Source: Alphaproteobacteria bacterium (GTDB lineage Bacteria; Pseudomonadota; Alphaproteobacteria; SMXS01). From it: a stretch of DNA of 44,860 nt. This document shows, in pieces, positions 1-44,860 of this stretch. The DNA is taken from the NCBI GenBank assembly GCA_016124315.1, contig WGNW01000061.1:1-44860 (forward strand), in the 5' to 3' direction. The position numbers were made by a program, and so were the translations under genes. The first letter of the stretch is position 1; the number at the start of each line of letters is the position of its first letter. Under the pieces are notes generated by a model. The model was not told where the DNA came from, made no database searches, and saw nothing but the letters and a program-made list of their open reading frames with translations.

Positions 1-456
1 ACCATGTATCGGTATACCCGCTACGCCGACTGCTTCGACGCCGCCGCCATGGCGGCGCTGTTCACCGAGGACTGCGTCTGCGACTTCTTCGCCGGGCGCG
101 AGCCGGACAAGGTCACCCGCGACCGGCAGGGGCTGCACGACTTCCTTGCCGAGGCCATGTCCCAGAGCGTGTCGAGCAACCACTACATCAGCAATGTGGA
201 GATCGTCTTCGAGTCGGCCGACGCGGCGATGTTCTACGCCTACATGTATTCGTGGCAGCGCTTCACCGGCTATCCGCAGATGGCCGACTGCCACCGCTAC
301 GGCCGCTACGAGATGCGGGCGGTCCGGGCCGGCGACGGCTGGCGGTTCTCCGACCTGGTCCTCTTGTCCGCCGGCGAATATGGCGGCGCCCGCATCGCCG
401 AACAGATCGGCAGGCCGTGGCCGCCGGTGTTCCAGCGGGTCGCCGAGCCGGCCTGA
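1..456 (+). CDS. SnoaL-like (NTF2-fold) protein, 5' end outside window
   Basis: The reading frame is open from base 1, and the first visible residues (MYRYTRYADCFDAAAMAALF) match the end of helix 1 and helix 2 of the SnoaL/NTF2 cone fold. Family members usually carry some 10-20 residues before this point, so the true start probably lies upstream and the ATG at base 4 is internal. The visible part is about 151 residues, with the TEDC segment that opens the first strand and a late RYEMRAVRAGDGWRFSD strand typical of the fold. Such proteins are small isomerases, hydrolases or dehydratases, or accessory proteins of ring-degradation pathways. It stands first in a + strand catabolic cluster. The exact reaction cannot be told. 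Confidence 0.75.
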   Translation, partial: TMYRYTRYADCFDAAAMAALFTEDCVCDFFAGREPDKVTRDRQGLHDFLAEAMSQSVSSNHYISNVEIVFESADAAMFYAYMYSWQRFTGYPQMADCHRYGRYEMRAVRAGDGWRFSDLVLLSAGEYGGARIAEQIGRPWPPVFQRVAEPA

Positions 457-549
457 GCCGCTCTTGACCCACGGGCCGTCCCGTCGAATGCTGCGTGACG
501 AACGTCATGCTGTGACTTGCGGCCGAGGCCGCCAAACTGGGGAGACGAC

Positions 550-1080
550 ATGAACGTCGAGAAGCAACTGGCGGGCCTGCTCGCCCGTGAGCAGGTTCGG
601 GATCTGGTGACGTCCCGCTATGCCTTCGCGGTCGACTGGCTCGACCTCGAGGCCATGAAGGACCTGTTCACCGCCGACAGTACGGTCTCGTTCGGCCCGG
701 CCTCTCTCGGCGGGCACGAATTCTGCGACATGTGGTGCAACATGGGCGCCGGCTTCAGCATGCGCTACCACTTCGTGGAGTGCGCCCACGTATCGGTGGA
801 CGGTGACAAGGGCCGGGTCGAGGCGCGCGCCATCGTCGCCGGCACGGCGCCCGATCCCAAGTCCGAGACCGGCGCCAGCCGGGACGCGCTGGAAGGCTCG
901 CGCTATTTCTTCGACGTGGTGAAGGAGGCCGACGGCGCCTGGCGCATCGCCAAGATGCACATCACCTTCAGCTGGACCTTCGTCCAGCCGGCGTCGCCCG
1001 CAACGGCGGCGGGCGCCCCCTTCGACCAGGGGCTCGACACCAGCCACTGGCTCTACAAGAAGATGACCGGCGCATCCTAG
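550..1080 (+). CDS. SnoaL-like domain protein
   Basis: This 176-residue protein has the NTF2-like layout: an N-terminal helix (LLAREQVRDLVTSRYAFAVD), then WLDLEAMKDLFTADSTVSF, and a closing strand region with DGAWRIAKMHITFSW. The ATG at 550 is chosen because GGGGAG lies about 6 bases before it; an upstream extension in the same frame has no such signal. A possible promoter, TTGACC at 464-469 with AATGCT at 487-492 (17-base spacer), precedes it. The SDR gene follows after 9 bases, so the two are probably co-transcribed. It resembles scytalone-dehydratase/SnoaL-type proteins found near P450 and SDR genes in alphaproteobacterial degradation clusters. The substrate is unknown. Confidence 0.8.
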   Translation: MNVEKQLAGLLAREQVRDLVTSRYAFAVDWLDLEAMKDLFTADSTVSFGPASLGGHEFCDMWCNMGAGFSMRYHFVECAHVSVDGDKGRVEARAIVAGTAPDPKSETGASRDALEGSRYFFDVVKEADGAWRIAKMHITFSWTFVQPASPATAAGAPFDQGLDTSHWLYKKMTGAS

Positions 1081-1089
1081 GAGCGACAG

Positions 1090-1857
1090 ATGGGAGTTCT
1101 GGACGGAAAGGCGGCGTTCGTCACCGGCGGCGCATCGGGCATGGGCGAGGCGGTCGCCCGCCGGCTCGCCGCGGCGGGCGCACGGGTGGCGGTGGCCGAC
1201 ATCGACGCCGCCAGGGGCGCGGCGGTTGCGTCGTCGATCGGCGACGAGGCCCACTTCCTCGAACACGACGTCACCAGCGAGGACGACTGGCGCGAGAACA
1301 TGGCGTGGGTGACCGAGCATTTCGGCGCTTTGCACATCGTCGTGAACTCGGCCGGGATCAATCCCATGGGCAGCATCGTCGACACCTCCTATGCGGACTG
1401 GCGCCGCACATTCGCGGTCAACGCCGACGGCATGTATCTGGGCTGCCGCTATGGGGTGATCACCATCTCGGAGACGTCGCGCTCGGGCGGCGCCATCGTC
1501 AACATCTCGTCGCCCCAGGCCGACCGCGTCTCCTCGGCGCTGGCGGCCTATGGCGCGTCCAAGGCGGCGGGCCTCAACCTCACCAGGTCGGTGGCGCTCT
1601 ACTGCGCCGAGCAGGGCAACGGCATCCGCTGCAACGCGGTGCTGCCCGGCGCGGTGCTGACGCCGATGACCGAACGGTTCATCGATGCCCAGCCCGACCG
1701 CGAGGCGGCGCTGAAGGCGGTCGCGGCCATGCACCCCATGAACCGGGTCTGCGAGCCCGAGGAAGTGGCCGAGGCCGTGCTGTTCCTCGCCTCGGACGCG
1801 GCGTCCTTCATCACCGGGGCGACGCTGCCGGTCGACGGCGGCTACCTGGCGGCATAG
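1090..1857 (+). CDS. SDR family NAD(P)-dependent oxidoreductase
   Basis: A 255-residue classical short-chain dehydrogenase. The N-terminal Rossmann motif is TGGASGMG (residues 13-20), with an acidic residue after strand 2 (VAVADID) that favours NAD over NADP. The usual NNAG is NSAG here. The active site Ser is in ISSPQ, followed by YGASK with the catalytic Tyr and Lys. The C-terminal FITGATLPVDGGY segment is typical of the family. It probably oxidises a secondary alcohol on the substrate of this cluster. It sits 9 bases after a SnoaL-like gene and 12 bases before a P450 gene, so all three likely share a transcript. The closest relatives would be 3-alpha- or 7-alpha-hydroxysteroid or terpene-alcohol dehydrogenases; the choice is inference. 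Confidence 0.88.
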   Translation: MGVLDGKAAFVTGGASGMGEAVARRLAAAGARVAVADIDAARGAAVASSIGDEAHFLEHDVTSEDDWRENMAWVTEHFGALHIVVNSAGINPMGSIVDTSYADWRRTFAVNADGMYLGCRYGVITISETSRSGGAIVNISSPQADRVSSALAAYGASKAAGLNLTRSVALYCAEQGNGIRCNAVLPGAVLTPMTERFIDAQPDREAALKAVAAMHPMNRVCEPEEVAEAVLFLASDAASFITGATLPVDGGYLAA

Positions 1858-1869
1858 GAGACGGTCATC

Positions 1870-3120
1870 ATGCCGAACGCACGCATCGCCGATTACAGCT
1901 TCCTCGATCCCAAGGTCCAGCGCGAGCCGTTCGACTTCTACCGGCTGCTGCGCCACGAGCAGCCGGTCATGTGGTCGGACGAGATGCGCTGCTTCGTGGT
2001 CTCCCGCTATGAGACCATCTGGAAGGTGCTGCGCGACACCGAGACGTTCACGAGCATCGGCGTCAACGGCGACTCGGTGATCGTCAACGAGTCGGTGGCC
2101 GATCGCATCCGCGAGTTGCGCGCGTCGGGCTACCCGTCGGTGCCGCATCTGGTGACCAACGACCCGCCGGACCACGGCAAGTACCGAAAACTGTGGATGG
2201 GGCTGTTCTCCCAGAAGCACATCGCGGCGCTGCAGCCCAGCGTCGACCGCATCATCGACTCCCTGCTGACGCCCTTCGTGACCAAGGGCGGCGGCGACTT
2301 CATGGCCGAATTCGCCGTGCCCGTGCCCGTGGCGGTGATGGCGGATTTCCTGGGTATCCCCCTTGACCTGGTGCCCACCTACCGGACCTGGACCGACGCC
2401 TATGTGGACCCGCTCAGCGGCATGCTCTCGCCCGAGCGCGAGATCGAGTGCGCCGAGCTGACGCTCGACTTCCAGCGATTCTTCGTCGAGGAGATCGAGA
2501 AGCGCCGCCGCGAGCCGCGGGACGACGGCATCACCAAGCTGATCCACGAGCCGGTGCCCGGCGAGGACCGGACCATGGACACCGCCGAGTTGCTGGCCGC
2601 CATCCAGCAGTTCCTGGTGGCGGGCGGCGAGACGACCACCTTCACCCTGGGTAGCGGCGTGCTGATCCTCGCGCAGCGTCCCGATCTGGCCGAGGCACTG
2701 CAGGAGGATCCAAAACGGCTGATCAACTTCACCGAGGAGGTGCTGCGGCTGCGTTCGCCCAGCCAGGGTCTTTATCGTGCCGCCACGAAGGACACCGAAA
2801 TCGAGGGCGTCGCCATTCCCAAGGGCGCCATCGTCAATGTGCGCATCGGCGCGGCGAACCGGGACGAGGCGATCTTCGAGGATGCCGACGAGATGCATCT
2901 CGACCGCCGCAACGCCGCCCGGCACCTGACCTTCGGTTCCGGCGTCCATACCTGCCTCGGCGCGCAGCTCGCCCGGATGGAGGTCAACACCACGTTCTCG
3001 CGGCTGCTGTCGCAGGTCCGGAACATCCGGGTCGACGAGGCGGCCGGCGGGTACGACTATTTCCCCAGCGTGTTCTTCATGGGGCTGAGCCGCCTGCATC
3101 TGGCCTTCGATCCCCGCTAG
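1870..3120 (+). CDS. Cytochrome P450 (class I bacterial type)
   Basis: A soluble 416-residue P450 with no membrane anchor. The haem-binding loop is FGSGVHTCLGAQLAR with Cys362 as the axial ligand. The I-helix oxygen-activation motif reads AGGETT (251-256), with Glu in place of the usual Asp of AGxDT. The K-helix ExxR is E290-VL-R293. It would hydroxylate a hydrophobic substrate using electrons from a ferredoxin and ferredoxin reductase, neither of which is encoded in this window. It lies 12 bases after the SDR gene, and the carboxymuconolactone-decarboxylase-like gene follows after 31 bases. The sequence style fits CYP families acting on terpenoids, steroids or alicyclic acids, but the family cannot be fixed by eye. 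Confidence 0.93.
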   Translation: MPNARIADYSFLDPKVQREPFDFYRLLRHEQPVMWSDEMRCFVVSRYETIWKVLRDTETFTSIGVNGDSVIVNESVADRIRELRASGYPSVPHLVTNDPPDHGKYRKLWMGLFSQKHIAALQPSVDRIIDSLLTPFVTKGGGDFMAEFAVPVPVAVMADFLGIPLDLVPTYRTWTDAYVDPLSGMLSPEREIECAELTLDFQRFFVEEIEKRRREPRDDGITKLIHEPVPGEDRTMDTAELLAAIQQFLVAGGETTTFTLGSGVLILAQRPDLAEALQEDPKRLINFTEEVLRLRSPSQGLYRAATKDTEIEGVAIPKGAIVNVRIGAANRDEAIFEDADEMHLDRRNAARHLTFGSGVHTCLGAQLARMEVNTTFSRLLSQVRNIRVDEAAGGYDYFPSVFFMGLSRLHLAFDPR

Positions 3121-3151
3121 GGTGCGCCGACGCGGTAAAGGGGAGGGAACC

Positions 3152-3868
3152 ATGGCCGACGGAAAATCGCGAGAACACGTGCAGGAACTGATGTACTCGT
3201 CGCTGCTCAACCAGTACGGGCCGCGCACCGTGGCCGGCTACCAGCGCCTGCGCAAGGTGGTCGACGAGGATGGCGCCCTGCCGGCCTGGTTCAAGAGCCT
3301 GGCGGTGGCCTGCGCCGCCGCTTCAAAGGGCTTTGCCGACATGGTGCGGTTCCAGGTTCGCACCGGCCATGTCCGGGGCCTGACCCTGGAGCAGGGCATG
3401 GGCGGGGTCATCACCATGACCAGCGCCCGCGGCGCCGGGGCCGCCCAGCTGCTGCTGGAGGCGGTCGCCGACGTGTTCGGGGTGGCGGACAGCCATCTCG
3501 ACAAGCCCGCCGCCGCCATCGTGGCCGATGGCGAGGCGGAGGCCAATTTCCGCGCCTACATGGGCGGCAACTTGCACCCCAACTTCGCGGCGCTGCTGGA
3601 GGCGAGCCAGGACCTGGCCGACGCCTACTACCTGCTGCGCACCGGCACGCTCGACCACAACCGGTTGGAGTCGAAGCTCGCCGAGCTGCTGCTGGTGGCG
3701 GTCCTCGCCGCCGACTACCAGCCGCTGGTGTCGGTCCATATCGGCGGCGCCAAGCGCGCCGGCGCCACCGACGCCGAAATCGTCGAGGCCATCGCCTGCG
3801 CCTTCCCCGTCAGCGGCTTGGCCGGCCTGATCGCGGGCGTCTCGGCGCTGGTGGAGTCGAGGGGCTAG
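3152..3868 (+). CDS. Carboxymuconolactone decarboxylase-like protein lacking the CxxC
   Basis: The 238-residue protein reads as two tandem AhpD/CMD-like helical repeats. In the second (about 170-225) the pattern around VHIGGAKRAGATDAEI is clear and His196 is kept, but the positions of the redox CxxC hold Tyr189 and Leu192. In the first (about 45-90, ending RGLTLEQG) both cysteines and the His are also gone. It is therefore unlikely to be a peroxidase; a decarboxylase, lactonase-like or non-catalytic role is possible. The ATG at 3152 has GGGAGGG just upstream; the in-frame ATG at 3122 would place that signal inside the gene. It is the last gene of the first P450 unit. Confidence 0.7.
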   Translation: MADGKSREHVQELMYSSLLNQYGPRTVAGYQRLRKVVDEDGALPAWFKSLAVACAAASKGFADMVRFQVRTGHVRGLTLEQGMGGVITMTSARGAGAAQLLLEAVADVFGVADSHLDKPAAAIVADGEAEANFRAYMGGNLHPNFAALLEASQDLADAYYLLRTGTLDHNRLESKLAELLLVAVLAADYQPLVSVHIGGAKRAGATDAEIVEAIACAFPVSGLAGLIAGVSALVESRG

Positions 3869-3905
3869 GCGACGCTGCGTTCGGGGCAGGGCTGCCCTGT
3901 GCGGC

Positions 3906-3933
3906 TTGACCCGGCGCGCCAGGCGCCCAAACT
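3906..3933 (+). promoter_or_regulatory. Putative sigma-70-type promoter for ctaG-like gene
   Basis: TTGACC at 3906-3911 and CAAACT at 3928-3933 are separated by 16 bases. It lies in the 142-base gap before the CtaG-like gene. Only the -35 is strong. Confidence 0.3.
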
Positions 3934-4010
3934 CCTGATCGGACGCGGCCGCCCTCGCGGCGGTCGATCGTGATCTGCGTCCCCACGCGGCAACAAGAAC
4001 GGGGGAGTAC

Positions 4011-5132
4011 ATGACCGGGGCGCATGCTCGCCGAAACGGCGGGTTCCTGCCGGCACGCCGGACGGCGCGACTCGTCGTCGCCGTCTTCCTCGCGCTCCTG
4101 CCGGGCGTCGCCTGGGCGCATGGCGACCACGAAGGTCCGGTCGGCTGGGGCAGTTGGAACATCTCGCCCGAGATCACCGGCGGCCTTCTCCTGATGGGGC
4201 TGATCTACGGCGCCGGCCTGCGAAAGGCCCGCGGCAGCGGCGAGGCCAGGAAGGTGATGTTGCACGTGGCCTTCTACGGCGGCCTGGTGGCGTTCTTCAT
4301 CGCCCTGCAGTCGCCCGTCGAGGTGCTCGCCGACCACATCTTCTTCATGCACCAGATCGAGCACATGCTGCTGCGGACCATCGGCCCGATGCTGGTGATG
4401 CTGGCGCTGCCGCAGGCCATGCTGACACGCGGCCTGCCGCGAGGCATCCGCCGGTCCGTCGTCTCGCCCGTGCTCGACAACGGGGGCGTGCGCGGCCTCT
4501 TCGGCTTCCTGACCCAGCCAGTGGTGGTGACGCTCCTGTTCGTGGGCGTCTCGCTGTTTTGGATGATCCCGTCCTATCACGACAGGGCGATCCTGAATGA
4601 GCCGGTGCACTACACCTGGCACCTGACGCTGATGATCACCGGCCTGCTGTTCTTCTGGCGGCTGTTCGATCCGCGCGAGCAGCCGGCGGGCGCCTCCCTC
4701 GCCACCAGGCTCGTGATGTTCTGGACCGCTTCCATGGGCAACATCCTGCTGGGCGTCTACCTCAGCCTGAAGTCCACGGCGATCTACCACGCCTACGGCA
4801 TCCTGGGCCGGCCCTGGGCCATCGACCCGGTGCGCGACGAGCGGTTCGGCGGGCTGACCATGTGGATTCCCGGCTGCATGATGTTCGGCGCCGCGGCGCT
4901 CCTGCTGGTCCATCGCTGGCAGGCCCGCGAGGAACGCAACCAAACGCGGCGCATGCGCGTCGGCGGCGACCAGCCGGTGATGGCGAGGGACTTCCTGGCC
5001 GCACGTCGGCCGCAGAACCGGATGCTGGCGTTCTGGCTCGGCGGCTTCGTGCTGCTGGTGCTGATCATCGCGGTCTCAGTCGCGGTGCTGTACGACCAGA
5101 CGCTGGCGCCGCATCCCTACATTCCGAGCTGA
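4011..5132 (+). CDS. CtaG-type cytochrome c oxidase assembly membrane protein
   Basis: A 373-residue polytopic membrane protein of the caa3-type CtaG family. A signal-like hydrophobic stretch (about 22-36, VVAVFLALLPGVAWA) leads into a His-rich AHGDHEG segment. Six or seven further hydrophobic spans follow, with conserved-looking histidines in FFMHQIEHMLLR, SYHDRAIL, HYTWHLTLM and IYHAYGILG. These suit a metal or haem-copper-oxidase assembly role. A C-terminal span near 345-365 ends the protein. GGGGGAG is placed just before the ATG. This is unrelated to the Cox11-type CtaG. It stands alone inside an oxygenase cluster, with gaps of 142 bases before and 88 after, so it may be a separate transcription unit. 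The exact role in oxidase assembly is not known from sequence. Confidence 0.82.
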   Translation: MTGAHARRNGGFLPARRTARLVVAVFLALLPGVAWAHGDHEGPVGWGSWNISPEITGGLLLMGLIYGAGLRKARGSGEARKVMLHVAFYGGLVAFFIALQSPVEVLADHIFFMHQIEHMLLRTIGPMLVMLALPQAMLTRGLPRGIRRSVVSPVLDNGGVRGLFGFLTQPVVVTLLFVGVSLFWMIPSYHDRAILNEPVHYTWHLTLMITGLLFFWRLFDPREQPAGASLATRLVMFWTASMGNILLGVYLSLKSTAIYHAYGILGRPWAIDPVRDERFGGLTMWIPGCMMFGAAALLLVHRWQAREERNQTRRMRVGGDQPVMARDFLAARRPQNRMLAFWLGGFVLLVLIIAVSVAVLYDQTLAPHPYIPS

Positions 5133-5170
5133 TCCGCCGACCGCTGACTCTTCCGTCAGGCTGCTTCAGA

Positions 5171-5186
5171 CTATATTGTGATATAG
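5171..5186. promoter_or_regulatory. Palindrome upstream of Rieske oxygenase gene, possible operator
   Basis: CTATAT-TGTG-ATATAG is a perfect 6-bp dyad with a 4-base centre. It is an AT island 34 bases before the ATG of the oxygenase gene and overlaps a possible -10 (TATATT, 5172-5177). This position suits a repressor site. Confidence 0.4.
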
Positions 5187-5220
5187 GAAGCGGACCGCAA
5201 TCGAACGGGGAGAAGTATCG

Positions 5221-6504
5221 ATGGTCGCAGTCGTCAGGGTCACCGAGGACGTTTGGACGCCGGCGCTGAAGTCGGAAGAGCCCGAGCTGGGTTCGGCGCT
5301 GATCCCCAAGGAGCGCTACACCTCGCGCGACTTCATGCAGCGCGAATGGGAGCGGATGTGGACGAAGGTCTGGCTGGTCGGCTGCCGCGAGGAGGAAATC
5401 CCGGAGGCCGGCGACTACATCACCACCGAGATCGGCCCGGAATCCTTGCTGATCGTGCGCGGCGACGACGGCGTGGCGCGCACCTTCTACAATGTCTGCA
5501 ACCACCGCGGTAACCAGGTCAAGTTCGACCAGTGCGGCAACGCCCGCACGCTGCAGTGCGCCTACCATTTCTGGGAGTACGACCTCACCGGACGCCTGAT
5601 CAACGTGCCCGACGAGGAGGACTTCGCCCAGGGTTGCCCGCGCGACAGGCTGAGCCTGAAGGCGGTGGAGACCGACACCTGGGGCGGTTGGGTGTGGTTC
5701 AACCTGGACCCGGATGCCGGGCCGCTGGAGGACTATCTGGGCATCATCCCGCAGCATCTCGACGCCTACCACCTCGACCGCATGGCCATGACCCAGAACA
5801 TGACGGTGGAGTGGGACTGCAACTGGAAGACCTCGGTCGACGCCTTCAACGAGGTCTACCACGTCCAGTGCATCCATCCGGAGCTGCTCTACAACAACGA
5901 CGACGTCAACGTGCAGATCGACCTCTACGACCGGCACAACCGCTACCTGGTGCCTTACCAGACCCACAGCCCGCGGCTCGGCGAGGTGGAGGAGGTGCCG
6001 GAGATCGTCGTCGACTACATGCGCTCCATCGGCATGGACCATGAGCCGTGGCAGGGCAGGGTGCCCGAGCTGCGCCGCGCCATCAGCGCGTTCAAGCGGG
6101 AGAACCAGGAGCGGCTGGGGATCGACTATTCCGACCTGAACGACGACCAGGTCGTCGACGACTACCACTACTTCATCTTCCCCAACATCACCCTCAACAT
6201 CTTCGCGGAATGGGCGCTGTTCTTCCGCCAGCGGCCGCACGAGAGCGACCCCAACAAGATGTACTACGACGTCCAGTTCTATAACGTCGTGCCGAAGGGC
6301 CAGCCGCGCCCGCCGCTGCCCGACCATGACCACTTCAAGCACGGCGAGAAGTCGCTGGGCCTGGTGCTCGACCAGGATTCCGTCAACCTGCCCCACGTGC
6401 AGAAGGGGATGAACTCGTCGGCGTTCGAAGGCCTGTGGATCAGCCACCAGGAGCGCCGTATCCGCCACATGCACAAGACCCTGATGGAGTATGTGGGCGA
6501 ATAG
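5221..6504 (+). CDS. Aromatic ring-hydroxylating oxygenase, Rieske-type alpha subunit
   Basis: A 427-residue oxygenase large subunit. The Rieske [2Fe-2S] site is C93-N-H95 and C113-AY-H116, with exactly 17 residues between the pairs. The mononuclear iron site is in NEVYHVQCIH, with His214 and His219, and Glu211 at the bridging position where naphthalene dioxygenase has Asp. A late acidic segment (ESDPNKMYYD) could give the carboxylate ligand. GGGGAG is placed well before the ATG. No beta subunit or reductase follows, so it is likely a homo-oligomeric type that borrows a reductase. It lies 43 bases before the second P450 gene and probably shares its transcript. The substrate is unknown; steroid, terpenoid or aromatic acid are all possible. 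Confidence 0.93.
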   Translation: MVAVVRVTEDVWTPALKSEEPELGSALIPKERYTSRDFMQREWERMWTKVWLVGCREEEIPEAGDYITTEIGPESLLIVRGDDGVARTFYNVCNHRGNQVKFDQCGNARTLQCAYHFWEYDLTGRLINVPDEEDFAQGCPRDRLSLKAVETDTWGGWVWFNLDPDAGPLEDYLGIIPQHLDAYHLDRMAMTQNMTVEWDCNWKTSVDAFNEVYHVQCIHPELLYNNDDVNVQIDLYDRHNRYLVPYQTHSPRLGEVEEVPEIVVDYMRSIGMDHEPWQGRVPELRRAISAFKRENQERLGIDYSDLNDDQVVDDYHYFIFPNITLNIFAEWALFFRQRPHESDPNKMYYDVQFYNVVPKGQPRPPLPDHDHFKHGEKSLGLVLDQDSVNLPHVQKGMNSSAFEGLWISHQERRIRHMHKTLMEYVGE

Positions 6505-6547
6505 CGGCTAGGATGGCGGTGGGCGGCTCATTCCGAGGAGGAGAACC

Positions 6548-7855
6548 ATGAGCACGGCTGAAACAGGGGCACCGCTGACCTTCATGGACCTGGAGGTCCA
6601 GGAATGCCCCTACGACGCCTACGCCACCCTGCTGGACGAGCAGCCGGTCTACCGGGACCCGGTGAGCGGCTTCTACGTCGTCACCCGCTATGACGACCTG
6701 CGCCGCATCCTCACCGATCCCGAGACCTTCGCCAGCGGCGGCTTCCTGGAGCGGGTGCGGGATTCGGTGGCCGGCGAACGGGCGGCGCGCATGACGGCGC
6801 TCTACGAGGAGAAGGGCTGGCTGCCGGGGCCGACCCTGTCCATGCAGGACGAGCCCCGCCATGGACAGAGCCGCGACGTGTTCGACAAGGCGTTCCGGGC
6901 CGGCCGCATCCGCGACCTCGACCCGCTGGTGGAGCGCACCGCCTACGAGCTGGTGGAAGGCTTCATGGCCGACGGCGAATGCGACTTCGTCAAGGCGTTC
7001 GCGGTGCCGTTGCCGCTCATCGTCATCGGCCACCAGATGGGCGTGCCCCGCTCGGAGATCTGGAAGATCAAGGCCTGGACCGACGCCTGGGTGAAGCGTC
7101 TCGGGCTGATGCAGACCGAGGAGGAGGAGCACTGGAGCATCGAGCAGGAGATCGAGGCGCAGCACTATTTCCAGCGCATCTTCGAGCGCCTGCGCCAGGA
7201 GCCCGACGGCACCCTGCTCAGCGACCTGGTGAACACGCCCAAGCCCGACGGCCGGCTGCTGAGCGACAACGAGCTGCACGCCCACATGATGGCCGACACC
7301 TTCGTCGGCGGCAGCGAGACCACCACAAACGCGCTGTCCGCCGGCATCTGGCTGCTGTGCGAGAATCCGGACCAGTACGACAAGCTGCGCGCCGATCCCG
7401 ACCGGTACCTGAAGATCTTCATCGAGGAGGTGCTGCGGCTCGAATCGCCGGTGCAGGGGCTCTACCGGATCGCCACGAAGGCCGTGGTCCTCCAGGGCGT
7501 CGAGATCCCGGAAGGCTCGGTGCTCAACATCAAGTTCGCCGCCGCCAACCGGGACGACCGGCAGTTCGGCTGCCCGGCGGCGCTTGACCTGGACCGCCGG
7601 AACGCCGGCAGCCACCTGGCCTTCGGCTCGGGCGTCCACCACTGCCTGGGCGCGCCGCTGGCTCGGCGCGAGCTCTACTGGGGCTTCAAGGCGGTGCTGG
7701 ACCGCATCGACGACATCCGGCTGGCGCCGGGCCGGAACGACTTCCGGCACATCCCCAGCATCATGCTGCGGGCGCTGAAGGAACTGCACATCGAGTTTTC
7801 GCCGCGGCGAAGCGGCCCGGCGGCGGGAGTTCCCAGAATGGAGACGGGACAATGA
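6548..7855 (+). CDS. Cytochrome P450 (class I bacterial type)
   Basis: A second soluble P450, 435 residues long and clearly related to the one at 1870-3120. The haem loop is FGSGVHHCLGAPLAR with Cys366. The I-helix motif is GGSETT (254-259), again with Glu instead of Asp. The ExxR is E294-VL-R297. The two P450s share the RSPSQGLYR/ESPVQGLYR and DLDRRNA-type segments, so they belong to the same or neighbouring CYP families, yet differ enough to suggest different steps. GGAGGAG lies 6-9 bases before the ATG. The stop overlaps the VOC gene start by 4 bases (ATGA), so translation of the two is coupled. Electron partners are absent from the window. Confidence 0.93.
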   Translation: MSTAETGAPLTFMDLEVQECPYDAYATLLDEQPVYRDPVSGFYVVTRYDDLRRILTDPETFASGGFLERVRDSVAGERAARMTALYEEKGWLPGPTLSMQDEPRHGQSRDVFDKAFRAGRIRDLDPLVERTAYELVEGFMADGECDFVKAFAVPLPLIVIGHQMGVPRSEIWKIKAWTDAWVKRLGLMQTEEEEHWSIEQEIEAQHYFQRIFERLRQEPDGTLLSDLVNTPKPDGRLLSDNELHAHMMADTFVGGSETTTNALSAGIWLLCENPDQYDKLRADPDRYLKIFIEEVLRLESPVQGLYRIATKAVVLQGVEIPEGSVLNIKFAAANRDDRQFGCPAALDLDRRNAGSHLAFGSGVHHCLGAPLARRELYWGFKAVLDRIDDIRLAPGRNDFRHIPSIMLRALKELHIEFSPRRSGPAAGVPRMETGQ

Positions 7856-8337
7856 ACGAGATCATGGGCATCCACCACGTGGCGGTCGCCGTGCCGGACA
7901 TCGAACTGGCGCGGCAGTTCTACGTGGACATCCTCGGCTTCGAGGGCGGCGACATCGGCGGCTGGGAGCCGGGCAACGAATGGATCGACAACATCGTCGG
8001 CCTGAAGGATTCGGCCGGCAGGTCGTTCATGTGCCGGGCGCCCAACTGCTTCATCGAGGTGTTCCAGTACACCAGCCCCGAGCCGTCGCCGCAGGATCCG
8101 AAGCGGCCGGTGAGCGAGTACGGCTACACCCATTTCGGCATGCAGGTGAAGGACATCCAGAAGGTCTACGAGCGGCTCCGCGAGGCCGGCCTTGAGTTCC
8201 ACGTGGCGCCCGACCGGATGGTCACCGACGCGGACGGCAAGCGGGTCGGTTTCTCGGCGACCTACGGCCGCGACTATTTCGGCAACGTCTTCGAGATCAT
8301 GGAGATCCGCGAAGGCGCCAGCGTCAAGCCGCTGTAG
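7852..8337 (+). CDS. VOC superfamily protein (glyoxalase/epimerase/extradiol-like)
   Basis: A 161-residue protein with two beta-alpha-beta-beta-beta modules. The first starts GIHHVAVAVPDIELARQFY, and its His is a usual first metal ligand. The second module begins at GYTHFGMQVKDIQKVYERL, and a late GNVFEIMEI gives the last Glu ligand. This arrangement fits glyoxalase I, methylmalonyl-CoA epimerase or small ring-cleavage enzymes. Its start codon overlaps the P450 stop (ATGA), so the P450 and VOC protein are probably made in step and act in one pathway. A single-module-pair dioxygenase acting on a catechol-like P450/Rieske product is possible but unproven. Confidence 0.85.
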   Translation: MNEIMGIHHVAVAVPDIELARQFYVDILGFEGGDIGGWEPGNEWIDNIVGLKDSAGRSFMCRAPNCFIEVFQYTSPEPSPQDPKRPVSEYGYTHFGMQVKDIQKVYERLREAGLEFHVAPDRMVTDADGKRVGFSATYGRDYFGNVFEIMEIREGASVKPL

Positions 8338-8394
8338 CAGGAACCGCCTCCCGCCGGGGTTCGTTCGCCAGGCGAACCGCACAGGAGGCCCTCG

Positions 8395-8469
8395 ATGAAG
8401 CCAGCCTTGCTCTGGATGATGGGCGTGCCGGTGCCGCTCCTGGTGCTGGCGCTGTTTTTCATCCGCTGA
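8395..8469 (+). CDS. 24-residue single-pass membrane peptide
   Basis: A short frame (MKPALLWMMGVPVPLLVLAL then FFIR) begins 7 bases after a strong AGGAGG signal. It consists of a charged start, one hydrophobic span with two prolines, and a terminal Arg. The good ribosome site and the clean membrane-peptide shape are the support. I do not recognise a named family, though tiny proteins of this style occur in alphaproteobacteria. It lies in the gap between the VOC and SnoaL-like genes. Confidence 0.5.
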   Translation: MKPALLWMMGVPVPLLVLALFFIR

Positions 8470-8556
8470 TCCGCCGCGCCGCGCGGAACGTGCTGGCGGC
8501 GGCGGGTCCTCTCCGTCTACATTACCTGCACCGATGACTTATTGGGGAGACGGGGA

Positions 8557-9099
8557 GTGAGCGATCTCGAAGCCGAGGTAAAGGCGCTGCGCGCCGAAGT
8601 GGAACGGCTGAAGTCCAGGGACGAGATTCTGCAGCAGATCACCCGCTACGGGCGCGGCCAGGAATGGCTCGATCCGACGCTGATGGACGAGGTGTTCTAC
8701 GACGACGCCCATGTGGATTTCGGCTTCTTCGTCGGCGTGTGGAAGGACTACAAGCCCATGCTGATGGAGATCGAGGCCAGCGGCGAGACGACCTTCCACC
8801 TGTGCGCCGCGCCGCAGATCGAGTTCGACGGACCGGACAAGGCCTACGCGGAGGTCTACGGCATCGCCGGCGGCCGCGGCTTCGACGGCAAGACCAACGT
8901 GTTCGGCGGCCGTTACTTCGACGTCTGGGAGCGGCGCAAGGACACCTGGAAGATCGCCAGCCGCATCTTCAAGCTCGACTGGCACATCGACCACCAGTTC
9001 CCGCAGGGCGAGGCGGTGATGCATCCCGAGCTGGAGCCGGCCAAGCCCCGCTCGCCCGAGAACAAGCTGTTCCGCCGCATGGGCGTGGACGTCACCTGA
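8557..9099 (+). CDS. SnoaL-like domain protein with N-terminal coiled coil
   Basis: A 180-residue protein. The first 25 residues (SDLEAEVKALRAEVERLKS) have a heptad pattern and should form a short coiled coil. The NTF2-like fold follows: EILQQITRYGRGQEWLD, then LMDEVFYDDAHVDFG, and a last strand DTWKIASRIFKLDWH. GTG at 8557 is chosen as start because GGGGAG (8544-8549) sits 7 bases before it; a TTG at 8542 in the same frame would overlap that signal. A TACATT hexamer at 8518-8523 could be a -10. Two His in HIDHQF near the C-terminus might be catalytic. It closes the catabolic cluster. Function beyond the fold is unknown. Confidence 0.8.
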   Translation: MSDLEAEVKALRAEVERLKSRDEILQQITRYGRGQEWLDPTLMDEVFYDDAHVDFGFFVGVWKDYKPMLMEIEASGETTFHLCAAPQIEFDGPDKAYAEVYGIAGGRGFDGKTNVFGGRYFDVWERRKDTWKIASRIFKLDWHIDHQFPQGEAVMHPELEPAKPRSPENKLFRRMGVDVT

Positions 9100-9232
9100 G
9101 CGAATACGCCGGCATGCCGCCGCGCCGCTACCTGACAACCTCCGCGGCGCCGCCAAACTGAAACCATTCCGCCATGGCGGGCGTTTCTGGCTTGCAACAA
9201 TTGATGCGGCTGGGTCCGCCATGGAGGGTACG

Positions 9233-9388
9233 ATGCTCGGCACTATTCTACTCATCATATTGATTCTTCTTCTGATCGGCGCTCTTCCGGCATGGCCGTA
9301 CAGCCGCGGCTGGGGTTATGCTCCAACGGGCGGCCTGGGCCTCGTCCTGGTCATCGTCATCGTTCTGTTGCTGTTGGGGCGGATCTAG
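9233..9388 (+). CDS. DUF3309 family small membrane protein
   Basis: A 51-residue protein that is almost pure membrane sequence: MLGTILLIILILLLIGALPA, then WPYSRGWGYAPTGGLGL and a second hydrophobic stretch ending LLLLGRI. The central W-x-Y-S-x-G-W-G-Y segment and the GRI end are the mark of DUF3309, common in alpha- and betaproteobacteria. GAGGG lies 5 bases before the ATG. The function of the family is unknown. The MipA-like gene follows after 5 bases, so the two may be transcribed together. Confidence 0.85.
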   Translation: MLGTILLIILILLLIGALPAWPYSRGWGYAPTGGLGLVLVIVIVLLLLGRI

Positions 9389-9393
9389 CCACC

Positions 9394-10245
9394 GTGACAT
9401 TGCTGCTTCGGGCCGCCGGCGCCGGTCTCGCCGGCATCATGATGATCCTGCTGATCACGCCGGCGGCCCATGCGAACAACCGCTTCTTGGGCCTCGACTT
9501 CGGCCAGTCGGACCTGCTCGACGACGTCGGCGACTTCTGGGCGGAGGTGACCGAGGGCCTCCAGATCAAGCTGGGCGTCGGCGTCAGCGTGGCGCCCCGC
9601 TACGAGGGCGACAATTCCTACAAGGCGCGGGTGCTTCCTCGCTTCGCGCTCCGCTACAAGGACCTGATCGCGCTCAACAATACCCGTCTGAGGGTCTTCG
9701 TTGTGCATAACGAAACCTTCGTGACGGGCGTCCAGGCTCGGTACGTCTTCGGCCGCTACGAACGCGCCTCGCCCGACCTCGCCGGGCTTGGCAACGTGGG
9801 CGATTCCCTGGAAATGGGCGGCTTCGCCGAATGGCGGCCGGGCTGGGCCGTCGTCGGCCTCGAGTTCGGGCAGGACGTGGCCGGCGGCCACCACGGCTTC
9901 GTGGCCAATCTCTACATGGGATCGGAGCTGCCCCTGGGCGGCGGCTGGGCGCTGCATGGCGGCGCCCAGGTCACCTGGGCCAGCGACCACTACATGCAGC
10001 GCAATTTCGGGGTGACGCCCGCCCAGAGCGCGGCGAGCGGACTGCCGGTGTTCGATGCCGAATCGGGCCTCGAGCAGGCCGCGGTCCGCGTCGGCGTCCG
10101 TTTCGCCAAATGGAGGCACTGGCGCTTCGACACCTACGTGGCCTATGCCCGGTTGCTCGCCGACGCGGCCCACAACCCGCTGGTGGAGACCCGCGGCAGC
10201 CCCAACCAGTTCACCTGGGCGATCTCCGGCGAATACCGGTTCTGA
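9394..10245 (+). CDS. MipA/OmpV family outer-membrane protein
   Basis: The likely start is GTG at 9394, giving 283 residues. An N-terminal signal peptide (LLRAAGAGLAGIMMILLITP, cleaved after AAHA) directs export. The mature part is rich in alternating aromatic/small residues, with GVGVSVAPRYEGDNSYKARV typical of MipA, and ends in a terminal Phe (SGEYRF) as expected for a beta-barrel handled by the Bam machinery. The family includes scaffold proteins of murein hydrolases and osmoregulated porin-like proteins. A longer frame to 9292 overlaps DUF3309 and has no signal-peptide logic. It ends 6 bases from the convergent DUF445 gene. The start is uncertain; ATGs at 9439 and 9442 fall inside the signal peptide. 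Confidence 0.8.
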   Translation: MTLLLRAAGAGLAGIMMILLITPAAHANNRFLGLDFGQSDLLDDVGDFWAEVTEGLQIKLGVGVSVAPRYEGDNSYKARVLPRFALRYKDLIALNNTRLRVFVVHNETFVTGVQARYVFGRYERASPDLAGLGNVGDSLEMGGFAEWRPGWAVVGLEFGQDVAGGHHGFVANLYMGSELPLGGGWALHGGAQVTWASDHYMQRNFGVTPAQSAASGLPVFDAESGLEQAAVRVGVRFAKWRHWRFDTYVAYARLLADAAHNPLVETRGSPNQFTWAISGEYRF

Positions 10246-10251
10246 GCCGTC

Positions 10252-11517
10252 TCACGAGGCCAGCACGCTCAGCAGGTAGAGGCCGCAGCCCACCAGCCCG
10301 CCGACGATGGTGCCGTTCACCCGGATGAACTGCAGGTCGCGGCCCACGGCCAGTTCCGCGCGCTCGGTCAGCGTCGCGGCGTCCCAGCTGCGCACCACTT
10401 CGGTGATGAACCCGCCGATCTCGCGCCGCCACGGCACGATGCCGGTGCGCACCGCCTCTTCCAGCCAATGGTTGAAGCGACCGCGCATGTCGGCGGATTC
10501 GTTGAGGGCGCGCGCCACGGAGCGGACGCCGTCGGCGATGGTGGCGCGCAGGGGATCGGCCTCCGGCCCGCTGCCCTGGGCAATCGCCTCGCTCAGGTGA
10601 CGCCACAGACTGGCCAGGTAGGCCTGGGCCTGCGGGCTGTCGAGGATGCCGTCGATGAAGGCGCGCACCTGGGCCTGGGTGGCAGGACGGCTGCGCAGGT
10701 TCTCGATCAGCCGCTCGACCGCCTCGTCGAACTGCCGGCGCACCTTGTGGTCGCGGCCGCTCATGTCGGCGAGGAAGCCGGCCACGCCGGTGACCAGCGC
10801 GGTCGCGACCCCGCGGTCGACGGTCCGCGGGATCCACCAGCGGCTCTGCGCCTCCACCTGCTCGTAGATGGTGTCCTGGTTCTCCTCCAGGTAGCGCCGG
10901 GCGAGCACCAGCGTGTGGTCGAGCAGTCGGTGGTGGTGGTCGCTGTCGCGCAGCAGGGCGAGGATGTTGCCCAGCAGGACCGGCAGGTTGACGGCGTCGA
11001 TCTGGCGGCTCAGCGCCCGCTGGAAGAAGCCGCGCACCTCGGTGTCGCCCACGGTCGCCATCAGCCGGGGGATCGCCTTCAGGGCGCGGCCGGCGATGGC
11101 GTCGGCGACGGCCGGATCGCTCATCCAGCGTCCCAGCCGGCCGGCCACGTCCACCGAGCGGAGCTTGTCGGCGACCGTGTCGGGCTCGAGGAAGTGGCGC
11201 TCGACGAAGCCGCCCAGCCCCTCGCCGATCCGGTCCTTGTTGCGCGGCAGGATCGCCGTATGGGGGATGGGGATGCCGAGCGGATGGCGGAACAGGGCGG
11301 TGACGGCGGACCAGTCGGCCAGTCCGCCCACCATGGCGGCCTCGGCGCCGTTGTGCGCCAGGCCGCCCCAGAAGCCGCCGACGGGCCAGTGCAGCGTCGC
11401 GGCGTAGACGGCGGCCATGAGGAGCAGCAGCAGCGAGGCGCCGAGCCTGTAGCGGAACAGGGCCCGCCGCTGAGTGCTCTCCCAGAGCGCTGTCGGATCG
11501 GTCGTCAAAGCTGTCAT
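10252..11517 (-). CDS. DUF445 family membrane protein
   Basis: A 421-residue protein, start taken at the ATG whose product begins MTALTTDPTALWE. A transmembrane helix lies near 22-40 (GASLLLLLMAAVYAATLHWP). The signature of the family follows, GGFWGGLAHNGAEAAMVGGL then ADWSAVTALFRHPLGIPIPH. Next come helical repeats with WMSDPAVADAIAGRALKAIP and FLADMSGRDHKVRRQFDEAV. A final membrane span (GTIVGGLVGCGLYLLSVLAS) closes it, so the helical body is probably outside the lipid between two anchors. The biochemical role of DUF445 (YjiN-type) is not established. It is a single-gene unit convergent with the MipA-like gene. Confidence 0.85.
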   Translation of the reverse strand: MTALTTDPTALWESTQRRALFRYRLGASLLLLLMAAVYAATLHWPVGGFWGGLAHNGAEAAMVGGLADWSAVTALFRHPLGIPIPHTAILPRNKDRIGEGLGGFVERHFLEPDTVADKLRSVDVAGRLGRWMSDPAVADAIAGRALKAIPRLMATVGDTEVRGFFQRALSRQIDAVNLPVLLGNILALLRDSDHHHRLLDHTLVLARRYLEENQDTIYEQVEAQSRWWIPRTVDRGVATALVTGVAGFLADMSGRDHKVRRQFDEAVERLIENLRSRPATQAQVRAFIDGILDSPQAQAYLASLWRHLSEAIAQGSGPEADPLRATIADGVRSVARALNESADMRGRFNHWLEEAVRTGIVPWRREIGGFITEVVRSWDAATLTERAELAVGRDLQFIRVNGTIVGGLVGCGLYLLSVLAS

Positions 11518-11647
11518 CCGGGTCGTCTCACATGCGAAGTGCGGCGGAAGGCGCGGCAGCAGGGTGCCGCGAGGAGGTAAATCTTGCCGCCACCGAAAAT
11601 TTGGTTCATCCCAGATGCTAGCATGAGGCCACGCCGAGGAGTCGTCC

Positions 11648-11854
11648 GTGCAGGAAGTCGTCATTCCGTGTCCCGAGTGCCGCGCCGTCGCCTATAAGGC
11701 GCCGACGCGGCCTCCCACCATGGCGGAGATCGTGGGCACCGCATGCCCCGAGTGCGGCCACCGGCTGACCAAGGCCGAACTGCAGCGTCATTTCCAGGAG
11801 CAGATCCTCAAGGAGGCGGCTGCGCTGCTGGCCCGGATGCCCAAGCCCCGCTGA
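11648..11854 (+). CDS. Small zinc-ribbon protein
   Basis: A 68-residue protein with two CPEC knuckles, Cys8/Cys11 and Cys33/Cys36, separated by 21 residues, the second followed by GH. This is the spacing of a rubredoxin-like or zinc-ribbon fold. The C-terminal third (LTKAELQRHFQEQILKEAAA) is a charged helix. The start is GTG at 11648, with GAGGAG about 6-9 bases before it. It lies 77 bases before the halohydrin-dehalogenase-like gene on the same strand. I do not recognise a named family; binding of zinc and then of a protein or nucleic acid is the plainest reading. Confidence 0.65.
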   Translation: MQEVVIPCPECRAVAYKAPTRPPTMAEIVGTACPECGHRLTKAELQRHFQEQILKEAAALLARMPKPR

Positions 11855-11931
11855 GCCCGATTGGGCTGGACGCGGGGGAGGCGGCGGTGCCATACCGGTG
11901 CGGCCTGTTTTGACAGCCGGAAAGGGATGGC

Positions 11932-12666
11932 ATGCTGCTCAAGGACCGCAAGATACTCCTCACTTTCGCCACCCACTGGGCAGGTCCGGAAATCTGCAGC
12001 GCGCTGGTGCGGGAAGGCGCGTCGGTAGTTTGCCATGATCCTCATTTCGCCGATCCCGCCGCCGCGGAATCCTTCGCCGGCGGGCGGCGGGAAATCGCCA
12101 CGACCGCCGAGACCGAGCCGGCGGCGATCGCGTCGGCGGCCGTCGGGCAGCTGGGCCATCTGGACGTGGTGGTGAGCAACGACGCGTTCCCCGCGATCCG
12201 CGCGCCGGTGGACGAGGCCGATGCGCAGGACTTCCGCGACGCCCTCGAGGCGCTGGTGGTCTTCCCGTTCCGCATGGCCGGCGCCGTGGCGCCCCACATG
12301 AAGGAACGCAAGGCCGGCAAGATCCTGTTCCTGACCTCCGCCTCGGCGCTCAACGGCCTGGCCAACTATTCCATGTACGCCGCGGCGCGGGCCGGGGCCA
12401 ACGGGCTGGTCAAGTCGCTGGCCAAGGAGCTGGGCCGCCACAACATCCAGGTCAACGCCATCGCCTCCAACTACGTGGAGAACCCGGACTACTTCCCGCC
12501 CGAGCTGCTCGCCAACAAGGAAGCCTACGCCAAGATGGTGAAGAACATCCCGCTGGGCCGCCTGGCCAAGCCGGAGGAGGCGGCCGACCTGGTGGCGTTC
12601 TACGCCTCGGACCGCAGCGACTTCATCACCGGCAACGTCATGCCGTTCGCCGGCGGCTGGGCCTGA
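11932..12666 (+). CDS. Halohydrin dehalogenase-like SDR-fold protein
   Basis: A 244-residue SDR-fold protein without the dinucleotide-binding TGxxxGxG. In its place is T11-FATH-W16-A-G18, which matches the halohydrin dehalogenase nucleophile-pocket pattern T-x4-F-x-G with Trp for Phe. The second family signature, S-x12-Y-x3-R, is exact: Ser136, Tyr149, Arg153, so Arg replaces the SDR Lys. Further matches to HheC-like enzymes recalled from memory are VVCHDPHF, VSNDAF, MKERKAGKILFLTSAS, YAAARAGA and SNYVENPDYF. Such enzymes interconvert vicinal haloalcohols and epoxides without a cofactor. It is 77 bases downstream of the zinc-ribbon gene and ends 1 base from the convergent sulfotransferase. 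The alternative is a cofactor-free SDR relative of other function. Confidence 0.72.
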   Translation: MLLKDRKILLTFATHWAGPEICSALVREGASVVCHDPHFADPAAAESFAGGRREIATTAETEPAAIASAAVGQLGHLDVVVSNDAFPAIRAPVDEADAQDFRDALEALVVFPFRMAGAVAPHMKERKAGKILFLTSASALNGLANYSMYAAARAGANGLVKSLAKELGRHNIQVNAIASNYVENPDYFPPELLANKEAYAKMVKNIPLGRLAKPEEAADLVAFYASDRSDFITGNVMPFAGGWA

Positions 12667-12667
12667 G

Positions 12668-13594
12668 TCAGCCCCGGCCGCCCGCCGCCAGCCAGCGGGC
12701 GCAGTCCTCGCCCAACTCTGCGACGGCACGCGCCTCGTAGCGGGCGACGTCGTCCTGGGTGAGCACGTCGCGCCAGCGGCCGTTGGTGCCCTTGTTGATG
12801 AAGGTGGCCGCGCCGCCGTCCCAGAACGCGCCGCCCAGCGGCGCCGACATGGCGGCGTGACGCTTCATGTAGTCGAAGCCGCAATGTTCGACGATGGCCG
12901 GGAAGCGATCCTCGTCGACCGGGATGTCGAGGAACGCGGCTATCCGGCGGATTTCGCCTGGCATGTCGCGCTTCAGGTCGTCGAAATGCACCATCAGCAC
13001 GTTGGGCAGGTCGCGGACCGCCCACCACGAGCGCACGTTCTCCCAGAACGGCCAGAATGGATGGCCGTCCCGCTCCAGCCAGTCGAGGAAATACTGCCGG
13101 GTGGAGGCGGGCGGCTTCTCGATGGGCGGGCCGACGCGGCCGGGCGTGTCGTTGAGCGCCATGTACCAGGCGTCGTTGGCGTTGGCGTGGTGGTTGTACA
13201 TGCTCCACACCACGTCGCGCCCGTCGCGGCCGATGTAGAGGTACCGGGCCCTGGGCGAGAACACCAGCGCGTCCACCGGCAGGTGGGTTTTCAGGAAACG
13301 GCGGTGGGTCTGCGCCTCCAGCGCGGCGACTTTCACCTCGCGGGGCGGCACCCGCAGGTCGAGCCAGGGCGACAGCTCGGCCACGTTGACGTCCTCGGCG
13401 CCGTCGAACACGAGCTGGCCGACGATCTGCTGGGTCCAGGTGGTGCCCGACTTGGCGTAGGTGGCGACGACGATGTCGTCGTCGCGGAACGGAAAGCCGT
13501 TCCACATGGTCGAATCGAAATGGTGGTTGTGGAACTCCCGCCGCTTCTCCGGCCAGGCGACGTCCGCGGCCCGGGCTTGCGCCTCAGGCGGCAT
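12668..13594 (-). CDS. PAPS-dependent sulfotransferase
   Basis: A 308-residue cytosolic sulfotransferase of the Sulfotransfer_1 type. The 5'-phosphosulfate loop is YAKSGTTWTQ (46-55). The catalytic His is His104 in FLKTHLP. The 3'-phosphate motif is YIGRDGRDVVWSMYN (120-134). The late NKGTNGRWRDVLT resembles the PAPS-binding GxxGxWK segment. It transfers sulfate from PAPS to an alcohol or phenol. The start ATG at 13594 lies inside the last codons of the upstream gene, giving an 11-base overlap and probable translational coupling. A longer frame to 13879 runs through that gene and is arginine/serine-rich noise. The acceptor is unknown; a sterol-like or terpenoid alcohol is a guess from the region. 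Confidence 0.92.
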   Translation of the reverse strand: MPPEAQARAADVAWPEKRREFHNHHFDSTMWNGFPFRDDDIVVATYAKSGTTWTQQIVGQLVFDGAEDVNVAELSPWLDLRVPPREVKVAALEAQTHRRFLKTHLPVDALVFSPRARYLYIGRDGRDVVWSMYNHHANANDAWYMALNDTPGRVGPPIEKPPASTRQYFLDWLERDGHPFWPFWENVRSWWAVRDLPNVLMVHFDDLKRDMPGEIRRIAAFLDIPVDEDRFPAIVEHCGFDYMKRHAAMSAPLGGAFWDGGAATFINKGTNGRWRDVLTQDDVARYEARAVAELGEDCARWLAAGGRG

Positions 13595-14051
13595 CGGCGT
13601 GGGCGGCGAAGGCGGCGAAATTGTCCACGGTGGCGAAGCGGGCGTATTCCGCCTGCATCTCGGGCGTGAGGATCTCGAACATGAACAGGTTGTCGATCCA
13701 GAACTCGATGACGCGGAAGAACCGGTCCCCCCGCCAGCAGGTGCGCACCTGCCAGCCTTCCCGGTGGGCGACGGCGTGGACCTCCTCCTCGGTGATGTCG
13801 ACACCGATGGCGAGATGGGTCTCGATCGCCGCCGGGGCGTGCTGCACCTCGACGTCTGCTTCGTCGGCACCGGGAACAAGCACCTGCCCGGCGGGGTAGA
13901 ACTCGACGGCCGTGCCCTTGTCGTCGCCCTTCAGGGCGATGAACGAGCCGGGGAACACGGGGAACCGGAAGTGGCGGCCGTTCCACAGTTCGGCCAGGGC
14001 GCGCGCCGCCGTCTCGGGGTCGCGCGAGGGAAACGACGCATGGTAGAGCAC
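13584..14051 (-). CDS. Conserved-looking protein of unknown function, coupled to sulfotransferase
   Basis: A 155-residue protein starting at GTG 14051, with GGAGG exactly 6 bases before it. It begins MLYHASFPSRDPETAARALA and has FRFPVFPGSFIALKGDDKGT, then a strand-rich middle and a C-terminal helix-rich part (FWIDNLFMFEILTPEMQAEY). No signal peptide or membrane span is present. The layout, with a start like a VOC module and an ITEEEVHAVAHREGWQVR helix, could be a diverged glyoxalase-type fold. I do not recognise the family. Its 11-base overlap with the sulfotransferase start suggests that the two proteins work together. Confidence 0.7.
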   Translation of the reverse strand: MLYHASFPSRDPETAARALAELWNGRHFRFPVFPGSFIALKGDDKGTAVEFYPAGQVLVPGADEADVEVQHAPAAIETHLAIGVDITEEEVHAVAHREGWQVRTCWRGDRFFRVIEFWIDNLFMFEILTPEMQAEYARFATVDNFAAFAAHADAA

Positions 14052-14169
14052 GACAACCCTCCAACAATAAGGCCGGCTCCACGGAGCCGACGACCGGCAC
14101 GATAGTACCGCGACCCGCGCGCCGCTCCGATTCAAATATTGTGACGGTGTCGTGGCGGCGACGGCCTCG

Positions 14170-14799
14170 TCAGGCCTTGGCGCTGGGCCGGCCGTTCACC
14201 GCGCCGTACCAGCGCTTCAGGTTGGGCTGGTGCTCGCCGATGGCGCCCTTGATGGTGCGGGCGAAATCGATGGTGATCAGCGCCGTGATGTCGGCGATGG
14301 AGAACCGGTCGCCGCCGACGAACTCGCTCTCGCCCAGCCGCTGCTCCATCAGCTCGAGGAAGTTGGCGAAGCGCTGCTTGCCGCGCTCGGCGAGTTCCGG
14401 CAGCTGGGCGAAATCGGTGGTCCCGGTGACGCTGCGGTCCTTGAAGAACGGGTTGCCGTTGCGGAAGCCCTCGGCCACTGCGGCGAAGCCGTGCTGCTCG
14501 ACGCGGCGGTCCCACATCATCATCTGGGCGCGTTCCAGCGGGTTGCGACCGCACAGCGGCGGGTCGGGATAGACCTCCTCCAGGTAGCGGCAGATGGCGG
14601 TGCTCTCGGTCAGCACCGTGCCGTCGTCCAGCACCAGCGCCGGCACCTCGCCCATGGGGTTGACTGCCAGATAGTCGGCACCGAGCTGGGCGCGGTTGCC
14701 CAGGTCCACCTCCTGCATGGGAATGTCGAGGCCCTTTTCCGCCGCGAACACGCGCACCCGGCGCGCATTGGGAGCCATCTTGAAATCGTACAGCAGCAT
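14170..14799 (-). CDS. Glutathione S-transferase
   Basis: A 209-residue GST. The N-terminal thioredoxin fold starts MLLYDFKMAPNARRVRVFAA and holds the cis-Pro glutathione site NPMGEVPALVLDDG with the following ES pair in LTESTAICRYLE. The all-helical C-terminal domain carries the N-capping box segment FSIADITALI. The family conjugates glutathione to electrophiles or isomerises and dehalogenates them. It is a single - strand gene with 118 bases to the next - strand gene, divergent from the SDR gene at 14980. GGGAGG is just before the ATG. A role with epoxide or halo-compounds is only suggested by the halohydrin-dehalogenase-like gene 2 kb away. Confidence 0.9.
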   Translation of the reverse strand: MLLYDFKMAPNARRVRVFAAEKGLDIPMQEVDLGNRAQLGADYLAVNPMGEVPALVLDDGTVLTESTAICRYLEEVYPDPPLCGRNPLERAQMMMWDRRVEQHGFAAVAEGFRNGNPFFKDRSVTGTTDFAQLPELAERGKQRFANFLELMEQRLGESEFVGGDRFSIADITALITIDFARTIKGAIGEHQPNLKRWYGAVNGRPSAKA

Positions 14800-14979
14800 C
14801 GCGTCCTCCCGGTGTGAGTAGCCAGTTATGCAGGGCCGTCCGGCACCGTGCAAGACCGCCGCGCCGCGCGCCGCCGCACGGCGCCGGTGCACGGCGCGAC
14901 CGGGGCGGATTTTCTCCTTCCGCCTGGAGAACCCTGTGGTAACAATGGCCGCGGTTTTGACGGACGGGAGGAAACGGGC

Positions 14980-15891
14980 ATGGCCATCAGGTTCGACGAC
15001 AGGGTTGCGATCGTCACTGGCGCGGGCGGTGGTTTGGGCAGGGCCCACGCGCTGGAACTGGCGCGCCGGGGCGCGAAGGTGGTGGTCAACGACCTGGGCG
15101 GCGCCGTGGACGGCAGCGGCGGCTCGAGCGCGGCGGCCGAGGCCGTGGTCGCCGAGATCCAGCAGGCCGGCGGCGAGGCCATGTCCGACGGCTGCAGCGT
15201 CACCGACGAGGGCGGCGTCGCCGGCATGATGCAGCGGGTGATGGACCGCTGGGGCCGGGTCGATATCCTGGTCAATAATGCCGGCATCCTGCGCGACAAG
15301 ACCTTTGCCAAGATGGAGTTGAGCGACTTCCGCGCCGTGCTCGAGGTGCACCTGATGGGCTCGGTGATCTGCAGCCGGGCGGTCTGGCCGATCATGCGCC
15401 AGCAGCAGTACGGCCGCATTGTCGTCACCACCTCGGTGACCGGCCTCTACGGCAATTTCGGCCAGACCAACTACGGCGCCGCCAAGGCCGGTCTCTACGG
15501 CTTCATGAACGTGGCCAAGCTGGAGGGCGCCCGCGACAACATCCGCGTCAACACCATCTCGCCCTTCGCGCTGACCCGGATGACCGAGGGCATGATCGGC
15601 GAGGAGCGGGCCGCCCTCTATGCGCCGGAACTGGTGTCGCCCGCCGTGATGTACCTGGTGAGCGAGGACGCGCCGACCGGCATCATCCTCAGCGCCGGCG
15701 CCGGCACGGTCTCGCGCGCCGCCATGGTGGAGACCCAGGGCGTCAATTTCGGCCTCGGCATCACCGCCGAGGACGTCGCCGCCCACATCGGCGAGATCGA
15801 CGACTTCTCCACCGCCAAGCCGCTGCGCGACGCCAGCGAGCAGAGCAAGAAGAACGCCGTCACGCTGGAGCGCCCTCCCGTCAAGGGATAG
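14980..15891 (+). CDS. SDR family dehydrogenase of the MFE-2/HSD17B4 type
   Basis: A 303-residue SDR. The Rossmann motif is TGAGGGLG (13-20). Strand 2 reads VVVNDLGG and is followed by the loop DGSGGSSAAAEAVV, which marks the hydroxyacyl-CoA dehydrogenase part of peroxisomal multifunctional enzyme 2. NNAG is intact, Ser is in TTSVTGLYG and YGAAK holds the catalytic Tyr and Lys. It probably oxidises a 3-hydroxyacyl-CoA during side-chain or ring beta-oxidation. GGGAGG lies just before the ATG. The protein has the length of the stand-alone bacterial form, without hydratase or SCP2 domains. It is a single-gene unit, divergent from the GST gene. Confidence 0.88.
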   Translation: MAIRFDDRVAIVTGAGGGLGRAHALELARRGAKVVVNDLGGAVDGSGGSSAAAEAVVAEIQQAGGEAMSDGCSVTDEGGVAGMMQRVMDRWGRVDILVNNAGILRDKTFAKMELSDFRAVLEVHLMGSVICSRAVWPIMRQQQYGRIVVTTSVTGLYGNFGQTNYGAAKAGLYGFMNVAKLEGARDNIRVNTISPFALTRMTEGMIGEERAALYAPELVSPAVMYLVSEDAPTGIILSAGAGTVSRAAMVETQGVNFGLGITAEDVAAHIGEIDDFSTAKPLRDASEQSKKNAVTLERPPVKG

Positions 15892-15980
15892 GGATAGAGG
15901 GACGGCCCGGTCCGCATGGGGCGCAGGCCGGTTCTCTGCGTCTTCGGCCCCGATCATCTTCAAGCCCGCTCATGCCGAGC

Positions 15981-16060
15981 GATTTGGCGCTCCTGCGCCA
16001 AATCGTATCGAGGCACGGACGAACGGCGGTGCGCGTCTCGATACACCGGCCTTCGGCCGG
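15981..16060. repeat. Cluster of three adjacent hairpins (REP/intergenic palindrome-like)
   Basis: Three inverted repeats stand head to tail. GATTTGGCGC-TCCT-GCGCCAAATC (15981-16004) is a perfect 10-bp stem. GTATCGAG (16005-16012) pairs with CTCGATAC (16037-16044). CCGGCC-TTC-GGCCGG (16046-16060) is the third. No T-tract follows, so this is not a plain terminator. The 293-base gap that holds it (15892-16184) has no gene that I can support. It looks like a dispersed intergenic palindromic element. Confidence 0.5.
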
Positions 16061-16184
16061 CACTCGACGGGAGCGGGGTTGGTGTCCGAGGCTCAGGCCG
16101 TTGATCGCGGCCTCTGCGAGCGGGCGATCGTCCAACAGTTTGTACAGGTCTGCTCGCATCTGCTCCCTTGGGACCTGCGGACTC

Positions 16185-16745
16185 TCAGGCGGCCTCCTCG
16201 ATCAGCACCGCCGCCGCGCGCCGCGCCTGACGGGCTGCGATCGGCGCGCCGAACTCGTGAGCCACGGCGATCGCTCCCTCGTGGAGGAGGAGCATCTGCT
16301 GCGCCACGCCGCGCGGTTCCTTGAGCCGGGCCGCCTGGGCGGTCTCCAGCAGCAGGTCGAAGACGGCCCGCTTCTGGGCGGCCGCCGCCGCGTGCACCGG
16401 ATGGGAGACGGCGCCGAATTCGGCGGCAGCCTTGAGGAACAGGCAGCCGTTGAACGCCTCGCCCGCGAACCATTCCTCCAGCGCGTCGAACACCGCCAGC
16501 AGCCGGTCGGCCGGCTCCTCGGCCAGGGCGTCGATCCGATCGCGCAGCCAGGCGACGTAGCGCTCGCCGTTGCGTTCGACGGCGGCGACGATCAGGTCGT
16601 CCTTTGAGCGGAAATGATTGTAGAGGGTCATCTTGGCGACGCCGGCTTCGGCCAGGATGGTGTCGATGCCGGTGGCGTGGAAGCCGTCGCGGTCGAACAG
16701 GGCGGCGGCGGTCTCGACCAGGTGGTCTCGCTTGGGACTGGGCAT
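16185..16745 (-). CDS. TetR/AcrR family transcriptional regulator
   Basis: A 186-residue repressor. The N-terminal helix-turn-helix spans about residues 8-52: LVETAAALFDRDGFHATGID then TILAEAGVAKMTLYNHFRSK, a standard TetR recognition helix. The C-terminal ligand domain has a Cys (NGCLFLKAAAEF) and an Ala-rich helix end typical of the YcdC/LmrA-like group. The ligand is not evident. An operator-like array of ACAG/CTGT dyads stands directly upstream of its start, so it probably represses itself. The nearest other gene is the convergent SDR at 14980-15891, 293 bases away, while VapC/VapB lie upstream on the same strand, so the targets beyond itself are unclear. Confidence 0.93.
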   Translation of the reverse strand: MPSPKRDHLVETAAALFDRDGFHATGIDTILAEAGVAKMTLYNHFRSKDDLIVAAVERNGERYVAWLRDRIDALAEEPADRLLAVFDALEEWFAGEAFNGCLFLKAAAEFGAVSHPVHAAAAAQKRAVFDLLLETAQAARLKEPRGVAQQMLLLHEGAIAVAHEFGAPIAARQARRAAAVLIEEAA

Positions 16746-16756
16746 GGCTCGATCAG

Positions 16757-16795
16757 TATAAACAGGTCTGTATACAGGAGATAGGTTCCTCCTGT
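16757..16795. promoter_or_regulatory. TetR operator candidate with phased ACAG/CTGT dyads
   Basis: ACAG (16762), CTGT (16768) and ACAG (16774) recur every 6 bases, forming the imperfect 20-bp dyad at 16757-16776 and the perfect 10-mer CTGTATACAG (16768-16777). A second perfect dyad, ACAGGAG (16774-16780) with CTCCTGT (16789-16795), overlaps it. The array lies 12-50 bases before the TetR start codon. Confidence 0.6.
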
Positions 16796-16815
16796 CTCGG
16801 TTTCAACGGCTGCTC

Positions 16816-17181
16816 CTAGAGCCGATAGGGGATACGGACCTCAGGTGCGTCCACCGGAAAATCCCGCACGTTGCGCGTAACCAGCAGCGCCTGCTGAACG
16901 CGCGCGGTCGCCCAGATGACGGCGTCGGACAACCGGATCCGGTGGGCTCGTCGGATGTCGACGGCGGTCTCGGCCACCGGCGCGCTCAGCGGCACGATCT
17001 CGAACCGGCCCAGGAAGCGGCGCACTGCCGCGTCGTCCGCGCCGGGAGCGGCGCCGACGAGCACCTCTATCCAGGTGATGACGCTGACGAGGCGCGAGTC
17101 GAAGCGCCGCAGTTCCCGGCGCGCGGGTTCGATGCCGTTCAGGAAGTCGATCAGGATGTTGGTGTCGAAGACCGCCTTCAC
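16816..17181 (-). CDS. vapC: VapC-type PIN domain ribonuclease toxin
   Basis: A 121-residue PIN protein. The acidic catalytic set is visible: Asp6 in VFDTNILIDFL, Glu39 in TWIEVLVG, Asp86 in RLSDAVIWATA and Asp107 in TRNVRDFPVD. These bind Mg2+/Mn2+ and cut RNA, usually tRNA or rRNA, in known VapC proteins. GTG at 17181 is the start: it overlaps the antitoxin stop by 4 bases (GTGA), as usual for these pairs. A longer frame to 17244 lies inside the antitoxin gene. The length is close to the family norm and no catalytic residue is missing, so it should be active. Confidence 0.9.
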   Translation of the reverse strand: MKAVFDTNILIDFLNGIEPARRELRRFDSRLVSVITWIEVLVGAAPGADDAAVRRFLGRFEIVPLSAPVAETAVDIRRAHRIRLSDAVIWATARVQQALLVTRNVRDFPVDAPEVRIPYRL

Positions 17182-17399
17182 TCGGACCACTCGCCGCGCA
17201 GGCGGTCCTGATAGGCGAGGCCGTCCTCGCTGCGCCCGCGCCACAGGCCGAAGGCGGCGTCCGGATCGCTGACCCCGTGGCGCGTGAGGTACTCCCGGAC
17301 CGCCCGGCGCACGGCTTCGGCGCGGGAAATGCCTTCCCGCTGGGTCAGCGCCGCAAGCTCGGCGATCTCCCGTTCACCCAACTCGATGATCGTCCTCAT
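17178..17399 (-). CDS. vapB: VapB-type ribbon-helix-helix antitoxin
   Basis: A 73-residue protein. The first 40 residues (MRTIIELGEREIAELAALTQ then REGISRAEAVRRAVREYL) form a ribbon-helix-helix DNA-binding unit: a short strand RTIIEL followed by two helices. The C-terminal tail, with FGLWRGRSEDGLAYQDRLRG and EW, is the part expected to wrap around and block VapC. It precedes VapC with a 4-base overlap. As in other vapBC pairs it probably binds its own promoter; an AT-rich stretch at 17400-17430 with ATCAT/ATGAT repeats (17400-17430) could be the site. Confidence 0.88.
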   Translation of the reverse strand: MRTIIELGEREIAELAALTQREGISRAEAVRRAVREYLTRHGVSDPDAAFGLWRGRSEDGLAYQDRLRGEWSE

Positions 17400-17525
17400 G
17401 ATCTATCCGTCATCATTAATCGTCATCATATGAAGATTTCCGCCGGACGCAAGCGGCTCGCGCTTGATTTCTCGCGACGCCGGCCTCATGTTCCGCGCGG
17501 CTTTTCCGGGTCGGTTTCTCCCGCC

Positions 17526-18503
17526 ATGAAGGACTACCGTGATCCGGCCGCCCAGCGGCGGCTCGACTTCGCGTTGATGTGGCGCGCGGAAGGCGACTCG
17601 CGCGCCGCGCTCGAGGCGGTGCGCGCCGCCCTCGAGTTGGAGCCGGCATGGCCCGAAGCCCTCTACATGGAGGGCGACCTGCTGGCCGAGGCCGGCGAGA
17701 GCGCGGCGGCGGTCGCGGCGTGGTGCCGCTGTCTCGCCGCCGACCCGGGCGACGTGATGGGCGCCACCATCCGTCTCGCCCAGCTCCGCGCCATCCCCGC
17801 GCCCGAATCCCTGCCCGAGGCCTATGTGCGCACCCTGTTCGACCAGTATGCGGGCCGCTTCGAGGAGTCGCTGGTCGGCCGGCTGGAATACCGCTCGCCC
17901 CAGGCCATGCGCGCGCTCTACGACCGGCTGGGCGGCGGCCCGGTGGCCCGCGTGCTCGACCTGGGCTGCGGCACCGGCCTGTCGGGCGAGGCGTTCCGCG
18001 GCGTCGCCGGCTGGCTGGCGGGTGTCGACCTGTCGCCGGGCATGCTGGCGCAGGCGCGCGCCAAGGGCGTCTACGACGACCTGGCCGAGGCCGAGGCGCT
18101 GGCCTTCCTGCGCGCGCCGGGGCCGCTCTTCGACCTGATCGTCGCCGTCGACATGGTGGTCTATCTCGGCGACCTCGAACCGCTGCTGCGGGCCTGCGCG
18201 GCCCGGCTGGCGCCGGGCGGCCTGCTGCTGCTGTCGGCCCAGCGGACCGAACTGGCCGACTACCTGCTGGGCGCCGATTCCCGCTTCGCCCATTCGCCGG
18301 CCTACCTGGAGCGCGCCGCCGCGGCCTGCGGCCTGTCGCTGGAGGCGGCCGAGCGCAGCGCCTACCGCCTGGAGGGCGGCGCGCCGCTGCCGGGCCAGAT
18401 GATGGCGCTCAGCCGCTCCGGCGGCGTCTGCGACGCCGCGGCAGCGCCGGGGCTGGCGGTGCCGGACCGGCGCGACGACCCGCCCGAATCCGTTCAGGCC
18501 TGA
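17526..18503 (+). CDS. TPR-containing class I methyltransferase
   Basis: A 325-residue protein. The first 90 residues form two or three TPR-like helix pairs (GDSRAALEAVRAALELEPAW, then EAGESAAAVAAWCRCLAADP). A linker with LFDQYAGRFEESLVGRLEYR, common in this family, leads to a Rossmann methyltransferase: SAM motif I is VLDLGCGTGLSG, motif II lies near VDLSPGML, and DLIVAVDMVVYLGD follows. The substrate is unknown; relatives are annotated only as SAM-dependent methyltransferases. The start is uncertain: ATG at 17526 has no clear ribosome site, and an in-frame ATG at 17430 would add 32 arginine-rich residues. It is divergent from vapB. Confidence 0.8.
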   Translation: MKDYRDPAAQRRLDFALMWRAEGDSRAALEAVRAALELEPAWPEALYMEGDLLAEAGESAAAVAAWCRCLAADPGDVMGATIRLAQLRAIPAPESLPEAYVRTLFDQYAGRFEESLVGRLEYRSPQAMRALYDRLGGGPVARVLDLGCGTGLSGEAFRGVAGWLAGVDLSPGMLAQARAKGVYDDLAEAEALAFLRAPGPLFDLIVAVDMVVYLGDLEPLLRACAARLAPGGLLLLSAQRTELADYLLGADSRFAHSPAYLERAAAACGLSLEAAERSAYRLEGGAPLPGQMMALSRSGGVCDAAAAPGLAVPDRRDDPPESVQA

Positions 18504-18658
18504 GCCCTTCGATTCTCTGGCACCCAGGGTGTTGATGCGGCGCGGCGGGCGGCCTATCTGTGGGCGGCGCGGCCCTTCCGGCCGCCGCGCCGGCGCCCTC
18601 GACGAACGGGCCGCCAAGCCGTTATAAAGCCGGCCAGCAGATCAACAGGAGTATCGCC

Positions 18659-20341
18659 GTGGCTTCCTACCAGTATGTCTATGTGATGAAGGGCCTGTCC
18701 AAGACCTATCCGGGCGGGCGGACGGTCATCAAGGACATCACCCTGCAGTTCCTGCCGGGCGCGAAGATCGGCGTGCTGGGCGTCAACGGCGCCGGCAAGT
18801 CCACCCTGCTGAAGATCATGGCCGGCAAGGACAAGGACTATCAGGGCGAGGCCTGGGCCGCCGACGGCATCCAGGTCGGCTACCTGGAGCAGGAGCCGAC
18901 CCTCGACCCGGCCAAGGACGTGTTCGGCAACGTCATGGACGGCGTCCACAAGGTGCAGTCGCTGGTGGACGAGTTCAATGAGGTCACCGGCAAGCTGGGC
19001 GACGAGATGTCCGACGAGGAGATGGCCGCCCTCTACGAGCGCATGGGCGAACTGCAGGAGAAGATCGACGCCGTCGACGGCTGGAGCCTGGACCGCCAAG
19101 TGGAGATCGCCATGGACGCGCTGCGCTGCCCGCCGGGCGACGCCGACGTGAGCACGCTGTCGGGCGGCGAGCGGCGCCGGGTGGCGCTGGCGCGCCTGCT
19201 GCTGGAGAAGCCTGACATGCTGCTGCTCGACGAGCCGACCAACCATCTGGACGCCGAGAGCGTGGCCTGGTTGGAGAACTACCTGGCCAACTATGCCGGC
19301 ACCGTGCTGATGGTCACCCATGACCGCTACTTCCTCGACAACGTCACCGGCTGGATCCTGGAGCTCGACCGCGGCCGCGGCATCCCCTACGAGGGCAACT
19401 ATTCCAACTGGCTGGTCCAGAAGCAGAAGCGGCTGGAGCAGGAAGGCCGCGAGGATGCTTCCCGCCAGAAGGCGCTGGCCGAGGAGCTGGACTGGGTGCG
19501 CCAGTCGCCCAAGGCGCGCCAGGCCAAGTCAAAGGCCCGCCTCAAGGCCTACGAGCAGATGCTGGAGAAGGCCAACGAGCGGCAGTCGGCCGGCTCCGCC
19601 CGCATCGTCATCCCGCCCGGGCCGCGCCTGGGCAACGTGGTGATCGAGGCCAAGGGCATCTCCAAGGCCTATGGCGACCGGCTGCTGATCGACGACCTCA
19701 GCTTCCTGATGCCGCCCGGCGCCGTGGTCGGCGTGATCGGCCCCAACGGCGCCGGCAAGACCACCCTGTTCCGCATGATCACCGGCCAGGAGCAGCCCGA
19801 CACCGGCTCGTTCAAGGTAGGCGAGACGGTGAAGCTGGGCTATGTGGACCAGTCGCGCGACACGCTCGATCCCAACAAGAACGTCTGGGAGGAGATCTCC
19901 GGCGGCGTCGACGTGCTGCACCTGGGCAAGGTGGACGTGCAGAGCCGCGCCTATGTGGGCGCCTTCAACTTCAAGGGGCCCGACCAGCAGAAGAAGGTGG
20001 GCGTGCTTTCGGGCGGCGAGCGCAACCGGGTGCATCTCGCCAAGATGCTGAAGGAGGGCGCCAACCTGCTGATGCTCGACGAGCCCACCAACGATCTGGA
20101 CGTGGACACGCTGCGGGCGCTGGAGGAGGCGCTCGAGGAGTTCGCCGGCTGCGCCATCATCATCAGCCACGACCGCTGGTTCCTCGACCGCATCTGCACT
20201 CACATCATCGCCTACGAGGGCGACAGCCAGGTGGTGTGGTTCGAAGGCAACTACCAGGACTATGAGGCCGACCGCAAGCGCCGCCTCGGCAGCGAGGCCG
20301 AGCAGCCCCACCGCATCCGCTACAAGAAGTTCGCGGCGTAG
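18659..20341 (+). CDS. ettA: Energy-dependent translational throttle protein EttA
   Basis: A 560-residue ABC-F ATPase, the usual EttA length. Domain 1 has Walker [10 protein letters not shown], signature [15 protein letters not shown] and Walker [12 protein letters not shown]. Domain 2 has [24 protein letters not shown] and [11 protein letters not shown]. Between them lies the charged linker that reaches the ribosomal P site (about 250-320, with [20 protein letters not shown]). There are no membrane spans, as expected for ABC-F. EttA gates entry of 70S ribosomes into elongation according to the ADP/ATP ratio. GTG at 18659 is the start, with AGGAG 6 bases before it; the protein then begins [15 protein letters not shown], as in known EttA. 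It converges on mlaA. Confidence 0.95.
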
Positions 20342-20359
20342 CGGCGGCGGAAACTCCGC

Positions 20360-21169
20360 CTACTTGTCCATGTCGTCGAAGTCCTGGTAGTCCTCGAAGC
20401 CGCCCTTGCCGTTCTCGTCGGGCGGGGCGCCGTTGCGGATCTCGGCGCGGCGGTTCTGGCGATAGGCGCTGCGCACCGTCGCGTAATAGTCGAGGGACTC
20501 GCGGCGAAGCTGTTCGACGGTGTCCAGGTTGCGGGCGCGCAGGTCGATGCCGGTCAGCAGGAGACGGCCCAGTTCCAACCCGCTCACATTGGCCTGGTTG
20601 AGGCCGATGGTGACGGGATCGCCGAAGGTGTCGCCCAGCAGCCCGAACCCGTCGCGCACGTTCGAGGGTCCCAGCACCGGCAATACCAGATACGGACCCT
20701 CGCCGATGCCCCAGACCGCGAAGGTCTGGCCGAAATCCTCGGTGTGGCGGGGCATGCCGGCGTCGGTCGCCACGTCGAACAGGCCGCCGACGCCGAAGGT
20801 GCTGTTGGCCAGGAAGCGGCCGAAGGTGGTGGACGCCCTGTCCGGTTCTCCCTGCAGCAGATCGTTCACGAAGGTCAGCGGCTCGTCGAGGTTGTGCAGG
20901 AAGACGGTGATCCGCTCCTCCACGAAGTCGGGCAGGATGAAATGGTAGAGCTGCGCGATCGGCTTGATCAGCACCTTGTCCAGCGCGTCGTTGAAGCTGA
21001 AGATCGCGCGGTTGGTGGGTTCGAGCGGATCGTTCAATTGCTCGAACTCGGCCTTGGCCGCCGGGTCGGTCGGAACGGTGGCGCAGCCGGCCAGCATCGT
21101 CACGCCGAGGGCGACGATCGGAATGAACAGACGGAAGACGATGCGGTCGGGAAAGCGGGGCGTTGCCAC
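20360..21169 (-). CDS. mlaA: MlaA (VacJ) phospholipid-transport lipoprotein
   Basis: A 269-residue outer-membrane lipoprotein. The signal peptide (VFRLFIPIVALGVTMLAGC) ends in a lipobox LAGC. The core carries the family hallmark DPLEPTNRAIFSFNDALDKV and the later ANSTFGVGGLFDVAT and GEGPYLVLPVLGPSNVRDG segments. MlaA forms the outer-membrane ring of the Mla pathway that returns misplaced phospholipids from the outer leaflet. GTG at 21169 is chosen, with CGGAGA about 10 bases before it; the ATG at 21247 would put some 26 odd residues before the signal peptide. The acidic C-terminus (DENGKGGFEDYQDFDDMDK) is a local extension. The rest of the mla operon is not here. Confidence 0.92.
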   Translation of the reverse strand: MATPRFPDRIVFRLFIPIVALGVTMLAGCATVPTDPAAKAEFEQLNDPLEPTNRAIFSFNDALDKVLIKPIAQLYHFILPDFVEERITVFLHNLDEPLTFVNDLLQGEPDRASTTFGRFLANSTFGVGGLFDVATDAGMPRHTEDFGQTFAVWGIGEGPYLVLPVLGPSNVRDGFGLLGDTFGDPVTIGLNQANVSGLELGRLLLTGIDLRARNLDTVEQLRRESLDYYATVRSAYRQNRRAEIRNGAPPDENGKGGFEDYQDFDDMDK

Positions 21170-21284
21170 GGGGGCCGTTCTCCGGCAGACGAAGGATAGG
21201 GTAGGATATTGGCCAAACGGCACCTTATCCCAACAGGTTCCAGCCATGCCAGCGCTTAGGGACGCTTCGCCCTCGGCAAGAACG

Positions 21285-21316
21285 TTGTTGATAACATAAA
21301 GATATCTTTATATATG
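21285..21316 (+). promoter_or_regulatory. Promoter with SahR-type operator upstream of methionine operon
   Basis: ATAAAGATATCTTTAT (21296-21311) is a perfect 16-bp palindrome. It fills the spacer between TTGATA (21288-21293) and TATATG (21311-21316), a 17-base promoter spacing. A bound ArsR-type dimer would block RNA polymerase. From memory this matches the A/T-rich palindromes given for SahR regulators. Confidence 0.65.
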
Positions 21317-21353
21317 CATACGGGTAGAGGATATCTGGGGGTGGCCGGCACGG

Positions 21354-22322
21354 ATGGAAGACTTGCTTGCAGCGCTCAAGGCGGCGGCCGAGCCGACGCG
21401 GCTCCGGCTGCTTTCGCTGCTTGAATACAACGAACTGACGGTGTCGGAGTTGACGCAAATATTGGGCCAGTCGCAGCCGCGCGTCTCGCGGCACCTGAAG
21501 CTGATGGCGGAAGCGGGTCTCGTCGAGCGCTTTTCCGAAGGCACCTGGGCGTTCTACCGGGTGGCGGACCGGCCGCTGGGTCGGACGCTGGTGCGTGCCA
21601 TCGCCGACCTGATCGATGGCGACGATCCGGTGATGGCCCGCGACATGGAGCGCCTCGAGCAGGTCAAGGCGGCCCGCGCCGAGGCGGCGGCCGCCTATTT
21701 CAGCGAGAACGCCGCCATCTGGGACACCATCCGCTCGCTCTACATGCCCGAGGCCGAAGTGGAAAAGGCCATCCTGGAGCTGCTGGGGGGCGGGCCCATC
21801 GGCAAGCTGCTGGACATCGGCACGGGCACGGGCCGCATCCTCAGCATCCTGTCGCCGCAGATCGAGCGGGGCCTCGGCATCGACGCCAACCGGGAGATGC
21901 TGGCGGTGGCGCGGGCGAACCTCGACCTGGCGCAGATCCAGAACTGCCAGGTGCGGCTGGGCGACATGTACCATCTGGGGCTGCCGTCGGCCGAGGTCGA
22001 TCTGGCGGTGATCCATCAGGTGCTGCATTTCGCCGAGGAGCCGTCCACCGCCGTCCAGGAGGCGGCGCGGGTGGTGCGGCCCGACGGCCGGCTGCTGATC
22101 GTCGACTTCGCGCCGCACCAGCTCGAATATCTGCGCACCGAGCATGCCCACCGGCGGCTCGGCTTCGGCGACGACGAGGTCGCCGGCTACTGCCGCGCCG
22201 CGGGGTTCGACGACGTCGCGGTGCGGCATCTGGTCGGCGGCGAGCTCACCGTCACCCTGTGGCTTGCCGGCCGGCGGGAGCGCGGGGCGGTGCCGCTGCA
22301 GCGCGTGGGAGAGAGGGCATGA
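21354..22322 (+). CDS. ArsR-family regulator fused to SAM methyltransferase (SahR-like)
   Basis: A 322-residue two-domain protein. Residues 1-80 are an ArsR winged helix: AAEPTRLRLLSLLEYNELTV, then SQPRVSRHLKLMAEAGLVER as recognition region; no metal-binding cysteine pair is present. Residues about 110-300 form a class I methyltransferase with motif I LLDIGTGTGRILSILS and VDLAVIHQVLHFAEEP. Regulators of this build next to met genes sense S-adenosyl-homocysteine (SahR) and control the methionine cycle. The operon supports this: metF starts within its stop codon (ATGA), and a palindrome lies in its own promoter. Whether the methyltransferase domain acts as an enzyme or only as SAH sensor cannot be told. 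Confidence 0.88.
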   Translation: MEDLLAALKAAAEPTRLRLLSLLEYNELTVSELTQILGQSQPRVSRHLKLMAEAGLVERFSEGTWAFYRVADRPLGRTLVRAIADLIDGDDPVMARDMERLEQVKAARAEAAAAYFSENAAIWDTIRSLYMPEAEVEKAILELLGGGPIGKLLDIGTGTGRILSILSPQIERGLGIDANREMLAVARANLDLAQIQNCQVRLGDMYHLGLPSAEVDLAVIHQVLHFAEEPSTAVQEAARVVRPDGRLLIVDFAPHQLEYLRTEHAHRRLGFGDDEVAGYCRAAGFDDVAVRHLVGGELTVTLWLAGRRERGAVPLQRVGERA

Positions 22323-23239
22323 ACGATCTGGCGGCCAGCATCGACCAGGCGACGGCGTTCTCGCTGCTCGACTGGGACCTGGGCCCGCTCAGCGTGTCGT
22401 TCGAGTTCTTCCCGCCCAGCAGCGAGAAGATGGAGGAGACCCTGTGGCAGGCCATCACCCGGCTGGAGCCGCTGGCGCCCGACTTCGTCTCGGTCACCTA
22501 CGGCGCCGGCGGCACCACCCGCGAGCGCACCCATAACACCGTCATCCGCATCCTGCGCGAGACGTCGCTGACGCCGGCCGCCCATCTCACCTGCGTCGGC
22601 GCCTCGCGCGGCGAGATCGACGACATCGCCCGGCGCTACTGGGACGAGGGCGTGCGCCATCTGGTGGCGTTGCGCGGCGACCCGCCCGACGGCGCCGCCG
22701 GCTACCAGCCCTTCCCGGGCGGCTACGCCTATGCCGCCGACCTGGTGGCCGGCCTCAAGCGCATCGCCGACTTCGACATCTCGGTCGCCGGCTATCCCGA
22801 CGTGCATCCCGCCGCCCCCAGCCCCCAGTTCGACCTGGACTACCTGAAGCGCAAGGTGGACGCCGGCGCCAGCCGGGTGATCACCCAGTACTTCTTCGAT
22901 CCCGCCGCCTTCCTGCGCTTCCGCGACAAGGCGCGGGCGGCGGGCGTCGCCGTGCCCATCGTGCCGGGCATCATGCCGGTGACCAACTTCGCCCAGATCG
23001 CCCGGTTCAGCGCCGGCTGCGGCGCCGTGGTGCCCGACTGGCTGGGCCGTCACTTCCACGGGCTCGACGAGGATCCGGCGACGCGGCGGCTGGTGGCGAG
23101 CGCCATCGTCGCCGAGCAGTGCCGGCAGCTCATCGCCGCCGGCGTGCACGAATTCCACTTCTACACCCTCAACCGCGCGGAGCTGACGGCGGGCATCTGC
23201 CACCTGCTCGGCATGCGGCCTAAGGAGACGGGACAATGA
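22319..23239 (+). CDS. metF: Methylenetetrahydrofolate reductase
   Basis: A 306-residue MetF, the usual bacterial length. It has [17 protein letters not shown] with the catalytic Glu, then [27 protein letters not shown] and the flavin-contacting YPDVHPAA. Late segments are ITQYFFD and [10 protein letters not shown]. It reduces 5,10-methylene-THF to 5-methyl-THF with FAD, feeding the methyl group to the methionine synthase encoded next. Start and stop overlap both neighbours by 4 bases (ATGA). The N-terminus has about 20 extra residues before the conserved core. Confidence 0.95.
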
Positions 23240-24296
23240 ACAGGCAAGAGCGTCTCGAGGCGCTGGAGAAGGCGGCGCGCGAGCGCATCCTCGTCATCGA
23301 CGGCGCGTTCGGCACCATGATCCAGGGCTACCGGCTGGACGAGGAGGCCTATCGCGGCGAGCGCTTCAAGGACTGGCCGAAGGACGTGAAGGGCAACAAC
23401 GACCTGATCAACCTCACACAGCCCAGGATCATCCGGGAAATCCACGAGGCCTATCTGGAGGCGGGCGCCGACATCGTCGAGACCAACACCTTCAGCTCCA
23501 CCACCATCGCCCAGGCCGACTACGGCATGGAGGCGCTGGCGGCCGAGATGAACCGGGAGGGCGCGCGTCTCGCCCGCGAGGCGGCCGACGCCTGGACCGC
23601 GCGTACGCCCGACCGGCCGCGCTGGGTGGCGGGCGCCATCGGCCCGACCAACCGCACGGCGAGCCTGTCGCCCGACGTCAACCGGCCCGGCTTCCGCAAC
23701 GTCAGCTTCGACGAGCTGCGCGCCGCCTACGCGGAGGCGACCCGCGCGCTGATCGAGGGCGGCGTCGACCTGATCCTGCTGGAGACCATCTTCGACACGC
23801 TCAACGCCAAGGCGGCGCTGTTCGCCGTCGACGAGGTGTTCGGCGAACTGGACCTGCGGCTGCCGGTGATGATCTCCGGCACCATCACCGACGCGTCGGG
23901 CCGCACCCTGTCGGGCCAGACCACCGAGGCGTTCTGGTATGCCCTGCGCCACGCCAAGCCGTTCAGCATCGGCCTCAACTGCGCGCTGGGGCCGGCGCAG
24001 ATGCGCCAGCACATCGCCGACCTCTCACGGGTCGCCGACACCCGCGTCAGCGCCTATCCCAACGCCGGCCTGCCCAACGAGATGGGCGAGTACGACGAGA
24101 CGCCGGCGATGATGCGCGACCATTTGCGGGAATGGGCCCAGTCGGGCCTGCTCAACGTGGTGGGCGGCTGCTGCGGCACCACGCCCGCGCACATCCGGGC
24201 CATCGCCGAGGCGGTGGAGGGCGTGCCGCCGCGGCCGGTGCCCGAACTCGACCACCGGCTGCGCCTGTCGGGCCTCGAACCCTTCGTCGCCGCCGT

Positions 24297-24300
<4 letters not shown>
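23236..24300 (+). CDS. metH: Methionine synthase, homocysteine-binding part (split MetH)
   Basis: A 354-residue homocysteine S-methyltransferase domain corresponding to the N-terminal module of MetH. It starts with [20 protein letters not shown]. The zinc-binding cysteines are in GLNCALGP and [11 protein letters not shown]. The protein ends at the point where full-length MetH would enter the folate domain. The next gene starts inside its stop codon and encodes the remaining domains, so the complete enzyme is a two-subunit MetH. Such splits are known in Alphaproteobacteria. There is no sign of a frameshift error: both parts have clean ends and the ATGA overlap is of the same kind as at the other operon junctions. 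Confidence 0.93.
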
Positions 24301-26933
<2,633 letters not shown>

Positions 26934-27245
26934 GACGGGCTGCGGCGACGTCGCCCCCGACACCCCGCCGGACGGTCGTGCGGCTGCGCCAAGCGCTTGA
27001 TCACATTGACGGTTCGATCCAGCGACGCTGGCGCCCAGCCGCCGGCGCGGCGCCGCTTGCAACGGGCCGTCCGACGGTGGACGGGAGCGTCCCCGGCGAG
27101 GTATTCACGTAGTTCTTCGGTGAAATACGATAAGGCGCCAACACTGGCGCCGCGTTACCAGCACGCGTGATGCTTGATCATTACTGCGCCGACAAGGCGT
27201 TGGTCTCTCTCACTTTTGAGAACAGGTTTCAAATACTCCTTGTTT
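26934..27245. other. Intergenic region between metH and cspA
   Basis: No gene is supported here. A short hairpin GGCGCCA-ACAC-TGGCGCC stands at 27134-27151 without a T-tract; it may help end the met transcript. Base composition drops from GC-rich to mixed after about 27100, as in many cold-shock promoter regions. Confidence 0.4.
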
Positions 27246-27275
27246 TTGCAAGCATTGCCGGGTACCACATATAAT
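27246..27275 (+). promoter_or_regulatory. Probable promoter of cspA-like gene
   Basis: TTGCAA (27246-27251) and a perfect TATAAT (27270-27275) are separated by 18 bases. Transcription would start near 27282, giving a leader of about 93 bases before the cold-shock gene. TTGACA at 27306-27311 has no matching -10. Confidence 0.55.
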
Positions 27276-27374
27276 GCAGGTGAGCATGTGTCCAGAGTCG
27301 TCCGATTGACATCCAATGCACGCTCGGCATGTCGAGCCTGCCAAGGGCTAACGTGAGTGTGCTGAGGACTTTCA

Positions 27375-27577
27375 ATGGCTACTGGTACCGTCAAGTGGTT
27401 CAACAAGACCAAGGGCTACGGCTTCATCGCCCCTGACACGGGCGGCAAGGACGTTTTCGTTCACATCACCGCCGTCGAACGGGCGGGGCTGGGGGACCTG
27501 CGCGAAGGCCAGAAGGTCGCCTTCGAACTGGTGCCCGGGCGCGACGGACGCACCGCCGCCGACCAGCTTCAGGCCGT

Positions 27578-27581
<4 letters not shown>
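27375..27581 (+). CDS. Cold-shock protein, CspA family
   Basis: A 68-residue single cold-shock domain. RNP1 is KGYGFIAP and RNP2 is DVFVHI, both with the aromatic residues that stack on single-stranded RNA or DNA. The start [20 protein letters not shown] is the family norm. It acts as an RNA chaperone. Its leader of roughly 90 bases and AT-rich upstream region fit temperature-dependent control, though no structure was checked. Its TAG stop overlaps the stop codon of the convergent oxoprolinase gene by 4 bases, so the two transcripts must run into each other. Confidence 0.95.
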
Positions 27582-31156
<3,575 letters not shown>

Positions 31157-31249
31157 GCAGGGCGGCCGCTCCCTCTCCCATCGTCGGTGCGGCGACCACC
31201 ATAGGCGGATGGCCTGGCATTGACACGAGGAAGTCCGGCGCGGCGCGCA

Positions 31250-31283
31250 AAAGAAAACGGGCGAGGAAGGATCCTCGCCCGTT
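31250..31283 (-). terminator. Rho-independent terminator of DUF1236-like gene
   Basis: Read on the - strand, a perfect 12-bp stem (31256-31267 with 31272-31283, loop of 4) is followed by TTTTCTTTT. It begins 20 bases after the stop codon at 31304. The + strand lacks a T-tract, so it works in one direction. Confidence 0.88.
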
Positions 31284-31303
31284 CTCCCAGATTTGGCAGC
31301 GGA

Positions 31304-31630
31304 TTACCAGATGTGGACGATCCGCCGGCTGCTGCGCTCCACCACGACCGGCTGGCCGTTGACGATGGCGTAGCTGTACATGTCAGGCTGGCTCACATGG
31401 ATGTCCTGCGGCAGGGCGTGGACCTCCACGTTGTCGGGCAGGACGACGCCGACCTTCGGGGTCATGTCCACGTCCGCCGAGCTGTAGTTCTCGGTGGTCG
31501 AGTACTTCTTGATGATCGTGCCGTCCTGCGTGGTCCACGTGGTCGTGGTCGTGGTGGTGCCGGCAAGCGCCGCGCCGGCGCCGGCCACCAGGGCGGAGGC
31601 GGTCGCGATCGAGATCAGAAGCTTCTTCAT
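31304..31630 (-). CDS. Secreted DUF1236-like protein
   Basis: A 108-residue protein with a signal peptide (MKKLLISIATASALVAGAGA, cleaved after ALA). A run of Thr (TTTTTTTWTTQDGT) opens the mature part. The last half (VGVVLPDNVEVHALPQDI then YSYAIVNGQPVVVERSSRRI) follows the DUF1236 pattern of alphaproteobacteria, in which a short strand pair ends with a basic RRIV motif. Function is unknown; an envelope or stress role is usually proposed. GGGAGAAG stands 5 bases before the ATG. A strong terminator follows, so it is its own transcript. Confidence 0.75.
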   Translation of the reverse strand: MKKLLISIATASALVAGAGAALAGTTTTTTTWTTQDGTIIKKYSTTENYSSADVDMTPKVGVVLPDNVEVHALPQDIHVSQPDMYSYAIVNGQPVVVERSSRRIVHIW

Positions 31631-31778
31631 CTCACTTCTCCCGTTGCCGTCCATGAGGGGGATCAGGCCCAGTCGGCGGAACGGCCACGCCGAGTGGGGA
31701 ACCGCCCGTAAACGACCCGATGGCGAAGCGGTTCCGCGCGTCGCTCCACCGGCGACGCGCTCGATGGCGGAGGAAGCG

Positions 31779-32468
31779 TCAGCGGATGCGGTGGAATTCC
31801 AGCAGCGAACCGTCGCTGTCGGCGACGGAGCGGATGCGCACCAGTTCGCCGTTGCCGGCGTACCACAGGTCCAGATCGATGGGCTTGCCGGTCTCGGCGA
31901 CCCGGCCGCGCACCTTGTAGTGGGCTGCGTCCACCATGCCGCCGGCGACGTCCACGCTGTCCTGCCCCAGGGGCGTGACGGTGACGTCGCTGGGCGAGCC
32001 GAACTGGCTGTTCAGCCAGCGCGCATGCTGGACCGTGCTCGGCCGCCAGTAGCTGGTCGGCGGCAGCGTGTCCGGCAGAATGCGCGTGGTGCCGCCGGCG
32101 TCGACACGGAGCTGGCCGTCCTTGCCGGCGCGCGCCGTGACCTGCCACCGCCTGCCGTTTTCCCGGGTCCGGCTGTCCAGCGAGACCAGATGATCGCCGG
32201 ACCAGACTTCGGTGGATTCGTGGTGGTACCGGTAGACGGTGACGAACAGCAGCCGGACCGTCAGATCGACGGCCGCCCTGACCTCGAGCAGGCCGTCGCG
32301 CCGGGTGAACGTCAGGCTGGCGGTGCCCATCTGGTCGCCCTTGCGGGAGACGGTGAAGTCCATCGCCCCCGATGGTGGGACGCCGGCGACCGGTTCGGCT
32401 CTTCCCGGCGCCGCCGCCAGCAGGCCGACGGCCAGTACGATCGTCCGGAGTCCCGCGCTCCAGCGCAT
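31779..32468 (-). CDS. Exported protein, DUF6134-like
   Basis: A 229-residue protein with a signal peptide (VLAVGLLAAAPGRAEP). The mature part is nearly all beta-strand: MDFTVSRKGDQMGTASLTFT, AAVDLTVRLLFVTVYRYHHE, STEVWSGDHLVSLDSRTREN, then PPTSYWRPSTVQHARWLNSQ and YAGNGELVRIRSVADSDGS. This order fits the DUF6134 family of periplasmic proteins with a lipocalin-like or lipoprotein-like barrel. The role is unknown. It is a lone gene, 148 bases upstream of the DUF1236-like gene on the same strand, and divergent from a VOC gene. Confidence 0.75.
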   Translation of the reverse strand: MRWSAGLRTIVLAVGLLAAAPGRAEPVAGVPPSGAMDFTVSRKGDQMGTASLTFTRRDGLLEVRAAVDLTVRLLFVTVYRYHHESTEVWSGDHLVSLDSRTRENGRRWQVTARAGKDGQLRVDAGGTTRILPDTLPPTSYWRPSTVQHARWLNSQFGSPSDVTVTPLGQDSVDVAGGMVDAAHYKVRGRVAETGKPIDLDLWYAGNGELVRIRSVADSDGSLLEFHRIR

Positions 32469-32571
32469 CGGCGAGTCTTTCGAGTTAGCTACGACGCAAA
32501 TGCTAGTGCATCCGAAGCGGGAAGCCCCGCGGAAAGTGCCGCGGCTCGGCCGGGCGGACCACGCACCATCC

Positions 32572-32599
32572 TTGACAAGACGCCCGGCGCGCTTCGACT
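32572..32599 (+). promoter_or_regulatory. Putative promoter of VOC gene
   Basis: A perfect TTGACA (32572-32577) is followed 16 bases later by TCGACT (32594-32599), a weak -10. It lies 37-64 bases before the TTG start of the VOC gene. Confidence 0.4.
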
Positions 32600-32635
32600 C
32601 TGTCGCCCGCGACAGTCGATGGGGAGAACGCCGCC

Positions 32636-33157
32636 TTGCAGATCCAAGCGACCTTTCATCACGTGGGCATCACCGTCAGCAATCTGGAGCGGTCGGTGAA
32701 GTGGTACCGGGAGGTGTTCGGCCTCGAGCCCGCGTTCGCGCTCGAGGTTTCCGGCCCGGGCGCCGAGCGCAACCTGCGCCTGCCGCCCCACATCCACCGC
32801 ACCGTGGTGATGCCCATCGGCAATTTCGCCATCGAGCTGCTGGAGTTCGAACCGACGCGCCGGCCCATGGAGCAGCGGCAGGACGACGTCGGCTACGTCT
32901 ATCTGTGCTTCGCCGTCGACGACATCGAGGAGGTCTACGAGCGGCTGCGTGCCACCGGCCACGACTTCCACACCGAGCCGGTCTACGCGGGCGACGAAGG
33001 GCAGATCGCCGGCTCCAAGTTCTGCATCATGCGCGATCCCGACGGCAAGACCATCGAGTTCGTCCAGTGCGGCCCGGGCATGCAGATTCCCGGCCTTCAC
33101 GCGGCGGCGGCCCGCAAGGAGGTCGATCTCAAGAAGCCGCAAGTGTTCAATGGGTAG
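32636..33157 (+). CDS. VOC superfamily protein (glyoxalase/epimerase-like)
   Basis: A 173-residue protein. Its first module is FHHVGITVSNLERSVKWYRE with His as likely metal ligand. The middle part has NFAIELLEFEPT with the Glu ligand, the second module GYVYLCFAVDDIEEVYERLR, and the end CIMRDPDGKTIEFVQ with the last Glu. The start is TTG at 32636, with GGGGAG 9 bases before it. The C-terminal RKEVDLKKPQVFNG tail is extra. It is the last native gene before an AT-rich insert, and the alcohol dehydrogenase gene beyond that insert may once have followed it directly. Relatives act on methylglyoxal, methylmalonyl-CoA or small diols; the choice is open. Confidence 0.87.
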   Translation: MQIQATFHHVGITVSNLERSVKWYREVFGLEPAFALEVSGPGAERNLRLPPHIHRTVVMPIGNFAIELLEFEPTRRPMEQRQDDVGYVYLCFAVDDIEEVYERLRATGHDFHTEPVYAGDEGQIAGSKFCIMRDPDGKTIEFVQCGPGMQIPGLHAAAARKEVDLKKPQVFNG

Positions 33158-33162
33158 CACAA

Positions 33163-33753
33163 ATGGCGTGGGTTTGTGGTGTTGACTGGGTCGCAATTGC
33201 TTCACTTCTGAACGCCGCGGCAATCGTTGGAGCTGCGTATCTTGCCAAACAGTCCTTCGAAAAGTGGCAGGTGCAACGTATTGCCACACGGGAGAGCGAA
33301 GTGGCTGAAGAGGCATTGTCTTTGGCCTATGAAGGTGAAGAAGTATTTCGGTCGATTAGAAGCCCAATGCAAAGGGTTTCTATAGATGAGAGTGGGAATA
33401 TTGATACGTTAAAAAATTACATTGAAAGAATGAATAGAAACGAAGAGTATTTTAAAAGATTATTTGAGATATTGCCAAGGATTCGGGCTGTGTTGGGCGA
33501 AGAATGTTATATCGCCGTCCGGGTTTTTGTTGAAGTTCGTGGTGATATACTTGGGTCTTTGGAGATGTATGCGGATCTTGGTGAAAGCGGAAAATCTGAT
33601 AAACTTAGTCAAAATGAGAAAGATTTGCTTAAGAAGTGTAGGGCTGATATTTGGCAGACTTACAACAAAGACGACCCCTTGTGGAAACGCACAATCGATG
33701 CTCGGCTATCCTTAGAGAGGATTCTCTTAGATCGCGTAAGGGGCCGCCCGTGA
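33163..33753 (+). CDS. AT-rich foreign gene: membrane-anchored protein of unknown function
   Basis: A 196-residue protein. An N-terminal membrane span (VAIASLLNAAAIVGAAYLAK) is followed by a cytosolic helical domain with charged coiled-coil-like stretches (QRIATRESEVAEEALSLAYE, then GEEVFRSIRSPM). Codon use is far from the neighbours: about 35-40 % G+C, with AAA, GAT, TTT and AGA runs, against about 68 % around it. This is a mark of recent transfer. The architecture resembles a loose group of about 200-residue single-span proteins found scattered in proteobacterial mobile regions; I do not know a function. It has no good ribosome site, starts 5 bases after the VOC stop and its stop overlaps the next start (GTGA). 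Confidence 0.75.
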   Translation: MAWVCGVDWVAIASLLNAAAIVGAAYLAKQSFEKWQVQRIATRESEVAEEALSLAYEGEEVFRSIRSPMQRVSIDESGNIDTLKNYIERMNRNEEYFKRLFEILPRIRAVLGEECYIAVRVFVEVRGDILGSLEMYADLGESGKSDKLSQNEKDLLKKCRADIWQTYNKDDPLWKRTIDARLSLERILLDRVRGRP

Positions 33754-34787
33754 AGGCTTGGCGCACATATGGCTACGGCGACATGCGGCTCGACGAGGTG
33801 CCCGAGCCGGCGCCGAAGCCGGGTTGGGTGAAGCTCCGCATCCGCACCGTCCAGCCCAGCATCACCGAGTGCCTGCTGCTGGGCGGCGCGCGAACCTACG
33901 GCTTCGCCCTGGTCGAGAAGGCGCTTGCCGGAGGGCCGGCGCAGCTGTTCGGCCATGAGTTCTCCGGCGAGGTCGTGGAGACCGGCGAGGGCGTCGAGAG
34001 CCTGAAGCCGGGCATGCGGGTGGCCGCCCGCGGCTCCCATCCCGAGGGCATCGTCGGCTTCGACTATCCCGGCGCACTGGCGGAGTACGGGGTGTTTCCC
34101 GAAAGCCTGCTGGCGCCGCTGCCCGATCACGTCAGCGACAGCGAGGGCGCCGCGATCCAGCCGCTCACCGACGCTGCCGCCGCGGTGGATGCGGCCGCGA
34201 TCAGGCTGGGAGAGGTCGCCGTGGTCATCGGCCAGGGCTCCATGGGCCTCGCCTGCCTGCAGGTGGCGCGGGCGGCCGGCGCCGGGCTCACCGTGGCGGT
34301 CGCCCGCCGGGACGAGGTGCTCGCCCTGTCCCGCGACCTGGGTGCCGACGTCACGGTCAACGCCACGAAGCAGGACCCGGTCGATGCCGTGCGCGCGCTC
34401 ACCGGCGGGCGCGGCGCCGACGTGGTGTTCGAGACCGCGGGCGGCCCGCCCGAGCAGGGGCTCGCCGGCAACGCCACCCTGATCCAGGCGGCGGCGATGT
34501 GCCGCGACAACGGCCGGGTCGTCGGGATCGCCTTCGACGGCGACGCGGCGGTGCTGCCCTATGCCAGCTTCCGGCCGCGCAGCATCCGCTACCTGTTCCC
34601 GTCGATGCTCGATCGCCGCCTGTTCGAGGCCACGGTGCACCTGGTCGCCTCGGGCCAGGTGCGCCTGAAGCCGGTGATCACCCGCGTGCTGGACGGCATC
34701 GAGGCGGTGCCCGAGGCCTTCGCCCTGACCGCCGAGAAGGCGAAGCACGGGCTGATCAACCCCGCCCAGGTGGCGATATCCCGCTGA
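33750..34787 (+). CDS. Zinc-type alcohol dehydrogenase-like (MDR) protein
   Basis: A 345-residue medium-chain dehydrogenase. It has the catalytic-domain GHEFSGEVVETGEGVESLKP and a Rossmann fold with VVIGQGSMGLACLQVARAAG. GGRGADVVFETAGGPPEQ follows. Cys in ITECLLLGG and His in FGHEFSGE are possible zinc ligands, but the four-Cys structural zinc loop is absent, as in some sub-families. The start is GTG at 33750, with AAGGGG 8 bases before it. The GTG overlaps the stop of the AT-rich gene, so the native upstream region was probably replaced. A SnoaL-like gene follows after 17 bases. The substrate may be a secondary alcohol such as a sorbitol-like or terpene alcohol. Confidence 0.87.
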   Translation: MKAWRTYGYGDMRLDEVPEPAPKPGWVKLRIRTVQPSITECLLLGGARTYGFALVEKALAGGPAQLFGHEFSGEVVETGEGVESLKPGMRVAARGSHPEGIVGFDYPGALAEYGVFPESLLAPLPDHVSDSEGAAIQPLTDAAAAVDAAAIRLGEVAVVIGQGSMGLACLQVARAAGAGLTVAVARRDEVLALSRDLGADVTVNATKQDPVDAVRALTGGRGADVVFETAGGPPEQGLAGNATLIQAAAMCRDNGRVVGIAFDGDAAVLPYASFRPRSIRYLFPSMLDRRLFEATVHLVASGQVRLKPVITRVLDGIEAVPEAFALTAEKAKHGLINPAQVAISR

Positions 34788-34804
34788 CAACCGGAGGAGC
34801 GCGC

Positions 34805-35188
34805 ATGTCCGCCAAGCAACTGGCCTACGAGCTGCTGCAATCGACCTATTACGACGGCATCGACGCCGGCGACATGGCGAAGGCCGCCTCGGCTCTGCAC
34901 GAGGAGGTGGAATGGTCGCACGCGCAGGTCTGGGCGCACCACGAGTTCGAGCGCGGCGAGCCGTCGGCGCTGCACGGCCGGCGGGCGGTGCAGGACTTCC
35001 TGGGTGCGCGGGTCGGCCAGCTTGCCCAGGCCCGCATCCGGCACAAGGTGCGCGACATGGCTTGCGAGGGCGACAAGGGCGCCATCCTGGGCTACGTGCG
35101 CGGGCCGGACGGCACCGAGAAGGATTTCATGGTCTGGTTCGAGATCCGGGACGGCAAGATCGCCCGCTACGTGCTGCGGCCGCTCTAG
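34805..35188 (+). CDS. SnoaL-like domain protein
   Basis: The fourth NTF2-fold protein of the window, 127 residues. It opens LAYELLQSTYYDGIDAGDMA, has HEEVEWSHAQVW in strand 1, then GRRAVQDFLGARVGQ, and ends with FMVWFEIRDGKIARYVLRPL, a textbook last strand. GGAGG precedes the ATG. It probably shares a transcript with the alcohol dehydrogenase (17-base gap). Its stop overlaps the stop of the convergent ATP-grasp gene by 4 bases. A role as a dehydratase or isomerase is possible; no active-site set could be assigned. Confidence 0.85.
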   Translation: MSAKQLAYELLQSTYYDGIDAGDMAKAASALHEEVEWSHAQVWAHHEFERGEPSALHGRRAVQDFLGARVGQLAQARIRHKVRDMACEGDKGAILGYVRGPDGTEKDFMVWFEIRDGKIARYVLRPL

Positions 35189-36303
35189 CCGGCCGGACGC
35201 AGGAGGATGGCCGGCTGCCGTCGCCGGTTCCGGCGGCCCAGCCTGCGGCCGAGGCTTGCCTGTGCCCGGCTCGTCAGCGCGCCCAGGTCCGCGGCTTCCT
35301 GCAGCAGGGCTTGCCGCGCCGGCGGAGACAGCGACAGCCAGTCGGACGGCAAGCGGAGGCGGCGCACCGCCGCGTCCAGCGTCATCAGGACGCAATCCTG
35401 GAGTGGGGGCCGGAACGGGATCCGTTCGCCCAGCGCGGCCCGGGCGGCCAGTTCGACGAAATTGGCCCCGGCGGCGCCGGCCAGATTGAGGGTGCCCCAA
35501 TATCTGGTGTTGCATTCCATGAAATGAGGCCGCCCGGAATCGTCGGCCCGCATGTCGAAGTTCACCGGACCATCGATGCCGAGGCGTTCGATCGCCCGGC
35601 GGGCCATCTGTTCGGCCTGCGGGTGGGGCGCATAGCGCAGCACGCCGGGGGCGAGCCAGTGGTGGACGCTCATGCCCATCACCTCGCCTGCGTGCACTAC
35701 CGCGCTCACGCTGAATTCGGCGCCCGGCAGGAATCGCTGCACGGCGAGCGGCCACCAGGTGCTGCGGGCCCGCGCCGCGTAGGCGCGCATATCGTCGTCG
35801 CATCGCAGGATGGTCGCCCCGAAGCCGCCCTCGCCGACGGCCGGTTTGACCACCAGCGGGTAGCCCCGCCGGGCGCAGAGCGCCACCAGTCGGTCGGCGT
35901 CCTCGGCGGGCTCCGTGTCGGGCTCGGGCAGCCCGTCGCGCCGCAGCGCGCCGGCGAAGCGCACCTTGTCGCTCAGGGCGTCGAGCCGCTCATCGTCCAT
36001 GGCGGCGGTATAGGCGAGGGCCGGCCGTCTGCGCCGCACCGCGTTCGCCAGCTTGGTTCCCCCGACGTCGACGCCGAGCACCACCTCGACCCGTTGCCGG
36101 TCACAGAGTGCAGTTACCGCGTCTACGGACGTCGCATCGGGAAAACCGCCGTCGAACGACGGCAGCGGGCAGGGGTGGTGGACCCGCCAGCTGCCGAGAA
36201 AGATCCTGGCGCTTGGCGGGGCGGCGGCGATGGGATGCGCCCAGGACCGGCAGCAATAGGCGACATTGAGCCCGTAGTTGCCGACGAGCAGCAAGCGGAG
36301 CAA
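35185..36303 (-). CDS. ATP-grasp domain protein
   Basis: A 372-residue ATP-grasp enzyme. The N-terminal Rossmann-like part (LLLVGNYGLNVAYCCRSWAH) resembles that of carboxylate-amine ligases. The ATP-binding part carries PLVVKPAVGEGGFGATILRC, then FLPGAEFSVSAVVHAGEVMG, and the Mg2+ motif FMECNTRYWGTLNLAG. The C-terminal 80 residues are basic, with RRLGRRNRRRQPA. It should activate a carboxylate as acyl-phosphate for coupling to an amine or thiol. TTG at 36303 is the better start: GGGGAGG ends 6 bases before it and overlaps an ATG at 36318. The TetR gene lies 24 bases upstream on the same strand, so it may be regulator and target in one operon. The product is unknown. Confidence 0.8.
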   Translation of the reverse strand: MLRLLLVGNYGLNVAYCCRSWAHPIAAAPPSARIFLGSWRVHHPCPLPSFDGGFPDATSVDAVTALCDRQRVEVVLGVDVGGTKLANAVRRRRPALAYTAAMDDERLDALSDKVRFAGALRRDGLPEPDTEPAEDADRLVALCARRGYPLVVKPAVGEGGFGATILRCDDDMRAYAARARSTWWPLAVQRFLPGAEFSVSAVVHAGEVMGMSVHHWLAPGVLRYAPHPQAEQMARRAIERLGIDGPVNFDMRADDSGRPHFMECNTRYWGTLNLAGAAGANFVELAARAALGERIPFRPPLQDCVLMTLDAAVRRLRLPSDWLSLSPPARQALLQEAADLGALTSRAQASLGRRLGRRNRRRQPAILLRPAG

Positions 36304-36327
36304 CGGATCCCTCCCCATGCCGATGCG

Positions 36328-36924
36328 CTACGGCGTCGACAAGGTCTGGGCGATCGTCCGTTTCAGCATGAGCATCTGCCGCTCGGCCGGCCAGTCGTCC
36401 GGATCGAAACCGACCTGCACGGCCAGGCCGTTGATCAGCGTCAGGAACTGGCGCGCCGCGAGGTCCGGGTCGAAATCGCCGTTCGGCGGCAGCTTGCCGC
36501 TGGCGCTCATGGCGCGCAGCACCCGTACCAGCATCCGCCGGCTCCCGGCCATGCGCCGCCGCTGCTCGGCGGCGAACTCCGCGTCGCCGATGGCCATGCC
36601 CCAGAACGCGAACCACACCTGCCATTCCCGCCGCCGCTCCTCGTCCAGGGGCAGCAGGGCGGTCAGGCAGCCTTCCAGATCGTCGGGCGACCGGCCGAGG
36701 ACCGCGTCTACCCGCTCCTGCGCGCTCTGCGCTGCCGCCTGATAGGTGAACAGCAGCAGCTGGCGCTTGTCGGCGAAGTAGTGGCTGACGATGGCGGTGC
36801 TGTAGCCCGCCGCCCGCGCCAGCTCCCGCACGGTGACGCGCTCCACGCCGACCTGGGCGATCAGCTTGGCGGCGATCAGCGAAACTTCCTGGCGGCGGGC
36901 GTCGTGGTCGACCTGGCGGGGCAT
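36328..36924 (-). CDS. TetR family regulator (BetI-like)
   Basis: A 198-residue repressor. The N-terminal HTH is at about 10-55: LIAAKLIAQVGVERVTVREL, then ARAAGYSTAIVSHYFADKRQ. The C-terminal domain has the BetI-like segment WQVWFAFWGMAIGDAEFAAE and an end of QFLTLINGLAVQVGFDPDDW. The ATG at 36924 gives MPRQVDHDARRQEV; the longer frame to 36981 is not supported. GGAAGT lies 4-8 bases before it. It precedes the ATP-grasp gene by 24 bases. No clear palindromic operator was found in the 253-base gap upstream (36925-37177), which holds no gene I can support. Confidence 0.93.
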   Translation of the reverse strand: MPRQVDHDARRQEVSLIAAKLIAQVGVERVTVRELARAAGYSTAIVSHYFADKRQLLLFTYQAAAQSAQERVDAVLGRSPDDLEGCLTALLPLDEERRREWQVWFAFWGMAIGDAEFAAEQRRRMAGSRRMLVRVLRAMSASGKLPPNGDFDPDLAARQFLTLINGLAVQVGFDPDDWPAERQMLMLKRTIAQTLSTP

Positions 36925-37177
36925 TGACTTCCGTGGACGGGGTTGAACTATAACGAGCGTCACATCTGGTTTGGCCGTCATCGGGGATGGTCGATCACCG
37001 GCTCAAGGGGCGCCTATAGCATGGAGGTTCCGGAAGCGGAAGCAAGGGGAAGCGTGCCGCGGCGCACGCGAACCGTCCCTGTCGCTCACGCGGAACCGGG
37101 ATTCGGCGCCGCGTCCCACTACATCATGACCACCGGGACAGCGGGTCCCGAAGGATGCCAGACCGGAGGATACCGAC

Positions 37178-37564
37178 ATGAAAGCCCACCTGATTGCGCT
37201 CGCCCTCGTCCTGCCGGCGGCGGGAAGCGCCGCCGCCGCGCCGGTGAGCTTCAGCCACGACGTGGTGCCGATCCTCAGGCAACGCTGCGTGATGTGCCAT
37301 CTTTCGGGCAGCGAGCCGGGCGGCCTGTCGCTGGTGCCGAAGGCCGCCTACGCGAACCTGGTCGGCGCGGCGTCCCAGGAGGCGCCCCTCAAGCGGGTGG
37401 AACCGGGCAAGCCCGACGATAGCTACCTGATCCACAAGCTGGAGGGGACCCAGAAGGACGTGGGCGGCAAGGGGGCGCGGATGCCGTTCAGCGGCCCGCC
37501 GCTGGACAAGGACCAGATGGCGCTGCTGCGGCAGTGGATCGAGGAAGGTGCACCCGACAATTGA
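37178..37564 (+). CDS. Exported mono-haem cytochrome c
   Basis: A 128-residue protein. The signal peptide (MKAHLIALALVLPAAGSAAA) directs it to the periplasm. One haem site is C37-VM-C40-H41, and Met102 in GARMPFSG is the likely sixth ligand. FSHDVVPILRQRCVMC and GGLSLVPKAAYANL are typical of the planctomycete-type cytochrome c domain. The FAD oxidoreductase gene starts 73 bases downstream, so it could pass electrons from that enzyme to the respiratory chain, although that enzyme has no export signal. GGAGGA lies close to the ATG. Confidence 0.88.
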   Translation: MKAHLIALALVLPAAGSAAAAPVSFSHDVVPILRQRCVMCHLSGSEPGGLSLVPKAAYANLVGAASQEAPLKRVEPGKPDDSYLIHKLEGTQKDVGGKGARMPFSGPPLDKDQMALLRQWIEEGAPDN

Positions 37565-37637
37565 CGAGGCGCAATGATCGGGCCTGCCGGGGGGCCGAGA
37601 TTCACCGATAGGATCGGGCGGAGCGGGGAGAGGGACG

Positions 37638-39059
37638 ATGGCGCGGGAACATGATTTCGACGTGATCGTGGTGGGCGGCGGCGGTGCCGGCATGTCGGCG
37701 GCGATCAGCGCGGCGGACGCGGGCGGCTCGGTGCTGCTGCTCGAGGCCGACGACAAGCTGGGCGGTTCCACCGCCCTGTCCGGCGGCGTCTACTACGCGG
37801 CCGGCACCAGCGTGCAGCGGGCAAAGGGCATCGAGGGCGACAGCGCCGACGCCATGTTCGAGTACTACATGACCCTCAACCAGTACCGGGTGGAGGCCGC
37901 GCTGGCGCGCACCCTGTGCGACCACGCGGCCGAAGGCCTGGAATGGCTGATCGGCATGGGCGTCGAGTTCCGGCCGGAGGATCTCTATTCCTCGGGCGTC
38001 GAGAGCATCGAGCGGGGCCACGCCGCCCACGGCAACGGCGCCGCCATCGCCGCGGCGCTCGACCGGGAGGTCAGCAGGCGGCCCATCGACGTGGCGTTGA
38101 AGACGCGGGTGCAGTGGCTGCTCACCGACACCGGGACAGGCCGCGTCACCGGCGTCCACGCCGGTGGCCAGAACGTGCACGCGGGCGCCGTGGTGCTCAC
38201 CACCGGCGGCTTCGGCGCCAACCCGCACTTCCTGCACAAATATTATCCCGAAGCTGCCGCGATGGGCGACTGGGCCTGGTACATCGGCAACCGGCACTGC
38301 GTCGGCGACGGCATCGTCCTCGGCCAGCAGGCCGGCGCCGACGTCGTCGGTCACAACCGCGGCCTGCTGCTCACCACGCCCAATTTCCGCAAGGAGCTGG
38401 AGGTGTTCGTGCCCGGCTGGCTGGTCTACGTCAACCGGGAGGGCCGCCGCTTCGTCAAGGAGACGGCGGAATACGCGGTGATGTCGGGCGTGGTGAAGGC
38501 GCAGACCGGCGGCTCGTGCTTCGCCATCTTCGACGACGCGGCCAAGCGCACCGCCAAGCCGATCCCGAAATATGCCGACGCGTTCGCCTCGGGCGCCCTG
38601 CCGCTCAACTGGGTCGCCGACGAACTGGAGGCCCAGGTGAAGACCGGCAAGGTCGTCAAGGCCGATTCGCTGGACGACCTGGCGGTGACCTGCGGCATCC
38701 GTCCCCAGTCCCTGGGCGCCACGGTCGAGCGCTACAACGCCGACGCCGACGCCGGCGCCGACACCATGTTCTTCAAGGACCCGGCCGAGATGAAGCCGAT
38801 CCGCACCGGCCCGTTCTATGCGGTGGAGATCAGGCCGGCCATAGTCTGCCTGACGTCGACCGGCGTGCGCATCGACCGGACGGCGCAGGTGCTGGACGAG
38901 CGGGACCGGCCGGTGCGCGGCCTGTTCGCCGGCGGCGAGACCACCGGCGGCGTGCTGGGCGAGCGCTACATCGGCGGCGGCAACTCCATCGCCAACGCCA
39001 TCGTGTTCGGGCGGATCGCCGGCCACAGCGCCGCCGCCGAGGCGCGGCGCAACGCCTGA
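37638..39059 (+). CDS. FAD-dependent oxidoreductase (fumarate reductase/3-ketosteroid dehydrogenase-like)
   Basis: A 473-residue flavoprotein. The N-terminal FAD loop is DVIVVGGGGAGMSAAISAAD, with the acidic end LLEADDKLGGST. The C-terminal FAD segment is GGGNSIANAIVFGRIAGHS, and the middle holds TTGGFGANPHFLHKY. This is the FAD_binding_2 fold shared by fumarate reductases, urocanate reductase and 3-ketosteroid-delta1-dehydrogenase. Sequence alone does not separate them; the catabolic surroundings make a dehydrogenase of a ring ketone likely. There is no signal peptide. GGGGAG precedes the ATG. It is 73 bases after the cytochrome c gene. Confidence 0.85.
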   Translation: MAREHDFDVIVVGGGGAGMSAAISAADAGGSVLLLEADDKLGGSTALSGGVYYAAGTSVQRAKGIEGDSADAMFEYYMTLNQYRVEAALARTLCDHAAEGLEWLIGMGVEFRPEDLYSSGVESIERGHAAHGNGAAIAAALDREVSRRPIDVALKTRVQWLLTDTGTGRVTGVHAGGQNVHAGAVVLTTGGFGANPHFLHKYYPEAAAMGDWAWYIGNRHCVGDGIVLGQQAGADVVGHNRGLLLTTPNFRKELEVFVPGWLVYVNREGRRFVKETAEYAVMSGVVKAQTGGSCFAIFDDAAKRTAKPIPKYADAFASGALPLNWVADELEAQVKTGKVVKADSLDDLAVTCGIRPQSLGATVERYNADADAGADTMFFKDPAEMKPIRTGPFYAVEIRPAIVCLTSTGVRIDRTAQVLDERDRPVRGLFAGGETTGGVLGERYIGGGNSIANAIVFGRIAGHSAAAEARRNA

Positions 39060-39250
39060 GCGTCTGTGCCAGTTGCACGGCCCGGCGGTTGATGCCAATC
39101 TAGCGCTGCAGAGGATCAACTTCCCGTGAGGCCGGGACAGTTCGATGCCGCTGCGAGGGTCGGTGGGGAGCGCCGCCCCGGCGGGGTCAACAACAGGCGG
39201 CGAATGAGGCGCGGACGGCGCTGGCCGCGACAGGCAAGGGCGGGGGGTCC

Positions 39251-39412
39251 ATGTACAAGGTAATGACGCTTTCGGCGATCGTGCTCGCGATCGCCCTTCT
39301 GATGGCCATGTCAGTTCCGAGCATCCAGCCCCAGGTGGCGGCCGTCACCCAGACGCTGCAGCCGATCATGGACGTCCTGAAGGGGCTGATGGGCAAGCTG
39401 GGCATTCTCTAG
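39251..39412 (+). CDS. Small exported or membrane-anchored peptide
   Basis: A 53-residue frame with an N-terminal hydrophobic helix (MTLSAIVLAIALLMAMS) and an amphipathic tail (VTQTLQPIMDVLKGLMGKLG). GGGGGG is placed 3 bases before the ATG. No family is recognised. Its helix-plus-tail shape and position between gene units support a real small gene, but an equally short frame exists on the other strand (39187-39405). Confidence 0.45.
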   Translation: MYKVMTLSAIVLAIALLMAMSVPSIQPQVAAVTQTLQPIMDVLKGLMGKLGIL

Positions 39413-39562
39413 CGCTTTTCCGCTCGCCGCGGTCGGGACCCGGCGGCTGGCCGGCCGTTCCGGCCGGGGCCGGGCGGCCATCCGCAGCATGTCCGCGAAA
39501 ATCGGGGGCTGCCGGTCACGCGGAACGGTGGTAGTAACGGCGTCCGAACGGACAGGCCGGTC

Positions 39563-40285
39563 ATGACCATCTGGAGGACACTCATCGGCGGGGCGGCTGG
39601 GCTCGCCCTGGGCGGACCGATCGGCGCCCTGATCGGCGCCGTGGCCGGCCACGCGTCCGGCCGGGAACCGGATGACGAGTCCCCCGACGGCACCCGCAGC
39701 ATCACCTTCACCATCGGCGTGATCGTGCTGGGCGCCAAGATGGCCAAGGCCGACGGCCATGTCAGCCTCGCCGAGGTGACGGCGTTCCGCGAGGTGTTCC
39801 GAATTCCCGAGGGCGAACTGCAGAACGTCTCGCGCGTGTTCGACCGCGCCAAGCGCGAGGCCTCCGGGTTCGAGCCCTATGCCCGCCAGCTGGCGCGCCT
39901 GTTCCGGGACGATCCCGGTGTGCTCGAGGAACTGCTCGACGCGCTGTTCCACATCGCCAAGGCCGATGGCGGCCTGCATCCGGCCGAGGACGACTTCCTC
40001 TACACGCTCGCCGCCATCTTCGGCTTCGACGAGGCGGCCTACCGGCGCATCCGGGCGGGCCACGTCGCCGAAGGCGACGCCGATCCCTATGCGGTTCTCG
40101 GCGTCCCGCGCACCGCCTCCGACGAGGAGATCAAGGCCCGCTACCGCCGCCTGGTGCGCGAGCACCATCCGGACACGCTCGTCGCCCAGGGGCTGCCGGC
40201 GGAATTCGTCGGCCTGGCCAACGCCAAGGTCGCCGCCCTCAACGACGCCTACGACCGGATCCGCCAGCATCGGGGGCGGGCCTGA
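39563..40285 (+). CDS. DjlA-like co-chaperone (TerB plus J domain)
   Basis: A 240-residue protein. A hydrophobic start (LIGGAAGLALGGPIGALIGA) may anchor it in the membrane, as in DjlA. The TerB-like helical domain (about 50-165) holds VIVLGAKMAKADGHVSLAEV and LFHIAKADGGLHPAEDDFLY, both with acidic clusters. The C-terminal J domain carries DPYAVLGVPRTASDEEIKAR and the essential HPD motif (REHHPDTL). It would stimulate DnaK. The ATG of the EamA gene overlaps its TGA by 1 base, so the two are co-translated. Confidence 0.92.
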   Translation: MTIWRTLIGGAAGLALGGPIGALIGAVAGHASGREPDDESPDGTRSITFTIGVIVLGAKMAKADGHVSLAEVTAFREVFRIPEGELQNVSRVFDRAKREASGFEPYARQLARLFRDDPGVLEELLDALFHIAKADGGLHPAEDDFLYTLAAIFGFDEAAYRRIRAGHVAEGDADPYAVLGVPRTASDEEIKARYRRLVREHHPDTLVAQGLPAEFVGLANAKVAALNDAYDRIRQHRGRA

Positions 40286-41172
40286 TGAGCCTGCGCCACC
40301 TGCTCCTGGCGCTGGTGGTCACGCTGATCTGGGGCTTCAACGTCGTCGTGACGAAATGGGGGGTGGACGCCATCCCGCCCGTGTTCTTCGCCGGGCTGCG
40401 CTTCCTCGTGGTGGCGGTGCTGCTGGCGCCCTGGCTGCGGCCGGTGCGCGGCCAGATGGGCCGCGTGGTCGCCATCGGCCTCACTTCCGGCGCGCTGCAT
40501 TTCGGCCTGATCCTGGTCGGCTATTCCCTCACCGCGCACGTCGCGCCGGTGGCCGTCGCGATCCAGGTCAACATTCCCTTCATGGTGCTGCTGGCGGTGC
40601 TCTTCCTGGGCGAGACGGTCGGCGCCTGGCGGCTCGCCGGCATGGCCATCGCGTTCGCCGGGGTGATGGTGCTGGGCTTCGATCCCGTGGCGTTCGAGGA
40701 TCCGCTGGCGCTTGTCGTGGTCTGCACCGGCGCCTGCTCGTTCGCCGTCTCGGTGATCCTGATGCGCGGCGTCCGGGGCGTCGAGCCCATGCAGATGCAG
40801 GCGTGGATCGCCGCGGTCAGCTTTCCGGCGCTGCTCGCCATGTCGTTCCTCACCGAGGGCGGGCAGGTCGCCGCCACCCGGGCGGCGGGATGGTACGGCG
40901 CCGCGCTGGTGCTCTACACCGGGATCGGCGCCTCGATCATCGGCCATGGCGGCATGTTCTACCTGCTGCAGCGCTACCCGGTGACCTACCTGGTGCCGTT
41001 CATGATCGCGCCTCCCATGCTGGGCGTGTTCTTCGGCATCTGGCTGCACGACGATCCGGTGACAGCGAAACTGGCCATCGGCGGGTTGATGACCATGTCC
41101 GGTGTCGCCATTATCCAGGTCCGCGAAGCGCTCAGGGCGCGCCGCCAACGCCTAACGGGGAGTACCGTATGA
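40285..41172 (+). CDS. EamA/DMT superfamily transporter
   Basis: A 295-residue membrane protein with about ten hydrophobic spans. It forms two EamA repeats; the first starts LLLALVVTLIWGFNVVVTKW and the second near LVVVCTGACSFAVSVILMRG. Family members export metabolites such as amino acids or sugars, or drugs; the substrate is not visible. It overlaps the DjlA-like gene by 1 base and the amidase by 4 (ATGA), so three unrelated functions share one mRNA. Charges after the last span (RARRQR) fit the inside-positive rule. Confidence 0.9.
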   Translation: MSLRHLLLALVVTLIWGFNVVVTKWGVDAIPPVFFAGLRFLVVAVLLAPWLRPVRGQMGRVVAIGLTSGALHFGLILVGYSLTAHVAPVAVAIQVNIPFMVLLAVLFLGETVGAWRLAGMAIAFAGVMVLGFDPVAFEDPLALVVVCTGACSFAVSVILMRGVRGVEPMQMQAWIAAVSFPALLAMSFLTEGGQVAATRAAGWYGAALVLYTGIGASIIGHGGMFYLLQRYPVTYLVPFMIAPPMLGVFFGIWLHDDPVTAKLAIGGLMTMSGVAIIQVREALRARRQRLTGSTV

Positions 41173-41909
41173 TCACCGACCGGCAGTCGCCGAACTTCTC
41201 CGCCCGTCCGCCCGGATTCGACATCGACCTGCTGATCCTGCACTACACCGGCATGGAGTCCTGCACGGCGGCCATCGAGCGGCTGTGCGACCCGGAGGCC
41301 AAGGTCAGCGCCCACTACCTGATCGACGAGGACGGCGCCGTCCATTGCCTGGTGACCGAGGACAAGACCGCCTGGCACGCCGGCCAGTCCTGCTGGGAAG
41401 GCAAGATCGGCATGAACCAACGCTCCGTCGGTATCGAACTGGTCAATCCGGGGCATGAGAACGGCTACCGGGACTTCCCCGAAGCGCAGCTCGCGGCGCT
41501 GGAATCCCTGGCGCTCGAGATCCTGGGCCGGCATCCGATCCCCAAGCGAATGGTGCTCGGCCATTCCGACATCGCGCCGATGCGCAAGGAGGATCCGGGC
41601 GAGCTGTTCCCCTGGCAGCGGCTGGCCGAAAAGGGCATCGGATTGTGGCCCAGGCAGGTCGACGTGGAGCCGGTGGCGGGCACCGTGCGCGAGGTGCAGA
41701 GCGCGCTGCGGGCGATCGGCTACTGCATTCCGGTCGACGGCCAGGATTCGCCGGTCTACCGGGCGATCCTCAAGGCATTCCAGCGCCACTGGCGGCCGAA
41801 GAAGGCCGACGGCAGCGCCGACAAGGAAACCCGGACGATGATCGCGGCGGTGCAGGTGGCGGTGCAGGCCGACCTGGCGGCCTCGCCGCCCAAGGGAGAT
41901 CATTGCTAG
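41169..41909 (+). CDS. N-acetylmuramoyl-L-alanine amidase with peptidoglycan-binding domain
   Basis: A 246-residue Amidase_2 (AmpD-like) enzyme. It starts at ATG 41169. His25 in ILHYTGM, His in SAHYLIDEDG and HSDIAPMRKEDPGELFPW carry the zinc ligands and the Lys/Asp of the catalytic site. Residues about 165-230 form a peptidoglycan-binding domain (VREVQSALRAIGYCIPVDGQ). No signal peptide is present, so it should act in the cytoplasm on recycled muropeptides, or be exported otherwise. Its start overlaps the transporter stop by 4 bases. Confidence 0.92.
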   Translation: MITDRQSPNFSARPPGFDIDLLILHYTGMESCTAAIERLCDPEAKVSAHYLIDEDGAVHCLVTEDKTAWHAGQSCWEGKIGMNQRSVGIELVNPGHENGYRDFPEAQLAALESLALEILGRHPIPKRMVLGHSDIAPMRKEDPGELFPWQRLAEKGIGLWPRQVDVEPVAGTVREVQSALRAIGYCIPVDGQDSPVYRAILKAFQRHWRPKKADGSADKETRTMIAAVQVAVQADLAASPPKGDHC

Positions 41910-42022
41910 AGCGCTGTCGCGACGGCAGGAATCGGAGAGACGGCGGCCCATTACGTGCTGAGTAATGGACAGCGCGACGTCTTTGCCGGACGCTGTTCGA
42001 TGCACTGCGAAGGAGGACGGCC

Positions 42023-42430
42023 ATGTCCCGAACCGCTATACGCACAGTGCTCGCAGCTTTAGTCGCCCTGATCGCTTCTCCCGCGCTCGCCGCCAGCAGT
42101 GTGACCGTCAGCAATGGCTGGAGCCGTTCGGTCAACGTCGCGGTGTTCGACGGCGCGGAGAGCCGGTGCCAGCTGCGGGACGCAGGGAGCAAGGCAACCG
42201 TTCCGGCAGGCAAGTCCAAGGCCTTCGCCTGCAAGGATCAGGGCAAGAACCGCTGCAGGGTGACGATACTGGAGCCCGGCACGAGCGGCCGGTATTGCCA
42301 GGATGTCTCCAAGGGTTGCAAGGGCAAGGCCGTGACGGTCGCGGACGGCGGAAGGATCAGCCTGTCCGGCAGCGGCGAGACGCCCAAATGCGCCATCGGC
42401 AATGACAGCAGGCAAGTACGGCGCTTTTAG
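42023..42430 (+). CDS. Secreted six-cysteine protein of unknown function
   Basis: A 135-residue protein with a signal peptide (IRTVLAALVALIASPALA) and a mature part of about 110 residues with six cysteines, in ESRCQLRD, FACKDQGKNRC, YCQDVSKGC and PKCAIG. Three disulfides are plausible, and the rest is strand-like (SVTVSNGWSRSVNVAVFDG). No family is recognised. GGAGG precedes the ATG. It is a lone gene, 113 bases after the amidase and convergent with a small lipoprotein. Confidence 0.7.
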   Translation: MSRTAIRTVLAALVALIASPALAASSVTVSNGWSRSVNVAVFDGAESRCQLRDAGSKATVPAGKSKAFACKDQGKNRCRVTILEPGTSGRYCQDVSKGCKGKAVTVADGGRISLSGSGETPKCAIGNDSRQVRRF

Positions 42431-42458
42431 CTGATGGTGCGGTTTGCACGGCGGCGCG

Positions 42459-42707
42459 CTATGGCGCCGCGTGCAGATCCTCATCGCTGCGCCTGGCGTT
42501 GGCGCTGTCGGGGGGAATGGCGCCGGTCGGCTTGTAGATCGGCCGGTCGTCGTGCTTCTTGGCCTCTTCCTTCTGCTTCAGTTCCTTGCTGGCGTGCTCG
42601 CCCCCGCGGAACGGGTTGAGCTTGTTGAGCGTCTGGCAGCCGCCGAGCAGCAGCGACGCAGCCATCGCGGCCAGAACCACCGATTTCGCAGGGCTGATTT
42701 TGATCAT
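42459..42707 (-). CDS. Small lipoprotein
   Basis: An 82-residue protein. The signal peptide (SVVLAAMAASLLLGGC) ends with a lipobox LGGC, giving a lipid-anchored mature form of about 60 residues. That part is charged and helical (GEHASKELKQKEEAKKHDDR) and contains IYKPTGAIPPDSAN. No family is recognised. The ATG at 42707 is preferred; an ATG at 42722 adds five residues. It is divergent from rnpB. Confidence 0.6.
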   Translation of the reverse strand: MIKISPAKSVVLAAMAASLLLGGCQTLNKLNPFRGGEHASKELKQKEEAKKHDDRPIYKPTGAIPPDSANARRSDEDLHAAP

Positions 42708-42770
42708 TACCACCGAGTCCATGGAAGGGCGGCCATCTTCCGCAAAAGCCCAAGGCCATGCAAGGCCTTC

Positions 42771-42799
42771 TTGACCGCGCGCGCGGTCGGTCCCATGTT
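42771..42799 (+). promoter_or_regulatory. Probable rnpB promoter
   Basis: TTGACC (42771-42776) and CATGTT (42794-42799) are 17 bases apart, and the RNase P RNA begins 7 bases downstream, where a start site is expected. The perfect palindrome GACCGCGCGCGCGGTC (42773-42788) overlaps the -35 and the spacer. Confidence 0.55.
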
Positions 42800-42805
42800 C
42801 GGCCC

Positions 42806-43165
<360 letters not shown>

Positions 43166-43170
<5 letters not shown>

Positions 43171-43194
43171 ATTCGTCCCGTTCTTCCCTACACT
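43166..43194 (+). promoter_or_regulatory. Putative promoter of epoxide hydrolase gene
   Basis: CTGGCA (43166-43171) and TACACT (43189-43194) are 17 bases apart. The -35 overlaps the last bases of rnpB. The start codon of the hydrolase is 26 bases after the -10. Confidence 0.4.
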
Positions 43195-43219
43195 CGGGGC
43201 AGCAACGGGGGAGAAGTTC

Positions 43220-44398
43220 ATGACCGTCGAACCATTCCAGGTGGCCGTGCCGCAGGCGCGCGTCGAGGATCTGCACCGCCGGCTCCGGGCCACGAACTGG
43301 CCCCACGACATGGCCAATGACGACTGGCGCTACGGCGCCAACGGCGACTACATGCGCCGCCTGGTGGACTACTGGCTGAACGGCTACGACTGGCGGGCGC
43401 AGGAGGCCGCCATCAACGGCTTCAGCCACTACCGGACCGAGGTCGACGGCGTTCCCCTCCACTTCATCCGCGAGCCCGGCAAGGGGCCGAACCCGGTCCC
43501 GCTGGTGATGACCCATGGCTGGCCGTGGACGTTCTGGGACTATCACGAGCTGATCCGGCCGCTGGCCGACCCGGCGGCCTTCGGCGGCGACCCGGCGGAC
43601 GCGTTCGAGGTCATCGTCATGTCCATGCCCGGCTTCGGCTTTTCGTCGCCGCTGAAGCGGGCGGGAATGAATGCGTGGCGCGCGGCCGATCCCATCCACC
43701 GGCTGATGACCCAGGTGCTGGGCTTCGAGCGCTACGGCGCCCAAGGCGGCGACTGGGGTGCCACGACGACGGCACAGCTCGGCCACAGGTACGCAGACAG
43801 CGTCATCGGCATCCACCTCACCAGCACGCCCCGGCTCGACTACTGGAACAACCAGCGGCCGTGGGACGTGACCGCCGGCAAGCTGGTGCCCGACGACCTG
43901 CCGGCGGAGACGCGGGCGAAGTATCTGGACATCCAGCGCCGGATCGCCAGCCACGTCGCCGTGCACATGCTGGACCCGCAGACCCTGGCCTACGCGCTGC
44001 ACGATTCGCCGGTCGGACTGCTGGCCTGGCTGGTGGAGCGGCGCCGCGCCTGGAGCGCCAACGACGGTGACGTGGAGCAGGCGTTCAGCCGCGACTTCCT
44101 GCTGACCACGACCTCGATCTACTGGTTCACCGATACTTTCGTGACCTCGGCGCGGCTCTACGCCGAGGCGGGCAAGGACCCGTGGCAGCCCTCCCATTCG
44201 GGGAGGCCGCTGGTCCCGGTGCCGACCGGGCTTACCTACATGGCCCACGACGTGGGCCGCAGCCTGTCCGCCGAGGCGGAGAAGCAGTTCGACGTCCGCT
44301 ACCGGAAGGAGCATCCCATGGGCGGGCATTTCGCCGCCGCCGAGGAACCGGAAGCGGTGGTGGAGGATATCAGGGCGACATTTCGGCCCTTGCGATAG
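43220..44398 (+). CDS. Epoxide hydrolase (EHN plus alpha/beta hydrolase)
   Basis: A 392-residue protein of the microsomal-type epoxide hydrolase family. The N-terminal EHN domain (about 1-110) begins FQVAVPQARVEDLHRRLRAT. The alpha/beta hydrolase core has the oxyanion segment MTHGWPWTFWDYHEL, the nucleophile Asp in AQGGDWGATTT, and the catalytic His in EHPMGGHFAAAEEPEA. Tyr residues in the lid (TTSIYWFTDTF) probably open the epoxide. It would turn an epoxide into a diol. GGGGGAG precedes the ATG. The enoyl-CoA hydratase gene follows after 9 bases, so both may belong to one degradation pathway. Confidence 0.93.
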   Translation: MTVEPFQVAVPQARVEDLHRRLRATNWPHDMANDDWRYGANGDYMRRLVDYWLNGYDWRAQEAAINGFSHYRTEVDGVPLHFIREPGKGPNPVPLVMTHGWPWTFWDYHELIRPLADPAAFGGDPADAFEVIVMSMPGFGFSSPLKRAGMNAWRAADPIHRLMTQVLGFERYGAQGGDWGATTTAQLGHRYADSVIGIHLTSTPRLDYWNNQRPWDVTAGKLVPDDLPAETRAKYLDIQRRIASHVAVHMLDPQTLAYALHDSPVGLLAWLVERRRAWSANDGDVEQAFSRDFLLTTTSIYWFTDTFVTSARLYAEAGKDPWQPSHSGRPLVPVPTGLTYMAHDVGRSLSAEAEKQFDVRYRKEHPMGGHFAAAEEPEAVVEDIRATFRPLR

Positions 44399-44407
44399 GA
44401 GACAGCG

Positions 44408-44860
44408 ATGACCGACGAGCCCGTGCTGCTGCGGACCGACACGCCCGAAGGCGTGACCACCCTGACCCTCAACCGCCCCCAGGCGCGCAACGCCCTCAGC
44501 ATGGAGCTGATGGCGGCGATGATCGACGCGCTGACCGCCATCGGCGAGGACGACGGCGTGCGTGTGGTCGTGATCGCCGGGGCCGGGCCGGCGTTCTGCG
44601 CCGGGCACGACCTGCGCGAGATGCGCGCCCACAACGAGCCCGACTTCATCCGGCTGACCTTCGAGAGCTGTTCCCAGCTCATGCAGGCGGTGGTTGCGCT
44701 GCCCCAGCCGGCGATCGCCCGGGTGCACGGCGTCGCCACGGCGGCAGGCTGCCAGCTCGTCGCCTCGTGCGACCTGGCGGTGGCGGCCGAGAATTCCCGC
44801 TTCGCAACGCCGGGCGTCAACATCGGCCTGTTCTGCTCCACGCCGATGGTCGCGCTTACG
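44408..44860 (+). CDS. Enoyl-CoA hydratase/isomerase family protein, 3' end outside window
   Basis: The frame is open from ATG 44408 to the window end, 151 codons so far. It begins [20 protein letters not shown] and has [15 protein letters not shown]. The first oxyanion-hole element is [16 protein letters not shown]; the second is in [20 protein letters not shown], and [10 protein letters not shown] follows. This is the crotonase fold. The position of the second catalytic Glu is near ASCDLAV and cannot be judged fully from the visible part. AGGAGA lies 6 bases before the ATG. It is 9 bases behind the epoxide hydrolase gene and probably shares its transcript. A beta-oxidation role is the likeliest. 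Confidence 0.9.

Follow-up and report, generated by a model that had tools for sequence, protein, structure and literature searches.

A halohydrin dehalogenase-type protein with tryptophan at the aromatic position of motif 1 in an alphaproteobacterium

The gene and its surroundings

The window, i.e. the whole stretch of 44,860 nucleotides from Alphaproteobacteria bacterium that was analysed (contig WGNW01000061.1), contains an intact open reading frame for a halohydrin dehalogenase (HHDH)-type protein, with an ATG start and 244 codons followed by a stop codon. Its third-position G+C of 0.92 matches that of the neighbouring genes, a coding signature. The features of the locus are listed in Table 1.

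Table 1. Coordinates of the HHDH-type gene, its motifs and selected neighbours in the window
Feature	Position	Strand	Remarks
DUF445 protein gene	10252..11664	-	upstream, divergent; also present in 5/5 congeners; context
Purine-rich GGAAAGGGA 5' of the HHDH ATG	11919-11927		found by eye from the sequence
HHDH-type gene	11932..12666	+	stop codon included; 244 aa
Motif 1, T11-F-A-T-H-W16-A-G18	11962..11985	+	aligned with HheC T7-x4-F12-x-G14
TGG codon of Trp16	11977..11979	+	aligned with HheC Phe12; TGG in 6/6 gene-bearing genomes of the genus
Motif 2, catalytic S136-x12-Y149-x3-R153	12337..12390	+	exact motif; alignment
Putative halide-loop equivalent, S179-N-Y-V-E-N-P-D-Y-F188	12466..12495	+	aligned with HheC P175-Y187; role by analogy with HheC
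Sulfotransferase gene	12668..13879	-	downstream, convergent; context
Epoxide-hydrolase-type gene (EHN domain)	43220..44398	+	31 kb downstream; context

The gene order Rieske oxygenase, SnoaL-like, MipA, DUF445 (reverse strand), HHDH, sulfotransferase (reverse strand) is found in all five congeners, and the glyoxalase-like gene was found in four of them. The window and two of the five congeners have the sulfotransferase gene adjoining the HHDH gene; in the other three it is 1.4-1.7 kb away. Between the two genes there is nothing of note in two congeners, and differing genes in three: a NAMPT-like gene in G002 and, as judged by eye, small ORFs in G006 and ORFs resembling acetyltransferase, glyoxalase and cupin genes in G003. 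The NAMPT-like gene (L009, 2254-3645) is located 18 bases past the HHDH stop codon on the same strand, a place where the other congeners have a different gene or none. Since the intervening genes vary among congeners, no co-directional partner is conserved; the HHDH gene is probably transcribed alone. An inverted repeat was looked for 3' of the gene and not found. For two further genera of the family, the HHDH gene is the sole match in the stretches compared (>40% identity, E<=1e-15), one of these stretches ending 240 bases past it. A cytochrome P450 gene (6548-7855) adjoins the conserved Rieske oxygenase gene in the window; at the corresponding position in the five congeners no such gene was found.

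Given the gene order conserved in congeners, the HHDH gene looks like one that has been kept vertically on the chromosome. A recent, plasmid-borne catabolic gene is unsupported, as the order is kept in five congeners; a plasmid collection yielded only two matches at E<=1e-25, which are 35-36% identical. No dehalogenation operon was recognised around the gene, nor any haloalcohol- or halide-related gene beside it, in the window and the five congeners. Comparison of the window gene with four congeners (NG86) gave dN values of 0.14-0.17 and dS values of 0.49-0.53, with dN/dS roughly 0.26-0.34; the gene is under purifying selection.

The 22 largest neighbour clusters of 62 further loci (L029-L090, mostly Reyranella-type) contain no dehalogenation partner. 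These clusters, assigned by eye, are presumably ubiE/ubiB-, coaBC- and dut-like genes and a peptide ABC transporter, i.e. of housekeeping or transport-like character. In many Reyranella-type loci (e.g. L032 and L042) the HHDH gene was seen by eye beside ubiE/ubiB-like and other housekeeping-like genes, a setting that points to a native role and not to the degradation of pollutants.

Relationship to halohydrin dehalogenases and SDR proteins

The preliminary description had read the motifs T-x4-W-x-G and S-x12-Y-x3-R (Ser136, Tyr149, Arg153) from the sequence, and both are exact in the translation. The protein therefore carries HHDH motif 2, and departs from the published motif 1 (T-x4-[F/Y]-x-G) by Trp16 at the F/Y place, with Thr and Gly retained. 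The strict HHDH fingerprint thus fails at one residue, the other tested defining features being present. The cofactor pattern of short-chain dehydrogenases (SDRs), T-[GA]-x3-[GA]-x-G, had been described as missing, and a pattern check of the 244 residues bears this out; nor does the protein have the classical SDR combination of this motif (T-G/A-x3-G/A-x-G) with S-x-Y-x3-K. As a control, the protein was compared with its own genome, where 74 other places match at E<=0.001; 47 of these were fetched, giving 42 distinct SDR relatives. The SDR pattern is present in 36 of the 42, the triad columns read S/Y/K in 36 and S/Y/R in one, and none of the 42 has both HHDH motifs. The triad Ser, Tyr and Arg is invariant across the 46 aligned sequences chosen from the window and the loci.

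Among solved structures, the best bit scores are with 6a41 (267.9), HheC (4ixt, 164.4), HheA (144.1), HheD2 (138.2), HheD8 (132.9) and HheB (118.7), compared to 97.8 for the top ordinary SDR. Three entries labelled halohydrin dehalogenase or similar (7wkq, 8h8y and 8hqp), which we take to be G-type HHDHs, score no higher against the window protein than ordinary SDRs. An AlphaFold2 model of the monomer, predicted from the alignment of the 46 sequences, has a mean pLDDT of 94.2 and a pTM of 0.91. A Foldseek search with this model ranked 6a41 first (TM 0.96, 52% identity), followed by HheC (TM 0.91-0.92, 38-40% identity), with FabG-type SDRs from rank 15 onwards at TM values of about 0.86-0.89. 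The likeness to HheC noted in the preliminary description is borne out by these scores, and its proposed structural check turned out in favour of HHDHs, as these are the nearest structures and the glycine-rich NAD motif is absent from the sequence. The model, the Foldseek ranking and the motif check agree on an HHDH fold without a glycine-rich NAD site. As SDRs and HHDHs share their fold, the family assignment rests on sequence, motifs and tree, and not on the fold alone.

Maximum-likelihood analysis of 101 sequences separates 92 HHDH-like rows, including the window protein, from nine SDR-type rows (100/100), with long branches at the join of the two groups, as flagged by a tool warning. The window protein thus falls among characterised HHDHs, separate from the SDRs. 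Together with five other proteins of its genus it forms a clade, hereafter the W clade (100/100), which is joined by the proteins of two further genera in the family (99/94) and lies in a main branch with HheA, HheC and 6a41 (98/90). HheB, HheD2 and HheD8 are in the other main branch (100/97). The HHDH references in the tree were HheA, HheB, HheC, HheD2, HheD8 and 6a41; because E-, F- and G-type references were absent, no subtype letter is claimed. The identity proposed earlier holds in that the protein is placed among HHDHs with Arg-type sisters and not with Lys-type SDRs: it is a relative of HHDHs and not an ordinary SDR.

The closest known system is 6a41, annotated as 'Dehalogenation enzyme', which has the same length of 244 residues and the same triad, and is colinear with the window protein from end to end. 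Its loop S-N-Y-V-E-N-P-D-Y-F-P is that of the window protein, whereas its motif 1 (T-N-V-E-K-F-A-G) has Phe in place of Trp, and Asn after the Thr. Its sequence was placed among Reyranella rows in the tree. HheC of Agrobacterium radiobacter AD1 (1pwx, 5kwe and others) shares the fold, the triad and the Asn-Tyr pair of the halide loop at about 39% identity, but has a three-residue loop insertion and a C-terminal tail (chain of 254 aa, with the match ending at 243) that are both absent from the window protein. HheA (1zmo, 4z9f) belongs to the same main branch (35% identity, TM 0.91), but has Phe in motif 1 and sits on a long branch. HheB, HheD2 and HheD8 (4zd6, 7b73 and 8xxb) have the HHDH fold and triad, but a shorter first half and lower TM values (0.81-0.83).

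Distribution of the tryptophan and composition of the halide pocket

Relatives were collected from near genomes (matches in 14 of 60 at E<=1e-30), from a genome collection (the best 80 of 89 relatives), from the order (matches in 8 of 10 genomes at E<=1e-40), and from samples of the class (49 of 385 genomes at E<=1e-35) and the phylum (4 of 398 at the same cut-off); these samples overlap. The earlier statement that the family is small needs qualifying for this class, where it is not very small, although few genomes of the phylum sample have a match. This gave 142 HHDH-like rows, nine SDR-type rows being excluded; five rows lack the aromatic position of motif 1, and the rest represent 126 distinct sequences. 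At the aromatic place these have Phe (104), Tyr (13), Trp (6), Pro, Ser or Gly (one each), so that Phe or Tyr stands in 117 of the 126, among them the sequences of two further genera in the same family; since Reyranella-type sequences dominate and rows were found by similarity to the query, these proportions are not family-wide frequencies. The six Trp sequences all come from the window's genus, of which seven genomes were sampled and six bear the gene, each with Trp; in the seventh, which is 78% complete, no HHDH match was found at the cut-offs used. The five congener proteins are 74.6-80.3% identical to the window protein, and both the TGG codon and the H-W-A-G stretch recur in their genomes, which rules out a sequencing error at the Trp codon. 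The Trp is common to the genus, most simply explained on the tree by a single origin. The variant noted at first in one protein is therefore genus-wide and outside the published F/Y motif.

Pro, Ser and Gly at the aromatic place were found in three second copies with a changed triad S-Y-Q. These belong to tandem HHDH-like pairs at L127, L130 and L134 (three genomes of family f97), in which copy 2 combines S-Y-Q with Pro, Gly or Ser at this place, as if the second copies had changed in function or were non-catalytic. In three other HHDH-like sequences (L021, L138 and L141) the place of the catalytic Tyr is taken by Pro or Ala (S-P-R, S-A-R), with Arg retained. The Thr of motif 1 is replaced by Ser at L079, L088, L089, L099, L108 and L112, and by Ile at L127.

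Alignment with HheC indicates which residues of the halide pocket differ. N176, Y177, S132, Y145 and R149 of HheC are retained in the window protein, whereas F12 is replaced by W16, N8 by F12 (Ser in one congener), and P175 by S179 (Ala in one congener). The alignment further shows L143 for W139 and R90 for F86 of HheC. At the N8 place, 79 of 86 other HHDH-like rows in the tree have Asn, Gln, Asp or His, and one has Phe. Ser is also present at the P175 place of Reyranella-type proteins which have retained the Phe, so it is not specific to the W clade.

F12 of HheC is in direct contact with the halide (PMC11976700), suggesting that Trp would alter the halide pocket. The passages available from that study give the natural motif 1 as F/Y and mention natural variation solely at the Thr. 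They describe saturation mutagenesis of F12 in which all variants but F12M and F12R were made, nearly all of them soluble; G, A, C, S, Q, H and Y variants are named as active in both directions, and replacement by Tyr increased both activity and stability. In HheG, significant activity was kept by Y18F alone, and a few active Y18 mutants in whole cells are noted as reported by others (PMC11976700). F12W is missing from the HheC mutants named as active in these passages, and for that reason a natural Trp is unexpected. Passages of the HHDH literature (PMC11976700, PMC4989007, PMC11536340) hold no report of Trp at this place. On the evidence of the sequences compared here, what is new is that the Trp is genus-wide and is accompanied by an unusual residue at a nearby place in the pocket.

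Predicted activity and its alternatives

The protein is best described as a member of the HHDH clade whose motif 1 is a variant. We consider it likely that it is a cofactor-independent HHDH of the HheA/HheC branch, in which Trp takes the place of Phe/Tyr as the aromatic wall of the pocket; most likely it is active and its nucleophile pocket is reshaped. By homology with HheC, Ser136 and Tyr149 would hold the hydroxyl group of a vicinal haloalcohol, Arg153 would lower the pKa of Tyr149, which would take the proton, and the alkoxide would close to the epoxide. T11, W16, G18 and the N180-Y181 loop would line the pocket that receives the leaving halide, and the reaction would be reversible with small anions. 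The residues at positions 12 and 179 (HheC N8 and P175) may help to fit the larger Trp. The epoxide could be drained by epoxide hydrolases, for which the same genome has four EHN-type matches (one of them in the window) and two LEH-type matches. Arguments against this main reading are the F/Y required by the published motif, the mutagenesis results on HheC and HheG given above, the lack of a recognised haloalcohol- or halide-related gene beside the HHDH gene and of a conserved co-directional neighbour, and the distance of 31 kb to the epoxide hydrolase gene of the window. The chemistry, pocket geometry and substrate of the Trp enzyme are here inferred.

An alternative which we regard as rather unlikely is that the enzyme retains the HHDH fold while the Trp pocket no longer takes halide, the Ser-Tyr-Arg chemistry acting on epoxides or alcohols and the physiological partner being a different anion, water or an intramolecular leaving group. 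Such a change would be in line with the fixation of Trp in the genus together with Phe/Ser at the position of HheC N8, with a chromosomal location in conserved synteny where no dehalogenation operon was recognised, and with the lack of Trp among the F12 mutants named as active in the available passages of PMC11976700; passages of a 2016 review also state that other physiological functions of HHDHs cannot be excluded (PMC4989007). However, the catalytic residues and the N180-Y181 pair are retained, Trp is itself aromatic and could still pack on a halide, and F12 of HheC tolerates several residues (PMC11976700, in the same passages). We tentatively envisage, with little confidence, that the pocket was remodelled throughout the genus (Trp at the F12 place, Phe/Ser at N8, Ser/Ala at P175), leading to another nucleophile range or a non-halide reaction that would have stayed hidden by the F/Y fingerprint.

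It is very improbable that the gene is a non-catalytic or decaying copy. A changed triad does occur elsewhere in the class, in six of the 126 distinct HHDH-like sequences (three S-Y-Q, two S-P-R and one S-A-R), but here the frame and triad are intact, the dN/dS is low as given above, and the gene is kept in six species. Least credible of all is an ordinary SDR, dependent on NAD(P), whose motifs have come to resemble those of HHDHs by drift. Pfam gives SDR models only, the best 25 of 212 NCBIfam matches are SDR models, each under its curated cut-off, and the fold is common to both groups, with FabG-type entries at TM 0.86-0.89. An ordinary SDR is nevertheless ruled out by the tree, by the motifs (Arg and not Lys in the sister sequences, no glycine-rich motif) and by the much higher scores with HHDH structures.

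HHDHs are used as biocatalysts and, according to passages of PMC4989007, have been mined with a two-motif filter. Searches that apply the published T-x4-F/Y-x-G fingerprint would pass over the W clade, and a natural clade outside the filter implies that the search space for HHDHs has been cut too narrow. The protein clearly belongs to the family but differs at a residue central to function, a change that mutagenesis of a related enzyme, as far as the passages of PMC11976700 describe it, would not predict. Since the aromatic residue of HheC touches the halide and its change to Tyr raised activity and stability, a natural Trp background would test how this wall sets the choice of nucleophile. 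The conserved chromosomal setting may also offer a handle on the role of HHDHs in cells without a haloalcohol operon.
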